A stretch of 64,000 bases of DNA from Sphaerisporangium cinnabarinum (GTDB lineage: Bacteria > Actinomycetota > Actinomycetes > Actinomycetales > Cellulomonadaceae), in the NCBI GenBank assembly GCA_003052455.1, contig QAPD01000006.1, positions 1 through 64,000 of the forward strand. Direction: 5' to 3'. Shown in pieces: positions 1 through 64,000 of this stretch; positions within the stretch are counted from its first letter, which is position 1; each line of letters opens with the position of its first letter. The notes beneath the pieces were generated by a model that saw only the letters and a list, made by a program, of their open reading frames with translations, did not search any database and was not told the DNA's origin. The translations under genes and the position numbers were made by a program.

Positions 1-1
1 C

Positions 2-637
2 GCCGCGGAGCTCGACGCGGTCGAGCGCGCGCTCGACGCGACCGGCGTGCCGCGCGGCGACACCGTCCCGGCGGTCCGGACGACCCTGCGCGCCCAGGTG
101 CGGTCCCGGGCCGCGGCGCCCTGGCGCCTCCCGACCGTGCGCGTCGGCGTCGCGGGCCTCGTCGCCGGTGCGGTCGCCGCCGTCGCGGGCCTCGGCCACG
201 CCGCGTGGGCGACCATGGGCTCGACCGCGGTGCTTCAGGGCGAGTCGGCGCGCCACGCCGTCGTGCGGGCGCTGCAGCGCGGAGCCGGCACCGTGGCCGG
301 CGCGCTCCTCGCCTGGCCGCTGCTCGCCGCGCCGCTCGGGTTCTGGGGGACGGCCGCCGTCGTCGTCGTGCTCCAGACCGTCACCGAGACGATCGTGGGG
401 CGCCACTACGGGCTCGCGATGCTCACCATCACGCCCATGGCGCTGCTCATGACGTCCCTCGCGCACCCCGCCGACCCGTCGGCGCTCGCGCTCGACCGCG
501 CGCTCGACACGGTCCTGGGCGCCGTCGTCGGCATCCTCGCCGTCGTCCTCGTGCACCCGCGCGTGCCCCGCCCCGGCCGGGACGCGCGGGAGGGGACCGG
601 ACGACCCTCCCCCGCGCGTCCCGGCACGCCCGGCTAG
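2..637 (+). CDS. FUSC-like membrane protein, C-terminal part (5' end outside window)
   Basis: The reading frame is open at the window edge, so only the last 211 residues are present. They contain several hydrophobic helices: one rich in Ala/Val/Gly beginning near the GTG at 47, then segments around [16 protein letters not shown] and [14 protein letters not shown]. The stretch [20 protein letters not shown] followed by [13 protein letters not shown] resembles the repeated half of FUSC/aromatic-acid-exporter-like proteins, inner-membrane proteins sometimes linked to efflux of aromatic compounds. The C-terminus is a short Pro/Arg/Gly tail. The TAG stop shares the tetranucleotide CTAG with the stop of the convergent phoH gene. 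Substrate cannot be deduced. Confidence 0.7.
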
Positions 638-2034
638 ACCTCGATCGACTCCAGCATCTCCGTGACGAGCGCCGCCACGGGCGAGCGCTCGGAGCGCGTG
701 AGCGTGACGTGCGCGAACAGCGGGTGGCCCTTGAGCGCCTCGATGACCGCGGCGACGCCGTCGTGCCGGCCCACGCGCAGGTTGTCGCGCTGCGCGACGT
801 CGTGCGTGAGGACGACGCGCGACGACTGCCCGATGCGGGACAGCACCGTGAGCAGGACGTTGCGCTCGAGCGACTGCGCCTCGTCGACGATGACGAACGC
901 GTCGTGCAGCGAGCGCCCGCGGATGTGCGTGAGCGGGAGCACCTCGAGCATCTCGCGGTCGATGACCTCGTCGAGCACCTGCGGCGAGACGAGCGCGCCG
1001 AGGGTGTCGTAGACGGCCTGCGCCCACGGGTTCATCTTCTCGGCCTCGGAGCCGGGCAGGTAGCCGAGCTCCTGGCCCCCGACGGCGTAGAGCGGCCGGA
1101 ACACCATGACCTTGCGGTGCTGCCGACGCTCCATGACGGCCTCCAGCCCGGCGCACAGCGCGAGCGCCGACTTGCCCGTCCCGGCCCGCCCGCCGAGCGA
1201 GACGATCCCGACGCTCTCGTCGAGCAGCAGGTCGATCGCGACGCGCTGCTCCGCCGAGCGCCCGTGCAGCCCGAACACCTCCCGGTCGCCCCGCACGAGC
1301 TGGACGTGCTTGTCCGCGGTGACGCGCCCGAGGGCGGACCCGCGCGGCGAGTGCACGACGAGACCGGTGTGGCAGTGCAGCGGGCCGGCCGCCTCCACGA
1401 CCTCCGGGTCCAGGCTCGTGAGCTCGACCGACTCGTGCTCCCAGAGCGCCGCCGCCTCCGCGTCGGTGAACGAGATCTCGCCCATCCCCGTCCAGCCCGA
1501 GTCCACGGCGAGCTCGTGCCGGTACTCCTCGGCGCGCAGGCCCACGGCCGACGCCTTGACCCGCATCGGCAGGTCCTTGGACACCACCGTGACGTCGTGG
1601 CCCTCCGCGGCGAGGTTCGCGGCGACGGAGAGGATGCGGGTGTCGTTGTCGCCCAGCCGGAACCCGGCCGGCAGCACGCCCGGGTCGGTGTGGTTGAGCT
1701 CCACGCGCAGCGTCCCGCCGACGTCGCCGACCGGGATCGGGGCGTCGAGCCGGCCGTGCTTGACGCGCAGGTCGTCGAGCATGCGCAGCGCGCTGCGCGC
1801 GAAGTACCCGAGCTCGGCGTGGTGGCGCTTGGCCTCCAGCTCGGTGATGACGACGACCGGGAGGACCACGTCGTGCTCCGCGAACCGCCCGATCGCGCGG
1901 GGGTCGCTCAGCAGGACCGAGGTGTCGACGACGAACGTGCGGCGCGCGCCGTCCGGTGCGCCGTCCTGCGGGGTGGGTGAGGTACCGGGGGTGGGTGAGG
2001 TACCGGGGTGGGCGGTGGGTGAGGAATGGACCAC
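634..2034 (-). CDS. phoH: PhoH/YlaK family PIN-domain ATPase
   Basis: 466 residues. An N-terminal PIN-type nuclease fold starts at about residue 33 (FVVDTSVLL, Asp37), with further acidic residues at DNDTRIL (about 129-135). The C-terminal half is a PhoH-type ATPase with Walker [10 protein letters not shown] at 281-289 and Walker B FVIVDEAQ at 380-387. Family members are thought to couple RNA cleavage to ATP-driven unwinding; the cellular role is poorly defined. Start: the GTG at 2034 has GGAGGGG about 7 nt upstream; the frame stays open further upstream but without comparable support. Residues 10-22 repeat PGTSPT, encoded by an 18-bp tandem duplication. It is transcribed away from the DHA2 exporter and converges with the FUSC gene. 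Confidence 0.92.
1971..2006 (-). repeat. 18-bp tandem duplication in phoH N-terminal coding region
   Basis: Two identical 18-bp units (1971-1988 and 1989-2006) encode PGTSPT twice. A degenerate third unit follows towards the start codon. The repeat is in frame and lies in a disordered N-terminal tail, so copy-number change would be tolerated. Confidence 0.85.
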
Positions 2035-2219
2035 GAGGGCTCCCCTCCGGCGCACGCGCGCCGTTCTCTCTCTGGGCGAGGCGGGCGACCGGCCGTCGGG
2101 CCGTGGGTGACACGGCTCAGCAGCGCCGGTGCCGGCCCTCCTGAGCGGAGCGTGAACCCCATCGGCTGGCCTCCCGGAGGACGACGAAGGTGCCGTCCGT
2201 CTCCTCGAAACTACGCCCG

Positions 2220-2235
2220 TGTGATTCCGGTCACC
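2220..2235. promoter_or_regulatory. CRP/GlxR-like binding site upstream of phoH
   Basis: TGTGA-N6-TCACC matches the TGTGA-N6-TCACA consensus of CRP-family regulators at 9 of 10 fixed positions. It lies about 190 bp upstream of the phoH start. A similar site is found in front of the PHB depolymerase at 9926-9941. Binding is inferred. Confidence 0.45.
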
Positions 2236-2298
2236 ACCCCCGACACGCCTTCGCGCGAGGTTTAACCCACCGTTCACGCGGAGGCTGCACCCCGGGCA

Positions 2299-2370
2299 CG
2301 CGAGATCGACCCGAGCGCCCGAGACCGGCCCTCCGGGGGCCGACGTCGTGGCGGTCGGGTCGATCTCGCG
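2299..2370 (-). terminator. Long inverted repeat downstream of DHA2 exporter
   Basis: Perfect 16-bp arms at 2299-2314 and 2355-2370 flank a 40-nt loop that itself contains a GGCC-rich hairpin. It starts 3 nt after the exporter stop codon. There is no U-tract. The left arm and adjacent loop (2299-2324) align to the palindrome after aceA (from 31957) with only a few differences, so this is probably a copy of a dispersed element as well as a transcript end. Confidence 0.65.
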
Positions 2371-2372
2371 CG

Positions 2373-4013
2373 TCAGTGCTCGACGTGCTTCGGCGCCATC
2401 GCGATCGCGGCGACGAAGCCGAGCACGAGCACGACGGCCGTGACCGCGAGCGTCTGCCCGACGGCGGTCGCGAAGCCCTGGTGGAACGCGGTGGTCGCGG
2501 CGTCGGTGACCTGGCGCGCGACGTCGTCGGGCACCCCCGGCGGGAGGTCGAACGAGCCGCCCTGGCCGCCCTGGAGCGACCCCGCGTTCGCGAACCCGTC
2601 GACGAACTGCTGGCGGAGCTGCTCGGGGAGCGAGGCAGCCGCGTCCCGCGCGGCCGCGGGGAGGGTCACCGCGAGGCGCGCGGTGAGCGTCGCGACGATC
2701 GCGGCCGACCCGATCACGCCGCCCACCTGGCGCGTCGTGTTGAAGGCGCCCGCGCCCGCCCCGGCGGTGCGGTGGTCGAGGCCCGACGTCGCGAGGTTCG
2801 CGAGCGGCGAGAAGACGCACCCGGTGCCGATGCCGAACAGCGTCATGGGGAGCACGATCGTCACCACCGACACGCCCGGCCCGACGACCGCCGCGAGCCA
2901 CCCGATCGCGACCGCGAGGACGCCGAACCCGGTCGCGACGACCCACTTCGCGGGCACGCGGTCGGACAGGCGTCCCGCGAGGGGCGCGACGATGCCCGAG
3001 ACGAGGGAACCCGGGAGGTTGACGAGCGCGGCGTGCAGCGGCGAGAGGCCGAGGATCGACTGCAGGAAGATCGTCAGCGGGAAGAAGATGCCGATCATCG
3101 CGAAGGACACGGACATGCCCGCGACGTTCGCGAGCGAGAAGTTGCGCGAGCGGAAGAGCCGCAGCGGCAGCAGCGCGTCGTCGCCGAGCCGGCGCTGCCA
3201 CAGCACGAACGCGGCCAGCACGAGCAGGCCGACGCCGATCACGCCCCACACCGTGACCGGCCCGGTGATCGTGCCCCAGTCGTACGTCTGGCCCTCCTGG
3301 AGCCCGAAGACGACCGCGAAGAGCCCGACGACGGACAGCACGACGCCGATCACGTCGAACGAGCGCTTGTTCGTCGCGAGCCGCGGCAGCCGCACCAGGG
3401 CGAGCCAGAGCGCCACGACCCCGACCGGGACGTTGACGAAGAAGATCCACTCCCAGCCCCACGACTCGACGAACAGACCGCCGAGCAGCGGGCCGGCGAT
3501 CGTCGCGACGCCCGCCGTCGCACCCCACAGGCCCATGGCCGCGCCGCGCTGCCGCGGCGGGAAGACGCGCGTGATCATGGCCATGGTCTGCGGCGTCATG
3601 AGCGCCGCGCCGACGCCCTGGACCACGCGGGCGGCGATGAGCATCCCGATCGAGCCCGACAGCCCGCACCACGCGGACGCGAGCGTGAACACCGCCAGGC
3701 CGACGACGAACACCGGCTTGGGCCCGTACCGGTCGCCCAGGCGACCGGCGAGCAGGAGCAGCACCGCGTACGAGAGCAGGTAGGCGCTGTTGACCCAGCC
3801 GACCGCGACGAGCGACGCGTCGAGCTCGCGCTGGAGCGTGGGGACCGCGATGTTCACGATCGTGGTGTCGACCATGATCATGAAGAAGCCGAGGATCAGC
3901 GGCGGCAGGATGCTCCAGGCGCTGCGGCCGTGGAGGTCGACGAGGGGCACGACGCGCGAGCCGGCCTCGGCGGGTGCCGGGGCCGGGCCGGCGCCCGGGG
4001 CGGGAGTGGTCAC
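2373..4013 (-). CDS. MFS drug/H+ antiporter, DHA2 (EmrB/QacA) family
   Basis: 546 residues with many hydrophobic helices, as expected for the 14-helix DHA2 family. Family marks include [15 protein letters not shown] in helix 1, motif [12 protein letters not shown] after helix 2, and motif [17 protein letters not shown] in helix 5. DHA2 members export cationic or amphipathic drugs using the proton gradient. The GTG start at 4013 overlaps the TGA of padR (GTGA), so translation is probably coupled. An AGGAG lies upstream inside padR. The partnership with a PadR repressor suggests induction by the exported compound; which compound cannot be read from sequence. Confidence 0.9.
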
Positions 4014-4630
4014 GAGGACTCCTGAGGTGAGGTCGTGCGGGAGAGGCGGAACGCGGGCCCGGGCTCCTCGGTCCAGCTCAGCGCGCCGGACGTGACGTCC
4101 GCGATGGTCGCGTCGAGCCAGGCGATCTCGGCCCGGGTCTGGTGGAGCTCGAAGTGGGCGTCGAGCAGGTAGCGGCGGGGCAGGCCGCGCGCGACCACGT
4201 CGTCGAGGCCCTCGAGCACCCCGTCGATCGCGGCGGCGAGCGCCGCGCGGCGCTCGCGGAGCAGCGCGAGGGCGTCCTCGCGCGGGAGGTCGTGCACGAG
4301 CGCGAGCCCGACCGGGAAGGCGGGGTACTCGCGCGGCGTCTCGCGGACGAGGTCGCGCGTGCGGGCGTCGTGCGCCGCCACGCCCGCCGGGGTGATCGCG
4401 TAGAGGGTGCGCTCGGGGCGGTTGCCGTCCCGGTCGACGCCCGCGCGCTCGACGAGGCCGTCGCGCTCGAGGCGGTCCACCGCGTGGTAGACGGCGCCGG
4501 GGTTGAGCCGCACGAGCCGGTCGTCGCGCCGCTTGCGCAGGCGCACGAGCATCTCGTACGGGTGCATGGGCTGCTCGAGCAGCACGGCGAGCACGAGGGT
4601 CGCCGTGGGGCTGAGGCGCGGGGAGGTCAC
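4010..4630 (-). CDS. PadR family transcriptional regulator
   Basis: 206 residues. The N-terminal winged helix (residues about 1-80) has the PadR signature HPYEM followed by [20 protein letters not shown]. The C-terminal part is helical and matches the Vir-type dimerisation domain of longer PadR proteins. Start: the GTG at 4630 with GGAGA 6 nt upstream gives a normal PadR N-terminus. The first gene of a two-gene operon, it is followed by the DHA2 exporter with a 4-nt overlap. The AT-rich repeats at 4683-4705, about 50 bp upstream, are the obvious operator, so autorepression with release by a drug-like ligand is likely. Confidence 0.92.
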
Positions 4631-4682
4631 GATGGTCTCCGGGACGGGACGGAGGGCCGGCGGGTGGGGAGCCACGCCCGGC

Positions 4683-4705
4683 TGGAATATTCCGGTTGGA
4701 ATATA
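4683..4705. promoter_or_regulatory. Probable PadR operator/promoter
   Basis: The 10-bp palindrome GGAATATTCC (4684-4693) is followed by a second TGGAATAT half (4697-4704), a direct repeat at 14-bp spacing. This is an AT-rich island in very GC-rich surroundings, just upstream of padR. Assignment to PadR is by position and symmetry. Confidence 0.6.
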
Positions 4706-4820
4706 CGCCTCCCGCTCGACCGGTGTCGACCACCGGGGCTCCGTGCGGGCGGGGGTCACGCGCGCGGAGTCGCGCGGGCGGGGTCGCGCGGGCGCGGCGG
4801 CGCGCGTAGGTTCACGAGCC

Positions 4821-6275
4821 ATGAGCGCCCCCGAGCTCCAGGACCTCGACGCGACCGCGCTCGCCGGTGCCCTGCGCGCCGGCGACGTCTCCCCCGTCGA
4901 GGTGCTCGACGCGACGCTCGACGCCGCCGCCGGTGTCGGCGCGGACGTCGGCGCCTTCACCGTGCTGACCCCGGACCTCGCGCGCACGCAGGCCCTCGCC
5001 GCGCAGGACGCGCTCGTGGCGGCGCGACGCGACGGCCGCGCCGGTCCCCACGACGGCCTCCCGCCGTTCCTCGGCGTCCCCTGCCCGGTCAAGGACCTCA
5101 CGATGGTCGAGGGCGTGCAGATGCGCGCCGGTTCGGCCGCGATCGACCCGTTCCTACCGCCGTCCGACGACGGCGTCGTGACGCTCCTGCGCCGTGCGGG
5201 CACGGTCATGGTCGGCAAGACGTCGACCCCGGAGCTGGGCCTCCCCTGCTACACCGAGCCCGACGTCGCACCGACCGCCCGCACCCCGTGGGACCTCGCA
5301 CGGTCCGCGGGCGGGTCGAGCGGGGGCGCGGCCGCCGCGGTCGCGGCGCGCGTCGTGCCCGTCGCGCACGGGAGCGACGGCGGCGGCTCGCTGCGCATCC
5401 CCGCGAGCGCCTGCGGGCTCGTCGGGCTCAAGCCGTCGCGCGGGCTCGTGAGCCCGGGCCCGTACGGGGTCGACGGCGCGGGCCTCGCCACGCACGGCGT
5501 GCTCACCCGGTCGGTCCGCGACACCGCGGCGTTCCTCGACGTGCTCGCGCACCCCTGGCCCGGCGACACGTTCACCGCACGCCTCGGCGCCGCGCCGGAC
5601 GGGCGACGGCTCCGCGTCGGGCTGTTGCTGGAGCCCGTGATCGCCGCCGGTGCCCCCGTGCACCCGGCGTGCGCCGACGCCGCCCGGGCCGCCGCGGAGC
5701 TCCTCGTCCGGCTCGGGCACGACGTCGTGGAGATCCCGCCCCCGTTCGGGGCCGAGCGCTGGGACGCGTTCGCGGCGCTGTGGTCCGTCGGCGCGCTCCA
5801 GGCGCCCGTCCCGCCGGAGCGCGAGCACCTGCTCGTGCCGCTCACGCGGTGGCTGCGCGAGCGCGGGCGCGCGGTGAGCGGGCTCGCGTACGCGACGGCG
5901 CTCGCCGGGGTGCAGCAGCTCACGCGCGAGGTCGCCGCCGCGTGGTCGGGGGTCGACGTCGTGCTCTCCCCCACGCTCGCGCAGCCGCCCGCGCTCGTCG
6001 GCAGCCAGCGGGACGACGACGACCCCTCCGCCGACTTCGCGGCACAGACCGCGTTCACGCCCTGGACGAGCGTCTGGAACCTCACGGGGCGGCCCGCGGT
6101 CTCCCTCCCGCTCGGCGAGGCGCGCGTCACGGACCCCGACGGGTCGTCCGCGACCGTCCCCGTCGGGGTGATGCTCGGCGCGGACCACGGCGACGACGCC
6201 CTGCTGCTGACCCTCGCGGCGCGCCTCGAGGAGGCCGCGCCGTGGTCCCACCGTCGCCCGGGGGCCTCGTCGTGA
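4821..6275 (+). CDS. Amidase signature family hydrolase
   Basis: 484 residues covering a full amidase signature (AS) enzyme. The Ser-cisSer-Lys triad is visible: Lys91 in CPVKDL, cis-Ser167 in SAGGSSGG and nucleophile Ser190 in GSDGGGSLRIPA. AS enzymes cleave carboxamides (amino-acid amides, aryl amides, Glu-tRNA amide). No GatB or GatC lies nearby, so this is a stand-alone amidase; substrate unknown. The ATG lacks a clear Shine-Dalgarno and lies 8 nt after TAGGTT, so the mRNA may be leaderless. The next gene starts inside its stop codon (GTGA). Confidence 0.9.
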   Translation: MSAPELQDLDATALAGALRAGDVSPVEVLDATLDAAAGVGADVGAFTVLTPDLARTQALAAQDALVAARRDGRAGPHDGLPPFLGVPCPVKDLTMVEGVQMRAGSAAIDPFLPPSDDGVVTLLRRAGTVMVGKTSTPELGLPCYTEPDVAPTARTPWDLARSAGGSSGGAAAAVAARVVPVAHGSDGGGSLRIPASACGLVGLKPSRGLVSPGPYGVDGAGLATHGVLTRSVRDTAAFLDVLAHPWPGDTFTARLGAAPDGRRLRVGLLLEPVIAAGAPVHPACADAARAAAELLVRLGHDVVEIPPPFGAERWDAFAALWSVGALQAPVPPEREHLLVPLTRWLRERGRAVSGLAYATALAGVQQLTREVAAAWSGVDVVLSPTLAQPPALVGSQRDDDDPSADFAAQTAFTPWTSVWNLTGRPAVSLPLGEARVTDPDGSSATVPVGVMLGADHGDDALLLTLAARLEEAAPWSHRRPGASS

Positions 6276-6826
6276 CGGCGTACGTGTGCCTGCTCTTCGC
6301 CGTGAACGTGGGCGGGCGCAAGGTCCCGTCGACCGCGCTGCGCGACCTCGCGGGCGATCTCGGGCTCCCGCACGCCCGCACGGTCGTGAACAGCGGGAAC
6401 CTCGTCGTCGGGCCGGGGTCGTCCGGCGCGGCGTCGCCCGCGGCAGTCGCGCGCCGCCTGCACGACGGCGTCGCCGAGCGCTTCGGCGTGGACGCCGCCG
6501 TGGCCGTGCTCACCACCGAGCGCCTCCGGAAGATCGTGCGCGGCAACCCGTTGCCCGACGACGCCGCCGAGCGTCCGGCCGGGCTGCTCGTCCACGTGGG
6601 CGAGGAGCCCGTCGACCCGGACGCGGCCGGCGCGCTCGGGCCACGGCTGACGACCGAGCGCGCCGCCGTCGCGAACGGCGTCCTCTACGTCGCCTACCCC
6701 GACGGCGTCGGGCGGTCGAGGCTGACGACGGCCGTCCTCACGAAGGCGGCCGGGACCCCGGTGACCGGCCGGAACTGGAACACCGTCACCCGCCTGCTCG
6801 ACCTCGCCGAGGACACCCCGCCCTGA
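6272..6826 (+). CDS. DUF1697 family protein
   Basis: 184 residues with the DUF1697 pattern: an N-terminal YVCLLFAVNVGGRKVPSTALRDLAGDLGL-like strand-helix (shown here in outline), then RTVVNSGNLVV, and a C-terminal TGRNWNTVTRLLDL. The usual hallmark is LLRGINVGG near the start; here it is LLFAVNVGG. Function of the family is unknown. The GTG start overlaps the amidase stop by 4 nt, so the two are co-translated, though no functional link is evident. Confidence 0.8.
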   Translation: MTAYVCLLFAVNVGGRKVPSTALRDLAGDLGLPHARTVVNSGNLVVGPGSSGAASPAAVARRLHDGVAERFGVDAAVAVLTTERLRKIVRGNPLPDDAAERPAGLLVHVGEEPVDPDAAGALGPRLTTERAAVANGVLYVAYPDGVGRSRLTTAVLTKAAGTPVTGRNWNTVTRLLDLAEDTPP

Positions 6827-6914
6827 CGCGCGCGGCGCGACGACCACCGGGAGACTGGACCGCGAGCCGGGCACGTCGACCGCGAGGGGTGCGCCGCCCT
6901 CGAGCGACGCCCCG

Positions 6915-6920
6915 TAGAAT
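6915..6920 (+). promoter_or_regulatory. Candidate -10 element of nhaA
   Basis: TAGAAT lies about 10 nt before the structured nhaA leader, the right place for transcription to begin at the riboswitch 5' end. No strong -35 was recognised. Confidence 0.5.
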
Positions 6921-6924
6921 CGTG

Positions 6925-6990
6925 GGCGGTGTGCCGGGAAGTCTGGTCGGCCACGGTCCGCGACGCGGCCGTGCGACACGACAGCGACCC
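6925..6990 (+). ncRNA. nhaA-I motif RNA (Li+ riboswitch candidate)
   Basis: The leader contains GCCGGGAAGTCTGGTCGGC (6933-6951), which I recall as the conserved core of the nhaA-I motif, shown by others to sense Li+ and found upstream of actinobacterial nhaA. The core GCCG/CGGC pairs as a small hairpin. It is followed by CACGGTCCGC and GCGGCCGTG, which form a second hairpin with a GAC loop. An outer GTGT/ACAC pairing closes a multistem structure. It ends just before the GGGAG ribosome binding site (6992-6996), consistent with translational control. Match is from memory, not from a covariance search. Confidence 0.8.
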
Positions 6991-7000
6991 CGGGAGCACG

Positions 7001-8317
7001 ATGACCCACGCCGCCCTGCCCTCCGGCCCTTCGGCCACCCCACGCGCCACGCCGACCTCCCCGGGCGAGCGCCTGCGCCGCTGGGTCGGTCGCGAGACGA
7101 CCGGCGGCGCCCTCCTCATCGGTGCCGCGCTGCTCGCGCTGGTCTGGGCGAACTCGCCCTGGCGCGAGTCCTACCTCACGCTGTCGAGCACCGTCGTCGG
7201 CCCGTCCTCGCCGCTCCACCTCGACCTGACGCTGTCGACGTGGGCCGCCGACGGCCTCCTCGCGATCTTCTTCTTCGTGGTCGGTGTCGAGCTCAAGCAG
7301 GAGTTCGTCGCGGGCAGCCTGCGCAACCCGAAGCAGGCGGGCGTCCCGGTGCTCGCGGCGATGGGCGGGATGGCGGTGCCGGCCCTGATCTTCGTCGCCG
7401 TCCTGCTGACCACGGGCGACCCGGGCGCCCTGCACGGGTGGGCGATCCCCACGGCGACGGACATCGCGTTCGCGCTCGGCGTGCTCGCCGTCTTCGGCCG
7501 CGGGCTCCCCGTCGCGATCCGCACGTTCCTGCTCACGCTCGCGGTCGTCGACGACCTGCTCGCGATCGTCGTCATCGCGATCTTCTACACCGCGGAGCTG
7601 CGGTGGGGCTACCTCGGCCTCGCGCTGCTCGCCGTCGCGCTCTACGCCGTCCTCGTGCGGGCTCGCCGCACCCGCTGGTGGCTCCTGCTGCCCGTCGCGG
7701 CGGTCGCGTGGGCGTTCATGCACGAGTCGGGCGTCCACGCCACGATCGCGGGCGTCCTGCTCGGCTTCACCGTCCCCGCGCTCGCGGTGCACGGCGAGCG
7801 CGAGTCGCGCACGCACCGCTTCGAGCACACGATGCGCCCGGTGTCGCAGGGCGTCGCGCTGCCGGTGTTCGCCTTCTTCGCCGCCGGCGTCTCGATCGTG
7901 GGCGGCGAGACCCCGGTCGGCGAGGTGCTGACGCAGCCGGTCGTGCTCGCGATCGTGCTCGGCCTCGTCCTCGGCAAGCTCGTGGGCGTGCTCGGGGTCA
8001 CGGCGCTCGTCACGCGCTTCACGCCGTTGCGCCTCGCTCCCGGCATCGGCGTGCGCGACCTCCTGCCCGTCGGGTTCCTCGTGGGCATCGGCTTCACCGT
8101 CTCTCTGCTCATCGCGGAGCTGTCGTTCCCCGACGCCGAGCACACCGACGGCGCGAAGATCGCGATCCTCGCGGCGTCCACGATCGCGGCGGTGCTGGCC
8201 GCGCTCGCGCTGCGCTGGGACGCCCGCCGGGCCCGCTCGAACGACATGAACCGCGACGACCTCCCGGACGACGTCACCGACTTCATCGGTGACCCGAGGG
8301 ACCGCCTGGAGCACTAG
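7001..8317 (+). CDS. nhaA: Na+/H+ (Li+/H+) antiporter NhaA
   Basis: 438 residues, slightly longer than Escherichia coli NhaA (388). Conserved ion-binding acidic residues are present: TATDIAFALGVL (equivalent of Asp133) and VVDDLLAI (equivalents of Asp163/164). The protein is highly hydrophobic with about 11-12 helices; the first 30 and last 30 residues are polar. It exchanges cytoplasmic Na+ or Li+ for external protons. Start: ATG at 7001 with GGGAG 4 nt upstream; an in-frame upstream ATG at 6929 lies inside the riboswitch-like leader and is rejected. It converges with the PHB depolymerase gene, 20 bp apart. Confidence 0.96.
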   Translation: MTHAALPSGPSATPRATPTSPGERLRRWVGRETTGGALLIGAALLALVWANSPWRESYLTLSSTVVGPSSPLHLDLTLSTWAADGLLAIFFFVVGVELKQEFVAGSLRNPKQAGVPVLAAMGGMAVPALIFVAVLLTTGDPGALHGWAIPTATDIAFALGVLAVFGRGLPVAIRTFLLTLAVVDDLLAIVVIAIFYTAELRWGYLGLALLAVALYAVLVRARRTRWWLLLPVAAVAWAFMHESGVHATIAGVLLGFTVPALAVHGERESRTHRFEHTMRPVSQGVALPVFAFFAAGVSIVGGETPVGEVLTQPVVLAIVLGLVLGKLVGVLGVTALVTRFTPLRLAPGIGVRDLLPVGFLVGIGFTVSLLIAELSFPDAEHTDGAKIAILAASTIAAVLAALALRWDARRARSNDMNRDDLPDDVTDFIGDPRDRLEH

Positions 8318-8337
8318 CCCGAGCGGGCCCGCCCTGC

Positions 8338-9831
8338 TCAGCAGGCGGCGGCGACCTCGAACCGGCCGGGCGCGGCCTCGCGCAGCGTCGTGACCGTCGT
8401 GTCGCCCTGCCCGAGGTACGCGAGCGAACCGACCGCGTAGTACGGGTTGTACGGGTGCACGCCGTAGGAGATCGCGCGCCCCGCGGCCCGGTGCTGCGCG
8501 TTCGTCGCGGTGCCGCACCACGGCCCGGTCGGCGCCTGGACCGTCACCGTGACCTGCGCGGTCGACGCGTTCCCCGCCGCGTCGACCGAGCGGGCCGTGA
8601 GCACGTGGGAGCCGGCCGCGAGCGCCGTCGTGTCCCAGTCGGACGCGTACGGCGCGGCGCGCAGCGTCGCGAGGGCCGCGCCGTCGACGCTCAGCTCGAC
8701 GCGGTCCACCGCGCGGTCGTCGGACGCCGCGACCTCCACGCGGACCGTCCCCGAGACGGCGGCACCCGTGGCGGGCGCGGTGATCGCGACCGTCGGCGCC
8801 GTGACGTCCGGGTCGGGGCCCGGGCCCTGGTCCCGGTCGACGCGCCGGTTGTTCGCGAACAGGAAGTCGGTGAGGTAGGCCGGGTAGTCGATGCTGTTCG
8901 TCGACACGTAGGACCCACCGGGGCCGCCTCCCGCGGGCCACGCGTGGGCGAGCACGGTGTTCTGGACCAGCGAGACGCGCGGGCCCGCGGCGTCGGACCA
9001 CAGCGACCCGGTGCCCGCGCGGTTCGTGCCCGCGAGCCCGGCGAGCGAGAACGACGACGTGGTCCCGGCCCCGTAGAGGCCGGCCATGACCTGGGCGTTG
9101 AGCGTCCCGTACCCGGTCGCGACGGTCGTGTCGGCGCCCCCGTGGACGACGGACGTCACCTGGGTCGCGAGGTCCGCGGTGCGCGACCCGGCGAAGGTCC
9201 GGCACGTGGAGCGGGCCTGGGCGAGCGTCGTCGCGACGCTCCCGATCTGGCCCGACGTCGTCCCCACCGTCGGCCCCGCCGCGATCCCCACGCCCGCGAA
9301 CACGTCGGGCGCGAGGCAGCCCATGACCATCGCCTGCCCGCCGCCCGACGACAGACCGCTGACGTAGACCTGGTCCGGGTCGATGCCGAGCGACGTGTCC
9401 GCCAGCAGCGTCGAGACGAGGTCGAGCAGGTTGTCGTCGTGCCGGGCGGGGTTCGTGCGGCTGTGGTTCGTGTCGTAGTAGTCCCAGCAGCCGAGCAGGA
9501 CGCCGCCGTTCGGCGCGGCGGGGACCGCGACGACCATGCCGTGCTCGTCGGCGGTCGCGGTCCAGTTCCCGCCGGTCTTGAGCACCTGCGACGTCTGGAC
9601 GCACCCGTGCAGGGAGATCATGAGCGCCCGCCCGCCGGGGAGCGCGGGCGCCGTCGACGGGCGGTAGAGCTCGACCGTCATGCCGCCGGCTGTGCGCTGG
9701 GACCACGACCCGGCGGCCGTCGCCGGTGCCGTGACGAGCGGGGCGAGCACGACGGCGAGCGCCGCGCCGAGCGCGAGCGCGACGGCGCTCCGGCGGGCGC
9801 GGGCGCGCTGTCTGAGGGAGTGCCTGACCAT
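8338..9831 (-). CDS. phaZ: Secreted poly(3-hydroxybutyrate) depolymerase
   Basis: 497 residues in four parts. A signal peptide (1-40: Arg-rich start, Ala/Leu core, ATAAG cleavage region) is followed by an esterase/PHB depolymerase domain (about 45-330). That domain has HGC at 75-77 (oxyanion region), lipase box GLSSG at 159-163 (Ser161), HGGADTTV with Asp234, and LAHAW with His296. An Ig-like linker (about 344-433; TAPTVAITAP start) then leads to a C-terminal region (about 438-497) with NAQHRAAGRA and a GS..LG..TTVTTLR pattern typical of PHB-binding domains. It would hydrolyse extracellular PHB granules to 3-hydroxybutyrate monomers and dimers. Start ATG at 9831 has GGAGG at ideal distance. 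It is divergent from the import/catabolism operon. Confidence 0.88.
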   Translation of the reverse strand: MVRHSLRQRARARRSAVALALGAALAVVLAPLVTAPATAAGSWSQRTAGGMTVELYRPSTAPALPGGRALMISLHGCVQTSQVLKTGGNWTATADEHGMVVAVPAAPNGGVLLGCWDYYDTNHSRTNPARHDDNLLDLVSTLLADTSLGIDPDQVYVSGLSSGGGQAMVMGCLAPDVFAGVGIAAGPTVGTTSGQIGSVATTLAQARSTCRTFAGSRTADLATQVTSVVHGGADTTVATGYGTLNAQVMAGLYGAGTTSSFSLAGLAGTNRAGTGSLWSDAAGPRVSLVQNTVLAHAWPAGGGPGGSYVSTNSIDYPAYLTDFLFANNRRVDRDQGPGPDPDVTAPTVAITAPATGAAVSGTVRVEVAASDDRAVDRVELSVDGAALATLRAAPYASDWDTTALAAGSHVLTARSVDAAGNASTAQVTVTVQAPTGPWCGTATNAQHRAAGRAISYGVHPYNPYYAVGSLAYLGQGDTTVTTLREAAPGRFEVAAAC

Positions 9832-9925
9832 CTGAACCTCCACGTCGAGGTCGGGTCGCCGTCGGCGCTTCGCGCGCCGTGGCGCGCACCGTCGCGCGCC
9901 GGACCCGGGCGGACCGGACGCTACG

Positions 9926-9941
9926 TGTGACCTGAATCACC
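9926..9941. promoter_or_regulatory. CRP/GlxR-like site between phaZ and the catabolic operon
   Basis: TGTGA-N6-TCACC, almost the CRP-family consensus and the same form as the site at 2220-2235. It lies about 95 bp upstream of the phaZ start and about 75 bp upstream of the TTGACA element of the operon. Carbon-catabolite control is inferred. Confidence 0.5.
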
Positions 9942-10051
9942 TGTCAACTGTCCCCGACGTCCGGGCAGCGCCACCGCCACCGCCGACGACGCGGGGGCGG
10001 GTTGACACCGCGCCGTCCGGGGATCCATGATTCCCGCAACCTGAATCGCCT
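9930..10051. repeat. Paired 13-bp repeats in the phaZ/operon intergenic region
   Basis: ACCTGAATCACCT (9930-9942) and ACCTGAATCGCCT (10039-10051) differ at one base. The first overlaps the CRP-like site on the phaZ side; the second lies at the expected transcription start of the operon. They could be operators for one regulator acting on both promoters, with the operon-encoded TetR protein (16478-17176) as the nearest candidate. Confidence 0.5.
10002..10031 (+). promoter_or_regulatory. Promoter of the 13-gene 3-hydroxybutyrate operon
   Basis: A perfect -35 TTGACA (10002-10007) is followed after 18 bp by CATGAT (10026-10031), about 70 bp upstream of the binding-protein start codon. It is the best sigma-70-type promoter match in the window. 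Confidence 0.6.
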
Positions 10052-10103
10052 CTCATGTTTGAGCGGCGCTCCCCCTCAGGACCACCCAACGAAGGGCGAA
10101 GTC

Positions 10104-11315
10104 ATGCGGACGAAGAAGTCCCAGCGGCCGGCGCTCGCCGTCGCCGCGCTCGCGGCCGCGAGCCTCGCGCTCGCCGCCTGCGCGCCGACCGACGCGAGCG
10201 GCGGCAGCACCGGAGGCGAGAGCAGCACGAGCGCCGACCCGGTCGACGTCGGCATCATCTACTCCAAGACCGGGCCGCTCGCGGCCTACGGGGAGGCCTA
10301 CTACGAGGGCTTCCAGGCCGGTCTCGACTACGCGACCGACGGCACGGGCGAGGTCGACGGCCGACCGGTCAACGTGACGTTCCACGACGACGGCGGCGAC
10401 CCGGACAAGGCGGTCGGCCAGGCCAAGGACCTCATCGGCAAGGGCTACCAGATCCTCGGCGGCACGGTCGTGTCCGGCGTGGCGCTCAAGCTCGCCGAGC
10501 AGGCCGAGCAGAACAAGGTGCTCTACATCTCCGGGCCGGCCGCGGTCGACGCGCTCACGGGCATCAACGACTACACGTTCCGCTCGGGGCGCCAGTCCCT
10601 CCAGGACGTCGCGACCGCCGGCACGTTCGTCGACCCGGACGGCGCGAAGGTCGTCGTGTTCGCCCAGGACAACGCGTTCGGCCAGGGGAACCTCGCCGCG
10701 GTCGAGGCCGTCCTCGGTGCGCAGGGCGCCGAGGTGACGAGCGTGCTCGTGCCGGAGGACGCGACGGAGTTCACGCCGTTCGCGCACCAGATCGTCGACG
10801 CCGCGCCCGACCTCGTGTTCGTCGCGTGGGCCGGGGCGACGTCGGGCGCCATGTGGCAGGGCCTCGACCAGCAGGGCGTCCTCGACGCGACCACGGTCGT
10901 CACCGGGCTCGGCGACGTCGCGACCTACGGCGCGTACGGCGCCGCGGCGAGCAAGGTCGACTTCCTCAACCACTACTTCCCCGGCGCCGCGGGCACCGAC
11001 GTCGAGGCCGCGATGCTCGCGTCCGTCGAGGAGGCCGGGAAGCAGGCGGACCTCTTCACGCCCGACGGCTTCGTCGCCGCGCAGATGATCGTCCACGCGA
11101 TCGAGGAGGGCGGCGACGACGTCGACGCGATGGTCGACGCGCTCGAGGGCTGGAGCTTCGACGGCCCCAAGGGCACGACGACGGTCCGCGCGTCCGACCA
11201 CGCGCTGGTCCAGCCGATGTACCAGGTGAAGCTCGTGCCCGAGGGCGACGGCTGGGTGCCCGAGCTCGTCGCCGAGGTGCCGGGCGACGACGTCGCGCCG
11301 GCCGAGGCGGGCTGA
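10104..11315 (+). CDS. ABC importer substrate-binding lipoprotein (LivK-like)
   Basis: 403 residues. A signal peptide with lipobox LAAC (Cys26) is followed by a Ser/Gly/Thr-rich linker. The Leu/Ile/Val-type periplasmic binding fold (Peripla_BP_6) starts at VDVGIIYSKTGPLAAYG. Later landmarks are DDGGDPDKAVGQAKDLI and VFAQDNAFGQGNL. It would be anchored outside the membrane and deliver ligand to the permeases encoded downstream. Relatives bind branched-chain amino acids, amides, urea or small carboxylates. Here the operon encodes 3-hydroxybutyrate catabolism, so 3-hydroxybutyrate or its oligomers are the inferred ligands. Start ATG has GAAGGG nearby; the upstream frame extension to 10002 overlaps the promoter and is rejected. 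Confidence 0.9.
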   Translation: MRTKKSQRPALAVAALAAASLALAACAPTDASGGSTGGESSTSADPVDVGIIYSKTGPLAAYGEAYYEGFQAGLDYATDGTGEVDGRPVNVTFHDDGGDPDKAVGQAKDLIGKGYQILGGTVVSGVALKLAEQAEQNKVLYISGPAAVDALTGINDYTFRSGRQSLQDVATAGTFVDPDGAKVVVFAQDNAFGQGNLAAVEAVLGAQGAEVTSVLVPEDATEFTPFAHQIVDAAPDLVFVAWAGATSGAMWQGLDQQGVLDATTVVTGLGDVATYGAYGAAASKVDFLNHYFPGAAGTDVEAAMLASVEEAGKQADLFTPDGFVAAQMIVHAIEEGGDDVDAMVDALEGWSFDGPKGTTTVRASDHALVQPMYQVKLVPEGDGWVPELVAEVPGDDVAPAEAG

Positions 11316-11316
11316 C

Positions 11317-12093
11317 GTGGGCGAGCCGCACACCCTCCCCGCGCTCGAGGTCCGCGACCTCGGGCTCCAGATCGGCGGCGCGCGCATCCTGCGGGGCGTG
11401 AGCCTCGCCGTCGGGCAGGGCGAGATGCTCGGCGTGATCGGGCCGAACGGCGCGGGCAAGACGACGCTCTTCAACCTGGTCTCGGGGATCCACCGCCCGA
11501 CGAGCGGGTCGGTGCTCCTCGAGGGCGCGGACGTGACGACCACCTCGGTGGCCGCGCGCGCCCGCGCGGGCCTGGGCCGCACGTTCCAGACGTCGAGCCT
11601 GTTCCCGCGCCTGAGCGTCCGGGAGAACGTGCGGCTCGCCGCGCAGGGGCGCCTCGGCGGCGCCCTGTCGGTGCTGCGCTTCCCGCGTCGCGGCGACGCC
11701 GCGACGCGGGAGGCGGACCGGCACCTGGAGACCGTCGGGCTCGTGCGCCGCGCCGAGGTCGCCGCGGGCGACCTGTCCCACGGCGACAAGCGCAAGCTCG
11801 AGATCGCGGTGCTCCTCGCGACCGAGCCGCGCGTCGTGCTGCTCGACGAGCCCATGGCGGGCGTGTCGTCGGCCGACGTGCCCGGCCTCGTCGAGGTCAT
11901 CCGCGACCTGCACGCGACCGGCTGCACGGTGCTCATGGTCGAGCACCACATGGACGTGGTCCTGGGGCTCGTGGACCGCGTCGCCGTCATGCACCACGGC
12001 GAGCTGCTCGCGTGCGACACCCCCGACGCCGTCATGGCGGACCCGACGGTGCAGAGCGCCTACCTGGGCGTCACGGCAGGAGAGGCAGCATGA
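11317..12093 (+). CDS. ABC importer ATPase, LivG-like
   Basis: 258 residues. Walker A GPNGAGKTT, Q-loop region GLGRTFQTSSLF, Walker B VVLLDEPMAG, and the H-loop His in LMVEHHMD are present. The signature position reads LSHGDKRKLEIA rather than LSGGQ, as is common in LivG proteins. It is the first of the two ATPases of a Liv-type (HAAT family) importer. The GTG start lies 1 nt after the binding-protein stop; its end overlaps the next start (ATGA). Confidence 0.92.
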   Translation: MGEPHTLPALEVRDLGLQIGGARILRGVSLAVGQGEMLGVIGPNGAGKTTLFNLVSGIHRPTSGSVLLEGADVTTTSVAARARAGLGRTFQTSSLFPRLSVRENVRLAAQGRLGGALSVLRFPRRGDAATREADRHLETVGLVRRAEVAAGDLSHGDKRKLEIAVLLATEPRVVLLDEPMAGVSSADVPGLVEVIRDLHATGCTVLMVEHHMDVVLGLVDRVAVMHHGELLACDTPDAVMADPTVQSAYLGVTAGEAA

Positions 12094-12869
12094 GCGGCAG
12101 CAGCAGGAGCACCGCCCACCCCGCGAGCGGGAGCGACGTGCCCGTCCTCGAGGTGCGCGGGCTGTCGGCGCGCATCGCGGGCCAGCAGGTCGTCGAGGAC
12201 GTGACGTTCTCCGTCCCCTCGACGGGCGTCACGGCGGTGCTCGGGCGCAACGGCGTCGGCAAGACGTCGACCCTCAAGGCCGTGCTCGGCCTGATCGAGC
12301 GCCGGGGCGAGGTGCTGCTCGCGGGCGAGCGCGTCGACGGCGAGCGCACGGACAGGATCGTGCGCCGGGGCGTCGGGTACGTGCCCGAGGACCGCGAGGT
12401 GTTCGCCGGGCTCACCGTCGCGGAGAACCTGCGCCTCGCCGAGCGCGACGCCCAGCCGCGCCGCGAGCTCGTCGCGGAGCTCTTCCCGGACCTCGTGCAG
12501 CGCGCCGCCCAGCGCGCGGGCACGCTCTCGGGCGGTCAGCAGCAGATGGTGTCGCTCGCGCGCGCCCTGCTCAACGCCAACCGCCTGCTCCTCGTCGACG
12601 AGCCCACCAAGGGCCTCGCGCCCCGGATCGTCGGCGAGGTGTCCGACGCGCTCGCGGAGGCCGCCCGCACGGTGCCGATCCTGCTCGTCGAGCAGAACCT
12701 CGAGGTCATCGAGCGGCTCGCCGAGCGCGTCGTCGTGATCGACGCGGGCCGCGTCGTGCACACCGGCCCCGCGCGCGAGCTCCTCGACGACCCCGACCGC
12801 GTCCAGCAGCTCCTCGGCGTGCACGCCGAGGTCGACCACCACGGAACCGAAGGGGCGGTGGCCCGGTGA
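12090..12869 (+). CDS. ABC importer ATPase, LivF-like
   Basis: 259 residues. Walker A GRNGVGKTS, signature LSGGQQQ, Walker B LLLVDEPTKG and the LivF-typical GYVPEDREVFAGLTVAENL are present. The acidic Walker B and the QNLEVIERLAERVVVIDAG segment complete a standard LivF. About 20 polar residues precede the domain. Overlaps livG-like and livH-like genes by 4 nt on each side, indicating coupled translation and stoichiometric assembly of the importer. Confidence 0.93.
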   Translation: MSGSSRSTAHPASGSDVPVLEVRGLSARIAGQQVVEDVTFSVPSTGVTAVLGRNGVGKTSTLKAVLGLIERRGEVLLAGERVDGERTDRIVRRGVGYVPEDREVFAGLTVAENLRLAERDAQPRRELVAELFPDLVQRAAQRAGTLSGGQQQMVSLARALLNANRLLLVDEPTKGLAPRIVGEVSDALAEAARTVPILLVEQNLEVIERLAERVVVIDAGRVVHTGPARELLDDPDRVQQLLGVHAEVDHHGTEGAVAR

Positions 12870-13741
12870 GCACGATCGTCCTCCTCCTCGTCACGGGGCT
12901 CGGCCTCGGGGCGCTGTACTTCCTCGTCGCGTCCGGCCTGTCGCTCATCTACGGGCTCATGGGCGTCCTCAACTTCGCGCACGGCTCGTTCCTCACGCTC
13001 GGCGCGTTCGGCGGCTGGTTCGTCGCGCGCTCGCTCGGCGCGGACTCGTGGGGCGTGTTCGCGCTCTCGCTGCTCGCCGGGGCCGTCGTCGGGGCGGGGG
13101 CCGCGGCCCTCACCGAGCTCCTGCTCATCCGCCCGCTCTACGAGCGGCACATCGAGCAGGTCCTCGTCACGGTGGGTCTCTCGCTCGCGTCCGTCGCGCT
13201 GTTCGAGGGCATGTGGGGGTCGGACCCCGAGTTCATCTCCGGGCCGGCGTGGCTCAAGGGCACGACCGACCTCGCGGGCGCGCCGGTGCCCAACGACCGG
13301 TTCGTCGCGATCGCCGCCGCGGCGCTCGTGCTCGGCGCGATCGTGCTGTTCCTCCAGCGCACGCGCTACGGGCTCATCATCCGGGCGGGCGTCGAGAACC
13401 GGTCCATGGTCACCGCGCTCGGTATCGACGTGCGCAAGGCGTTCACGCTCGTCTTCGCCGTCGGCGGCGCCGCCGCGGGGCTCGGCGGGGTCCTCGCCTC
13501 GCAGTACTTCGGGTACGTCTCGCCGCACCTCGGCGGGTCGCTGCTCATCTTCGCGTTCATCGTCACCGTCATCGGCGGGCTCGGCTCCCTGACCGGAGCG
13601 GCGGTCGCGTCCGTGCTCGTCGCGGTGCTCCAGCAGTTCGCGAACTACTACCTCGGCTACGGCGACCTCCTCGTCGTGCTCCTCCTCGCGCTCGTGCTCC
13701 TCGTCCGTCCCACCGGCCTCCTCGGGAGGGCAGCCGCATGA
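12866..13741 (+). CDS. ABC importer permease, LivH-like
   Basis: 291 residues, about eight hydrophobic helices. Typical LivH marks are the N-terminal GLSLIYGLMGVLNFAHGSF and the coupling region RTRYGLIIRAGVENR-MVTALGIDV (interrupted here). It forms the channel with the LivM-like partner. GTG start within the livF-like stop (GTGA). No feature identifies the ligand. Confidence 0.93.
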   Translation: MSTIVLLLVTGLGLGALYFLVASGLSLIYGLMGVLNFAHGSFLTLGAFGGWFVARSLGADSWGVFALSLLAGAVVGAGAAALTELLLIRPLYERHIEQVLVTVGLSLASVALFEGMWGSDPEFISGPAWLKGTTDLAGAPVPNDRFVAIAAAALVLGAIVLFLQRTRYGLIIRAGVENRSMVTALGIDVRKAFTLVFAVGGAAAGLGGVLASQYFGYVSPHLGGSLLIFAFIVTVIGGLGSLTGAAVASVLVAVLQQFANYYLGYGDLLVVLLLALVLLVRPTGLLGRAAA

Positions 13742-14895
13742 CCACCCAGACCGCTCCCCCGGCGCCGGCCGCCCCCGCCGACGACGCACCGCGCGCGGAG
13801 AGCGCGGGCCGCCGGACGCCGTCGGGCACGCTGGTCCGCGCGCTCGCGGGCGTCGCGCTCGTCGCGGTGCTCGCGTGCCTCCCGCTGCTCGCGATCCACG
13901 TGCCGGGCGTGCTGCCCGGTCCGACGTACACGCCCGGCGCGCTCCAGATGATGGCGATGTGCTGGCTCATCGGCGCCCTCGCGCTGAGCTACCACCTGCT
14001 GTTCGGCGTCGCGGGCCTGCTGAGCTTCGGGCACGCGCTGTACTTCGCGGCAGGGCTGTACGGGCTCGCGATCGTGCTCGACACGACCGAGATCCCGCTC
14101 CTGCCCGCCGCGGCGCTCGTGCTCGTCGGCGGGATCGTGCTCGCGCACGTCGTCGGGGCCATCTCGCTGCGGGTCACGGGCATCTCGTTCGCCATGGTCA
14201 CCCTCGCGTTCGCCCAGGCGGGCAACGTGCTCGTGCGCCGCAACCCCGGCGGCACGACCGGCGGGGAGGAGGGCCTCGCGCTCGCGACCCGGAACGTCCC
14301 CGACGCGTTCGTGGGCGTGCTCAACACGCGCAACCTCTACTGGCTCGCGCTCGCCGTGCTCGTCGTGGTCTACCTCGTGGTGCTGTGGGTCGAGCGGTCG
14401 CGCGCGGGGCACGTCGCGGCGGCGACGCGCGAGAACGAGATGCGCGTGCGCGTCATCGGCGGGCGCCCCTACCTCGTCAAGCTCCTCGTGTTCGTCCTCG
14501 CGGCGACGCTCGCGACCGTCGTCGGCATGGCGTACCTGCTGCTCCAGTCGGGGGCCGTGCCGCGCGCGACGTCGGCCGACTTCACGCTCACGCTCCTCGT
14601 CATGGTCGTGCTCGGCGGCGTCGGGTCCCGGTGGGGCGCGATCGTCGGCGGCGTCCTCTACACGATCCTCGACCAGCGGCTCGGGACGCTCGCGAGCTCC
14701 GCGGCGGTCGCGGACCTGCCGGCCGTGCTGCGCGTGCCGCTCAGCGAGCCGCTGTTCCTGCTCGGGACCCTCTTCATCCTCGTCGTGATGTTCCTGCCCG
14801 GCGGCATCGCCGGGGCCGCGTCGCGCCTCGCCGCGCGCCGCCGCCCGCGGGAGGATCGGGAGGAGGCCCGCGAGCGCCTGGAGGAGGTGGCATGA
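13738..14895 (+). CDS. ABC importer permease, LivM-like
   Basis: 385 residues with a polar Pro/Ala-rich N-terminal tail of about 40 residues, then about ten hydrophobic helices. Landmarks are GVAGLLSFGHALYFAAG, GISFAMVTLAFAQ, and the coupling helix with RVRVIGGRPY. LivM partners LivH in the membrane. It is followed by an acidic/basic C-terminal tail. Overlaps neighbours by 4 nt at both ends. Confidence 0.92.
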   Translation: MTTQTAPPAPAAPADDAPRAESAGRRTPSGTLVRALAGVALVAVLACLPLLAIHVPGVLPGPTYTPGALQMMAMCWLIGALALSYHLLFGVAGLLSFGHALYFAAGLYGLAIVLDTTEIPLLPAAALVLVGGIVLAHVVGAISLRVTGISFAMVTLAFAQAGNVLVRRNPGGTTGGEEGLALATRNVPDAFVGVLNTRNLYWLALAVLVVVYLVVLWVERSRAGHVAAATRENEMRVRVIGGRPYLVKLLVFVLAATLATVVGMAYLLLQSGAVPRATSADFTLTLLVMVVLGGVGSRWGAIVGGVLYTILDQRLGTLASSAAVADLPAVLRVPLSEPLFLLGTLFILVVMFLPGGIAGAASRLAARRRPREDREEARERLEEVA

Positions 14896-16481
14896 CGACG
14901 CAGCACCAGGACGCCCAGGACGGCCTGCACACCCTCGGGCGCTGGACGCGCGACCGCGCGCTCGCGACGCCCGACCGCGTCGCCGTCGACGACCGCGGCG
15001 TGACCCTGCGCTATCGCGACCTGCACGAGCGCGCGAGCGCCCTGGCGGCGGCGTTCCGCGAGGCGGGCTACGGCGTCGGGGACCGCGTCGCGACCGTCAC
15101 GGGCAACAGCGCCGACCAGGTCGTGCTGTTCTTCGCGTGCGCGCAGGCCGGGCTGGTGCTCGCGCCGCTGTCGTGGCGGCTGTCGCCCGGCGAGCTCGCC
15201 GCCCAGGTCGAGCAGGCCGATCCCGCGCTGGTGCTCGTGGAGCAGGAGTTCTCCGGCCTCGCGGACGCGGCGTTCGACCGGCTCGACCCGCTGCGCCGGC
15301 TCGACGCGGAACGGCTCGGCCGCCCGCCCCGGCGGGCGGAGCTCGGGCGCAGCGGCGTCGAGGCGCACGTCCCGCCGCCGTCGCGGCAGGGTCCCGCGCC
15401 GGAGCGCCGTCCCGTGCACGACGACGACCCGCTCCTCCTCGTGTTCACGTCCGGCACGCAGGGCACGCCCAAGGGCGCGCTGCTCACGCACGCGAACTGC
15501 TTCTGGACCAACCTCTCGCTCTCGCGCACGGTCGAGCTCACGAGCCACGACGTCGTGCTGAGCGTGCTGCCGCAGTTCCACGCGGGCGGGTGGAACATCC
15601 AGCCGCTGCTCGCGTGGTGGACCGGGGCGACCGTCGTCCTGGAGCGCACGTTCGAGCCCGAGCGCGTGCTGCAGCTCGTCGCCGAGCGTCGTGTCACGAC
15701 GATGATGGGCGTCCCGACGAACTACCTGCTCCTCGCCGAGCACCCCGGCTTCGCGGACGCCGACCTGTCGTCGCTGCGGCACGCCGTCGTGGGCGGCGCG
15801 CCCATGCCGGAGCCGCTGCTGCGCACGTGGCACCGCCGCGGCGTCGCGCTCTCGCAGGGCTACGGGCTCACGGAGGCGGGGCCCAACGTGCTGTGCCTGC
15901 CCGACGACCAGGCCCGCGTGCGCAGCGGCTCCGCCGGCACGCCGTACCCGCACGTCGAGGTCGCCGTCGCCGACCCGGTGACCGGACGCCACCTCGACGG
16001 GCCCGCGGCGGGCGAGCTGCTGGTCCGCGGACCGGGCGTGTTCGCCGGGTACTTCCGCGACGAGGCCGCCACGGCCGCCGTCCTGCGCGACGGCTGGCTG
16101 CGCACCGGCGACCTCGTCGAGCGCGACGCCGACGGGTGCTATCGCGTGGTCGACCGCCTCAAGGACGTCTTCATCGTCGGCGGCGAGAACGTCACGCCGT
16201 CGGAGGTGGAGGCCGTGCTGCGCCGCCACCCCGCGGTGGCGGACGTCGCGGTGGTGGGCGTCCCCGACGACCGGTGGGGCGAGGTCGGGGCGGCGTTCGT
16301 CGTCCCGCGTCCGGGCCACCCCACCGACGCCGAGGAGCTGGAGGCGTTCTGCCGGCGCGAGCTCGCGCACTTCAAGGTCCCGCGCCGCTTCGACCTCGTC
16401 CCGTCCCTGCCCCGCACGTCGCTGCACAAGGTGTCGCGCCGCTCGCTCGCCGAGCGCGTGACCGTCCCGGAGGACTCATGA
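14892..16481 (+). CDS. Acyl-CoA synthetase (AMP-forming)
   Basis: 529 residues, ANL superfamily. The P-loop-like motif LVFTSGTQGTPKGALLTH, the YGLTEAGPN motif, the hinge/ribose-binding WLRTGDLVERD and the KDVFIVGGENVTPSEVEAVL segment are all present. The C-terminal Lys-containing motif reads PRTSLHKVSRR. It activates a carboxylic acid with ATP and CoA. The closest look is medium/long-chain fatty-acid ligases rather than acetoacetyl-CoA synthetase. In this operon it could activate 3-hydroxyalkanoates or 3-hydroxybutyrate directly to the CoA ester, giving a second route beside dehydrogenase and CoA-transferase. Substrate is inferred from context. Confidence 0.88.
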   Translation: MTTQHQDAQDGLHTLGRWTRDRALATPDRVAVDDRGVTLRYRDLHERASALAAAFREAGYGVGDRVATVTGNSADQVVLFFACAQAGLVLAPLSWRLSPGELAAQVEQADPALVLVEQEFSGLADAAFDRLDPLRRLDAERLGRPPRRAELGRSGVEAHVPPPSRQGPAPERRPVHDDDPLLLVFTSGTQGTPKGALLTHANCFWTNLSLSRTVELTSHDVVLSVLPQFHAGGWNIQPLLAWWTGATVVLERTFEPERVLQLVAERRVTTMMGVPTNYLLLAEHPGFADADLSSLRHAVVGGAPMPEPLLRTWHRRGVALSQGYGLTEAGPNVLCLPDDQARVRSGSAGTPYPHVEVAVADPVTGRHLDGPAAGELLVRGPGVFAGYFRDEAATAAVLRDGWLRTGDLVERDADGCYRVVDRLKDVFIVGGENVTPSEVEAVLRRHPAVADVAVVGVPDDRWGEVGAAFVVPRPGHPTDAEELEAFCRRELAHFKVPRRFDLVPSLPRTSLHKVSRRSLAERVTVPEDS

Positions 16482-17176
16482 GCACCCAGCCCCGCACCGC
16501 CCGCGGCAACCGCACCCGGGCGAAGATCCTCGCCGCGGCCGAGCAGGTGTTCGCCGAGGTCGGGTACCACGACGCGTCGATCGTGAAGATCACCGAGTCC
16601 GCAGGCGTCGGGCAGGGCACGTTCTACCTGTACTTCGAGTCGAAGATCGACGTGTTCGACGAGCTCGTCGACGACCTCAACCGCCGCGTGCGGCACGCGA
16701 TGATCGAAGCGAGCTCGCAGGCGACGACGCGCCTGGCCGCCGAGCGCGCCGGCTTCGAGGCGTTCTTCCGGTTCACCGCCGAGCACCCGGCGCTCTACCG
16801 GATCGTGCGGCAGGCCGAGTTCGTCTCCCCCGGGGCGCTGCGCCGCCACTACGCGCGCATCGTCGAGGGCTACATGACCGGGCTCGACAAGGCGCGCGCG
16901 AACGGCGAGGTCGGCCACGACGTCGACCCGGAGGTCGCCGCGTGGGCGCTCATGGGCATCGGCGAGATCGTCGGGATGCGCTGGGTCCTGTGGGGCGGGC
17001 GCTGGGACGAGGGCGCCGAGCCGCCGTCGTACGACGCCGCGGCCGCCGAGGTCCCCCCGCACGTGTTCGAGCAGACCATGCAGTTCATCGAGCGCGCGCT
17101 CGCCGCGCCCCGGCCCGCTCCCTCGGCCGGGAGCGGGCCCGCCACCACGACCGACACCGAAGGAGACGCGCGATGA
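16478..17176 (+). CDS. TetR family transcriptional regulator
   Basis: 232 residues. The N-terminal TetR helix-turn-helix (about 12-58) includes ILAAAEQVFAEVGYHDASI and GQGTFYLYFESK. The C-terminal ligand domain is of the fatty-acid-responsive kind, with a long disordered tail. It is encoded in the middle of the operon with 4-nt overlaps on both sides, so it is almost certainly a local regulator. Its operator may be the paired 13-bp repeats in the phaZ/operon intergenic region; a CoA ester or 3-hydroxybutyrate is a plausible effector (inference). Confidence 0.9.
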   Translation: MSTQPRTARGNRTRAKILAAAEQVFAEVGYHDASIVKITESAGVGQGTFYLYFESKIDVFDELVDDLNRRVRHAMIEASSQATTRLAAERAGFEAFFRFTAEHPALYRIVRQAEFVSPGALRRHYARIVEGYMTGLDKARANGEVGHDVDPEVAAWALMGIGEIVGMRWVLWGGRWDEGAEPPSYDAAAAEVPPHVFEQTMQFIERALAAPRPAPSAGSGPATTTDTEGDAR

Positions 17177-17949
17177 CCGTCCCCGCACCGCTCCCCGGCA
17201 CGGCCCCGACGCTCGCCGGGCGCCGCGCACTCGTCACGGGCGGCGCGAGCGGCATCGGCGCCGCCTGCGCGCGCGAGCTCGCCGCGCGCGGCGCGCACGT
17301 GACCGTCGCCGACGTCGACCCCGACGGCGCGAAGCGCCTCGCGGACGAGCTCGGCGGCGAGGCGTGGGTCGTGGACCTCGCCGACACGCGCGCGCTCGAC
17401 GACCTGACGCTCGACGTCGACGTGCTCGTCAACAACGCGGGCGTGCAACGCGTGAGCCCCATCGAGGAGTTCCGGCCCGACGACTTCCGGCTGCTGCACG
17501 CGATCATGCTCGAGGCGCCGTTCCTGCTGGTCCGGGCTGCGCTCCCGGGGATGTACGCGCGCGGGTTCGGGCGCGTCGTCAACGTCTCGTCCGTGCACGG
17601 CCTCGTCGCGTCGCCGTTCAAGTCGGCGTACGTGTCGGCGAAGCACGGCCTGGAGGGCCTGTCCAAGGTGACGGCGCTCGAGGGCGGCCCGCACGGCGTG
17701 ACGAGCGTGTGCGTCAACCCCGGGTACGTCCGCACGCCGCTCGTCGAGAAGCAGATCGCGGACCAGGCGCGCGTGCACGGCATCCCCGCGTCCGAGGTGC
17801 TCGCGACTGTGCTCCTCGCCGAGTCCGCGGTGAAGCGGCTCGTCGAGCCGGAGGAGGTCGCGTCGCTCGTCGGCTGGCTCACCGGCCCGGACGGGTCGAT
17901 GGTCTCGGGCGCGTCGTGGACGATCGACGGCGGCTGGAGCGCCCGGTGA
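17173..17949 (+). CDS. bdhA: 3-hydroxybutyrate dehydrogenase
   Basis: 258 residues, classical short-chain dehydrogenase. Cofactor motif TGGASGIG, NNAGVQ, catalytic Tyr153 and Lys157 in YVSAKHG, and the BDH-typical run VHGLVASPFKSAYVSAKHGL. The NAD-preferring acidic residue is in VADVDPDG. It oxidises D-3-hydroxybutyrate to acetoacetate. Position before the CoA-transferase genes is the expected order of the pathway. Start ATG overlaps the tetR stop (ATGA). Length and motifs are normal for bacterial BdhA. Confidence 0.9.
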   Translation: MTVPAPLPGTAPTLAGRRALVTGGASGIGAACARELAARGAHVTVADVDPDGAKRLADELGGEAWVVDLADTRALDDLTLDVDVLVNNAGVQRVSPIEEFRPDDFRLLHAIMLEAPFLLVRAALPGMYARGFGRVVNVSSVHGLVASPFKSAYVSAKHGLEGLSKVTALEGGPHGVTSVCVNPGYVRTPLVEKQIADQARVHGIPASEVLATVLLAESAVKRLVEPEEVASLVGWLTGPDGSMVSGASWTIDGGWSAR

Positions 17950-19007
17950 CCGCGGCGACGACCGCGCCGGACGACGTCACCGCCGCCACCCACACCTACG
18001 CGACGCTCGACGTCCCCGTCGCGGGCGGGCGGCTGCGCGTCGGCGTGTGGGACCCGGTCGGCGCGGGCGCGCCCGGGCCGGGCAGCGAGCCCGACGGCGG
18101 CGCGCACCCCGCGCACGACGCCGTCCCGACCGTCCTCGCCGTGCACGGCATCACGGCGTCGCACCGCGCGTGGCCGGCCGTCGTCGCGGCGCTGCCGGGC
18201 GTGCGCGTCGTCGCGCCCGACCTGCGGGGGCGCGGCCGCAGCAACGCCCTGCCCGGCCCGTACGGCATGGGCGCGCACGCGGACGACCTGGCGACCGTCC
18301 TCGACGCGCTGGGGATCGACCGCGTCGTCGCGCTCGGGCACTCCATGGGCGCGTTCGTGTCCGTCGTGCTCGCGCACCGCCACCCCGGCCGCGTCTCCCG
18401 GCTCGTGCTCGTCGACGGCGGCGTCCCGCTCCCGCCCCCGGCGGGCCTGCCGCCGGACGCCGACCACGACGAGGTCCTGCGCGCGCTCCTCGGGCCGGCC
18501 GTCGAGCGCCTCGAGCGCACGTTCGCCGACCACGAGGAGTACCGCGGCTTCTGGCGCGCGCACCCCGCCTTCGCGAGCGCGTGGGACGAGCCGTGGGCCG
18601 ACGTCGTCGCGGGGTACGTCGACTACGACCTCGTGGGCGAGGCGCCCGCGCTGCGACCGGCGTCGTCGGGCGCGGCGGTCTCCGCCGACTCGCTCGAGCT
18701 CTACGAGGGCGGGCCGCTCGCGGACGCGCTCGCGGGCGACCACCCGCTCGACGTGCCGCTCGTGCTGCTGCGCGCGCCGCGCGGCCTGCTCGACGAGCCC
18801 GAGGCCCTCTACTCCCCCGAGCACCTCGCCGCGTGGCGCGCGCGGCTGCCGGGGCTGCGCACCCGCGACGTAGCGGGTATCAATCACTACACGATCATCA
18901 TGAGCCCGCCCGGCGTCGAGGCCGTCGCGGGCGAGACCCTGCGGGCCCTGGCCGCCGTCACGAGCGACGGACCCGGACCGGCGAGTGACGAGGAGGTCAC
19001 GGCATGA
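17946..19007 (+). CDS. Alpha/beta hydrolase (possible 3-hydroxybutyrate oligomer hydrolase)
   Basis: 353 residues. Oxyanion motif HGITASHRAW, nucleophile elbow GHSMGAF, a later acidic region, and C-terminal His in GINHYTII form a complete catalytic set. No signal peptide, so cytoplasmic. An acidic/Gly-rich insert near residues 40-60 is unusual. Coupled by 4-nt overlaps to bdhA and scoA. In PHB-degrading bacteria intracellular esterases split 3-hydroxybutyrate dimers; that role is inferred from context, and other ester or lactone substrates remain possible. Confidence 0.78.
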   Translation: MTAATTAPDDVTAATHTYATLDVPVAGGRLRVGVWDPVGAGAPGPGSEPDGGAHPAHDAVPTVLAVHGITASHRAWPAVVAALPGVRVVAPDLRGRGRSNALPGPYGMGAHADDLATVLDALGIDRVVALGHSMGAFVSVVLAHRHPGRVSRLVLVDGGVPLPPPAGLPPDADHDEVLRALLGPAVERLERTFADHEEYRGFWRAHPAFASAWDEPWADVVAGYVDYDLVGEAPALRPASSGAAVSADSLELYEGGPLADALAGDHPLDVPLVLLRAPRGLLDEPEALYSPEHLAAWRARLPGLRTRDVAGINHYTIIMSPPGVEAVAGETLRALAAVTSDGPGPASDEEVTA

Positions 19008-19888
19008 GCCCCACGATCGCGTCCCCACGAGGGACCGGGCTGGACAAGGTGGTCGCGTCCGCGGCCGAGGCCGTCGCGGACGTGCCCGACGGCGCGTCGC
19101 TCGCCGTCGGCGGCTTCGGCCTGTGCGGCAACCCCATCGCGCTCATCGAGGCGCTGCTCGCCCAGGGCACGCGCGACCTGTGGGTCGTGAGCAACAACTG
19201 CGGCGTCGACGACTGGGGCCTGGGCGTCCTGCTCGGGGCGGGCCGCATCCGGAAGATGACGAGCTCGTACGTCGGGGAGAACAAGGAGTTCGAGCGGCAG
19301 TTCCTCTCGGGCGAGCTCGAGCTTGAGCTCACCCCGCAGGGCACGCTCGCCGAGAAGCTGCGCGCCGGCGGGGCGGGCATCGCCGGGTTCTGGACGCGCA
19401 CCGGCGTCGGCACGCAGGTCGCCGAGGGCGGCCTCCCCCAGCGGTACGACGGCGCGGGCGGCGTCGCGCAGGCGAGCGCACCCAAGGAGGTGCGCACGTT
19501 CGGCGTCGGGCCGCGCGGTCGTGACGGCGCGTTCGCCGACGAGGCCGAGTTCGTGCTCGAGGACGCGATCACCACGGACTTCGCGCTCGTGCACGCGCTG
19601 CGCGGCGACCGGCACGGCAACCTCGTGTTCCACCGGTCGGCCCGCAACTTCTCCCCGCTCGCCGCGATGGCGGGTCGCGTGTGCGTCGCGCAGGTCGAGG
19701 AGCTGGTCGAGCCCGGCGAGATCGACCCCGACGCCGTGCACCTGCCCGGCGTGTTCGTGCACCGCGTCGTCGAGGTGGGCCCGGACGTCCCCAAGCGGAT
19801 CGAGCGCCGCACCCTGCGCCCGGCCGCCGCGACCGACCAGCCCGCGCCCGCGTCGTCGGGCACCACGACCAGCGTGAAGGAGGGCTGA
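19004..19888 (+). CDS. scoA: 3-oxoacid CoA-transferase subunit A
   Basis: 294 residues, CoA-transferase family I alpha subunit. Marked by GASLAVGGFGLCGNP, VVSNNCGVDDWGLG, MTSSYVGENKEFE and the GGAGIAGFWTRTGVGT loop. With subunit B it moves CoA from succinyl-CoA (or acetyl-CoA) to acetoacetate, producing acetoacetyl-CoA. Longer than the usual 230-240 residues because of an extra C-terminal tail rich in Ala/Thr/Pro. Overlaps the preceding hydrolase by 4 nt; scoB follows after 3 nt. Confidence 0.93.
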   Translation: MSPTIASPRGTGLDKVVASAAEAVADVPDGASLAVGGFGLCGNPIALIEALLAQGTRDLWVVSNNCGVDDWGLGVLLGAGRIRKMTSSYVGENKEFERQFLSGELELELTPQGTLAEKLRAGGAGIAGFWTRTGVGTQVAEGGLPQRYDGAGGVAQASAPKEVRTFGVGPRGRDGAFADEAEFVLEDAITTDFALVHALRGDRHGNLVFHRSARNFSPLAAMAGRVCVAQVEELVEPGEIDPDAVHLPGVFVHRVVEVGPDVPKRIERRTLRPAAATDQPAPASSGTTTSVKEG

Positions 19889-19891
19889 GCC

Positions 19892-20596
19892 GTGCCGCTC
19901 ACCCGCGACGAGATGGCCGCGCGCGCCGCGCGCGAGCTCCAGGACGGCTGGTACGTCAACCTCGGCATCGGCCTGCCGACGCTCGTGCCCAACTACGTGC
20001 CCGAGGACAAGCACCTCGTGCTGCAGTCGGAGAACGGGATCCTGGGCGTCGGGCCGTACCCGACCGAGGACGCCGTCGACCCCGACCTCATCAACGCCGG
20101 CAAGGAGACCGTCACCGTCCTGCCGGGCGCGGCGTTCTTCGACTCCGCGCTGAGCTTCGGCATGATCCGCGGCGGCAAGATCGACGCCGCGATCCTCGGC
20201 GGCATGCAGGTCTCCGAGACGGGCGACCTCGCCAACTGGATGATCCCCGGCAAGATGGTCAAGGGCCCCGGCGGAGCGATGGACCTCGTGCACGGGGCCG
20301 CGCGCGTGATCGTGCTCATGGAGCACGTGGCGCGCGACGGGTCGCCCAAGATCCTGCGCTCGTGCTCGCTCCCGCTCACCGGGCGCGGGGTCGTGCACCG
20401 CGTCATCACCGACCTCGCCGTCATCGACGTGACGCCCGACGGGCTCGTGCTGCGCGAGACCGCGCCCGGCGTGAGCGTCGACGACGTGCGCGCCGCGACC
20501 GAGCCCGACCTCGTCGTCGCGCTCGACGACGCCCCGCTCGACGTCACCGACGCCGGCCCGGGACCGTCCACGCAGGCCGCCGGGACGCCGTCGTGA
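19892..20596 (+). CDS. scoB: 3-oxoacid CoA-transferase subunit B
   Basis: 234 residues, CoA-transferase family I beta subunit. The catalytic glutamate is Glu47 in QSENGILG. Other marks are [15 protein letters not shown] near the start, [17 protein letters not shown], and [18 protein letters not shown]. It completes the ScoAB pair feeding acetoacetyl-CoA to the thiolase. The last 25 residues are a variable tail. GTG start follows the scoA stop; its own stop overlaps the next start (GTGA). Confidence 0.94.
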
Positions 20597-21765
20597 CGCG
20601 CGAGGTGCTGCGCCGCGAGGTGCTGCGGCGCGACGTCCCGACCCCGCGCGGGCGCGAGCACGTGCGCGAGGTCGCCGCCGACGGTGCGGCCCGCGCGACG
20701 GTCCTGCTCGTGCACGGCAACTGCTCGTCGTCGGCGTTCTTCGACCCGCTGCTGCGCACGCTGCCGGGCGACGTGCGCGGCGTCGCCGTCGACCTGCGGG
20801 GGTACGGCGACGCCGAGCCCCGGCCCGTCGACGCGACCCGCGGCGTGCGGGACTTCGCCGACGACGTCGCGGCCGCCCTCGACGCGCTCGACCTCGCGCG
20901 CCCGCTCGTCGCCGTCGCGCACTCCGCCGGGGCGGGCGTCGTGCTCCAGCTCGCGACCGACCGGCCCGACCTGTTCGACGCGATCCTGCTCGAGGCGCCC
21001 ATGTCTCCGTACGGGTTCGGCGGCACGCGCGACGTCGACGGGACGCCGCTCTCCCCGGACTTCGCGGGCTCGGGCGGCGGGACGGCGAACCCCGCGTTCG
21101 TCGCGGCGCTCGCCGCCGGCGACCGCAGCGAGGACGCCGGGTCGCCCCGCGACGTGCTGCGCCGGTTCTACGTCGCCGACCCGGCCTCGCTCGGCGAGCC
21201 GCTCGGCGCGCTGGAGGAGCTCCTGCTCGACTCCGTGCTCTCGACGCGCACGGGCGACGACAACTACCCGGGCGACCGGACGGCGTCGGGCACGTGGCCC
21301 GGCGTGGCGCCCGGGACGCGCGGGATGAACAACGCGATCAGCGCGCGGTACTGCGCCCTGTCCGGCTTCGCGACGTCCGGCGTCACCGCGCCCGTGCTGT
21401 GGGTGCGGGGCGACGCCGACGCGATCGTCTCGGACGCGTCGCTGTTCGACCTCGCGCACCTCGGCGCGCTCGGCGCGGTGCCCGGATGGCCGGGCGCGGG
21501 CACGCACCCGCCCCAGCCGATGGTCGCCCAGACCCGCGCCGTCCTCGACGCCTACGCGGCCGCGGGCGGGCGGTACCGTGAGCAGGTGCGGCCCGGCGTC
21601 GGGCACAGCCCCCACCTCGAGGAACCGGACGTGTTCCTCGGGCTCCTGCTCGGGCTGGTCGACACTGCCGTTGCCGACGTCGACGCCGCCGCCGCACGAG
21701 CGGGCGCCACACCCCCGGCGCCCGCGCAGACACCGCCGTCCGCACCCCTGGAGGTCCAGCCGTGA
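20593..21765 (+). CDS. Alpha/beta hydrolase (second hydrolase of the operon)
   Basis: 390 residues. Oxyanion motif [11 protein letters not shown], nucleophile elbow AHSAGAGVV, acidic residue in [10 protein letters not shown], and C-terminal His in [10 protein letters not shown] are present. The N-terminus repeats REVLRR. No signal peptide. A long Ala/Pro-rich C-terminal tail (about the last 30 residues) is unusual. Located between scoB and the thiolase with overlaps on both sides. Two hydrolases of different build in one operon suggest separate jobs on 3-hydroxybutyrate oligomers or related esters; this is inference. Confidence 0.75.
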
Positions 21766-22967
21766 GCACCACCACCCCGCACTCCCCCGACGACGTCGTG
21801 GTCGTCGCCGCCGCCCGCACGCCCCAGGGGCGGCTCAAGGGCTCGCTCGCCGCGCTCACCGCGGTCGAGCTCGGCGCCGTCGCCGCGCGCGCCGCCATCG
21901 AGCGCTCGGGCCTCGGCGCCGACGCCGTCGACGCCGTGGTGCTCGGCCAGGTGCTCCAGGCCGGGGCGGGCCAGAACCCGGCACGCCAGACCGCCGCCGC
22001 CGCGGGCGTGGGCTGGGACGTGCCCGCCGCGACCGTGAACAAGGTGTGCCTCTCGGGGCTCACCGCCGTCATCGACGGTGCCCGGATGATCCGCTCCGGC
22101 GAGGCGGAGGTCGTGCTCGTCGGCGGCCAGGAGTCCATGACCAACGCGCCGCACCTGCTCCCCGGGTCGCGCGCGGGGTTCGCGTTCGGCGACGCGACGC
22201 TCGTCGACGCCGTCGCGCGCGACGGGCTCACCGACGCGTTCGACCACACCTCCATGGGCGTCTCGACCGAGCGCACCAACGTGGGCGACGTGTTCGTCTC
22301 CCGCGAGGAGCAGGACGCCGTCGCGGCGGCCTCGCACCAGCGCGCCGCGGCCGCGGCGAAGGACGGCCTGTTCGACGCCGAGCTCGCCCCCGTGAGCGTC
22401 CCCCAGCGCCGCGGCGAGCCGGTCGAGGTGCGCGACGACGAGGGCGTGCGCCCCGACACGACCGTCGAGGGCCTCGCGCGCCTGCGCCCCGCGTTCGACC
22501 CCGAGGGCACCATCACCGCGGGCAACGCGTCGCAGATCTCCGACGGCGCGGCCGCGCTCGTCCTCACGACCCGCGCCCGGGCGGAGTCCGCGGGCGCGCC
22601 GGTGCTCGCGACCGTGCGGACGTGGGGCCAGGTCGCCGGCCCGGACACGTCCCTGCACTCCCAGCCCGCCCGTGCGATCCAGCAGGCCCTCGACCGGGCC
22701 GGGTGGACGGTCGACGACCTCGACCTCGTCGAGATCAACGAGGCCTTCGCGACCGTCGTCGCGGTCTCCACGCGCGTGCTCGGCGTCTCGCCGGACGTCG
22801 TCAACGTGCACGGCGGCGGCATCTCGCTCGGCCACCCCATCGGCGCGTCCGGCGCCCGCCTCGCCGTCCACGCGGCGCACGAGCTCGCGCGCCGCGGGGG
22901 CGGGCGCGTCGCCGTCGGGCTGTGCGGCGGCGGGGGCCAGGGCGAGGCCCTGCTCCTCGAGGCCTGA
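21762..22967 (+). CDS. Acetyl-CoA C-acetyltransferase (thiolase)
   Basis: 401 residues, standard length for a biosynthetic/degradative thiolase II. Nucleophile Cys96 in NKVCLSGL, NEAFATVVAV, the His in GGGISLGHPIGASGAR, and the C-terminal active-site Cys in GLCGGGGQGEALL are all present. It cleaves acetoacetyl-CoA with CoA into two acetyl-CoA, the last step of the operon pathway. GTG start overlaps the hydrolase stop. A strong hairpin (22974-23012) ends the operon. Confidence 0.95.
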   Translation: MSTTTPHSPDDVVVVAAARTPQGRLKGSLAALTAVELGAVAARAAIERSGLGADAVDAVVLGQVLQAGAGQNPARQTAAAAGVGWDVPAATVNKVCLSGLTAVIDGARMIRSGEAEVVLVGGQESMTNAPHLLPGSRAGFAFGDATLVDAVARDGLTDAFDHTSMGVSTERTNVGDVFVSREEQDAVAAASHQRAAAAAKDGLFDAELAPVSVPQRRGEPVEVRDDEGVRPDTTVEGLARLRPAFDPEGTITAGNASQISDGAAALVLTTRARAESAGAPVLATVRTWGQVAGPDTSLHSQPARAIQQALDRAGWTVDDLDLVEINEAFATVVAVSTRVLGVSPDVVNVHGGGISLGHPIGASGARLAVHAAHELARRGGGRVAVGLCGGGGQGEALLLEA

Positions 22968-22973
22968 CGCGCG

Positions 22974-23012
22974 GGGAGGGCGCGGCCGCCGACGAGCCGA
23001 CCGCGCCCTCCC
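22974..23012. terminator. Bidirectional terminator hairpin between thiolase and MFS gene
   Basis: Perfect 12-bp arms GGGAGGGCGCGG (22974-22985) and CCGCGCCCTCCC (23001-23012) with a 15-nt loop, in the 61-bp gap between convergent genes. No clear U-tract, as is common in high-GC actinobacteria. Confidence 0.75.
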
Positions 23013-23028
23013 GTGCGACACCGGGCGA

Positions 23029-24456
23029 CTACTCTTCCGCGTCGGACGAGCCCAGCCGCGGCCGCGGCAGGAGCGGCGTGACGAGCAGCGCGAGGGTCGC
23101 GATCCCGGCGCAGATCCAGAGCCCCTGGGCGTATCCGCCCGCCGACTCCGCACCCGCCGGTGATCCGTGGGTGATCGCCTGGCCCACGATCGTGAACGCG
23201 AGCCCCGCCCCGATGGCGAACGAGGCGCCGTTGAGACCCGGCAGCAGCCCGGGCGCGCTCCGTGGGGACAGCACGACCCCGAGCCCGTTGAGCATCACGT
23301 TCGTCACGCCGCCGTAGCTGATGCCGAGCACGAACAGCAGCACGCCGAACAGCACCGGGGAGCGCAGGCCGAAGGAGGCCATCGCCGCGATCACCAGCAC
23401 GGACGTGAGCAGGCCCCCCTGCAGCAGGCGCACGTACCCGAACCGCGGCGCGAGGCGGCCCGCGAACGGCCCCACCACCCAACCGACGAGGGCGTAGGGC
23501 GCCATGAACAGCACCGAGGCGAGTGTTGCCGTCATGCCCCACCCGGCGTCGGGATTCTGCGCGTACGAGGGCCCGACGAGGTTGGCGACCGCCATGATCC
23601 CGGCGAGCGTGAGGATCGTGGTCAGGGGCATCGCCCAGATGGCGCGGTTCCCGAGCTCGTCGGCCGGGAGGAGGGGGTGGCGGGCGTGCCGCTGACGGAC
23701 CACGAAGGCGAGGAGGCCGACCACCGCCGCACCGACGTACACGAACGACCAGGCGCTCGGGAACCGGTTGCCGAAGGGGTCGCCGCCGACGGCCCAGCTC
23801 AGGCCCACGACGACGACGGAGATGAACACGACGCCCCACCAGTCCATCCGCTCGCCCCGGCCCGGGGCGAACTCCGGGACCCAGGCCACGGTGGCGAAGA
23901 ACGCGACGACCGTCATGACGAGGCACAGGGCCAGGATCGAGCGGAAGCCGAACTGCTCGGCCATCCACCCGCCGAGGATCACGTCGACGCCCGCGATGCC
24001 CCCGTTGATGGCGATGATCACGCCCATCCGCGTGCCGTAGTCCTTCTCGTCCGCGGTCGCCTCCCGCAGGGTGAGGAGCGCGATGGTGAAGACGGGACCG
24101 CAGCTGCCCTGGATGAAGCGGCCGACGTACAGCCACTCCACCGTCGGGCCGAACATCGCGATCGCCGTCCCCAGCGCGAGGATCGCGAGCAGCACCAGCA
24201 TGATCGTCCGCCGGCCGACCATGTCCGACAGGCGCGGCACGAAGACCTGGAAGATCGCCTTCGACAGGAAGAACAGCGCGGACGAGAAGGCGATCGCCGC
24301 GGTCGTCACACCGAGCTCGATCTCCATCTGCCGCACGGCCGGGTTCAGCATGGTGGCGTTCAGCTGGAAGGCGATGACGCCCAGGGTGAGGCCGGCGAGC
24401 AGCGTGGCGCCGTTGGCGCTCATCGGGCGGCGGGGCGCCCGGGTGGATAGTGACAT
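23029..24456 (-). CDS. MFS transporter, possible nucleoside or sugar importer
   Basis: 475 residues from the ATG at 24456; upstream in-frame ATGs at 24477 and 24486 are alternatives, but the 24456 start has GAAGAGAGAG upstream and begins just before the first helix. Motif A reads RLSDMVGRRT after helix 2. About 12-14 hydrophobic helices with a central polar loop. It resembles DHA2/EmrB-like permeases, but the neighbours (PfkB kinase, LOG-like enzyme, GntR regulator) are catabolic, so import of a nucleoside or sugar is more attractive than drug export. Substrate unproven. Confidence 0.85.
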   Translation of the reverse strand: MSLSTRAPRRPMSANGATLLAGLTLGVIAFQLNATMLNPAVRQMEIELGVTTAAIAFSSALFFLSKAIFQVFVPRLSDMVGRRTIMLVLLAILALGTAIAMFGPTVEWLYVGRFIQGSCGPVFTIALLTLREATADEKDYGTRMGVIIAINGGIAGVDVILGGWMAEQFGFRSILALCLVMTVVAFFATVAWVPEFAPGRGERMDWWGVVFISVVVVGLSWAVGGDPFGNRFPSAWSFVYVGAAVVGLLAFVVRQRHARHPLLPADELGNRAIWAMPLTTILTLAGIMAVANLVGPSYAQNPDAGWGMTATLASVLFMAPYALVGWVVGPFAGRLAPRFGYVRLLQGGLLTSVLVIAAMASFGLRSPVLFGVLLFVLGISYGGVTNVMLNGLGVVLSPRSAPGLLPGLNGASFAIGAGLAFTIVGQAITHGSPAGAESAGGYAQGLWICAGIATLALLVTPLLPRPRLGSSDAEE

Positions 24457-24538
24457 CGGTACGGACTCTCTCTTCATTGAGGACATGACGTCGGGCGGGT
24501 GGCGGGTCGGACGGGGGGCGGGTCGAGCGGGTGGCGGG

Positions 24539-25117
24539 TCAGGCGCCGGCGTGCCCGGCGTGCGCGGTCAGGCCGCCGGTGCGGCGGGGTCGGGTCGTGG
24601 CCTCGAGGGCGCGGGCGACCGCCGAACGGGGGTCGTCGGCGAGCTCCAGCTCGGCGACCCGGCGCTCGTCCAGCCAGCGCCCGTCCACCAGCGCACGGAC
24701 GATCCGGTCGGACCAGCCGCCGGAGCCGCGGATCGCGACGACGGGCGTGCCGACGTCGTACGCGATCGTCAGCTCGTTGAGGGTGCCGACCCCGCCGCCC
24801 ACCATGACCAGCGCGTCACAGCACCGCGCGGTGAGCAGGTTGCGCATGGTCCCCATGCCCGTGGGCAGCGCGACGTCCAGGTAGGGGTTCGCGTGCGACA
24901 GGTCCGCCTGCGGGAGGAACCCGATCGACAGCCCGCCCGCCTCCTGGGCGCCCTTCGAGGCGGCCTCCATGACGCCGCCGGTCCCGCCGGTGATGAGCAC
25001 GGCACCCGCCTCGGCGACGTGGCGACCGACCTCGGTCGCCGTCTCGAGCAGGGCTGCGGGGAGCTCCACCCCGGGTCGGGACGCGTTGCCGATGACGCCG
25101 ATGGTCGTTCTTCTCAC
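24539..25117 (-). CDS. LOG/TIGR00725-like Rossmann-fold protein
   Basis: 192 residues. Pattern TIGVIGNASRPG at the start, ITGGTGGVMEAASKGA, GMGTMRNLLTARCCDALV, and VGGGVGTLNELTIAYD correspond to the nucleotide-binding and PGGxGTxxE motifs of the LOG (lysine decarboxylase-like) superfamily, with the first Pro replaced by Val. LOG enzymes hydrolyse nucleoside 5'-monophosphates to base and ribose 5-phosphate. GTG start overlaps the kinase stop (GTGA). Next to a nucleoside-type kinase, phosphoribohydrolase activity is a reasonable inference. The C-terminus is a short basic tail. Confidence 0.8.
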   Translation of the reverse strand: MRRTTIGVIGNASRPGVELPAALLETATEVGRHVAEAGAVLITGGTGGVMEAASKGAQEAGGLSIGFLPQADLSHANPYLDVALPTGMGTMRNLLTARCCDALVMVGGGVGTLNELTIAYDVGTPVVAIRGSGGWSDRIVRALVDGRWLDERRVAELELADDPRSAVARALEATTRPRRTGGLTAHAGHAGA

Positions 25118-26109
25118 AGTGCGGTCACTCCTTCGCGGATGGTCGCGACGGCCGTCTGCCAGGCTTCGTCGCGCGGTCGAACCAGATCGAGAGGGCTCGA
25201 GACGTGGAGGGCGGCTCGCGCCGCGGCGGACGCCTCGACCGCGGCGTCGAGGAGCGTCGCCCCGTTGCGGTAGGCGTGCGCGAAGTACCCGCAGAACACG
25301 TCCCCCGCCCCGGTCGCGTCGACGTCCTGCGGTGCCGGGATCGCCGGGACGCCCCAGGCGTCGCCCGTCGTGGCGTCGGACACGATCGCCCCGAGCTCGC
25401 CGCGCTTCAGCACCACGACGGGTGCGCCGTAGTCGTGGAAGCGGCGCACGAGGGTCCGGTGGTCGACCCCGGGAGCGAACACGTCGGTGTCCGAGCTGCT
25501 CGGCAGGAAGACGTCGAGCGCGGCGAGGTGGCGCTCGAGCAGCGCCTCACCGTCGCGCGCGAGCTCGGACCTCGCCGGGCAGTCGGCCTGCACGTAGTCG
25601 ACCGCGGCGCCGCGCAGCGCGGTGGTGAGCTCGGCGAAGCGCGCCCCCGGCAGCAGGCCGAGATGCCAGGAGCCGCCGAGCGAGCGCGCCACGTCGGCCA
25701 GCGCCGCACCGTCCACCAGGGAGTCGAGGGTGCGTCGCGGGTCGCGGGTGGAGTCGGCGAACTCTGGCCGCACCTCGGCGGGCAGCTGTGCCACGGCCTC
25801 GGGCGGGGCCGGCTGCGTCCGTGACCCGTCGGCACGGTAGGCGAAGGTGACGCGGGCGTTGGGCTGCCCGGGGCGGCGCGTCACGTCGTCCACGTCGACG
25901 CCGCGCGACGCGATCTCCGCGAGCGCCCCCTCGGGGTAGTCCTCCCCCACGAGCGCGTGCGCGACGGGACGCCCGCCGACGGCGAGCGCGACCCCCATCG
26001 AGGCCCACAGCGCGTTGCCGCCGAGGCGACCCGTGGACCACCGCCCGTCGGCGTGGATGATCGCGTCGAGCGTGAAGCCGCCGACGGTGTGGACGGGGGT
26101 GGACGGCAT
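25114..26109 (-). CDS. PfkB family carbohydrate/nucleoside kinase
   Basis: 331 residues. PfkB signatures: N-terminal GRLGGNALWASMGVALAVGG and C-terminal PAPQDVDATGAGDVFCGYF with the catalytic Asp in TGAGD. It phosphorylates a sugar hydroxyl or the 5'-OH of a nucleoside. Start ATG at 26109 with GGAGAG 5 nt upstream; longer frames run into the divergent regulator. First gene of a three-gene operon with the LOG-like enzyme and the MFS permease. Ribokinase or nucleoside kinase specificity cannot be separated from sequence alone. Confidence 0.88.
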   Translation of the reverse strand: MPSTPVHTVGGFTLDAIIHADGRWSTGRLGGNALWASMGVALAVGGRPVAHALVGEDYPEGALAEIASRGVDVDDVTRRPGQPNARVTFAYRADGSRTQPAPPEAVAQLPAEVRPEFADSTRDPRRTLDSLVDGAALADVARSLGGSWHLGLLPGARFAELTTALRGAAVDYVQADCPARSELARDGEALLERHLAALDVFLPSSSDTDVFAPGVDHRTLVRRFHDYGAPVVVLKRGELGAIVSDATTGDAWGVPAIPAPQDVDATGAGDVFCGYFAHAYRNGATLLDAAVEASAAARAALHVSSPLDLVRPRDEAWQTAVATIREGVTAL

Positions 26110-26138
26110 CTCGGCTCTCCAATGAACAATGCGACGAG

Positions 26139-26158
26139 GTTGTCTATTGTCGGACAAC
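26139..26158. promoter_or_regulatory. Candidate GntR operator
   Basis: Inverted repeat GTTGTC (26139-26144) and GACAAC (26153-26158) with an 8-bp spacer, in an AT-enriched patch between the kinase operon and the divergent GntR gene. A position-based assignment. Confidence 0.5.
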
Positions 26159-26211
26159 ATACGAGAGCGATCGCCAGTCTGGCAACTCCTCTTCTCTGGC
26201 AAGATGCGGGC

Positions 26212-26940
26212 ATGGACATCCCGCCCGTGCGAGACCGCCGTCCGCTCGCCGTCCAGGTCTACGACCGCCTCCACGACGCGCTGACCGGCCCCGACGAGGA
26301 CCTCGTCGTGCTCCCGCCCGAGCAGGAGCTCGCCCGCCGCCTCGCCGTCAGCCGCACCACGGTGCGCCAGGCCCTCGCCCTGCTCGAGGAGGACGGTGTC
26401 ATCGAGCGCGGCGCAGGCCGTCGCCGCCAGGTCGCCCACCGCGTGCCCCTCCCCCTCGGGGCGGTCCGCCCGCTGGAGGAGATGGTGCAGACCGCCGACG
26501 AGGTCACCGTCGAGCGCGTGGTCCGCCGCGTCTCGCCCGCGACCGGATGGAGCGCCCGCCTCCTGGAGATCGAGCGGGGTCAGGACATCGCGACGTGGGA
26601 GTGCGTCGTGCGCGCCGGGAGCGCGGTCGTCGCGAGCTCGCTCGAGGTGATCGAGGCGTCCCACGAGCCCCGGGGCGACGGCGAGGGGACCATGTACGCC
26701 CGCCTGAGCACCCACTACCGCACCAAGGCCACGCCGGCGTCGCTCCGCCTCGCCCCCTACCTCCCCACCGCACGGTCGAGACCGCGCGCGTCGACGCTCG
26801 AGACGCCCCTCGCCGTCACCTTCACCACCCGCGCCCCGGCCGGCCCCGTCTACCTGGCCAAGCACGTCGTCGACCTCCGCGCGGTGTCCCTCAACCTCCT
26901 CACCGACGCGCACGGCGACGCGGCGGACGACGTCCCCTGA
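26212..26940 (+). CDS. GntR/HutC family transcriptional regulator
   Basis: 242 residues. The N-terminal winged helix (about 8-75) contains YDRLHDALTGPDEDL, LPPEQELARRLAVSRTTVRQAL and EEDGVIERGAGRRRQV. The C-terminal UTRA-like effector domain follows. ATG at 26212 lies 6 nt after CAAGAT, possibly a leaderless start; no Shine-Dalgarno is seen. Divergent from the PfkB-LOG-MFS operon, which it probably represses. UTRA domains usually bind sugar phosphates or nucleoside-like ligands. Confidence 0.9.
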   Translation: MDIPPVRDRRPLAVQVYDRLHDALTGPDEDLVVLPPEQELARRLAVSRTTVRQALALLEEDGVIERGAGRRRQVAHRVPLPLGAVRPLEEMVQTADEVTVERVVRRVSPATGWSARLLEIERGQDIATWECVVRAGSAVVASSLEVIEASHEPRGDGEGTMYARLSTHYRTKATPASLRLAPYLPTARSRPRASTLETPLAVTFTTRAPAGPVYLAKHVVDLRAVSLNLLTDAHGDAADDVP

Positions 26941-26987
26941 CGGCCCGTCGCCCGGCCGCCAGGCCCGCGCGCGCCTACGATCGCGAG

Positions 26988-28748
26988 GTGCAGCCCACCA
27001 CGACGGAGACCCGCGCCCCCGAGCCCGTCGACGCGGCGCGCCCCCGGCACGGCGTGTGGGGACGGTGGCTCCGGCGGTTCTCCGCGACCGGGCTCGTGGT
27101 CGCGCTCGCCTGGTTCTGCCTGTCGTTCACGCCGTCGCTCATCCCGCGCGCCTGGTACTACCAGGCCGTGATCTCGGGCGTCAGCGCCGTCGGCGGGTAC
27201 GCGGTCGGCGCCCTCGTCGAGTGGTTCGCCGTGAAGGTCGGGCTGCGGATCCGGTGGAGCGCGCGCGCGAGCCGGATCGCGTGGTGGGTGCTCGCCGGGG
27301 CGACCGTCGTGCTCGTGCCGCTGTCGTTGATCCTCGGGGCACGACGCCAGATCGAGCTGCGGCACCTGTTCGGCATGTCGGAGGACGTCCCCGGGCGCGA
27401 GGTCGTCACGCTGCTCGCGGCGCTCGCCGTCGCGCTGCTCGTGCTGCAAGCAGGCCGCGGTCTGCGCCGCGTCGCCCGGTGGCTGAGCGTCCTCGTCGGC
27501 AAGGTCGTGCCCGCCCCCGTGGCGCGGTTCGTCAGCGGCGTCGCCGTCGCCGTCGTCGTGGTGCTCCTGTTCAACGGCGTCATCTGGTCGGGCACGCTCA
27601 GCGCGCTCAACTCGGTCTACGCCGCGGCGAACGCCGAGATCAGCCCTCGGCTCACGCCCCCGACGCTCCCCGAGCGGTCCGGCTCCCCTGACTCCCTCGA
27701 GTCCTGGGACTCGCTCGGCGCCGAAGGGCGCAAGTTCGTCGTCTCCGGCCCGACCCTCGACGAGCTGCGCGCGTTCGCCGCGGCGGGGGACGTCGTCGAC
27801 CCCGCGGCCGTGCGCGAGCCGATCCACGCGTACGCGGGTCTCGACCCCGAGGGCGACCTCGACGCGACCGCGGCCCGCGTCGTCGACGAGCTCGACCGGA
27901 CGGACGCGTGGGACCGGTCCGTCCTCGTCGTCGCCACCACGACCGGGACCGGCTGGGTGGACCCCGGCATGGTCGAGGCGCTCGAGCTCATGCACGGCGG
28001 CGACACCGCGATCGCGAGCATGCAGTACTCCTACCTGCCGAGCTGGATCAGCTTCGTCGGTGACCGCTCGACCCCGCCCGCCGCGGGCAAGGCGCTGTTC
28101 GAGGCCGTGTACGCGCGGTGGTCGGACCTGCCCGCGGACGACCGCCCGCGCCTGCTCGCGTTCGGCATCTCGCTCGGGTCGTTCGGCATGCAGGGCGCGT
28201 TCAGCGGCGTGCAGGACGTCGAGGCACGGTCCGACGGCGCGATGTTCACCGGGACGCCCGGCTTCACGCCGATGTGGCGCGAGCTCACCGACGCGCGCGA
28301 CCCCGGTTCGCTCGAGTACGCCCCCGTGGTGGACGACGGCCGCCAGGTCCGTTGGGGCGACCCGGTCGCGACCGGCGTCGCGGACCTCTGGGGCCCCGGC
28401 CCGCGCTGGGACGAGCCGCGCGTCGTGTACCTCCAGCACGCGTCCGACGGCGTGACCTGGTGGGGTCCCGAGACGCTGTGGTCCGAGCCCGACTGGCTCC
28501 GCGAGCCACGCGGGCCCGACGTGCTCGGCGACGTGCGCTGGTACCCGTTCGTCACGTTCTGGCAGCTCACGGGCGACCTGTTCGTCGCGGCGGCGTCCGA
28601 CATCCCGCCGGGCCACGGGCACGTCTACCAGCTCGAGTACGCCGACGGCTTCGCCGCGCTGCACGCGCCCGACGGCTGGACCGACGCCGACACCGCGCGC
28701 CTCAAGGACGCGATGGTCGCGCCCGTCGAGGGCGGCTCGATCGGCTGA
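26988..28748 (+). CDS. Abhydrolase_9 family membrane protein
   Basis: 586 residues. An N-terminal membrane domain (about residues 28-220) has LAWFCLSFTPSLIPRAWYYQ followed by several further helices. The C-terminal alpha/beta-hydrolase-like domain includes VLVVATTTGTGWVDPGMVEALE and FGISLGSFGMQGAF, where GISLGS is the nucleophile elbow. Landmarks RVVYLQHASDGVTWW and FVTFWQLTGDLFVA are typical of PF10081. Members are actinobacterial membrane hydrolases of unknown function. The GTG at 26988 sits 6 nt after TACGAT with no Shine-Dalgarno, suggesting a leaderless mRNA. Confidence 0.85.
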   Translation: MQPTTTETRAPEPVDAARPRHGVWGRWLRRFSATGLVVALAWFCLSFTPSLIPRAWYYQAVISGVSAVGGYAVGALVEWFAVKVGLRIRWSARASRIAWWVLAGATVVLVPLSLILGARRQIELRHLFGMSEDVPGREVVTLLAALAVALLVLQAGRGLRRVARWLSVLVGKVVPAPVARFVSGVAVAVVVVLLFNGVIWSGTLSALNSVYAAANAEISPRLTPPTLPERSGSPDSLESWDSLGAEGRKFVVSGPTLDELRAFAAAGDVVDPAAVREPIHAYAGLDPEGDLDATAARVVDELDRTDAWDRSVLVVATTTGTGWVDPGMVEALELMHGGDTAIASMQYSYLPSWISFVGDRSTPPAAGKALFEAVYARWSDLPADDRPRLLAFGISLGSFGMQGAFSGVQDVEARSDGAMFTGTPGFTPMWRELTDARDPGSLEYAPVVDDGRQVRWGDPVATGVADLWGPGPRWDEPRVVYLQHASDGVTWWGPETLWSEPDWLREPRGPDVLGDVRWYPFVTFWQLTGDLFVAAASDIPPGHGHVYQLEYADGFAALHAPDGWTDADTARLKDAMVAPVEGGSIG

Positions 28749-28828
28749 CCGTCGTCCGGCGTCCGCCGTCACGGCGCACGCGGCTCGCGCGGACCGCGGT
28801 GGGGACCGCGGGGGCAGGCACGGACCGG

Positions 28829-30337
28829 CTAGCCCGGCGCGTGGGCCTCGAGGAACGAGAAGACCTCGGTCTGGTCCACGCCTGGGAACGCGCCGGTCGG
28901 CATCGCGGCGAGCATCGACGCGTGCGGGCGGGCGCTCGGCCACGCGTGGCCGGCCCAGCGGTCGGCGAGGTCGTCCGGCGGGCGGCGGCAGCACGCGCCG
29001 TCGGGGCAGCGGGACACGAGCCGTTCGGTCGTGTCGCGTCCGAGGAACCACTTGACGTGCGCGAACGGGACGCCGACGCTCACGGAGAACTCGCCGTCGG
29101 CCGACGCCTGCACGCGCGACGTGCACCAGTAGGTGCCGCTCGGGGTGTCCGTGTACTGGCTGAACGGGCTGAGCCGGTCCTCGACGGCGAACACGGTGCG
29201 CGCGGTCCAGCTCCGGCACACGTACTGCCCCTCCACCGCGCCGAGCGGGTCGGCCGGGAAGCGCACGCCGTCGTTCTCGTACGCCTTGTGGATCACCCCG
29301 GACTCGTGCACCTTCATGAAGTGCACCGGGATCCCGAGGTGCTTGGTCGCGAGGTTGGTGAACCGGTGCGCGGCGGTCTCGTACGAGACCGCGAACGCGT
29401 CGCGGAGGTCCTCGATCGAGATCTCGCGCGCGTCCTTCGCGGCGCGCAGGGCCTTGACCGCGTGCCGCTCCGGCAGCAGGAGCGCCGCGGCGAGGTAGTT
29501 CGCCTCGACGCGCTGACGGAGGAACTCGCGGTAGTCGCGCGGCTCCGCGTGCCCGAGCACGTGCGGCGCGAGCGCCTGGAGCAGCGCCGACGTCGCGTTG
29601 GACCGCCCGCGCATCCCGTTGCTCGGCAGGTACACGCGGCGGTGGCGCAGGTCGAGCACGGACCGGGTGGAGTGCGGCAGGTCGCCGACGTAGTGCAGCG
29701 TGAAGCCGAGGTGGGCGGCGAGGTCGGCCGCGACGCGCTGGGGCATCGGCCCACCCGCGTGCCCGACGCCGTCGAGCAGCCCGGCCGCCGCGTCCTCGAG
29801 CTCCGGGAAGTAGTTGTCCTGCGCGCGCATGGTCGCGCGCAGCTCGGCGTTCGCGCGGCGCGCCTCCTCGGGCGTCGCGGCGCGCTCGGTGTGCAGGCGC
29901 TGGAGCTCGCGCTCGAGCGCGACGATGGTCTCGAGCGCGTCGGTGGGCAGCGACTTGCCCACCCGCACGGGCCGCAGCCCGAGCGCGTCGAAGAGCGGGC
30001 CGCGCTGGGCACGCTCCAGCTCGATCTCGAGCGCGTCCCGGCGCGACGGCGCCTCGGGCGAGAGCAGGTCGTCGAGGCTCGCGCCGAGCGCGCGCGCCAC
30101 GGCCTGGAGCTGGCCGAACTTCGGCTCGCGCTTGCCGTTCTCGAGGAGCGACACCTGCGACGGCGCGCGGCCGATCGCGGCGCCGAGCTCGTCGAGCGTC
30201 ATGCCGCGCGCGGTGCGCAGGTGCCGGATCCTGCGGCCGATCGTCAGGGCGTCGGGCTCGCTCTCGAGCGGGATTTCCGCATGTTCCGCGATTCCGGCCG
30301 GTCGCGTCGTCGGGATAGCCATGACTGAGAGTGACAC
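28829..30337 (-). CDS. ramB: RamB-like regulator of acetate/glyoxylate metabolism
   Basis: 502 residues. XRE helix-turn-helix near residues 33-90 (IRHLRTARGMTLDELGAAIG, SQVSLLENGKREPKF), then a ShfA/IrrE-like central region (RVEANYLAAALLLPE) and a C-terminal domain with YWCTSRVQ and CPDGACC. This layout matches RamB of corynebacteria and mycobacteria, which controls aceA, aceB and acetate activation. Start: GTG at 30337 is chosen over the ATG at 30322 because AAGGAG lies 6 nt upstream. Divergent from aceA, 165 bp apart, supporting the assignment. Confidence 0.88.
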   Translation of the reverse strand: MSLSVMAIPTTRPAGIAEHAEIPLESEPDALTIGRRIRHLRTARGMTLDELGAAIGRAPSQVSLLENGKREPKFGQLQAVARALGASLDDLLSPEAPSRRDALEIELERAQRGPLFDALGLRPVRVGKSLPTDALETIVALERELQRLHTERAATPEEARRANAELRATMRAQDNYFPELEDAAAGLLDGVGHAGGPMPQRVAADLAAHLGFTLHYVGDLPHSTRSVLDLRHRRVYLPSNGMRGRSNATSALLQALAPHVLGHAEPRDYREFLRQRVEANYLAAALLLPERHAVKALRAAKDAREISIEDLRDAFAVSYETAAHRFTNLATKHLGIPVHFMKVHESGVIHKAYENDGVRFPADPLGAVEGQYVCRSWTARTVFAVEDRLSPFSQYTDTPSGTYWCTSRVQASADGEFSVSVGVPFAHVKWFLGRDTTERLVSRCPDGACCRRPPDDLADRWAGHAWPSARPHASMLAAMPTGAFPGVDQTEVFSFLEAHAPG

Positions 30338-30361
30338 GCGCCACTCCTTGCGCACAAGAGA

Positions 30362-30377
30362 AGAACCGCGATTCTTT
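30362..30377. promoter_or_regulatory. Candidate operator in the ramB/aceA intergenic region
   Basis: AAGAA (30362-30366) and TTCTT (30373-30377) form a short inverted repeat in the only AT-rich patch between the two divergent starts. It does not match the corynebacterial RamB consensus that I remember, so the assignment is weak. Confidence 0.3.
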
Positions 30378-30502
30378 CGCCTGATCTGGCTTGAGAAGGG
30401 CTTGTCGGCGGGAGGAAGGTCGAAGCACGGACCTCGCCGAGGTCCACCGACCGGCCCGGCCGGCCCGCGCTCCGCGGGCCGGCGCACCACCAGGAGGCAC
30501 CC

Positions 30503-31945
30503 GTGAACAGGCCCACCATCGTCAGCCGCCGCTCCCCGTCCGAGTACGCTGGCGGCGCCCGCCCGCTCGGCGCCGTCGCGACGACGGCGACGGTCACCGG
30601 CCCCGGCACCGCCCCGACCCCCGGCGGCACCGCGCGCCCGTCCGCCCGTCCGGGCGACCAGACGCAGAGCGCCGCCGACCTCGCCGAGCAGTGGGCGACC
30701 GACCCGCGCTGGGCCGGCCTCCAGCGCGACTACACCGCCGAGGACGTGGTCGCGCTGCGCGGCTCCGTGCGCGAGGAGCACACGCTCGCCCGCCGCGGCG
30801 CCGAGACGCTGTGGGACCTCATCCACACCGAGGAGTGGGTCGCCGCGCTCGGCGCGTTCACCGGCAACCAGGCCGTGCAGCAGGTCCGCGCGGGCCTCAA
30901 GGCGATCTACCTGTCCGGGTGGCAGGTCGCGGCCGACGCCAACCTGTCCGGCCAGACGTACCCCGACCAGTCGCTCTACCCCGCCAACTCCGTGCCCGCC
31001 GTCGTGCGTCGCATCAACAACGCGCTCCTGCGCGCGGACCAGATCGAGGCGGCCGAGCGCGCGGGGTCGGACGGGCAGGGGCCTGACCGCGACTGGCTCG
31101 CGCCGATCGTCGCCGACGCCGAGGCCGGCTTCGGCGGTCCGCTCAACGCCTACGAGCTCATGCACTCGATGATCGCCGCCGGTGCGGCGGGCGTGCACTG
31201 GGAGGACCAGCTCGCGTCCGAGAAGAAGTGCGGCCACCTCGGCGGCAAGGTGCTCGTGCCGACGAGCCAGCACGTCCGCACGCTCAACGCCGCGCGTCTC
31301 GCGGCCGACGTCGCGGGCGTGCCGTCGATCGTCATCGCCCGCACGGACGCGCTCGCCGCGGACCTCCTCACGTCCGACGTCGACGAGCGCGACCAGCCGT
31401 TCCTCACCGGCGAGCGCACGTCCGAGGGCTTCTACCGGGTGCGCCCCGGCTTCGACGCGGTCGTCGCGCGCGGCCTCGCGTACGCGCCGTACTCCGACCT
31501 CATCTGGGTCGAGACGGGCGAGCCCGACCTCGAGCTCGCGCGGACGTTCGCCGAGGCGATCCACGCGCAGCACCCGGGCAAGAAGCTCGCCTACAACTGT
31601 TCGCCGTCGTTCAACTGGAAGAAGCACCTCGACGACGCCCAGATCGCGAGCTTCCAGAAGGAGCTCGCCGCGATGGGCTACGCGTTCCAGTTCATCACGC
31701 TGGCCGGCTTCCACGCCGTCTCGCACTCCATGTTCGAGCTCGCGCGCGGGTACAACGAGCGCGCGATGTCCGCCTACGTCGAGCTGCAGGAGGCCGAGTT
31801 CGCCTCCGAGGCCGACGGCTACACCGCCACCCGCCACCAGCGGGAGGTCGGCACCGGCTACTTCGACCGGGTCGCCACGGCTCTCAACCCCGACGCCGCC
31901 ACCCTCGCGCTCGCCGGGTCCACCGAGACCGCCCAGTTCCACTAA
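30503..31945 (+). CDS. aceA: Isocitrate lyase
   Basis: 480 residues. Catalytic motif KKCGHLGG (Cys-containing) is present, with [25 protein letters not shown] and GYFDRV. It splits isocitrate to succinate and glyoxylate, the first glyoxylate-shunt step that allows growth on acetyl-CoA. Start GTG at 30503 has AGGAGG upstream. About 50 N-terminal residues (Gly/Pro/Thr-rich) precede the part that aligns with typical 430-residue enzymes. A palindrome lies between it and aceB. The neighbouring PHB operon would supply acetyl-CoA. Confidence 0.96.
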
Positions 31946-31954
31946 GCCCTCCCC

Positions 31955-32033
31955 TCCCGCGAGATAGAACCCGCGCGCCCGAGAAAGAGCTCGCAATGTT
32001 CTACCTCGAGGCTCGCGGTTCTATCTCGCGGGA
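31955..32033 (+). terminator. Long palindrome between aceA and aceB
   Basis: Arms TCCCGCGAGATAGAAC (31955-31970) and its perfect complement (32018-32033), extended inward with a 1-nt bulge. The left part resembles the element at 2299-2324, including the shared GCGCCCGAGA. It lies 9 nt after the aceA stop and 21 nt before the aceB start, so it can end the aceA transcript or lower aceB read-through. Confidence 0.65.
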
Positions 32034-32054
32034 GCACGACCTTCGGAGCACGCC

Positions 32055-33770
32055 ATGACCACGCTGACCACGACCACCTCTCCCCCGTCGACCCCTGCTC
32101 CCACGAGCAGCCCGCGCGTCACCGGGACCCTGCGCGTCACCGGCACGCTGGGCGAGCGCTACCGCGAGATCCTCACGCCCGAGGCGCTCGACTTCCTCAC
32201 GCTGCTGCACGACCGGTTCGTGGCGCGCCGCCACGAGCTGCTCATGGACCGCCAGCAGCGCCGCCAGGACGTCGCGGACGGCATCGACCCCGACTTCCGC
32301 GCCTCGACGCGGCCCGTGCGCGACGACCCGTCGTGGCGCGTGGCGGGCTCGGCCGGCGCGCCGGGCCTCGAGGACCGCCGCGTCGAGATCACCGGCCCGA
32401 CCGACCCCAAGATGACGATCAACGCCCTCAACTCCGGCGCCAAGGTCTGGCTCGCGGACGCCGAGGACGCGTCGAGCCCCACGTGGCGCAACGTGATCGA
32501 GGGCCAGCTCGCGCTGCGCGACGCGATCCGCGGGACGCTGACGCACACGACCGGCTCGGGCGAGCACCGCAAGGAGTACCGCCTGCGCTCGACGACGCTC
32601 ACCGACCTCCCGACGATCGTGTTCCGCCCGCGCGGGTGGCACCTCATCGAGAAGCACATGCGGTACGTCGACCGGGCGGGCGTGAGCGTGTCGGCGTCGG
32701 CGTCGCTCGTCGACTTCGGGCTCTACCTGTTCCACAACGCGCACGAGCTCGTGGCGCGCGGTCGGGGACCGTACTTCTACCTGCCCAAGCTCGAGGGCCA
32801 TCGCGAGGCGCGCCTGTGGAACGACGTGTTCGTGCTCGCCCAGGAGCACCTCGGCCTGCCGCAGGGCACCATCCGCGCCACGGTGCTCATCGAGACGCTG
32901 CCCGCGGCGTTCGAGATGGACGAGATCCTCCACGAGCTGCGCGACCACTGCGCCGGGCTGAACGCCGGGCGCTGGGACTACCTGTTCTCCGTCATCAAGG
33001 CCTTCCGCACCCGCGGCGACTCGTACGTGCTGCCCGACCGCGCGCAGGTCACCATGACCGCGCCGTTCATGCGCGCGTACACCGAGCTGCTCGTGCAGAC
33101 GTGCCACCGGCGCGGCGCGCACGCGATCGGCGGCATGAGCGCGTTCATCCCGGACCGCCGCCGGCCGGACGTCACCGAGCGCGCGTTCGAGCAGGTGCGC
33201 GCCGACAAGCGCCGGGAGGCGACGGACGGGTTCGACGGCACGTGGGTCGCGCACCCCGACCTCATCGAGGTCGCGCGCACCGAGTTCGACGCGGTGCTGG
33301 GGGACGCGCCGAACCAGGTCTCGCGGCAGCGCGACGACGTCCGCGTGGGCCAGCACGAGCTGCTCGACATCGGCTCGGCCCGCCGGGCCGGGGCTACCGT
33401 CACCGCGGCGGGGCTGCGCTCGAACGTCTCCGTCGGGGTGCGGTACCTCGAGTCGTGGCTGCGCGGTGTCGGGGCGGCCGCGATCGACCACCTCATGGAG
33501 GACGCCGCGACCGCCGAGATCTCGCGGTCGCAGGTGTGGCAGTGGATCGCGTCCGGCACGCGCACCGAGAACGGCGTGCCGATCACGCGCGAGCGCGTCG
33601 AGGCGCTGCTGGCGGAGATCGTCGACGACCTGCCGCGCACCCCGGGGAACCGGATCGACGACGCGGCGCACGTGTTCCGCGCCGTCGCGCTCGCCGAGGA
33701 CTTCCCGACGTTCCTCACCATCGGGGCGTACTCGCAGTTCCTCGTGGGCTCCGAGGTGGACCAGCCGTAG
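32055..33770 (+). CDS. aceB: Malate synthase A
   Basis: 571 residues, a little longer than the usual 530-540. Family landmarks are TGPTDPKMTINALNSGAKVW, LADAEDASSPTW, TIVFRPRGWHLIEKHM, RATVLIETLPAAFEMDEIL and GRWDYLFSVIK. It condenses glyoxylate with acetyl-CoA to malate, completing the glyoxylate shunt begun by aceA. The first 30 residues are a Thr/Ser/Pro-rich tail. ATG start at 32055 lies just downstream of the palindrome; no strong Shine-Dalgarno (GGAGCACGCC) is seen. Confidence 0.96.
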   Translation: MTTLTTTTSPPSTPAPTSSPRVTGTLRVTGTLGERYREILTPEALDFLTLLHDRFVARRHELLMDRQQRRQDVADGIDPDFRASTRPVRDDPSWRVAGSAGAPGLEDRRVEITGPTDPKMTINALNSGAKVWLADAEDASSPTWRNVIEGQLALRDAIRGTLTHTTGSGEHRKEYRLRSTTLTDLPTIVFRPRGWHLIEKHMRYVDRAGVSVSASASLVDFGLYLFHNAHELVARGRGPYFYLPKLEGHREARLWNDVFVLAQEHLGLPQGTIRATVLIETLPAAFEMDEILHELRDHCAGLNAGRWDYLFSVIKAFRTRGDSYVLPDRAQVTMTAPFMRAYTELLVQTCHRRGAHAIGGMSAFIPDRRRPDVTERAFEQVRADKRREATDGFDGTWVAHPDLIEVARTEFDAVLGDAPNQVSRQRDDVRVGQHELLDIGSARRAGATVTAAGLRSNVSVGVRYLESWLRGVGAAAIDHLMEDAATAEISRSQVWQWIASGTRTENGVPITRERVEALLAEIVDDLPRTPGNRIDDAAHVFRAVALAEDFPTFLTIGAYSQFLVGSEVDQP

Positions 33771-33785
33771 CGGACTCCCGCCCGC

Positions 33786-33832
33786 CACGACCTCGGTGCC
33801 GTCGCCCACCCGGCGGCGGCACCGAGGTCGTG
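33786..33832 (+). terminator. Terminator hairpin after aceB
   Basis: Perfect 16-bp arms CACGACCTCGGTGCCG (33786-33801) and complement (33817-33832) with a 15-nt loop, 15 nt after the aceB stop. No U-tract. Confidence 0.75.
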
Positions 33833-33944
33833 CTCGGGAGGGAACGAGATCGTCCTCGACGGGAAGGTCCGCGGTGTGGGAACATCCGGCCACGCACGGT
33901 GGCACCTGTCGTCCGGGCGCCCGCCCGCACGACACCGGAGCACC

Positions 33945-34808
33945 ATGAGCACCCCTGTGACGCCGCCGTCCTCGCCGACGGCTCCTCCCGGCCCGACCCC
34001 CTCCTCCCCCGCCACGGCCGCGCGCCCGAACCCGTACGCGGCACCGCCGCTCGCGGCGCGCCCCGGCCCGCCGCACCCGGGCGTCCCGCAGCCCGCCGCG
34101 CCGCACCCGGGACCGTCGCACCCCCAGGCCCCGCGGCCCGCCCCGACGCCCCCGGCACCGGGACGTACCGGCCTCTCCCGGACCGCCGTCGGGCTGCTCG
34201 TCGGCGTCGTGTGCCTCGTGGTCGGCGGAGGGACGGGGTACGCCGCGGGCGTCGCGACCGACGCGGGCGCCCGGATCGCCGCGTGGGTCACGGCCCCGAC
34301 CGACGACGCGTACGGCGACGAGTGGCCCGGCAACGGCTGGTCCGACGAGGACTGGTCCGAGGGCGACTGGGAGGGGACGGGCACGCGTGACGACCCGTGG
34401 CTCTTCGACGGGTACACGATCGGTGGCGTGGAGTGGGAGGTCCTCCTCGAGGAGCCCTACGAGGCGACCGCGGAGGTGCTCGCGCACGACGACGTCAACA
34501 CCCCGCCGCCCGACGGCACCGAGTACTGGATCGTGCCCGTGACCGCCACCTACACCGGGTTCAGCTCGCAGGTGACCGCGTGGGGCGCCGTCGACATCGG
34601 GTTCATCGGGGACGACGGCGTCTCCGCCGACGGCGGGTGCGGCGCGGTGCCGCAGGCGCTCGTCGGCACGGGGCTGATCGGCGCGGGCGACACCGTGACC
34701 GGCAACGTGTGCCTCGCGGTGCCCGCGGGCGCCCCCGGCCTCTGGACGCTGTCGCTGGAGCGGGAGGAGCCCTGGTACCTGCGCGCGGCCGACCCGCTCG
34801 CGGGCTGA
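33945..34808 (+). CDS. Hypothetical membrane-anchored protein with Pro-rich N-terminus
   Basis: 287 residues, function unknown. Residues 1-80 are cytoplasmic-looking and rich in Pro/Ala/His. One membrane helix follows (about 83-105: AVGLLVGVVCLVVGGGTGYAAG). A Trp/Asp/Glu-rich stretch (WPGNGWSDEDWSEGDWEGTG) comes next, then a domain of about 140 residues resembling DUF4352-type extracellular domains (WIVPVTATYTG, GDTVTGNVCLAVPAG). It is probably a single-pass protein exposed outside. The ATG at 33945 has CCGGAG upstream. No neighbour points to its role. Confidence 0.75.
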   Translation: MSTPVTPPSSPTAPPGPTPSSPATAARPNPYAAPPLAARPGPPHPGVPQPAAPHPGPSHPQAPRPAPTPPAPGRTGLSRTAVGLLVGVVCLVVGGGTGYAAGVATDAGARIAAWVTAPTDDAYGDEWPGNGWSDEDWSEGDWEGTGTRDDPWLFDGYTIGGVEWEVLLEEPYEATAEVLAHDDVNTPPPDGTEYWIVPVTATYTGFSSQVTAWGAVDIGFIGDDGVSADGGCGAVPQALVGTGLIGAGDTVTGNVCLAVPAGAPGLWTLSLEREEPWYLRAADPLAG

Positions 34809-34860
34809 CGCTCCCCCTCGCGCGCCGCACCCGGGCGACCTCTCGCCGGTCGGCCGTCGC

Positions 34861-35298
34861 TCAGCCGGCGGGGCGCCGCGCGTCGAACACGTCCCGGTTC
34901 TCGCGGATGGTGCGTGTGTGGGCGAGCGCCCACTCGACGAGCGCGAGCACGGGCGGCAGCAGCGTCTCGCCGAGGCTCGTGAGCGCGTAGTCGACGCGCG
35001 GCGGCACGACGGCGTGGACGGTCCGGCTCACGAGGCCGTCCCGCTCGAGCTGGCGCAGGTTGAGCGTGAGCATGCGCTGCGAGATCCCGTCGATCCCGTG
35101 GAGCAGCTCGGTGAACCGCTGCGGGCCGCCGGAGAGCATCCCCAGGATGAGGACGCTCCACTTGTCGCCGACCCGGTCGAGGACCGAGCGCACCTCGCTC
35201 GTGGCCTCGGCTGCGGCGCAGCCGCCGTCGACGGGGATGCCGTGGCGCTCGGCGAGCTCGCGCACCACCGGTACGTCCGTGCTGGGCGTCGTCGTCAT
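34861..35298 (-). CDS. HxlR family transcriptional regulator
   Basis: 145 residues. The HxlR winged-helix core covers about residues 35-120: VRSVLDRVGDKWSVLILGML, RFTELLHGIDGISQRMLTLNLRQLERDGL and PRVDYALTSLG. A conserved Cys-Ala-Ala precedes it (GGCAAAEAT), a possible redox or thiol-reactive cysteine as in other HxlR proteins. Start ATG at 35298 with GGAGA. Divergent from a DoxX gene, a frequent pairing in which the HxlR protein responds to electrophiles. Confidence 0.9.
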   Translation of the reverse strand: MTTTPSTDVPVVRELAERHGIPVDGGCAAAEATSEVRSVLDRVGDKWSVLILGMLSGGPQRFTELLHGIDGISQRMLTLNLRQLERDGLVSRTVHAVVPPRVDYALTSLGETLLPPVLALVEWALAHTRTIRENRDVFDARRPAG

Positions 35299-35340
35299 GG
35301 GGGTCTCCGTCTTCTTCGGGTGCTGCTCCGTGTGCCTCAC

Positions 35341-35354
35341 GCACACCGGTGTGC
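35341..35354. promoter_or_regulatory. Palindrome in the HxlR/DoxX intergenic region
   Basis: GCACACCGGTGTGC is a perfect 14-bp palindrome, followed by a related TACCGGTG (35361-35368). It is located between the divergent starts and is a candidate HxlR operator. Confidence 0.5.
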
Positions 35355-35452
35355 CTTTTGTACCGGTGCTCATGGTTACCCATCATGTGCCCAGGCACAA
35401 AGAGTGACCGGCCATCCTGGGCCGTCGCCGCCTCCCCTCGAAGGACTCCCGC

Positions 35453-35818
35453 ATGAACGTCGCCCTGTGGATCGCCTCCGGTCTGCTCGCCCTCGCCTTC
35501 GTCGGCGCGGGTCTCATGAAGGCCCTGCGACCGATCCCGGTCCTTCAGGAGCAGATGCGCTGGGTGACGCCCGAGCGCGCCGCGGGCGTGCGCGCCATCG
35601 GGTGGCTCGAGGTGGCCGGCGCCGTCGGCCTGATCCTCCCTTGGGCGCTCGGCGTCGCGCCGGTGCTCACCCCCGTCGCCGCGGTCGGGCTCGCGCTCAC
35701 GCAGGTCGGCGCGATCCCCCTGCACGTGCGCCTCGGCGAGGCGAAGGCCGTCCCGGCGAACGTGGTGCTGCTCGCCCTCGCGGTGTTCGTCGCCGTCGGC
35801 CGGTTCGCGGCGCTCTGA
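35453..35818 (+). CDS. DoxX family membrane protein
   Basis: 121 residues with four hydrophobic helices; DoxX pattern ALAFVGAGLMKALRPIP in the first helix, VRAIGWLEVAGAVGLI in the second, and PLHVRLGEAKAVPANVVLL near the end. DoxX proteins are small membrane proteins linked to redox or thiol stress in actinobacteria. Divergent from hxlR, 154 bp apart. Start ATG with GGACTCCCGC upstream, no strong Shine-Dalgarno. Confidence 0.88.
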   Translation: MNVALWIASGLLALAFVGAGLMKALRPIPVLQEQMRWVTPERAAGVRAIGWLEVAGAVGLILPWALGVAPVLTPVAAVGLALTQVGAIPLHVRLGEAKAVPANVVLLALAVFVAVGRFAAL

Positions 35819-35854
35819 CCCGCGGGCGGGCCGCGGCCCCCCGGCCGCCGCGGG
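35819..35854. terminator. GC hairpin between DoxX and YidC genes
   Basis: Arms around CCCGCGG (35819-35825) and CCGCGGG (35848-35854) with bulges form a GC-rich stem in the convergent gap directly after the DoxX stop. The inner stem is imperfect. Confidence 0.45.
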
Positions 35855-35956
35855 CTGTGGGGACCACGCGGACGGCCTCGCGACAGGGCGACAGATCGGC
35901 CCCATCCCGACACTCTCGCGCGGCCGGCGGTCCGCTGGACAGCCCCGCGGCCTCCG

Positions 35957-36748
35957 CTACGCCGTCGCGACGAGCGGGTACCGGCGGCGCAGGACGAGGC
36001 GCTGCCCGAGCGTCCACGTCACCGTCACGAGCAGGTACAGGGCAGCGGCGAGCGGCACGAAGCAGGCGATCACGGCGGTGACGAACTGCAGGGCACCGAG
36101 CGCGTTCTGCAGGCCCGGGCCGGAGAGCACCGCCGCACCGGACATGCTCGGCCCGGTGTCGGCGCCGGGCGTCGTGCGGGGTAGCGCGAGCCGACCGCCG
36201 GGCAGGGAGGCGCGGCGCGTGAGTTCGCCGACGAGGGCGATCGCGAGCACGACCACGCCGGCCACGACCACGGTCGGCACGCCACCCGCCCCGAGCCCGC
36301 CGACGAGGCTCGAGCCCAGGGGCGCCCCGAACAGGGTGTGGCCGAGCAGCGCGTTGCCGTGGCCGGCGATCTCCGCGTGCAGGAACAGCGCGTAGACCAC
36401 CCCGACCACGGGCGCCTGGGCCAGCATCGGGAGGCACCCCGCGAGCGGCGTCGTGCCCTCCTGGGTGTAGAGCTCCACGGTCGCGCGCCGCAGCCGCTCG
36501 GGGTCGTTGCGGTGCCGACGCTGGAGCTCGGCGAGCCGCGGTGCGAGGCGCGCGCGGTCGCGCTCCGCCTTCGCCTGCGACACGCCGACGGGGACGAGCA
36601 GGGCGCGCACGGCGAGCGTCAGCAGGACGACGGCCGCCGCGGCCGCGGCGCCGCCCGCGAGGGGTTCGAGCAGGTCGGACAGGCCCATCAGCGCGCGGTA
36701 CGCGGCGTCGAGCACGGTGGAGACGAGCGGGAGGTCGAGCAGGTTCAT
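35957..36748 (-). CDS. yidC: YidC/Oxa1/Alb3 membrane insertase paralogue
   Basis: 263 residues. The YidC core shows VVLLTLAVRALLVPVGVSQAKAERDRARLAPRLAELQ-type cytoplasmic loop (shown in outline), QEGTTPLAGCLPMLAQAPV and a final helix YLLVTVTWTLGQRLVLRRRYP. The hydrophilic-groove Arg in VRALLVPVG is retained. Shorter than the main housekeeping YidC of actinobacteria and not beside rpmH/rnpA, so it is a paralogue. It follows a small DUF6412 gene 114 bp upstream in the same direction. GAGGA lies upstream of the ATG. Confidence 0.85.
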   Translation of the reverse strand: MNLLDLPLVSTVLDAAYRALMGLSDLLEPLAGGAAAAAAVVLLTLAVRALLVPVGVSQAKAERDRARLAPRLAELQRRHRNDPERLRRATVELYTQEGTTPLAGCLPMLAQAPVVGVVYALFLHAEIAGHGNALLGHTLFGAPLGSSLVGGLGAGGVPTVVVAGVVVLAIALVGELTRRASLPGGRLALPRTTPGADTGPSMSGAAVLSGPGLQNALGALQFVTAVIACFVPLAAALYLLVTVTWTLGQRLVLRRRYPLVATA

Positions 36749-36789
36749 GGTGGTGTCCTCGGTCGAACGTGCGGGGTACGCGTTCGCCG

Positions 36790-36802
36790 ATCACCCTGTG
36801 AT
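36790..36802. promoter_or_regulatory. Short inverted repeat upstream of yidC paralogue
   Basis: ATCAC-CCT-GTGAT lies about 40 bp upstream of the YidC start codon in the gap after the DUF6412 gene. Too short to assign; recorded as a possible operator. Confidence 0.25.
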
Positions 36803-36862
36803 GGGCAGGCAGCAGCACGCCGCGCAGCGACGCGGGTGCGGGTGGGTGCCTCGGCCGGGTGA

Positions 36863-37147
36863 TCAGCCGAGGGGTCGGCCGGGAGCCCGGGGCCGGGCAC
36901 GACCCGGGGCGTCCGGGTCGCTCTGCGTGACGGCGGGACCGACGTCGACCGCGTCGCGCAGGCGGCCCGCGGGCCGAGCCGCCACACCGAGCGCGAGGGG
37001 CGCGCCCCAGCGCGCGGCCACGGCGGCCACGGCCGCGACGAGGGCGGTGGCGCCGAGGAGGAAGAGCGTGGCCGTGAGGGTCGACGTGCCGAGCAGGAGC
37101 GTGAGCGCGGAGGCGAGGTCGCGCGCCACGACGAGCAGGTCGTTCAT
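36863..37147 (-). CDS. DUF6412-like small membrane protein
   Basis: 94 residues. One or two hydrophobic helices (ALTLLLGTSTLTATLFLLGATALVAA region, interrupted here) are followed by a polar tail with DVGPAVTQSDPDAPGR and RPRAPGRPLG. The TQSDPDAPGR-type tail is what I remember of DUF6412 proteins, which occur beside YidC paralogues in actinobacteria. Function unknown. ATG at 37147 has GAGGAGG upstream. Probably co-transcribed with the downstream YidC gene. Confidence 0.7.
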   Translation of the reverse strand: MNDLLVVARDLASALTLLLGTSTLTATLFLLGATALVAAVAAVAARWGAPLALGVAARPAGRLRDAVDVGPAVTQSDPDAPGRARPRAPGRPLG

Positions 37148-37223
37148 CGCACCGCCTCCTCTCCGGTCCCGGCCCGTCGGGGCCCGCGGTGGGCCCGCCG
37201 TGGGGCCCGTCGGTGGAGCCAGC

Positions 37224-37712
37224 CTAGGCCACCTCGAGCGCCGCCCACTCGTCGTCGGTGAGGAGCCGCGACCGGATGATGAAGCGCACGCCCTCGGGCG
37301 CCTCGACGCTGAACCCGGCGCCGCGGCCGGGCACGACGTCGATCGTCAGGTGGGTGTGCTTCCAGTACTCGAACTGCGTGCGGCTCATCCACACGGGCAC
37401 GACGAACCGGCCCGCCGCGCCGTCCGCCCCGGTAGGGCCGTCCGCGCCGGGACCGTCCGCGCCGGGACCGTCCGTGGGACCGGGCGCGTCGACGACGAGG
37501 TCGCCGAGGTGCACGTCGGCGTCGCCGAGCAGGAAGTCGCCCTGCGGGTAGCACATGGGCGACGACCCGTCGCAGCACCCGCCGGACTGATGGAACATGA
37601 GCTCGCCGTGGACCGTCCGCAGCCGCGCGAGCAGCGCCGCGGCGTCGTCGGTGAGCGCGACGCGCGCGGGTATCGCGCCAACCGGGCGGACCGAGGGAAC
37701 GTCGTCGACCAC
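37224..37712 (-). CDS. DUF779 protein, aldehyde dehydrogenase partner
   Basis: 162 residues from the GTG at 37712 (GGAGGG 4 nt upstream); GTG at 37724 is an alternative without Shine-Dalgarno. The DUF779 core holds a Cys/His cluster HQSGGCCDGSSPMCYP (possible metal site), FVVPVWMSRTQFEYWKHTHLTIDVVPGRG and FIIRSRLLTDDEW. An in-frame Gly/Asp/Pro-rich insert (GPGADGPGADGPTGADG) splits the core and looks like a recent repeat expansion. DUF779 genes regularly accompany acetaldehyde-type dehydrogenases, as here. Confidence 0.88.
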   Translation of the reverse strand: MVDDVPSVRPVGAIPARVALTDDAAALLARLRTVHGELMFHQSGGCCDGSSPMCYPQGDFLLGDADVHLGDLVVDAPGPTDGPGADGPGADGPTGADGAAGRFVVPVWMSRTQFEYWKHTHLTIDVVPGRGAGFSVEAPEGVRFIIRSRLLTDDEWAALEVA

Positions 37713-37756
37713 GGAACCCTCCACGTGTCGGGCCGACCAGGCGATCCCGGCGCCGC

Positions 37757-37810
37757 GAGCAGGTGGTCCTGGTCCGTCCGGACGGCCGGACGAGCCAAGA
37801 CCACCTGCTC
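37757..37810 (-). terminator. Long hairpin between aldehyde dehydrogenase and DUF779 genes
   Basis: Arms GAGCAGGTGGTC (37757-37768) and complement (37799-37810), with further pairing inside down to an ACGG tetraloop and only two or three mismatches. It lies within the expected operon, so it may reduce read-through into the DUF779 gene or stabilise the upstream mRNA 3' end. Confidence 0.65.
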
Positions 37811-37868
37811 GGCGGCCGGGGTGCGCCGAGCCCGTGGTCGGTGGGCGGGCAGGGCGGGTGGGGTTGGT

Positions 37869-39392
<1,524 letters not shown>

Positions 39393-39402
39393 CGTCTGCC
39401 TC

Positions 39403-39427
39403 CTCGCAGTGCTGACTCGCAGTGCTG
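39403..39427 (-). repeat. 12-bp direct repeat in the aldehyde dehydrogenase leader
   Basis: CTCGCAGTGCTG occurs at 39403-39414 and 39416-39427, one base apart. The first copy overlaps the Shine-Dalgarno region of the gene. It may be a small tandem duplication or a regulatory repeat. Confidence 0.6.
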
Positions 39428-39534
39428 GTCCTCGCCGCGCTCCTGGGGAGGTCGTCGTCGGTCGGGGAGCGTCCGACGGCGGTGCGCGGCCCGGCGCCTC
39501 GTCGCGCCGTGCGGCCGACGGTAGGCACCGCAGG

Positions 39535-39553
39535 GTTGCAGGACCGTTGCAGC
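39535..39553. promoter_or_regulatory. Direct repeat upstream of aldehyde dehydrogenase
   Basis: GTTGCAG occurs twice (39535-39541 and 39547-39553), 12 bp apart, about 145 bp before the dehydrogenase start and just after the regulator stop codon. A possible activator site for the adjacent GAF-type regulator. Confidence 0.35.
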
Positions 39554-39570
39554 GGGCGGATTGCCGGACC

Positions 39571-40884
39571 TCAGGCGAGCTCGTCGTCGAGCAGGTCGAG
39601 GTGGGCGCGGGCGCGGACCCACAGCGGGCTGCCGTGGTCGGCGACGCGCTGCAGCCGCGTCCACGCGGCGTGGTCCTCGGCACCGTCGTCGGTGCGCGTC
39701 CACGCGTCGAGCACGTCGGCGCCGCCCGCAGCCACGACGGCGGTGCGCAGCTCGGCCGCGAGCTCGGCGCGCAGGTGCTCGACGGCGGGCGCGCCGGAGC
39801 GCGGCAGGAGCGGCGCGCGGTAGGCGGCGACGGCGCCGCGGACGTCGCCCGCCGCGAGGCGGTCCCGCACGACGTCGGCGTCGGTCCGCAGGGGTCGTGC
39901 GAGCCGGTAGGGGCGCGACCCCGCGAGGAGCGCGCCCGCGACGCGACGCAGGCGCGACACCTCGGCACGGACGGTCACGTCGGAGAGCTCGCCGCGGTGC
40001 AGCAGGACGGCGAGCTCGTCGGCGGACAGGCCGCGGGGGTGCGTCGCGAGGAGCACGAGGATCTCGGCGTGGCGCAGCGACAGGCGGTGGTCGAGGCCGT
40101 CGGGCGAGCGCAGCACGGGCGCCGTCCCGAGCACGAGCAGCTCGGGCGCGCCGTCGCGGGGCGGTCCCGGGACCCGGCCGGGTCCGTCGTCGGGTCCCGT
40201 CGTCGCGGCGCGCTGGGCGAGCTCGCGCTCGAGGCTCAGCACGGTCGCGCGCACGAGCGAGAGCACGACGCCCGACGCGGCGGACTGGCGCCCGGTGACG
40301 TCGAGGACCCCGAGGACGCGCCCGGTCGCGGGGTCGTGGACGGGCACGGCCGTGCAGCTGAACGCCTGCACGGGCCGGGAGAAGTGCTCGGCGCCGAGCA
40401 CCTGGACGGGGCTGCGCGTCGCGAGCGCCGTCCCGGGCGCGTTCGTGCCGACGCGTTCCTCGCGCCACACCGACCCCTCGACGAACCCGACACGGTCGAC
40501 GGCGTCGCGCAGCGCCCGGTCGCCCTCGACCCACAGGAGGCGGCCGGCGTCGTCGGACACGGCGACGACGAGGCCGTCGTCGGCGGCGGCGTCGACGACG
40601 AGCTCGCGCACGACGGGCATGACGCCGGCGAGCGGGTGCGCCTCGCGGTACGCGACGAGGTCGTCGTGGGCCAGGCCCGAGTCGGTGCGGGGCGCCTCCG
40701 GGTCGACGCCGCTGTGCACGGACCGGCGCCACGAGTCGGCGACGAGCGGGTGGACGCCGCGCGGGAGGATGCCGTGGTCGAGGAAGGAGCGGTAGGCGGC
40801 GCGCACGGAGCGCGGGTCGCGGCGCGCGTCGAGGCGGCGCGGGTGCTCCTCGGAGCGGGGCGGCGGTGCGGGAGTGCGCGGCAC
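39571..40884 (-). CDS. GAF-domain transcriptional regulator, AcoR-like without AAA+ domain
   Basis: 437 residues. The N-terminal part resembles AcoR-type activators: [29 protein letters not shown], then a GAF domain ([44 protein letters not shown]). No sigma-54 AAA+ (GAFTGA) or Fis domain follows. Instead the C-terminal third looks like a winged helix plus helical repeats ([36 protein letters not shown]). GTG at 40884 with GGAGG. Placed upstream of the aldehyde dehydrogenase, it is the likely activator of that operon. Confidence 0.82.
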
Positions 40885-40952
40885 GGGACCTCCACGTCGT
40901 CGTGCGGTGCTGGGGCCAGTGTAGGTCGCGCGGGGGGCGGCGCGAGCGGGCG

Positions 40953-43366
<2,414 letters not shown>

Positions 43367-43373
43367 CCGCCCG

Positions 43374-43904
43374 TCATTCGGGCGGCTCGGCCACCCGGCG
43401 CGCGCCGACGGCGAGCACCCCGTCGCGCACGACCGTCACCGGGCCCAGCGCGGGGACGTCGAGCGACGCGTGCACGCCGTCGAGCACCCGGTCGTCGGCG
43501 CCGTCGGGCGTCTGATGGACGAGCCAGAGCGCTCCGCCCGGGACGAGCAGCGCGGCGAGCGTGCTCGCCTCGGCGTGGGCCACCCGCGTCCAGAAGACGT
43601 TGACGTCCACCGCGAACGCGACGTCGAACGGGCCGCCGGGGACGTCCGGACCGCCGGTCGCCGCGAGCTCCCCACGCCGCACGACGAGGCGGCCGTCGTC
43701 GACAGCGACCCGGTTGCGCGCGGTCGTGCGGGCGACCGCCGTGGCGGACCGGTCGAGCGCGACGTACCGCACGCCGGGGTGGGTGGCGAGCACGAGCTCG
43801 GCGGCCGCACCGGGACCGGGGCCGATCTCGAGCACGGCCTCGTCGCCGCGGAGGTCGAGCAGCGCCACGGCCCGCCGCACGCGCTCCGGGACGGTGGCGG
43901 TCAC
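43374..43904 (-). CDS. SAM-dependent methyltransferase
   Basis: 176 residues. Rossmann-type SAM motif I VLEIGPGPGAAAELVL, post-I YVALDRSATAV, motif IV region PFDVAFAVDVNVFW, then LLVPGGALWLVHQ. It is short, lacking an obvious substrate domain, so the methyl acceptor is unknown. GTG at 43904. Convergent with the aminotransferase, 7 bp between the stop codons, and divergent from sseA. Confidence 0.82.
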   Translation of the reverse strand: MTATVPERVRRAVALLDLRGDEAVLEIGPGPGAAAELVLATHPGVRYVALDRSATAVARTTARNRVAVDDGRLVVRRGELAATGGPDVPGGPFDVAFAVDVNVFWTRVAHAEASTLAALLVPGGALWLVHQTPDGADDRVLDGVHASLDVPALGPVTVVRDGVLAVGARRVAEPPE

Positions 43905-43936
43905 GCGTCCAGTGTGGCCACCGGAGCGGGCGTCCG

Positions 43937-43967
43937 CAGCATGCGTTTACACCGTCTCAGCATGCGT
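43937..43967. promoter_or_regulatory. Direct repeats upstream of sseA
   Basis: CAGCATGCGT occurs at 43937-43946 and 43958-43967. The 21-bp period equals two helical turns, as for a protein binding two sites on one face. Located between the methyltransferase and sseA starts. Confidence 0.5.
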
Positions 43968-44040
43968 CACGAGCCTTCCGTGATACGGACGGCCGACCTA
44001 GCCTGACGAGCGAACGCCCACCACGCGCCCGGAGGACACG

Positions 44041-44952
<912 letters not shown>

Positions 44953-44976
44953 CCCACGCACAGCACGAGCGTGCCC

Positions 44977-45018
44977 GACGGCGCGCGGCCCGCCCCCGAG
45001 GACGGACCGCGCGCCGTC
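44977..45018 (+). terminator. Hairpin between sseA and sufE
   Basis: Perfect 12-bp arms GACGGCGCGCGG (44977-44988) and CCGCGCGCCGTC (45007-45018), extendable outward with a bulge and wobble pairs. Located 24 nt after the sseA stop. Confidence 0.7.
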
Positions 45019-45110
45019 GGCGTGCTGCGGGCATACGTCACGTCCACGGAGCGTTCCGCACGGTGGGACTGCCGTCCCGCCGCCCCGGCCCCGATGCGAG
45101 GATCGCCACC

Positions 45111-45572
45111 ATGAGCTCCCCCTCCGACGCTTCGCCCGACCTGCCCGCGACGCTCGCGGAGATCCGCGAGGACTTCCTCGCGATGCCGGAGCGCGAGCGC
45201 CTCCAGCTGCTGCTCGAGTTCGCGAACGAGCTGCCCGACCTCCCCGAGCGCTACGCGAGCGCGCCCGGTCTGCTGGAGCGGATCGAGGAGTGCCAGTCTC
45301 CGGTGCGGGCCTTCGCGGAGGTCGACGACGCGGGCGTCGTGCACTTCTACGCGACCGCCCCCGCCGAGGCTCCGACGACCCGCGGCTTCGCGTCGATCCT
45401 CGCGCAGGGCCTCTCGGGCCTGACGGTGCAGGAGGTGCTCGACGTGCCCGACGACTTCCCGATGTCGATCGGCCTGACGCGCGCGGTGAGCCCGCTGCGC
45501 ATCGGCGGCATGAACGGCATGCTCACGCGCGCCAAGCGCCAGGTCCGCGAGCAGGTAGCGGCGCGCGGCTGA
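45111..45572 (+). CDS. sufE: SufE family protein
   Basis: 153 residues. SufE landmarks: LAEIREDFLAMPERERLQLLLEFA (outline), then the sulfur-accepting Cys61 in ECQSPV, and GFASILAQGLSGLTVQEVL. SufE takes persulfide sulfur from a cysteine desulfurase. Pairing with sseA is common in actinobacteria and suggests sulfur transfer between SseA and SufE rather than a Suf operon role. ATG at 45111 lacks an ideal Shine-Dalgarno. It converges with the symporter gene. Confidence 0.93.
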   Translation: MSSPSDASPDLPATLAEIREDFLAMPERERLQLLLEFANELPDLPERYASAPGLLERIEECQSPVRAFAEVDDAGVVHFYATAPAEAPTTRGFASILAQGLSGLTVQEVLDVPDDFPMSIGLTRAVSPLRIGGMNGMLTRAKRQVREQVAARG

Positions 45573-45594
45573 CGGGAGGTCCTGCACAGACCGG

Positions 45595-45652
45595 CCGAGC
45601 ATGCGGTTGCCGCCCGCCCGGCCGACGCGACGGGACGCATCCGCATGGTCGG
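45595..45652. terminator. Hairpin in the sufE/symporter convergent gap
   Basis: CCGAGCATGCGG (45595-45606) and CCGCATGGTCGG (45641-45652) are complementary at 11 of 12 positions, with a 34-nt loop. It ends 2 nt before the symporter stop. Confidence 0.55.
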
Positions 45653-45654
45653 CG

Positions 45655-46632
45655 TCAGTCTCGGAGGGCCAGGCGTCGCGCCAGGACGGCGCAGACGACG
45701 AGCTGGAGCTGGTGGAAGACGATCACCGGCACGGCGACGACGCCGGCGACCGCGACGGGGAACAGCACGCTCGCCATGGGCAGGCCCGTCGCGAGCGACT
45801 TCTTCGACCCGCACATGAGGAGCGCGACCCGGTCCTCGGTCGAGAGCCCCAGCGCCGCGCCGCCCCACCACGTGGCCGCGAGCATGACGGCGAGGACGAG
45901 CGCGCTGACGACGAGCAGCGCCACGATCGACCACCCGGAGACGCTCGACCACACGCCCGCCGACGACGCGGCCGCGACCGCCCCGAACACCACGACGAGG
46001 ATCGTGCCGCGGTCGACGCCGAGCGTGAGCCAGCGCCGCGCGCGGACCCAGTCCCCCGCCCACGGCTGGAGGAGCTGCCCGACGACGAACGGCAGCAGCA
46101 GCTGGAGCAGCACGGTGCGCAGGCCGCCGAGCCCGCCCGTGGGGCCGTCGGCTCCCCCGCCGGTCCCCGTCATGAGCCACAGCACGAGCAGCGGGGTGAT
46201 CACCATGCCCGCGACGTTCGACACCGTGGCGCCGCAGATCGCCCCGGCGACGTTGCCGCGCGCGACGGAGGTGAACGCCACGGACGACTGCACGGTCGAC
46301 GGCAGCAGCGACAGGTAGAGCATGCCGGCCGCGAGCGGCGCCCCGACGAGCGGCTCGATCGCCCACGCGGTGACGAGCCCGAGCACCGGGAAGACGACGT
46401 ACGTCGCGGCGAGGATCCCACCCTGCAGGCGCCAGTTGCGCAGCCCGGCCCAGACCTCCCGCGTGGACAGGCGCATGCCGTAGACGAGGAAGAGGACGGT
46501 GACCGCGACGTCCGCGGCGGCGTCGACCACGCGCTGCGCGCCCGGCCCCACGGGCACGACGAGCCCGAGCACGAGCACCACGAGCAGCGTCACGACGAAG
46601 GGGTCGACCCACCTGCTCAGGACTGCGCGCAC
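45655..46632 (-). CDS. Bile acid:sodium symporter family protein
   Basis: 325 residues, about ten helices. Landmarks of the SBF-like (YfeH/DUF4137-like) type: VLFLVYGMRLSTREVWAGLRNW, LYLSLLPSTVQSSVAFTSVARGN and LLMCGSKKSLATGLPMASVLF. Members transport organic anions; bacterial substrates are mostly unknown. The GTG start at 46632 sits 8 nt after TAGGCT with no Shine-Dalgarno, suggesting a leaderless mRNA. Length is normal for the family. Confidence 0.88.
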   Translation of the reverse strand: MRAVLSRWVDPFVVTLLVVLVLGLVVPVGPGAQRVVDAAADVAVTVLFLVYGMRLSTREVWAGLRNWRLQGGILAATYVVFPVLGLVTAWAIEPLVGAPLAAGMLYLSLLPSTVQSSVAFTSVARGNVAGAICGATVSNVAGMVITPLLVLWLMTGTGGGADGPTGGLGGLRTVLLQLLLPFVVGQLLQPWAGDWVRARRWLTLGVDRGTILVVVFGAVAAASSAGVWSSVSGWSIVALLVVSALVLAVMLAATWWGGAALGLSTEDRVALLMCGSKKSLATGLPMASVLFPVAVAGVVAVPVIVFHQLQLVVCAVLARRLALRD

Positions 46633-46743
46633 GGGGACCGAGCCTAGCCCGGCGCACGACCCGGGGCGGCACCCGCTCCCCAGGCCCCGGCAGGCGCCCG
46701 CCGTCCCGGCCCGGAGCGCCCGGCCCGGGGCTGTCCCGGCCGG

Positions 46744-47514
46744 TCAGAACAGCGTGTAGCCGCCGTCGACCGTGACGACGGCGCCCGTCATGAAGCTCGA
46801 CGCCGCGCTCGCGAGGAACACGACGGGCGGCCCGATCTCCTCCGGCTCCGCCCAGCGCTGCATCGCCGCGGGCGCGACGCAGTCGTCGTGGTACTCCGGC
46901 CGGTCCACGGGCGACGCCTCGGTGCGCACGTACCCGGGCGCCACCGCGTTCACGCGGATGCCGTGCGGCGCCCACTCGGCGGCGAGGCCCTTGGTGAGCT
47001 GGTGCACCGCCGCCTTGGACGCGAGGTACGCGGGCTGCCAGCGGGGCCGGTTGACGATCGACGCGGACATCGAGCCGACGTTGACGATCGTCCCCGGCCG
47101 GCCCTGCGCGACGAGCTCGCGGGCGACGGCGCGCGAGCAGTACCAGACGCCGTCGAGGTTGGTCGCGAGCGTGCGGTGCCAGACGTCGTCGCCGATCTCG
47201 AGGGCCGCGCCGCCGATCGACACGCCCGCGTTGTTGACGAGCAGGTCGACCGTGCCGAGGTCGGCGGCGGCGCGCGCGACGACGTCGTCCACCTGCTCGC
47301 GGTCGGTGACGTCGAGCACGTAGCCGCGGGCGTCGGTCCCCGCGTCCCGGAGCGCGGCGGCGGCTTCGTCGGCCGCCGTCGTGGTGGTCGCCGTGACCGC
47401 GACGCGGGCCCCCGCCTCGCCGAGCGCGCGGGCGACGGCGCGCCCGATGCCGCGGCTGCCGCCGGTGAGCAGGGCCGTGCGGCCGACGAGCGAGAACGAG
47501 TCGAGGACGGTCAC
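46744..47514 (-). CDS. Short-chain dehydrogenase/reductase
   Basis: 256 residues. TGGSRGIG cofactor motif, NNAGVSIGG, catalytic Tyr and Lys in YLASKAAV, IRVNAVAPGYVRTE and the C-terminal FMTGAVVTVDGGYTLF. The WQPAYLASKAAVHQL region resembles sugar-alcohol or gluconate dehydrogenases (KduD-like, arabinitol), but substrate cannot be fixed. GTG at 47514. It lies between the symporter gene and the zinc-finger gene, all on the minus strand. Confidence 0.88.
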   Translation of the reverse strand: MTVLDSFSLVGRTALLTGGSRGIGRAVARALGEAGARVAVTATTTTAADEAAAALRDAGTDARGYVLDVTDREQVDDVVARAAADLGTVDLLVNNAGVSIGGAALEIGDDVWHRTLATNLDGVWYCSRAVARELVAQGRPGTIVNVGSMSASIVNRPRWQPAYLASKAAVHQLTKGLAAEWAPHGIRVNAVAPGYVRTEASPVDRPEYHDDCVAPAAMQRWAEPEEIGPPVVFLASAASSFMTGAVVTVDGGYTLF

Positions 47515-47539
47515 GCGGGACAGTCGACCACGGGGCGCG

Positions 47540-48004
47540 TCAGAAGTCGAAGAGGTCCTCGAGCCACGACTCCTTCTTCTTGCGCTTGCGGTAGCGGGGG
47601 TCGTAGCCGTCGCGGCCGTCGTACCGGCGGTCCCGGTCGTCGCGGTACCGGTCGTCGCGGGGACGCTCGTCATAGCGGTCGTCGCGGTAGCGGTCGTCGC
47701 GGTAGCGGTCACGGTCGTCGTCGCGCCGGTCGCCGTACCGCTCCCCGGAGCGCGGGGCGGGGCTGCCGTAGTCCGCGGCGGCGGCCGGCGGGTACGACGT
47801 CGGTGCCGGTGCGGCGGGTGCGGACGGCGCGGCGGCGCCCGGGCCCGCGGCCTCGGCGGCGATCTCGCCCTCCACCGAGCGGTCGATGATCTTGTCCAGC
47901 TCGCCGCGGTCGAGCCACACGCCGCGGCACGTGGGGCAGTAGTCGATCTCCACACCCTTGCGCTCGGTCATGACGAGCACGGTCTGGTCGGTGGGGCACA
48001 GCAT
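47540..48004 (-). CDS. TFIIB-type zinc-finger protein with Arg/Asp/Tyr-rich tail
   Basis: 154 residues. The N-terminal zf-TFIIB-like motif reads MLCPTDQTVLV then GVEIDYCPTCRGVWLDRGELDKII. The first CxxC is reduced to CPTD, so zinc may be held by three Cys plus Asp. After an Ala/Pro linker comes a low-complexity region of DDRYRDDRY-type repeats, then basic KRKKKESWLEDLFDF. The family is of unknown function; the tail suggests nucleic-acid contact or phase-separating behaviour (inference). ATG at 48004 with GAGGAGG. Confidence 0.83.
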   Translation of the reverse strand: MLCPTDQTVLVMTERKGVEIDYCPTCRGVWLDRGELDKIIDRSVEGEIAAEAAGPGAAAPSAPAAPAPTSYPPAAAADYGSPAPRSGERYGDRRDDDRDRYRDDRYRDDRYDERPRDDRYRDDRDRRYDGRDGYDPRYRKRKKKESWLEDLFDF

Positions 48005-48115
48005 GTCTGCCTCCTCGCGAGATGGGCCGGGCGCGGTCGGCGCCCGCACCGGTACTGCGCAGTCCAACGCGGTTCCCGCGCGGGCGGTTCCCGGCCCGGC
48101 AGGTGGGACGGCGGG

Positions 48116-48511
48116 TCAGCCCGTGCGGCGCTCGCTCGCGAGGCGGTCGCGCAGCTCGTCGGCGAGGTGCACCTCGTCGTCGAGGGCGGCGAGCGCGTCG
48201 GCCACGCGCGGGAGGAAGTCGGCCCCGGCGCGGAACCACTCCACGCCCTCGAGGAAGCGCGCGGCGGCCGCGTCGTCGTGCAGGGCGAGCGCGAGGTCGG
48301 CACGGAGCACCAGGGCGCGGAACCGGACACGCTCCGCGACGGTGCGGGTCCGCACCCCCTCGGCCGCGAAGGCCCGGTCCAGGACCTGGGCGGCACCGGC
48401 CGGGTCGCCCGCCGCGCGGAGGATGCGCGCGTGCTCCAGGGCTCGGCCCAGGTCGGGCGGTTCCTCGGCGCCGCGGCGGGGCAGCCCGGGCACGAAGGCC
48501 CCACCAGCCAC
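48116..48511 (-). CDS. Hypothetical helical protein
   Basis: 131 residues, not recognised. Starts at the GTG at 48511, which has GGGAGG 6 nt upstream; an upstream in-frame start (48574) lacks support. Predicted almost fully helical with TPR-like pattern: LEHARILRAAGDPAGAAQVLDRAF, RALVLRADLALALHDDAAAARFLEGVEWF (outline), ELRDRLASERRTG. It lies 111 bp upstream of the zinc-finger gene in the same direction and may form an operon with it. Confidence 0.6.
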   Translation of the reverse strand: MAGGAFVPGLPRRGAEEPPDLGRALEHARILRAAGDPAGAAQVLDRAFAAEGVRTRTVAERVRFRALVLRADLALALHDDAAAARFLEGVEWFRAGADFLPRVADALAALDDEVHLADELRDRLASERRTG

Positions 48512-48598
48512 GCCGCACCTCCCGCCTCCCGCCGACAGCGCGCCCACACTAACCCTGGACGTGCGGCCCGGCACGGCGGGAGACGGGTGGCGAAGGGG

Positions 48599-49720
48599 TC
48601 AGCGCTGCACGCGCGCGCTGCCGCCCGACGCGAGCTTGCGGACCTCGGCGAGCGACGCCGTCGACGTGTCGCCGGGGGTCGTCATCGCGAGCGCCCCGTG
48701 CGCCGCGCCGTACTCGACGGCCTCCTGGATCGAGCCGAGCTCCATGAGCCCGTACGCGAGGCCCGACGCGAACGAGTCGCCGCCCCCCACGCGGTCGAGG
48801 ATCTCCAGGCCGGGGCGGTGCGTCGCCTCCGCGAAGCCCTGCACTCGCGACCACGCGATCGCGCCCCAGTCGTTGACCGTCGCGGTCCGCACGCCGCGCA
48901 GCGTCGTCGCGACGACCTGGAAGTTCGGGTACTCCTCGGCCGCGCGCGTGATCATCGCGCGGAACGCGGACGTGTCGAGGTCGGTGAGGTTCTCGTCGAC
49001 GCCCTCGACCGCGAACCCGAGCGACGCGGTGAAGTCCTCCTCGTTGCCGATCATCACGTCGACGTACCGCGCGAGGCGGCGGTTCACCTCCTGCGCGCGC
49101 TCGACGCCGCCGATGCCCTTCCAGAGCGAGGGGCGGTAGTTGAGGTCGTAGGAGACGACCGTGCCGTGGCGGCGGGCGGCGGCCATGGCCGCCTCCGCGA
49201 CGTCCGCGGACGACTCCGACAGCGCGGCGAAGATGCCGCCGGTGTGGAACCACCGGACGCCGCGGCCGAACACGTCGTCCCAGTCGACGTCGTCGGGCCG
49301 GAGCTGGGCGATCGCGGTGTTGCCGCGGTCGGAGACGCCGACCGCGCCGCGCACCCCGAACCCGCGCTCGGTGAAGTTGAGCCCGTTGCGCACCGTGCGG
49401 CCGATGCCGTCGTCCTCGCGCCACCGGACCCAGCGCGTGTCGAGCCCGCCCGTGAGCATGAGGTCCTCGACGAGGCGCCCGACCTCGTTGTCCGCGAGCG
49501 CGGTGACGATCGCGCCGCGCAGGCCGAACGCGCGGCGCAGGCCGCGCGCGACGTTGTACTCGCCGCCGCCCTCCCACACGTCGAAGCTGCGGGCCGTCTT
49601 GATGCGGCGCTCCCCCGGGTCGAGGCGCAGCATGACCTCGCCGAGCGCGACGACGTCGTAGGCGCAGTCGGCCGCGGGGCGGACGGCGAGCGGGGCCTGG
49701 GCGGTGAGGGTGTCGGTCAT
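48599..49720 (-). CDS. kdgK: 2-keto-3-deoxygluconate kinase (PfkB family)
   Basis: 373 residues. PfkB fold: VVALGEVMLRLDPGERRIKTAR (outline), GGGEYNVARGL, YDLNYRPSLW typical of KDG kinases, and LDRVGGGDSFASGLAYGL with the catalytic Asp in GGGDSF. It phosphorylates 2-keto-3-deoxygluconate to KDPG. The KDPG aldolase gene is immediately upstream with a 2-nt gap. ATG at 49720 with AAGGAG. Together they drain uronic acid or sugar-acid breakdown into pyruvate and glyceraldehyde 3-phosphate. Confidence 0.92.
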   Translation of the reverse strand: MTDTLTAQAPLAVRPAADCAYDVVALGEVMLRLDPGERRIKTARSFDVWEGGGEYNVARGLRRAFGLRGAIVTALADNEVGRLVEDLMLTGGLDTRWVRWREDDGIGRTVRNGLNFTERGFGVRGAVGVSDRGNTAIAQLRPDDVDWDDVFGRGVRWFHTGGIFAALSESSADVAEAAMAAARRHGTVVSYDLNYRPSLWKGIGGVERAQEVNRRLARYVDVMIGNEEDFTASLGFAVEGVDENLTDLDTSAFRAMITRAAEEYPNFQVVATTLRGVRTATVNDWGAIAWSRVQGFAEATHRPGLEILDRVGGGDSFASGLAYGLMELGSIQEAVEYGAAHGALAMTTPGDTSTASLAEVRKLASGGSARVQR

Positions 49721-49722
49721 GG

Positions 49723-50382
49723 TCAGGCTCCTTCGGCGGGGTGGGGGGCGGACGCGGCGAGCGCGACGGCCTCGCGCGTGCGGCGCGTGATCTCGGCGGT
49801 GTCGCCCGCGCGCACGAGCGCGGCGTCGACCATCCAGGAGCCGCCGGCGGCGAGCACGGCGGGCAGGGCCAGGTAGTCGAGCAGGTTGGCGGCGCTCACG
49901 CCGCCGGTCGGCACGAACCGCAGGCCGGGGAACGGCGCGGAGAACGCCGTGACCGCGGCGGGCCCGCCGACGACGTTCGCGGGGAACAGCTTGACGACGT
50001 CGAGGCCGAGGTCGAGCGCGGCGATGACGTCCGACGGCGTCGCGACACCCGGGACGACGGGCACGCCCAGCTCCTGCGCGCGGCGCACGACGCCGGCGGA
50101 GAGCCCGGGCGAGACGAGGAACCGCGCCCCGGCGTCGACCGCCTCGTCGACCTGCGCGGCCGTGACGACGGTGCCGGCGCCGACCAGCACGTCGGGCACC
50201 TCGCGCGCGATCGCCTCGATCGCCGCACGTGCCCCGGCGGTGCGGAACGTGACCTCGGCGACGGGCAGGCCGCCGTCGCGCAGCGCGCTCGCGACGAGGA
50301 CGCCCTGCGCCGCGTCGTCGACGACGACGACCGGCACGACGCGGGCACGCGCGATCCCCTCCAGGGGTCCCAGGGGTGACAT
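49723..50382 (-). CDS. eda: KDPG/KHG aldolase
   Basis: 219 residues, class I aldolase. The Schiff-base Lys is in VVKLFPANVVGG, the catalytic Glu in AEVTFRTAGA, and FVPTGGVSAANLLDYL holds the phosphate-binding turn. It splits 2-keto-3-deoxy-6-phosphogluconate to pyruvate and glyceraldehyde 3-phosphate. First gene of the two-gene operon with kdgK, divergent from an IclR regulator and 70 bp from it. ATG at 50382, upstream sequence AGCCTGG, weak Shine-Dalgarno. Confidence 0.93.
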   Translation of the reverse strand: MSPLGPLEGIARARVVPVVVVDDAAQGVLVASALRDGGLPVAEVTFRTAGARAAIEAIAREVPDVLVGAGTVVTAAQVDEAVDAGARFLVSPGLSAGVVRRAQELGVPVVPGVATPSDVIAALDLGLDVVKLFPANVVGGPAAVTAFSAPFPGLRFVPTGGVSAANLLDYLALPAVLAAGGSWMVDAALVRAGDTAEITRRTREAVALAASAPHPAEGA

Positions 50383-50402
50383 CCAGGCTCCGTTTCGCTA
50401 TG

Positions 50403-50421
50403 GTGAACACCTGTTGTTCAC
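50403..50421. promoter_or_regulatory. IclR/KdgR-type operator
   Basis: GTGAACA-N5-TGTTCAC, perfect 7-bp arms (50403-50409 and 50415-50421) between the divergent eda and iclR genes. The TGAA/TTCA symmetry is like KdgR-type IclR sites. Confidence 0.7.
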
Positions 50422-50452
50422 TACGGAACGCACTCTAGGCGAAGGAGTCACG

Positions 50453-51310
50453 ATGGCGGAAGCCGGACGTGCGCCGTCGGGCACCCCGGGGGCGGCCGAG
50501 AGCCCGCTCGGCAGCGTCGACAAGGCGCTCGTCGCGCTCGAGGCGCTCGCCGCGGCCGGTCCCGGGGGTGTCGCGCTCGGGGACCTCGCGCGCTCGCTCG
50601 GGCTGCACAAGGCGTCGCTGCACCGCACGCTCGCGGCCCTGCGGTTCCGCGGGTACGCCGAGCAGGACGCGACGACCGGCGACTACCGCCTCGGCCCGGC
50701 GGCGACGGCGCTCGCGACGGTCTACCTCGGCGAGGAGAACCTCCCCGCGCTCCTGCACCCGGTGCTCGTCGCGGTGTGCCGCGCGACCGACGAGCTCGTG
50801 CACCTCGGTGCCCTCGCCGGCACCGAGATCGTCTACCTCGACAAGGTCGAGCCGGCGCGCGCCGTCCGCGTCTGGTCGGCCGTCGGCCGGCGCCGCCCGG
50901 CGGCGACCACCGCGCTCGGGCGCGCGCTGCTCTCCCAGCGGGCTCTCGACGAGGGCGCGCTCGCCTGGTACGCGGCCGCCGCGCCCGAGGACCACCCCGT
51001 GACGCCCACCGCGCTGCGGGCGACGTGCGAGGCCACGCGCGCGACGGGGTTCGCCACGGAGACGGAGGAGAACGAGCCGGGCATCAGCTGCGTCGCCGTC
51101 CCGGTCCTGCGCGCCGGGCAGCCGGTCGCCGCCGTGAGCGTCACGGCGCCCGCCGAGCGGCTCGGCGCGCGGCGCCGGCGGGAGATCGAGGCGATCCTGC
51201 GCGAGGTCGTGCCGCCCCTGCTGCCCCCGACCCTGGCGGTGCCCGACGCCGTGCTCCGCGACCCCGGGGACGGCGCGACCCGCCGACCGGCGACGGACGC
51301 CGCGCTGTGA
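50453..51310 (+). CDS. IclR family regulator (KdgR-like)
   Basis: 285 residues. The N-terminal winged helix starts at SVDKALVALEALAAAG with LGLHKASLHRTLAALRFRGYAEQD. The IclR effector domain has VYLDKVEPARAVRVWSAVGRRRPA and GFATETEENEPGISCVAVPV. Divergent from eda-kdgK with a perfect operator between them, so KDG- or KDPG-responsive repression is likely. ATG at 50453 with GAAGGAG 5-6 nt upstream; the longer upstream frame is antisense to eda and rejected. Confidence 0.92.
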   Translation: MAEAGRAPSGTPGAAESPLGSVDKALVALEALAAAGPGGVALGDLARSLGLHKASLHRTLAALRFRGYAEQDATTGDYRLGPAATALATVYLGEENLPALLHPVLVAVCRATDELVHLGALAGTEIVYLDKVEPARAVRVWSAVGRRRPAATTALGRALLSQRALDEGALAWYAAAAPEDHPVTPTALRATCEATRATGFATETEENEPGISCVAVPVLRAGQPVAAVSVTAPAERLGARRRREIEAILREVVPPLLPPTLAVPDAVLRDPGDGATRRPATDAAL

Positions 51311-51355
51311 GAGAGTTCAACCGCAGCACGACGGAATGACGGAAGGGCCCGCGCG

Positions 51356-51739
51356 ATGACCGTCCTCGTGGCGTACAACGACTCCCCGCAGGGCGAGACC
51401 GCATTCCGGGCGGCCGTCGCCGAGGCGGTCCACCGCTCGACCCCCCTCGCGGTCCTCGTGCTCACGCCGCAGGACGCCGACGCGGGCGTCCCCGCGAGCC
51501 TCGCGCACCTGCTCGACACGCTCCCCGCCCAGGTCGCGCGCCCCGAGGTCTCGTACCGTCCCGAGCACCGCGACCCGGCCGAGGCGATCATCGACGAGGC
51601 CGAGCGCACGACCCCCGACCTCGTCGTCGTGGGGGCGCGCAAGCGCTCGCCCGTCGGCAAGTTCTTGCTCGGCAGCACCACGCAGCGCGTCCTGCTGGAC
51701 TCGCCCGTCCCGGTGCTCGTCGTCAAGGCGTCCCACTGA
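51356..51739 (+). CDS. Universal stress protein (UspA family)
   Basis: 127 residues, single Usp domain. ATP-binding signature G-x2-G-x9-G-(S/T) appears in VVGARKRSPVGKFLLGSTTQRVL. N-terminal VLVAYNDSPQGETAFRAAV fits the first strand and helix. Such small Usp proteins bind ATP or AMP and aid stress survival. ATG at 51356 with GGAAGGGCC upstream. It follows iclR after 45 bp and may be co-transcribed. Confidence 0.92.
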   Translation: MTVLVAYNDSPQGETAFRAAVAEAVHRSTPLAVLVLTPQDADAGVPASLAHLLDTLPAQVARPEVSYRPEHRDPAEAIIDEAERTTPDLVVVGARKRSPVGKFLLGSTTQRVLLDSPVPVLVVKASH

Positions 51740-51790
51740 CGGACGCCGCCGCGCGGCCGCCCGGTCGCCCGGACGTCCGCGCCGCCCGGC

Positions 51791-52669
51791 TCAGCTCTGC
51801 GCGACGGCGGCGCGCAGCCCGTCGACGAGCGGCGTCGTCGGGCGGCCCAGGAGCCGGCGGAGGTCCTCGGTGACCTCGGCGAGCAGGCCGTCGCGGATGT
51901 TGCCGTCCAGCGCGACGACGAACCCGGCCGTCCCCTCGTCCAGGCCCGCGCCCAGCAGGAGCGCGCGGTGCTCGTCGGGCGACACGCGCCGGTAGACGAC
52001 GGGGCGCCCGAGCACCTCGGCCGCCGCGGCGGCCAGGTCGTCGTACGTCCACGCGACGTCACCGCTCAGCTCGTACACGGCGCCCGCGTGCGCGGACGCG
52101 TCCTCGTGCGCGGCGAGCGCGACGACGGCCGCCGCCTCGGCGAAGTCCGCGCGGCTCGCGCTCGCGACGCGGCCGTCGCCCACGCTCGCGACGATCTCGC
52201 CGGACTCGCGTGCGGCGAGCACGTCGCCGACGTAGTTCTCGGTGTACCAGTTGTTGCGCAGGACCGTCGTGGCGAGGCCCGAGGCGGCGAGGAGCTCCTC
52301 GGTCGCCTTGTGCTCGGGCGCGAGCACGAGCGCGGACGTCGTCGCGTGCGGGGCGCTCGTGTAGACCACGCGCGCGACCCCGGCGGCCTGCGCGGCGTCG
52401 ACGACGTTGCGGTGCTGCTCGACGCGCTGCCCGACCTCGGACCCGGAGACGAGCACGAGGACGTCCACCCCGGCGAGCGCGGGGGCGAGCGTCTCCGGCT
52501 GTGCGTAGTCGGCCTCGCGGACCTCGACGCCGCGGTCGGCGAGGTCCGCGACCTTGGCGGTCGTGCGCGCGAGCGCGACGACCTGGGACGCGTCGGCCCC
52601 GCGGGCGAGGAGGGACTCGACGACGAGGCGGCCGAGGTGGCCGCTGGCTCCGGTGACGGCGATGGACAT
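51791..52669 (-). CDS. NAD(P)H-binding quinone oxidoreductase, QorB/NmrA-like
   Basis: 292 residues. N-terminal Rossmann motif VTGASGHLGR, then VVYTSAPHATTSALVLAPEHKATE and LRNNWYTENYVGDVL, the latter close to QorB (YtfG). It reduces quinones with NADPH. ATG at 52669 with AAGGAG upstream. Divergent from an HxlR regulator (52811), the same arrangement as ytfG-ytfH and yodB-type quinone stress systems, so thiol/quinone-triggered induction is likely. Confidence 0.9.
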   Translation of the reverse strand: MSIAVTGASGHLGRLVVESLLARGADASQVVALARTTAKVADLADRGVEVREADYAQPETLAPALAGVDVLVLVSGSEVGQRVEQHRNVVDAAQAAGVARVVYTSAPHATTSALVLAPEHKATEELLAASGLATTVLRNNWYTENYVGDVLAARESGEIVASVGDGRVASASRADFAEAAAVVALAAHEDASAHAGAVYELSGDVAWTYDDLAAAAAEVLGRPVVYRRVSPDEHRALLLGAGLDEGTAGFVVALDGNIRDGLLAEVTEDLRRLLGRPTTPLVDGLRAAVAQS

Positions 52670-52727
52670 GCGCGGGCTCCTTCGAGTGCGGGGCGCGGCC
52701 GGTCGACCGCGCGACCACCAGCATGCG

Positions 52728-52742
52728 CTTACTTTTCGTAAG
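52728..52742. promoter_or_regulatory. HxlR-type operator between qorB-like and hxlR genes
   Basis: CTTAC-TTTTC-GTAAG, perfect 5-bp arms with a further partial match outward (GCGCTTAC against GTAAGTGC). It resembles QorR-type HxlR sites and sits in the divergent gap. Confidence 0.65.
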
Positions 52743-52810
52743 TGCCAACCATGAGTGAGTGCGACCTATCTCACAGCACTCGCCACAGGCGGGCGCCGTA
52801 TCCTGGGGCG

Positions 52811-53218
52811 ATGACCACCGACGCCCGTCCCGTGGAGGACACCGGACCCACCGACGCGATGGTGGCCGACGTCTTCCAGCGCGGCTGCACCTCGCGCCAC
52901 GTGCTCGAGGCCGTGACCGGGCGCTGGGGCGTGCTCACGGTCGCGGGCCTGCGCGACGGCGCGGTGCGCTTCAACGCGCTCCGCCGCCGCATCGACGGGG
53001 TCAGCGAGAAGATGCTCGCGCAGACCCTCCAGTCGCTCGAGCGCGACGGCATCGTCGTGCGCGAGGTGCGGGCGAGCATCCCGCCCCACGTCGAGTACTC
53101 CCTCACCGACCTCGGGCGCCGCGTCGCGGACAGCCTCTCGGGGCTCATCGACGTCCTCGAGGGCGCGGTCGACGAGGTGTCGGCGTCCCAGCGCGCGTAC
53201 GACGCGCGCCGGGACTGA
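52811..53218 (+). CDS. HxlR family transcriptional regulator (QorR-like)
   Basis: 135 residues from the ATG at 52811, which lies 6 nt after TATCCT and has no Shine-Dalgarno, so it is probably leaderless; the frame is open back to 52742 but that part overlaps the operator. HxlR winged helix: CTSRHVLEAVTGRWGVLTVAGL, FNALRRRIDGVSEKMLAQTLQSLERDG (outline), PHVEYSLTDLGRRV. The N-terminal Cys in QRGCTSRHV is the position of redox-sensing Cys in YodB/QorR. Divergent from the qorB-like gene. Confidence 0.9.
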   Translation: MTTDARPVEDTGPTDAMVADVFQRGCTSRHVLEAVTGRWGVLTVAGLRDGAVRFNALRRRIDGVSEKMLAQTLQSLERDGIVVREVRASIPPHVEYSLTDLGRRVADSLSGLIDVLEGAVDEVSASQRAYDARRD

Positions 53219-53222
53219 CCGC

Positions 53223-54299
53223 TCACGTCTGCGAGCGCACGTACCACCAGACGAGCGCGGCGACCACGAGCAGGCCCGCCACGACGGCGAGCACGATCTT
53301 GCCGACGCTGTAGGGACGTCGTCCGACCACCTGTCCCGTGTTCGCGTTGACCATGACCTGCCACTGCCTGCCCGCGTACACGTACGTCGCGACCCACAGC
53401 GGCAGGAGCACGAGCTTGAACATCACGTCGGCGTAGGCGGTCCGGACCGACCCCACGCGCTGCTCGTCGCCGCCGATGTCGCGCTCGACGTCCCTCCGGA
53501 TCACCGGGGCCATCTTCTGCTGCGCCCGCTCGAGCCCGACGGGCGGCTCGACCTCGTAGCGCGCCGCGGCGAACCCGGCGAGGTACTCGGCGCGGAACGG
53601 CACGGCCTGCGCGAGCGGCCACGGTCCGAGCCGGGCGAGGTCGCGCTCGGCGACCTGGGACGACGCGGGCACGAGCACGTCGTCGAAGTCGCGCGCGACG
53701 TGCCCCGCGACGTGCGTCCAGCTCACGCGCCGCTCCTGGCGCTCCTGGTCCCCCTGCTTCACGGTGACGTAGTACGCGTCGCCGCGCTGCCCCGTGTACG
53801 CGGACGACGTGCGCGCGTCGAACGTCCAGTGCGGCACGTACGAGCCGTGCAGCGACTCGGTGTCCCCCACCTTCTTCAGCTCGCCCGGCGCGAACCAGCG
53901 CGAGCGCACCCACCGCCGGAATGCCTCGCGCGCCTGGGCCTGCTCGACGCCGAACGGCACGACCGCCTCCGGCTGCACGAGCCCGTCGGTCTCCGCCGCG
54001 ACGACGAGGTGGCCCCCGCAGAAGCGGCACGCGACGGACAGGTCCGTGCCCTGCGTCGTCGCGCCGCAGCCGTCGCACACGAGGGTGCGGGCGTCGAGGA
54101 GCCCGGCGCGCACGCCGCCCTGGGCCGCGGCCCACGCGTCGAAGGAGTGCTCGTCGACGGCATCCCCCGGCGCGTGCACGATGTCGACCGTGCCGCCGCA
54201 CGCGACGCAGCGCAGGTGCTGCGTGCCCGGCGCGTACGCGAGCTGCGACCCGCACGCGTCGCAGCGCGTGCGGACCAGCTCGCCCCGGGTGTCGCTCAC
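53223..54299 (-). CDS. Zinc-ribbon membrane protein (YdjG-like)
   Basis: 358 residues. Two zinc ribbons lie at the N-terminus: RCDACGSQL with RCVACGG, and VCDGCGATT with ACRFCGG (eight Cys by about residue 95). A central beta-rich region begins RRWVRSRWFAPGELK and contains YVPHWTFDARTSSAYTGQRG. One or two C-terminal helices end the protein (KIVLAVVAGLLVVAALVWWYV). The layout matches YdjG-type TFIIB zinc-ribbon membrane proteins. GTG at 54299 follows the SPFH gene by 2 nt, so the two products probably form one complex. Confidence 0.83.
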   Translation of the reverse strand: MSDTRGELVRTRCDACGSQLAYAPGTQHLRCVACGGTVDIVHAPGDAVDEHSFDAWAAAQGGVRAGLLDARTLVCDGCGATTQGTDLSVACRFCGGHLVVAAETDGLVQPEAVVPFGVEQAQAREAFRRWVRSRWFAPGELKKVGDTESLHGSYVPHWTFDARTSSAYTGQRGDAYYVTVKQGDQERQERRVSWTHVAGHVARDFDDVLVPASSQVAERDLARLGPWPLAQAVPFRAEYLAGFAAARYEVEPPVGLERAQQKMAPVIRRDVERDIGGDEQRVGSVRTAYADVMFKLVLLPLWVATYVYAGRQWQVMVNANTGQVVGRRPYSVGKIVLAVVAGLLVVAALVWWYVRSQT

Positions 54300-54301
54300 C
54301 G

Positions 54302-55477
54302 TCAGCCCGCCGCCGGGTCGCTGGAGGTCCCCGTCGGGGTGCCGGTCGGGGCGTCCGTCGGGGGCAGCGGCGGCGGGGTCGCGGCGAACAGCGACGCGAG
54401 CGCGGGTACCTGCCCGGCGGGCGTCCACGCGTTCATGCCCTGCTGCCAGACGAGCGAACCGCGCGTCAGGGCCCCGGACCGGACGTGGCCCGCGAGGTCC
54501 GCCGTCGTGCCGGGACCCGCCTGCGCGCCGTCCACGGCCCAGTACCAGGGCGACTCCGCGGCGGGCAGCGGCGGCGGACCGGCGGGCGCCGCCGGGGCCT
54601 GCGGGGCCGACGGCGTCCCGAGCGACTGCGCGAGCTGCTGCCCCATCGCGGCCCCGAGGCCCATCCCCGCACCGAGGCCCAGGCCGTCGCCCGCCCCGCC
54701 GGGGTTCCCCGCCGCGGTCTCGATCGCGTTCGCCGCCTGGAACCTCGTGTACTGGTCGAGGTTCCCGACGACGGCCATCTGGGTCCGCTTGTCGAGCGCC
54801 GCCTCGACCTCGGGCGGGAAGGAGACGTTCTCGAGGACGAAGCGCCGGACGGCGATGCCGTACTCCGACAGGTCCTCCGAGAGCTGGCCCGCGAGGCGCG
54901 TGGCGATCTGGCCCTGGTTCGCGGCGAGGTCGACCGCCGCGACGCCGGCCTCCGCGAGCGCCGGCCCGAGCTGGCCGACCACGAGGCGGCGGAAGTAGTC
55001 GCCGATCTCGTCGGTGCGGAACTGCGGGTCGGTGCCCACGAGCTGGCGCAGCAGCGCCGCCGGGTCCACGACCTGCAGCGCGTACGTGCCGAACGCGCGC
55101 AGCCGCACCGCGCCGAGCTCCGGGTCGCGCAGGATCACCGGGTTCTGCGTGCCCCACGTGAGGTCGGTGAGCTGGCGCGTCGTGACGAAGTAGACCTCCG
55201 CCTTGAACGGTGAGCTGAACCCGTGCTTCCAGCCCTGCAGCGTGGACAGGATCGGCAGGTTCTTGGTCTCGAGCGTGTACGTGCCCGGCCCGAACACGTC
55301 GGCGAGCCGGCCCTCGCTCACGAAGACGGCGCTCTGCCCCTCGCGCACGACGAGCTTCGCCTGGTTCTTGATCTCGTTGCCCTGGCGCGGGAAGCGCCAG
55401 ACGATCGTGTCCCGGCTCTCGTCGAGGAACTCGACGATGTCGATCAGCTGGCCGCGCAGCTTCTCCATGAAGCTCAT
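54302..55477 (-). CDS. SPFH-domain protein with GYF_2 domain (YdjI-like)
   Basis: 391 residues. SPFH/band-7-like core with DTIVWRFPRQGNEIKNQAKLVVREGQSAVF (outline) and FFVTTR-type YFVTTRQLTDLTWGTQNPVILRDPE. A helical stretch and a Gly/Ala-rich region (GLGLGAGMGLGAAMGQQ) follow, then PPPLPAAESPWYWAVDG starting a C-terminal GYF_2 (DUF4339) domain to about residue 365. The family is linked to membrane-stress proteins that recruit PspA. ATG at 55477 with AAGGAG. Forms an operon with the zinc-ribbon membrane gene. Confidence 0.87.
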   Translation of the reverse strand: MSFMEKLRGQLIDIVEFLDESRDTIVWRFPRQGNEIKNQAKLVVREGQSAVFVSEGRLADVFGPGTYTLETKNLPILSTLQGWKHGFSSPFKAEVYFVTTRQLTDLTWGTQNPVILRDPELGAVRLRAFGTYALQVVDPAALLRQLVGTDPQFRTDEIGDYFRRLVVGQLGPALAEAGVAAVDLAANQGQIATRLAGQLSEDLSEYGIAVRRFVLENVSFPPEVEAALDKRTQMAVVGNLDQYTRFQAANAIETAAGNPGGAGDGLGLGAGMGLGAAMGQQLAQSLGTPSAPQAPAAPAGPPPLPAAESPWYWAVDGAQAGPGTTADLAGHVRSGALTRGSLVWQQGMNAWTPAGQVPALASLFAATPPPLPPTDAPTGTPTGTSSDPAAG

Positions 55478-55714
55478 CCGGACTCCTTCGCTCGTCGTGC
55501 GGGACGGTCGTCGGCGAGCAGGTCCGCGACCCGCCGCGTCGCCCCGGCGCGCCGAGCATAGCGGCATCCCAGCCTGCCGATGAAACCCCCAAGGCTTGGT
55601 AAAACCGACTGGTCGCCGCGCGGTCGTGTCCAGGCCGACGAACCCGCGGCTGCGGCCCACGGACGAGGCCGCCCGAGGAGGGACCCGGTGTTCGGCGGCA
55701 CCTATCCTGGCCGG

Positions 55715-56437
55715 GTGCCGACCCCGCCGACGACCGCACCCGCGACGCCCACCGTCGCCGTCCTCCTCGCGGCCGGGGCCGGGACGCGCCTCGGCCGCGG
55801 CCCCAAGGCGCTGCTCCCCCACCGCGGCGGGACGCTCGTCGAGCACGCGACGAGGACCCTGCTCACGGGCGGGTGCGACGCCGTCGTCGTGGTGCTCGGC
55901 GCCGGGGCCGCCGGTGTCCGGGCCGGGTCGTCGCTCGACGGCCCCGGGGTGCGCGTCGTCGAGAACCCCGACTGGGCCACCGGGATGGCGTCGTCCCTGC
56001 GCGTCGGCGTCACCGCCGCTCTGGACCTGGTCCCCGCCCGGGTCGTCGTCGCGCACGTGGACCAGCCCGGCGTCCGGCCCGACGACGTCGCGCGCCTCCT
56101 CGCCGCGCACCGCCCCGGGCGCGTGACCGCGTCGCGGTGGCTCGCCGCCGCCGAGGGTGTGTCGCAGGGCGCGGTGGGGTCGCATGGCGCTGCGGACGAT
56201 GCTGCGGGCGCGGAGCGCGCGGCGACGGCGGGCCGTCCTCGCTGGGCGCACCCGCTCGTCCTCGACGCCGCGCTCGCGGGACCCGCCGCCGCGAGCGCCC
56301 GCGGCGACCACGGCGCGCGCGACTTCCTGCGCGCCCACGCCGACCTGGTCGACGACGTCGACCACCCCGGCGACGGCCGCGACCTCGACACCGCGGCCGA
56401 CCTCGACCTCCTCGACCCGCCGCCCCGCCCCCGCTGA
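55715..56437 (+). CDS. Molybdenum cofactor nucleotidyltransferase (MobA/MocA-like)
   Basis: 240 residues, NTP-transferase fold. Signature LLAAGAGTRLGRGPKALLPHRG, VVVLGAGAAG, NPDWATGMASSLRVGV and HVDQPGV. This form (with GMASSLR) is the MocA/CTP or GTP:molybdopterin transferase type associated with molybdenum hydroxylases, which fits the convergent xanthine-dehydrogenase genes. A Gly/Ala-rich insert of about 28 residues (EGVSQGAVGSHGAADDAAG) interrupts the fold. GTG at 55715 lies 6 nt after TATCCT: probable leaderless start. The stop codon lies inside a palindrome. Confidence 0.87.
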   Translation: MPTPPTTAPATPTVAVLLAAGAGTRLGRGPKALLPHRGGTLVEHATRTLLTGGCDAVVVVLGAGAAGVRAGSSLDGPGVRVVENPDWATGMASSLRVGVTAALDLVPARVVVAHVDQPGVRPDDVARLLAAHRPGRVTASRWLAAAEGVSQGAVGSHGAADDAAGAERAATAGRPRWAHPLVLDAALAGPAAASARGDHGARDFLRAHADLVDDVDHPGDGRDLDTAADLDLLDPPPRPR

Positions 56438-56494
56438 GTGCATGAAACAGTCGCGCCGACCGACGTCGGACGCGACTGTTTCCCGCACTCAGCG
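56432..56494. terminator. 63-bp palindrome containing both stop codons of convergent genes
   Basis: CGCTGAGTGC (56432-56441) pairs with 56485-56494, a 2x2 mismatch follows, then GAAACAGTCGCG (56444-56455) pairs with 56471-56482, and CCGAC/GTCGG closes the centre. Each outer arm reads CGC TGA on its own strand, so both flanking genes end with Arg-stop inside the stem. Confidence 0.85.
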
Positions 56495-59446
56495 GGTGGG
56501 GGTGGCGGCCTTGATGCCCAGGTAGACGCGGTCGCGGGCGAGCGGGAGCTCCGTGAACCGCACGCCCGTCGCGGCGCGGACCGCGTTGGCGAGCGCGGGC
56601 GCGACGGGGTTGAACGGGCTCTCGCTCATCGACTTCGCGCCCATCGGGCCCACCGTGTCCGACGTCCGCGCGAAGTAGACCTCGCTGCGCGGGGTGTCCG
56701 CGAACGTGGGCAGGTGGTACTGGCGGAAGATGTCCGTCGTGACGCGGCCCGACTCGTCGACCACCACGTTCTCGTAGAGCGCCGCGCCGAGGGCCTGCGC
56801 GATGCCGCCCTCGACCTGGCCGCGGCACTGGCGCGGGTTGACGACCTCTCCGGCGTCGGCGGCCTGGACCGACTGGAGGATGCGGATCTCCCCCGTCCCG
56901 CGGTGCACCGCGACGCGGAAGCCGTGCACGTTGAACGCGACGGAGCGCGGGGTGCCGCCCCAGCGGCCCTCGGCGACGAGGTCGATCCCCGCGTCGTCGG
57001 CGGCGCGTGCGACGTCGGCCAGCGGCAGGACCGTCCCGGCGCAGTCGACGCCGCCGGGCACGAGCCGGCAGTCGCCGGGCGCCGCGCCCGCGACCCCGGC
57101 CGCGACCTTGAGCACGGCCTCGGCAAGATCCTGTGCGGCGGCGAGCGACGCCTTGCCCGCGACGACCGTGCCGGTGGACCCGAACGCCCCGGTGTCGTGC
57201 TCGACGAGGTCGGTGTCGGACTGCCGCACGACGACGTCGGCGGCGTCCTGCCCGAGCGCGCCGGCGACGAGCTGGGCGTGGACGGTCGTCGTGCCGTTGC
57301 CGAACTCGGCGGTCCCGACCTCGGCCTGGACGACCCCGTCCGGCCGGATCCGCACGCGGGCGTGCGAGTAGTGCCCGCGGGGCGGGACGGTGTCGATCAT
57401 GGACAGCGCCGTCCCCTCGCCGACACCCCACTCCGGGCCCAGGTCCGGGAGCGCGTCCGGCCCGGACCCGGCGCGCGCGCCGTACGCGGCGACGTCGCGC
57501 GCCCGGCCCCGTGCGAGCGCGTCGGCGGCCAGGTCGAGGCACTGGTCGAGCCCGTAGCTGCCGTAGAGCACGTCCTCCTCGGGGGTCGGGTGCGTGGAGA
57601 GCATGGGGTCGCCGTCGCGCACGACGTTGCGCCGCCGCAGCTCGACCGGGTCCATCCCGAGCCGGCGCGCGAGCTCGTCGACCGCCGACTCGACCGCGAA
57701 GATCATCTGCGACAGCCCGTACCCGCGGAACGCGCCCGCGGGCACCGTGTTCGTGTAGACGCAGTGGGCGTCGACCTTCTTGTTGTCGCACCGGTAGACG
57801 GCGAGCGACTCGCCGCACCCGTGGAACATGACGCCCGGGCCGTGGTTCCCGTACGCCCCGGTGTTGCTGAGGACGTCGAGGTGCAGCGCGGTGAGGGTGC
57901 CGTCGCGGCGCGCGCCCGCGCGCACGCGGATGCGGAACGGGTGGCGCGTCGTCGTGCCGACGAACTGCTCGCGGCGCGTGAGCTCGAGCTGCACGGGCCG
58001 GCCGAGCCGCAGGGTCGCGAGCGCGACGACGTCCTCCGTGAGCACCTCCTGCTTGCCGCCGAACCCGCCGCCGACGCGCTCGCAGTGCACGCGCACGCGC
58101 TCCGGGTCGAGGTCGAGGACGCGCGCCAGGTGGCGGCGCGCGAGGAACGGCACCTGCGTGGACGACCGCACGACGAGCCGCCCGTCGTCGTCGAGCGACG
58201 CGACGGCGCAGTGCGTCTCGAGCGCCGCGTGCTGCACGCGGTGGGTGCGGTACGTGGCCTCGTGCACGACGTCGGCCTCCGCGAGCCCGCGCTCGACGTC
58301 GCCGAGCTCGCTGTGCACCTCGGCGACGACGTTCGCCTCCGGCCGCGAGACGCGCGCGGCGGCGGCGTCGAGCTCGGGGTGCACGAGCGGGGCGCCGGGC
58401 GCCATGGCCGCTTCCGGGTCGACGACGGCGGGCAGCGCCTCGTACTCGACGCGGACCCGGCGCACGCCCTCCTCGGCCGCGGCGACGGTGTCGGCGACGA
58501 CGGCCGCGACCCGCTGGCCGACGTGCCGCACGACGTCGTCGAGGATCCGCGTGTCGTCGGGGTCGTCGGTGAACAGCTCGTGCTGCGCGGTCGAGAACCG
58601 GGTCGCGGGAGCGTCCTCCTGCGTGAGCACGGCGTGCACGCCGGGCACCGCGAGCGCGTCCGTGGTGTCGATCGCGACCACGCGCGCGTGCGCGTGCGGG
58701 GAGCGCACGAGCTTGAGGTGGAGCAGGCCCGGGTAGTCGGCCGGGTCCACGTCGAGCGTGTACCGCACCGTCCCGGTGACGATCCCCCGCCCCGCCGGCG
58801 CGGGCACGTCGCGCCCGAACGCCCGACCCGTCGAGGGAGGGGCCTGGTCACCCGAGGTAGAGGCCTGGTCACCGCCCGACGGCGCGCGCTCGCCCGTGCC
58901 CGGCGCGGTCCCGGTCGTGTCGCCGCGGTCGAGGACGGCGTCCTCGATCGCGCGGTACCCGGTGCAGCGGCACAGGTTGCCCTTGAGGTTGCGCGGCAGG
59001 TTCTCGCGCTGCGCGTCGTCGAACGTCGCGGCGGTCATGATCATCCCGGCGGTGCAGAACCCGCACTGGAAGCCCTGCGCGTCGAGGAACTGCTGCTGCA
59101 CCGGGTGCAGCGCGTCCTGCGGGCCGTGGGGGGCGTGGTCGCACGCGCCCGCGGGCTCGTCCCCGGCCGCGCCGCCCGGGCACGACGTCGCCGCGAGCCC
59201 CTCGATCGTCGTCACCTCGTGACCGGCCGCGCGTCGTGCGGGGTAGACGCACGAGTGCACGGGGACGCCGTCGACGTGCACGGTGCACGCGCCGCAGTCG
59301 CCGCCGTCGCACCCCTTCTTCACGCCGAGCGCGCCCTGCTCGCGCAGGTAGGTGCGCAGGCACTGGCCCGCCCGCGGCTCGGTGCGCACGGTGCGGCCGT
59401 CGATCGTCACCGGCGGGGCCGGGTGCGGGGCGGGCGTCGTCGTCAT
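56489..59446 (-). CDS. Molybdenum hydroxylase (xanthine dehydrogenase-like), fused 2Fe-2S and Mo subunits
   Basis: 985 residues. N-terminal ferredoxin-like cluster [15 protein letters not shown] and helical 2Fe-2S region [10 protein letters not shown] with CRCTGY. After a linker the molybdopterin-binding part starts near [16 protein letters not shown]. Later marks are [29 protein letters not shown] and the active-site region [15 protein letters not shown], which should hold the catalytic Glu. Iron-sulfur and Mo domains are normally separate or fused with FAD; here FAD is a separate gene. ATG overlaps the FAD-subunit stop. Substrate may be xanthine or another heterocycle. Confidence 0.9.
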
Positions 59447-60312
59447 CGGAGGCCTCCGTCCGAGGTCGTGCCGTCGACGAGCTCCGCGCGGATCTGCTCG
59501 CCGAGGCGGTAGGTCATGTCCCGGCGCCACTCGGGCAGCCCGTGGATGTCGTCGTGGTAGAGGTCGGCGGGGATCGCGCCGTCGAGCGTGGTGACGAGGT
59601 CCGCGGCGGTGGGCAGCGCGTCCGCCGCGAAGCGGAGCTGCACGGGCCGGCGCGTCGAGGCGGTGACCGTGAGGACGAAGGCGCCCCCGGCGTCGGGCGG
59701 GTCGACCCGGCCGACGAGCAGCACGCCGGAGCGCCCGAGGTTGGACAGCGACAGGCGGCGGAACGCCGTGCGCGAGCGCAGCGCGTGGTCCGGCAGACGG
59801 ATCGCGCGCAGGAGCTCCCCGGGCCCGAGCGTGTTGCGCAGCTCGCCCGTGACGAGGTCGACGACGGGCTGCTCCCGGCGGGTGCCGCCCGGCCCCCAGA
59901 CCTCCGCGACGCCGTCGAGCGCCGCGGTGAGCGAGATCATCGGCCCGGCCGGCAGGGACGTGCAGACGTTGCCTCCGACGGTCGACGTGTTCCAGATCTT
60001 GAACGACGCGACGAAGCTGTCGCAGCACGGCCGCGCGAGGTCCAGCGCGCGCCACCGCTCGCGCACGGGCGCGGCCTGCGCGCTCTCCTCGAAGGCCCAC
60101 AGCTCGGCGACGGTGCACGTCGCGGCGATCTCGAGCCCGTCGTCGGTGACCGTCAGCGCGGGCCACCCCGCGCTCGTCAGGTCGAGCAGGCGCCGGAGCG
60201 TCTCGCTGCCGTAGGAGAACAGGACGGTCCCGCCCGCGAGCCACGCGTCGCCCTCGCGCCATTCGGCGGGGTCGGCGGTCGGGACGAGGTCGGTGACGGT
60301 GCCCAGGTCCAT
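59443..60312 (-). CDS. FAD-binding subunit of molybdenum hydroxylase
   Basis: 289 residues. FAD_binding_5 motifs: [14 protein letters not shown] for the first pyrophosphate loop and [15 protein letters not shown] for the second. The C-terminal CO_deh_flav_C-like part has [20 protein letters not shown]. It passes electrons from the 2Fe-2S clusters to NAD or another acceptor. Its stop overlaps the fused Fe-S/Mo gene, and its ATG overlaps the xdhC stop by one base (TGATG), so all three are translated together. Confidence 0.9.
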
Positions 60313-61583
60313 CAGGGGGCCTCCTCGGGGTGGGGGCGGTGCGTCGGTGCACCGTCCGGTCGTGCGGCGGGCTCCGCGTGGAGCGGGCCCGAGCTGCTGC
60401 TGAGCGGGACGACGGCGGAGCGCCCGTGCCTGGTGGCGACGAGCTCCGCGGTGACGGAGACGGCGACCTCCTCGGGCGTGACGGCGCCGAGGTCGAGCCC
60501 GATGGGCGACCGCAGGCGCGCGAGCGCGGCCTCGCCCACGCCCTCGGCACGCAGAGCGGCGACGCGCTGGGCGTGCGAGCGGCGCGAGCCCATCGCGCCG
60601 ACGTACGCGAGCGGGAGGTCCAGCGCGAGCCGCAGGAGCGGCACGTCGAACTTCGCGTCGTGCGTGAGCACGGCGACGGCGGTCCGCGCGTCGAGCCGGC
60701 CCGCGGCGGCCTCCGCGGCGAGGTAGCGGTCGGGCCAGTCGACGACGACCTCCGCCTCGGGGAAACGGCGTGGGTCCGCGAACACCTCGCGCGCGTCGAC
60801 GAGCGTCACGCGGTAGCCGAGGAGCCGGACGTGCCGCACGAGCGCGCCCGCGAAGTCGTTGGCCCCGCACACGAGGAAGCGCGGCGCGGGCAGCCGCGTC
60901 TCGACGAGCAGCGTGACCGGCTCGACGTCGTCGCACGGGTCACCCGGGACGGCGGCTCCTGCCCGGACCGGCGCGCCGGCGCGCGCCTCGGGCGACGACG
61001 GACGCGCGCCCGGCCCGCCGTGCGCCGCGTGCACGGTCGCCGTGCCGCCCGCGCGCAGCACCGCCACGACCTGCGCCGCGGCGGCGGCCAGGCTGTCGGG
61101 GCCGACGAGCCCGCGCAGCACCCGGGCGACCGCTGCCTCGTCGGCGCCCGGGTCGTCCACGACGACGGCCGTGCGCGCGCCGCCGTCGATGCGGCGGACG
61201 AGGGCCACGGGCGCGGCGGGCTCTTCTCGCGCCGCGAGCGCGTGCAGGGCGCGCGTCGCGTCGTCGTCCGGCAGGACAGGCTGGACGTGGACGTCCAGCG
61301 TCCCGCCGCAGCTCAGCCCGACGGCGAACGCGTCGTCGTCGCTGTACCCGAACGTCTCGCGGTGGCTCGTGCCGGACGCGATCGCGTCGAGCGCCGCGGC
61401 GTGGACGGCGCCCTCGACGCACCCGCCGGACAGGCTGCCGAGCACGGCGCCGTCGGCGCGGACCGCCATCGCGGTGCCGACCGGGCGCGGCACGGACCCC
61501 GACGCGGCGACCACCGTCGCCACGGCGAAGGGCGGCTGCCCCGGACCGAGCCAGGGGGCGAGCCGGTCGACGATGTGGAGCAT
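60312..61583 (-). CDS. xdhC: XdhC family molybdenum-hydroxylase maturation factor
   Basis: 423 residues. N-terminal XdhC/CoxI domain ([30 protein letters not shown]) and C-terminal Rossmann part ([47 protein letters not shown]). XdhC binds Moco, helps its sulfuration and inserts it into the enzyme. Normally about 250-380 residues; the Gly/Ala/Pro-rich linker near the middle and the tail after residue 400 lengthen it. First gene of the operon, divergent from moaA. ATG at 61583. Confidence 0.9.
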
Positions 61584-61746
61584 CGTGGCCTCGCTTCCGC
61601 AGGGTGCCGGCGTACCGGCGTCCTTCCAGTGAACCCTTGCGGTGAGTCCCCTGCGTGTCCTGGCCCGCGTCCGCTGTGACGCGCCCGAAACACAGGGCTT
61701 GAATCCGCCGTGGACCCCCCCGACCCACGGAGAGGAGTTCCGTCTG

Positions 61747-61764
61747 ATGGAATTACAGTTCCAT
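61747..61764. promoter_or_regulatory. Inverted repeat between xdhC operon and moaA
   Basis: ATGGAA-N6-TTCCAT, perfect 6-bp arms in an AT-rich patch of the 255-bp divergent gap, about 165 bp from the xdhC start and 75 bp from the moaA start. A candidate operator for an unlinked regulator; no regulator gene is adjacent. Confidence 0.5.
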
Positions 61765-61838
61765 TCGACGGACTCCACGCTAGCACGGGGTGAGGCGCAG
61801 GTCACCGTCCCGGCGCGGCGGACGACTACCATCGGCCC

Positions 61839-62945
61839 ATGACCGCCGTCTCGCTCGGGATGCCCAGGGTGCGGTCCGCCGCGCCTCCGGGCGCCCCGGA
61901 CGGCCTCGACCCGGCCCGCCCGGCGACCGACGCGCTCGTCGACCGGTACGGCCGCGTGGCGCGCGACCTGCGCATCTCCATCACCGAGAAGTGCTCGCTG
62001 CGGTGCACGTACTGCATGCCCGCCGAAGGGCTGCCCGCGATCCCCCGCGAGGACCTGCTCACGCCCGACGAGATCGGCCGCGTCGTGCGGGTCGCGGTGG
62101 CGCGGCTCGGCATCACCGACGTCCGGTTCACCGGCGGCGAGCCGCTCCTGCGGAACGACCTCGCCGACATCCTGCGCGCCGCGCGCGCCGCCGCGCCGGG
62201 CGTGTCCCTCTCGCTGACGACCAACGCGATCGGCCTCGACAAGCGCGTCCGCGGGCTCGTCGACGCCGGGCTCGACCGCGTGAACATCTCCCTCGACTCG
62301 GTCGACCGCGCGCACTTCGCGCGCCTCACGCGGCGCGACCGCCTGCCCGACGTGCTCGCCGGGATCCGGGCCGCGCTCGACGTCGGCCTCGCCCCGGTGA
62401 AGCTCAACGCCGTCCTCATGCCCGAGACGCTGGCGGGCGCGGCCGACCTCCTCGCGTGGGCCGTCGAGCACGGCTGCCACCTGCGGTTCATCGAGCAGAT
62501 GCCGCTCGACGCCGACGGCCGCTGGACACGCGACGACCTCGTCTCCGCGACGGACCTCCTGGACGTGCTGGGCACCCGCTTCGACCTGCTCGAGGTCGGG
62601 CGCGACGACCCGTCGGCGCCCGCCGAGGAGTGGCTCGTGGACGGCGGACCCCAGACGGTCGGCGTCATCGCCTCCGTCACGCGCTCGTTCTGCGGCGCGT
62701 GCGACCGCACCCGGCTCACCGCCGAGGGCACCGTGCGCTCGTGCCTGTTCGGCGACGACGAGACCGACCTGCGCGCGATCCTCCGCTCGGACGACCTCGA
62801 CGAGGACGAGCGCGACGACGCCCTCGCCCGCGCGTGGCAGGGCGCGATGTGGCGCAAGCCGCTCGCGCACGGCAGCGACGCCCCGACGCTCGCCGCCGAC
62901 GCCTTCGCGGCGACGACACGCAGCATGGGCGCGATCGGCGGCTGA
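61839..62945 (+). CDS. moaA: GTP 3',8-cyclase MoaA (molybdenum cofactor biosynthesis)
   Basis: 368 residues. Radical SAM cluster CxxxCxxC at Cys52/56/59 in [11 protein letters not shown]. Second 4Fe-4S site in [22 protein letters not shown]. Ends in the essential GG (GAIGG). Also [12 protein letters not shown]. It converts GTP to the cyclic precursor of molybdopterin. ATG lies 6 nt after TACCAT, a probable leaderless start. Divergent from the molybdenum hydroxylase operon, matching cofactor supply to enzyme production. Converges with the small gene at 62951. Confidence 0.95.
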
Positions 62946-62950
62946 GGCCC

Positions 62951-63457
62951 TCAGCGCCCTCGGTCGCGACGGCGCAACGCGATCATCCGTTCGCGCGCCG
63001 CTCCGCGGATCCGCCTCGTCGCGCCGGACGCCTCGAGCACCGCCAGCACCTCGTCGGACTCCGACGACCCTGCGACCTCACGCTGGAGCCAGCGTGTCCA
63101 TCCCGTGACGTCGTCGACCGCGACGCCGTGCCCTGCGAGCACTCGGTCGCGAAGCACGACGTCCCGCAGGCGCGCCCGCGGAAAGCCCTGGTGCTCCGCC
63201 GGCAGGAGGTCGACCCACTCCGTCGCCGCCGTCGGGTCGACACGTTCGATCATCCGGAGGACGACGGACTCCGCCACGTGAGGATCAGGCTCCTCGGAGA
63301 CCAGCCGAGAGAGGACGCTCCACGTGGTCGGGTCCTCGACCGCGCTCGAGTACACCCACCAGCGCCAGTGTTCCCCCTCGTCCGGCCCGGGCGCGCCGAC
63401 ACCTGTTCGTGCCGCGAGCGCCGCGAGCTCGGAAGACGTCTCCCGCGAGCTGCCCAC
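62951..63457 (-). CDS. Hypothetical HEAT-like helical protein
   Basis: 168 residues from the GTG at 63457 (GGAGG 5 nt upstream); longer frame to 63508 has no such support. Helical segments with repeated Asp/Glu/Arg: WVYSSAVEDPTTWSVLSRLV, VAESVVLRMIERVD and DVTGWTRWLQREV, suggestive of HEAT/ALC-like repeats. No catalytic motif is recognised. Converges with moaA, 5 bp between stops. Confidence 0.65.
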   Translation of the reverse strand: MGSSRETSSELAALAARTGVGAPGPDEGEHWRWWVYSSAVEDPTTWSVLSRLVSEEPDPHVAESVVLRMIERVDPTAATEWVDLLPAEHQGFPRARLRDVVLRDRVLAGHGVAVDDVTGWTRWLQREVAGSSESDEVLAVLEASGATRRIRGAARERMIALRRRDRGR

Positions 63458-63599
63458 GGCACCCTCCTGACCCGTCCTCGCTCCACGCACGCAGGCACCG
63501 CCGCGCACCGGCAGTGGTGGCGCAGATCATAGGGTGAAGCCGGTCACCTCGGTGCATCAGCCCAGGTCAGAGCCGCCGTCTCTTCCTACCATGGATCTC

Positions 63600-63872
63600 G
63601 TGACGACGATCTCTCCCGCACCCACCAACCGCCCCTCCTCCTCGATCTCCGGCGCGTCCTCGACGACCCCGGACAACAGCGCGTCCGCGCTCCCGATCTA
63701 CCGCACCGACGAGCGGTCCGGCTCCTGGAAGGCCGGCACCAAGAGCGTCATGGGCGCGGCCGTCGGCGCCGTCGTCGGGGTCGTCGTGCTGAGCTGGTTC
63801 GGTCTCGTCCTCGGGACCGCCGTCGGCCTCGGCATCGGCATGCTGCTCGACAACCGCCCCACCGCGCGCTGA
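63600..63872 (+). CDS. Small hypothetical membrane protein
   Basis: 90 residues from the GTG at 63600, which lies 7 nt after TACCAT (63587-63592); the in-frame ATG at 63591 overlaps this hexamer. Polar Ser/Thr/Pro-rich N-terminus, then one glycine-zipper-like helix (AAVGAVVGVVVLSWFGLVLG) and GTAVGLGIGMLLDNRP. Function unknown. A single or hairpin helix of this size may be a holin-like or stress membrane peptide, without evidence. Confidence 0.65.
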   Translation: MTTISPAPTNRPSSSISGASSTTPDNSASALPIYRTDERSGSWKAGTKSVMGAAVGAVVGVVVLSWFGLVLGTAVGLGIGMLLDNRPTAR

Positions 63873-63964
63873 CCCGACCGTCCCCTCCCGGCCCGAGCGG
63901 CCGGGCAACCCGCCCGACATCGTCGTCGCCCGGCGGATCCCGAAGGAAACTCACGAGAGGCGAG

Positions 63965-64000
63965 AAGTGGCCCCTCCCCGGCTCCGGCCGGGGGCCACTT
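63965..64000 (+). terminator. Hairpin at the window end
   Basis: AAGTGGCCCC (63965-63974) pairs with GGGGCCACTT (63991-64000). The element may continue beyond the window. Located about 90 bp after the small membrane gene. Confidence 0.6.

Follow-up and report, generated by a model that had tools for sequence, protein, structure and literature searches.

The leader of nhaA in Sphaerisporangium cinnabarinum contains a short conserved element that, as judged from comparison across genomes, is best read as a cis-acting RNA of the leader, apparently not described before, and probably as a riboswitch that responds to Na+ or Li+ and regulates translation. The sequence studied, referred to here as the window, is the 64-kb stretch at positions 1-64,000 (+) of contig QAPD01000006.1 (assembly GCA_003052455.1). 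Within it, nhaA encodes a Na+/H+ antiporter of 438 aa (7001-8317, +; PF06965, 432.7 bits, E 1.3e-129). The element, GGTGTGCCGGGAAGTCTGGTCGGCC, is 25 nt long and lies at 6928-6952 (+), such that element position i corresponds to 6927+i; the transcript is predicted to begin with the first of these nucleotides. A predicted −10 box identified by pattern match, TAGAAT (6915-6920, +), is found 7 nt ahead of the element's first G. Positions 6-9 (6933-6936, +) and 21-24 (6948-6951, +) provide the two strands of a proposed stem, P1, and enclose an 11-nt conserved loop, GGAAGTCTGGT (positions 10-20; 6937-6947, +), that is free only at its centre, position 15. Further downstream, the heptamer CGACCCC (6985-6991, +) adjoins the Shine-Dalgarno sequence GGGAG (6992-6996, +), which was recognized from its sequence and from the enrichment of GGAG downstream of members of the element family. 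The CGACC portion of this heptamer complements positions 18-22 (6945-6949) and is the proposed switching partner. From the alignment of members, the consensus of the 25-nt element is GGNG-X-GCCG-GGAAGNCTGGT-CGGC-Y.

The 19-nt core to which the preliminary description drew attention, GCCGGGAAGTCTGGTCGGC, is present in the nhaA leader at 6933-6951 (+), and its conservation far exceeds chance. It is the window's only site with three or fewer mismatches; shuffled sequence contains a mean of 0.09 sites, with at least one site in 8 of 100 shuffles. Two details of that description have to be corrected. The core was said to stand directly before the ribosome binding site, and instead about 40 nt separate it from GGGAG; stems were said to flank the core, and instead the GCCG/CGGC stem sits within it. 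Just past the window end, the genome encodes a second, divergent NhaA (68405-69616) that shares 39.6% identity with the window's NhaA and is not accompanied by the element.

Across the genus, the exact 17-mer CCGGGAAGTCTGGTCGG is found in 15 of 17 genomes, and one more carries it with an A at the centre; the single genome in which the 17-mer was not found is 75% complete. At the level of the phylum, YCGGGAAGNCTGGTCGR occurs in 97 of 396 genomes, compared with 6 for the reversed control. A looser pattern, in which GGNG was added and the stem was freed, matches 195 of 296 class genomes, whereas its reversed control matches 7. A scan of named genomes returned at least 119 loci under at least 51 genus labels; all of the matches listed belong to Actinomycetota and, from their record titles, include Streptomyces and mycobacteria. 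One 9.7-Mb genome (G223) has nine exact 17-mer sites, and pairs of elements on opposite strands, separated by about 100 to a few thousand bases, are seen in L079, L086, L087, L122 and L140. A phage origin was also considered and was rejected, as viral contigs gave no matches to the element. No description of an actinobacterial nhaA leader, and no instance of the core string, was found in the mainly open-access journal literature that was searched, and the portions of the noncoding RNA discovery literature that were covered make no mention of such an element. It looks, on this basis, to be previously undescribed.

The searches fixed the letters of the loop, and the invariance of the loop in the alignment is thus largely built in. 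When one mismatch was allowed, at least five rows with a loop change were recovered among the matches listed (T17G in three, G10C and T20G in one each). An estimate independent of any pattern comes from 98 class genomes, which yielded 30 nhaA loci chosen without reference to the element. The strict loop, with position 15 free, is present in 11 of these loci and its T17G version in 4; the remaining 15 contain nothing nearer than five mismatches. In this sample, the element accompanies NhaA proteins that are nearer to that of the window: it is found at 14 of the 19 loci with at least 48% identity and at 1 of the 11 with 42% or less. The T17G loop, GGCGTGCCGGGAAGACGGGTCGGCG, precedes nhaA in L283, L284, L287 and L290, and is possibly a specificity variant.

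The position of the element relative to the promoter is nearly constant. Of 217 members, 117 have a TANNNT whose end is exactly 7 nt upstream of G1; the distance is 8 nt in 34 and 6 nt in 14, and no other offset accounts for more than 7 members. This count omits nine members that were found solely via a TANNNT pattern. From this fixed spacing, G1 is predicted to be the transcription start to within about one base, and thereby the transcript 5′ end. In addition, GG is present at positions 1-2 in all 55 matches to the 17-mer whose loci were fetched without a flanking pattern. Riboswitches do not usually keep so constant a spacing from the −10 box. The spacing suits a role at the level of DNA and is one argument for an alternative in which positions +1 to +25 are an operator bound by an actinobacterial salt- or pH-response transcription factor.

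At three of the four P1 pairs, 6-24, 7-23 and 8-22, a G-C or C-G pair is replaced by U-A in 5, 4 and 1, respectively, of 50 distinct elements. These double-sided changes number 10, compared with 0.8±0.8 in shuffles, and none of 500 shuffles reached as high a count. Each distinct element of the 226 members kept is represented once in the alignment, and the count follows an intact-P1 filter that removed 4 of the 230 members because their stems were broken or could not be read (L204, L237, L243 and L247). It also includes loci from a set of 20 regions that were selected by hand because their stem letters were altered, and the proportion of swaps therefore does not estimate how frequent they are in the population; five of the 20 (L256-L260) lack the GGNG flank and gave no member. 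Outside the pair counts, a broken stem pair occurs in at least two members among the matches listed (C7•A23 in G593 and U6•C24 in G599). By themselves, the P1 swaps would fit a palindromic operator equally well, with GCCG and CGGC as half-sites and the paired changes as an expression of two-fold symmetry. Elements in which U6-A24 replaces G6-C24 are found in L058, L062, L245, L248, L249 and L250, those of L058 and L062 precede an ABC transporter, and the six are possibly a specialised subclass.

In contrast, the covariation between positions 5 and 25 does not fit palindrome symmetry. Among 230 members, this pair is U•G in 92, C•A in 64, U/C in 20, A/A in 17 and U/A in 14. U•G and C•A are isosteric wobble pairs. 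On a quick FastTree phylogeny of 124 NhaA proteins, the association was tested with the 86 rows that have C or T at position 5 and A or G at position 25. For 14 independent pairs of rows that differ at position 5, position 25 changes in the same way in a mean of 11.5, in the opposite way in none and not at all in 2.5 (median p 0.0005). Given the predicted transcription from G1, the element shows what is looked for in a riboswitch, in that a 5′ leader contains a conserved RNA structure whose pairs covary.

Downstream of the element, the complement of its 3′ portion is enriched. CGACC is present within 70 nt in 104 of 226 leaders, compared with 63.9 in shuffles, which is the top excess in a scan of 5-mers; when one member per genus label is counted, the values are 25.6 of 51 and 14.6. 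For the longer CGACCCC, the count is 49 of 226 members (10.7 in shuffles), and among 150 leaders with both features, GACC starts 4-8 nt ahead of a Shine-Dalgarno-like word in 49. In agreement with this placement, the predicted probability that positions 18-22 are paired downstream is 0.77 in native leaders and 0.58 in shuffled ones (p 1e-19, with members that are not independent). Native leaders are also more stable than shuffled leaders (−29.5 versus −27.5 kcal/mol); taken alone, the leader in the window does not exceed its shuffles in stability (z −1.13 and −0.34). The P1 fold is scarcely ever predicted by ViennaRNA in the absence of ligand: its mean probability is 0.006, and a comparison of native leaders with shuffled ones gave 0.008 and 0.054. 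Forcing P1 to form raises the mean predicted accessibility of the Shine-Dalgarno sequence from 0.40 to 0.48, a small shift in which changes of more than 0.1 are upward in 83 of 201 leaders and downward in 24. A separate observation concerns complements of the 5′ strand of P1, which are depleted downstream in the 226 leaders (GCCGG 24 versus 44.7, TGCCGG 2 versus 9.1), as if competitors of P1 were avoided.

The genes that follow the element are mainly those for ion transport. In 128 of 226 members, nhaA follows directly in the same orientation; 9 others have nhaA in the locus in a different arrangement, and in 89 none was found, some of these being loci that were fetched as short pieces. Downstream genes were chosen by a GC-position heuristic, which yielded none for 9 of 188, and one representative per cluster was scanned. 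The remaining clusters comprise CPA1 exchangers (12), a CBS protein of about 150 aa (8), ABC transporters (6), MrpA-type proteins (5), a permease-like protein with no Pfam match (4) and CitMHS/ArsB-type proteins (3). Smaller clusters include P-type ATPase, H+-PPase, TrkH, TrkA_N and Na/Ca exchanger proteins, along with DUF2254, PPDK, abhydrolase, glycosyltransferase and SpoIIE-type proteins that have no plain cation role. The shared theme of the targets is Na+, K+ and H+ transport, and several targets are without an evident ion role. At the CBS loci, the next gene looks, by inspection of the sequence, as if it encodes an NhaD/ArsB-type transporter in 6 of 8; for the transporters of L073 and L085, the matches to the ArsB and NhaD models are below the cut-offs. 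The order of element, CBS protein and then CitMHS/NhaD/ArsB-like transporter is seen in L004, L073, L085, L135, L155 and L162, and in L140 the CBS protein follows a CPA1 exchanger. These loci are probably a salt-response operon of unnamed function.

Together, these observations modestly favour an RNA element that would act in cis from the extreme 5′ terminus of the nhaA mRNA, operating as a switch between P1 and the CGACC pairing in response to a monovalent-cation signal. In one state, positions 6-9 and 21-24 would form P1, lengthened by the 5-25 wobble pair, and present the 11-nt loop. In the alternative state, positions 18-22 (GGUCG) would pair with CGACC just ahead of the Shine-Dalgarno sequence in a longer helix. 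P1 would be stabilized by a signal related to monovalent cations, for which intracellular Na+ or Li+ is the likeliest candidate, and this fold would free the ribosome-binding region and increase NhaA translation, making the element an ON switch. Stabilization of P1 by Na+ or Li+ with translation on is taken as the likeliest logic because Na+ and Li+ are the ions that NhaA and related proteins export; the nature of the signal, its direct binding by the RNA and the ON sign are inferred. The pairing of the alternative state may also serve as an H-type pseudoknot, with positions 18-20 bound to ACC. The size of the element speaks against this model, since an aptamer of 25 nt would be very small if the downstream strand did not participate. 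A wider proposal is advanced more tentatively, and we hold it at somewhat below even confidence: that the element defines a phylum-wide and so far undescribed class of riboswitches, each made of some 25 nt at +1 together with a distal strand, through which Actinomycetota would sense Na+ or Li+ (or else H+) and coordinate a regulon for sodium/proton transport.

Because P1 is scarcely ever predicted, the leader is not unusually stable and the placement at +1 is strict, two other explanations are kept as live rivals, each of which we regard as unlikely. The first is the DNA operator introduced above. Beyond the fixed spacing and the symmetric swaps, it would account for the AGNCT at the exact centre of the site, which is also palindromic, and for the divergent paired copies with both-strand matches in L079, L086, L087 and L122. 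However, the site is asymmetric, with GGA on one side of the loop and GGT on the other, and the T17G variant at four loci disrupts the central palindrome. Its orientation is likewise single: all 55 of the 17-mer matches fetched without a flanking pattern have GG on one and the same side, and the element points at nhaA in 128 of the 137 members whose locus includes that gene and does not in 9. An operator would moreover leave the enriched complement of positions 18-22 near the Shine-Dalgarno sequence unexplained, the 5-25 pair violates the two-fold symmetry it calls for, and no DNA-binding regulator family is present among the 20 target representatives scanned with Pfam.

The second rival, given the same low weight, is an RNA hairpin that is read by a trans-acting RNA-binding protein, or that acts on mRNA decay from the 5′ end, with no direct binding of an ion. 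The very short element, its conserved loop, its 5′-terminal position and the heterogeneous list of targets would all be in keeping with such a hairpin, whereas the downstream complement suits a self-contained switch, and no recurrent gene for an RNA-binding protein was found among the scanned target representatives.

A leaderless upstream frame, GTG-(TGC/CGC)-CGG-GAA-GTC-TGG-TCG, whose peptide or translation would control nhaA, is very improbable and was rejected: no stop interrupts the G2T3G4 frame within the element, and in the window the frame continues into nhaA (ORF 6929-8317), yet position 3 is a base other than T, which removes the GTG, in 35 of 230 members, the second base of codon 5 is free whereas wobble bases are fixed, and the median first stop in frames 0, 1 and 2 (159, 195 and 354 nt; 192 members) shows that frame 0 stays open no longer than the others.

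The least credible explanation is the one that the preliminary description had put forward, that the element is a member of the nhaA-I (Li+-I) riboswitch class. The downstream gene is the same, and the nhaA-I consensus shares the short string UGGUCGG and a 5′ GGUG with the element. However, the covariance-model search proposed at that time gave no nhaA-I match: cmscan with 4227 Rfam families found nothing in the 64-kb window at gathering scores and nothing at E≤10 in the 341-bp leader region 6780-7120. With stricter filters, RF03057 is above its cut-off in none of 99 genomes (that of the window and relatives), and a Caulobacter positive control was detected in this search. One relative has a sub-threshold RF03057 match (L003 1501-1555, −; 36.3 bits versus a cut-off of 37), with no transporter recognized next to it, which is probably due to chance. 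When the nhaA-I consensus was compared by eye with the element alignment, the two-stem architecture of P1 and P2 with its GCAGGU and CGGGCC strings was found to be absent. Finally, the range given for nhaA-I in the consulted sections of White et al. 2022 (PMC9646797) is Alpha-, Beta-, Gamma- and Deltaproteobacteria. What stands from the preliminary description is a genuine conserved element in the nhaA leader, with an RNA-like signature and a position ahead of mostly monovalent-cation transporter genes; the nhaA-I identity does not. Lithium, which had been named as the likely inducer, suits this gene set no better than Na+ or alkaline pH, which fit equally well.

Further Li+ sensors are still to be discovered according to the consulted part of White et al. 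2022 (PMC9646797). If the favoured reading, that of a cation-responsive leader RNA, is true, the element would be a common cis-regulator of Na+/H+ antiporters in many Actinomycetota, including Streptomyces and mycobacteria, and would be among the smallest natural ion-responsive RNAs. It would also supply defined sets of target genes, with up to nine sites per genome (G223), for studying how bacteria sense salt and pH. The gene list in addition flags transporters of unknown substrate that are probably part of the same response.

Among known RNAs, preQ1-I and other minimal H-type pseudoknot riboswitches have a tiny stem-loop with a loop able to pair just ahead of the Shine-Dalgarno sequence. The element resembles them in this layout and differs in sequence, genes and ligand, and a pseudoknot here is a possibility. 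The string GGGAA..GGU presumably resembles part of cobalamin riboswitches, and no cobalamin Rfam match was obtained in the leader or in 20 other loci. The Rfam scan of these further loci gave a single match overlapping the element, radC in L034, which at 29.3 bits against a cut-off of 40 is taken as chance. A clear SAM-IV riboswitch (90.4 bits) is located in L014 at 1238-1347 (−), upstream of the element and on the opposite strand. Membership in nhaA-I, nhaA-II or Na+-I was rejected, as no Rfam model matched; the nhaA-II and DUF1646 families are both, we take it, part of the library searched. The DUF1646 RNA (Na+-I riboswitch, PMC9337991) is similar in the wide range of Na+ and H+ transport genes that its report describes; it has no Rfam match here, and Actinobacteria are not named in the main text of that report. 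The nhaA-II RNA (Li+-II riboswitch) shares the association with nhaA; it too has no Rfam match in the leader, and its range in the consulted sections of PMC9646797 is Gammaproteobacteria, with a Brevundimonas construct used. The remaining comparison is with nhaA-I (RF03057, Li+-I riboswitch), which, as far as those sections describe it, has in common with the element an nhaA leader, probable translational control, conserved loop nucleotides and genes for monovalent-cation transporters. In contrast to the 55 model positions, two stems and proteobacterial range of nhaA-I, the element described here has 25 nt, a single stem and a place at the predicted 5′ end of transcripts in Actinomycetota.
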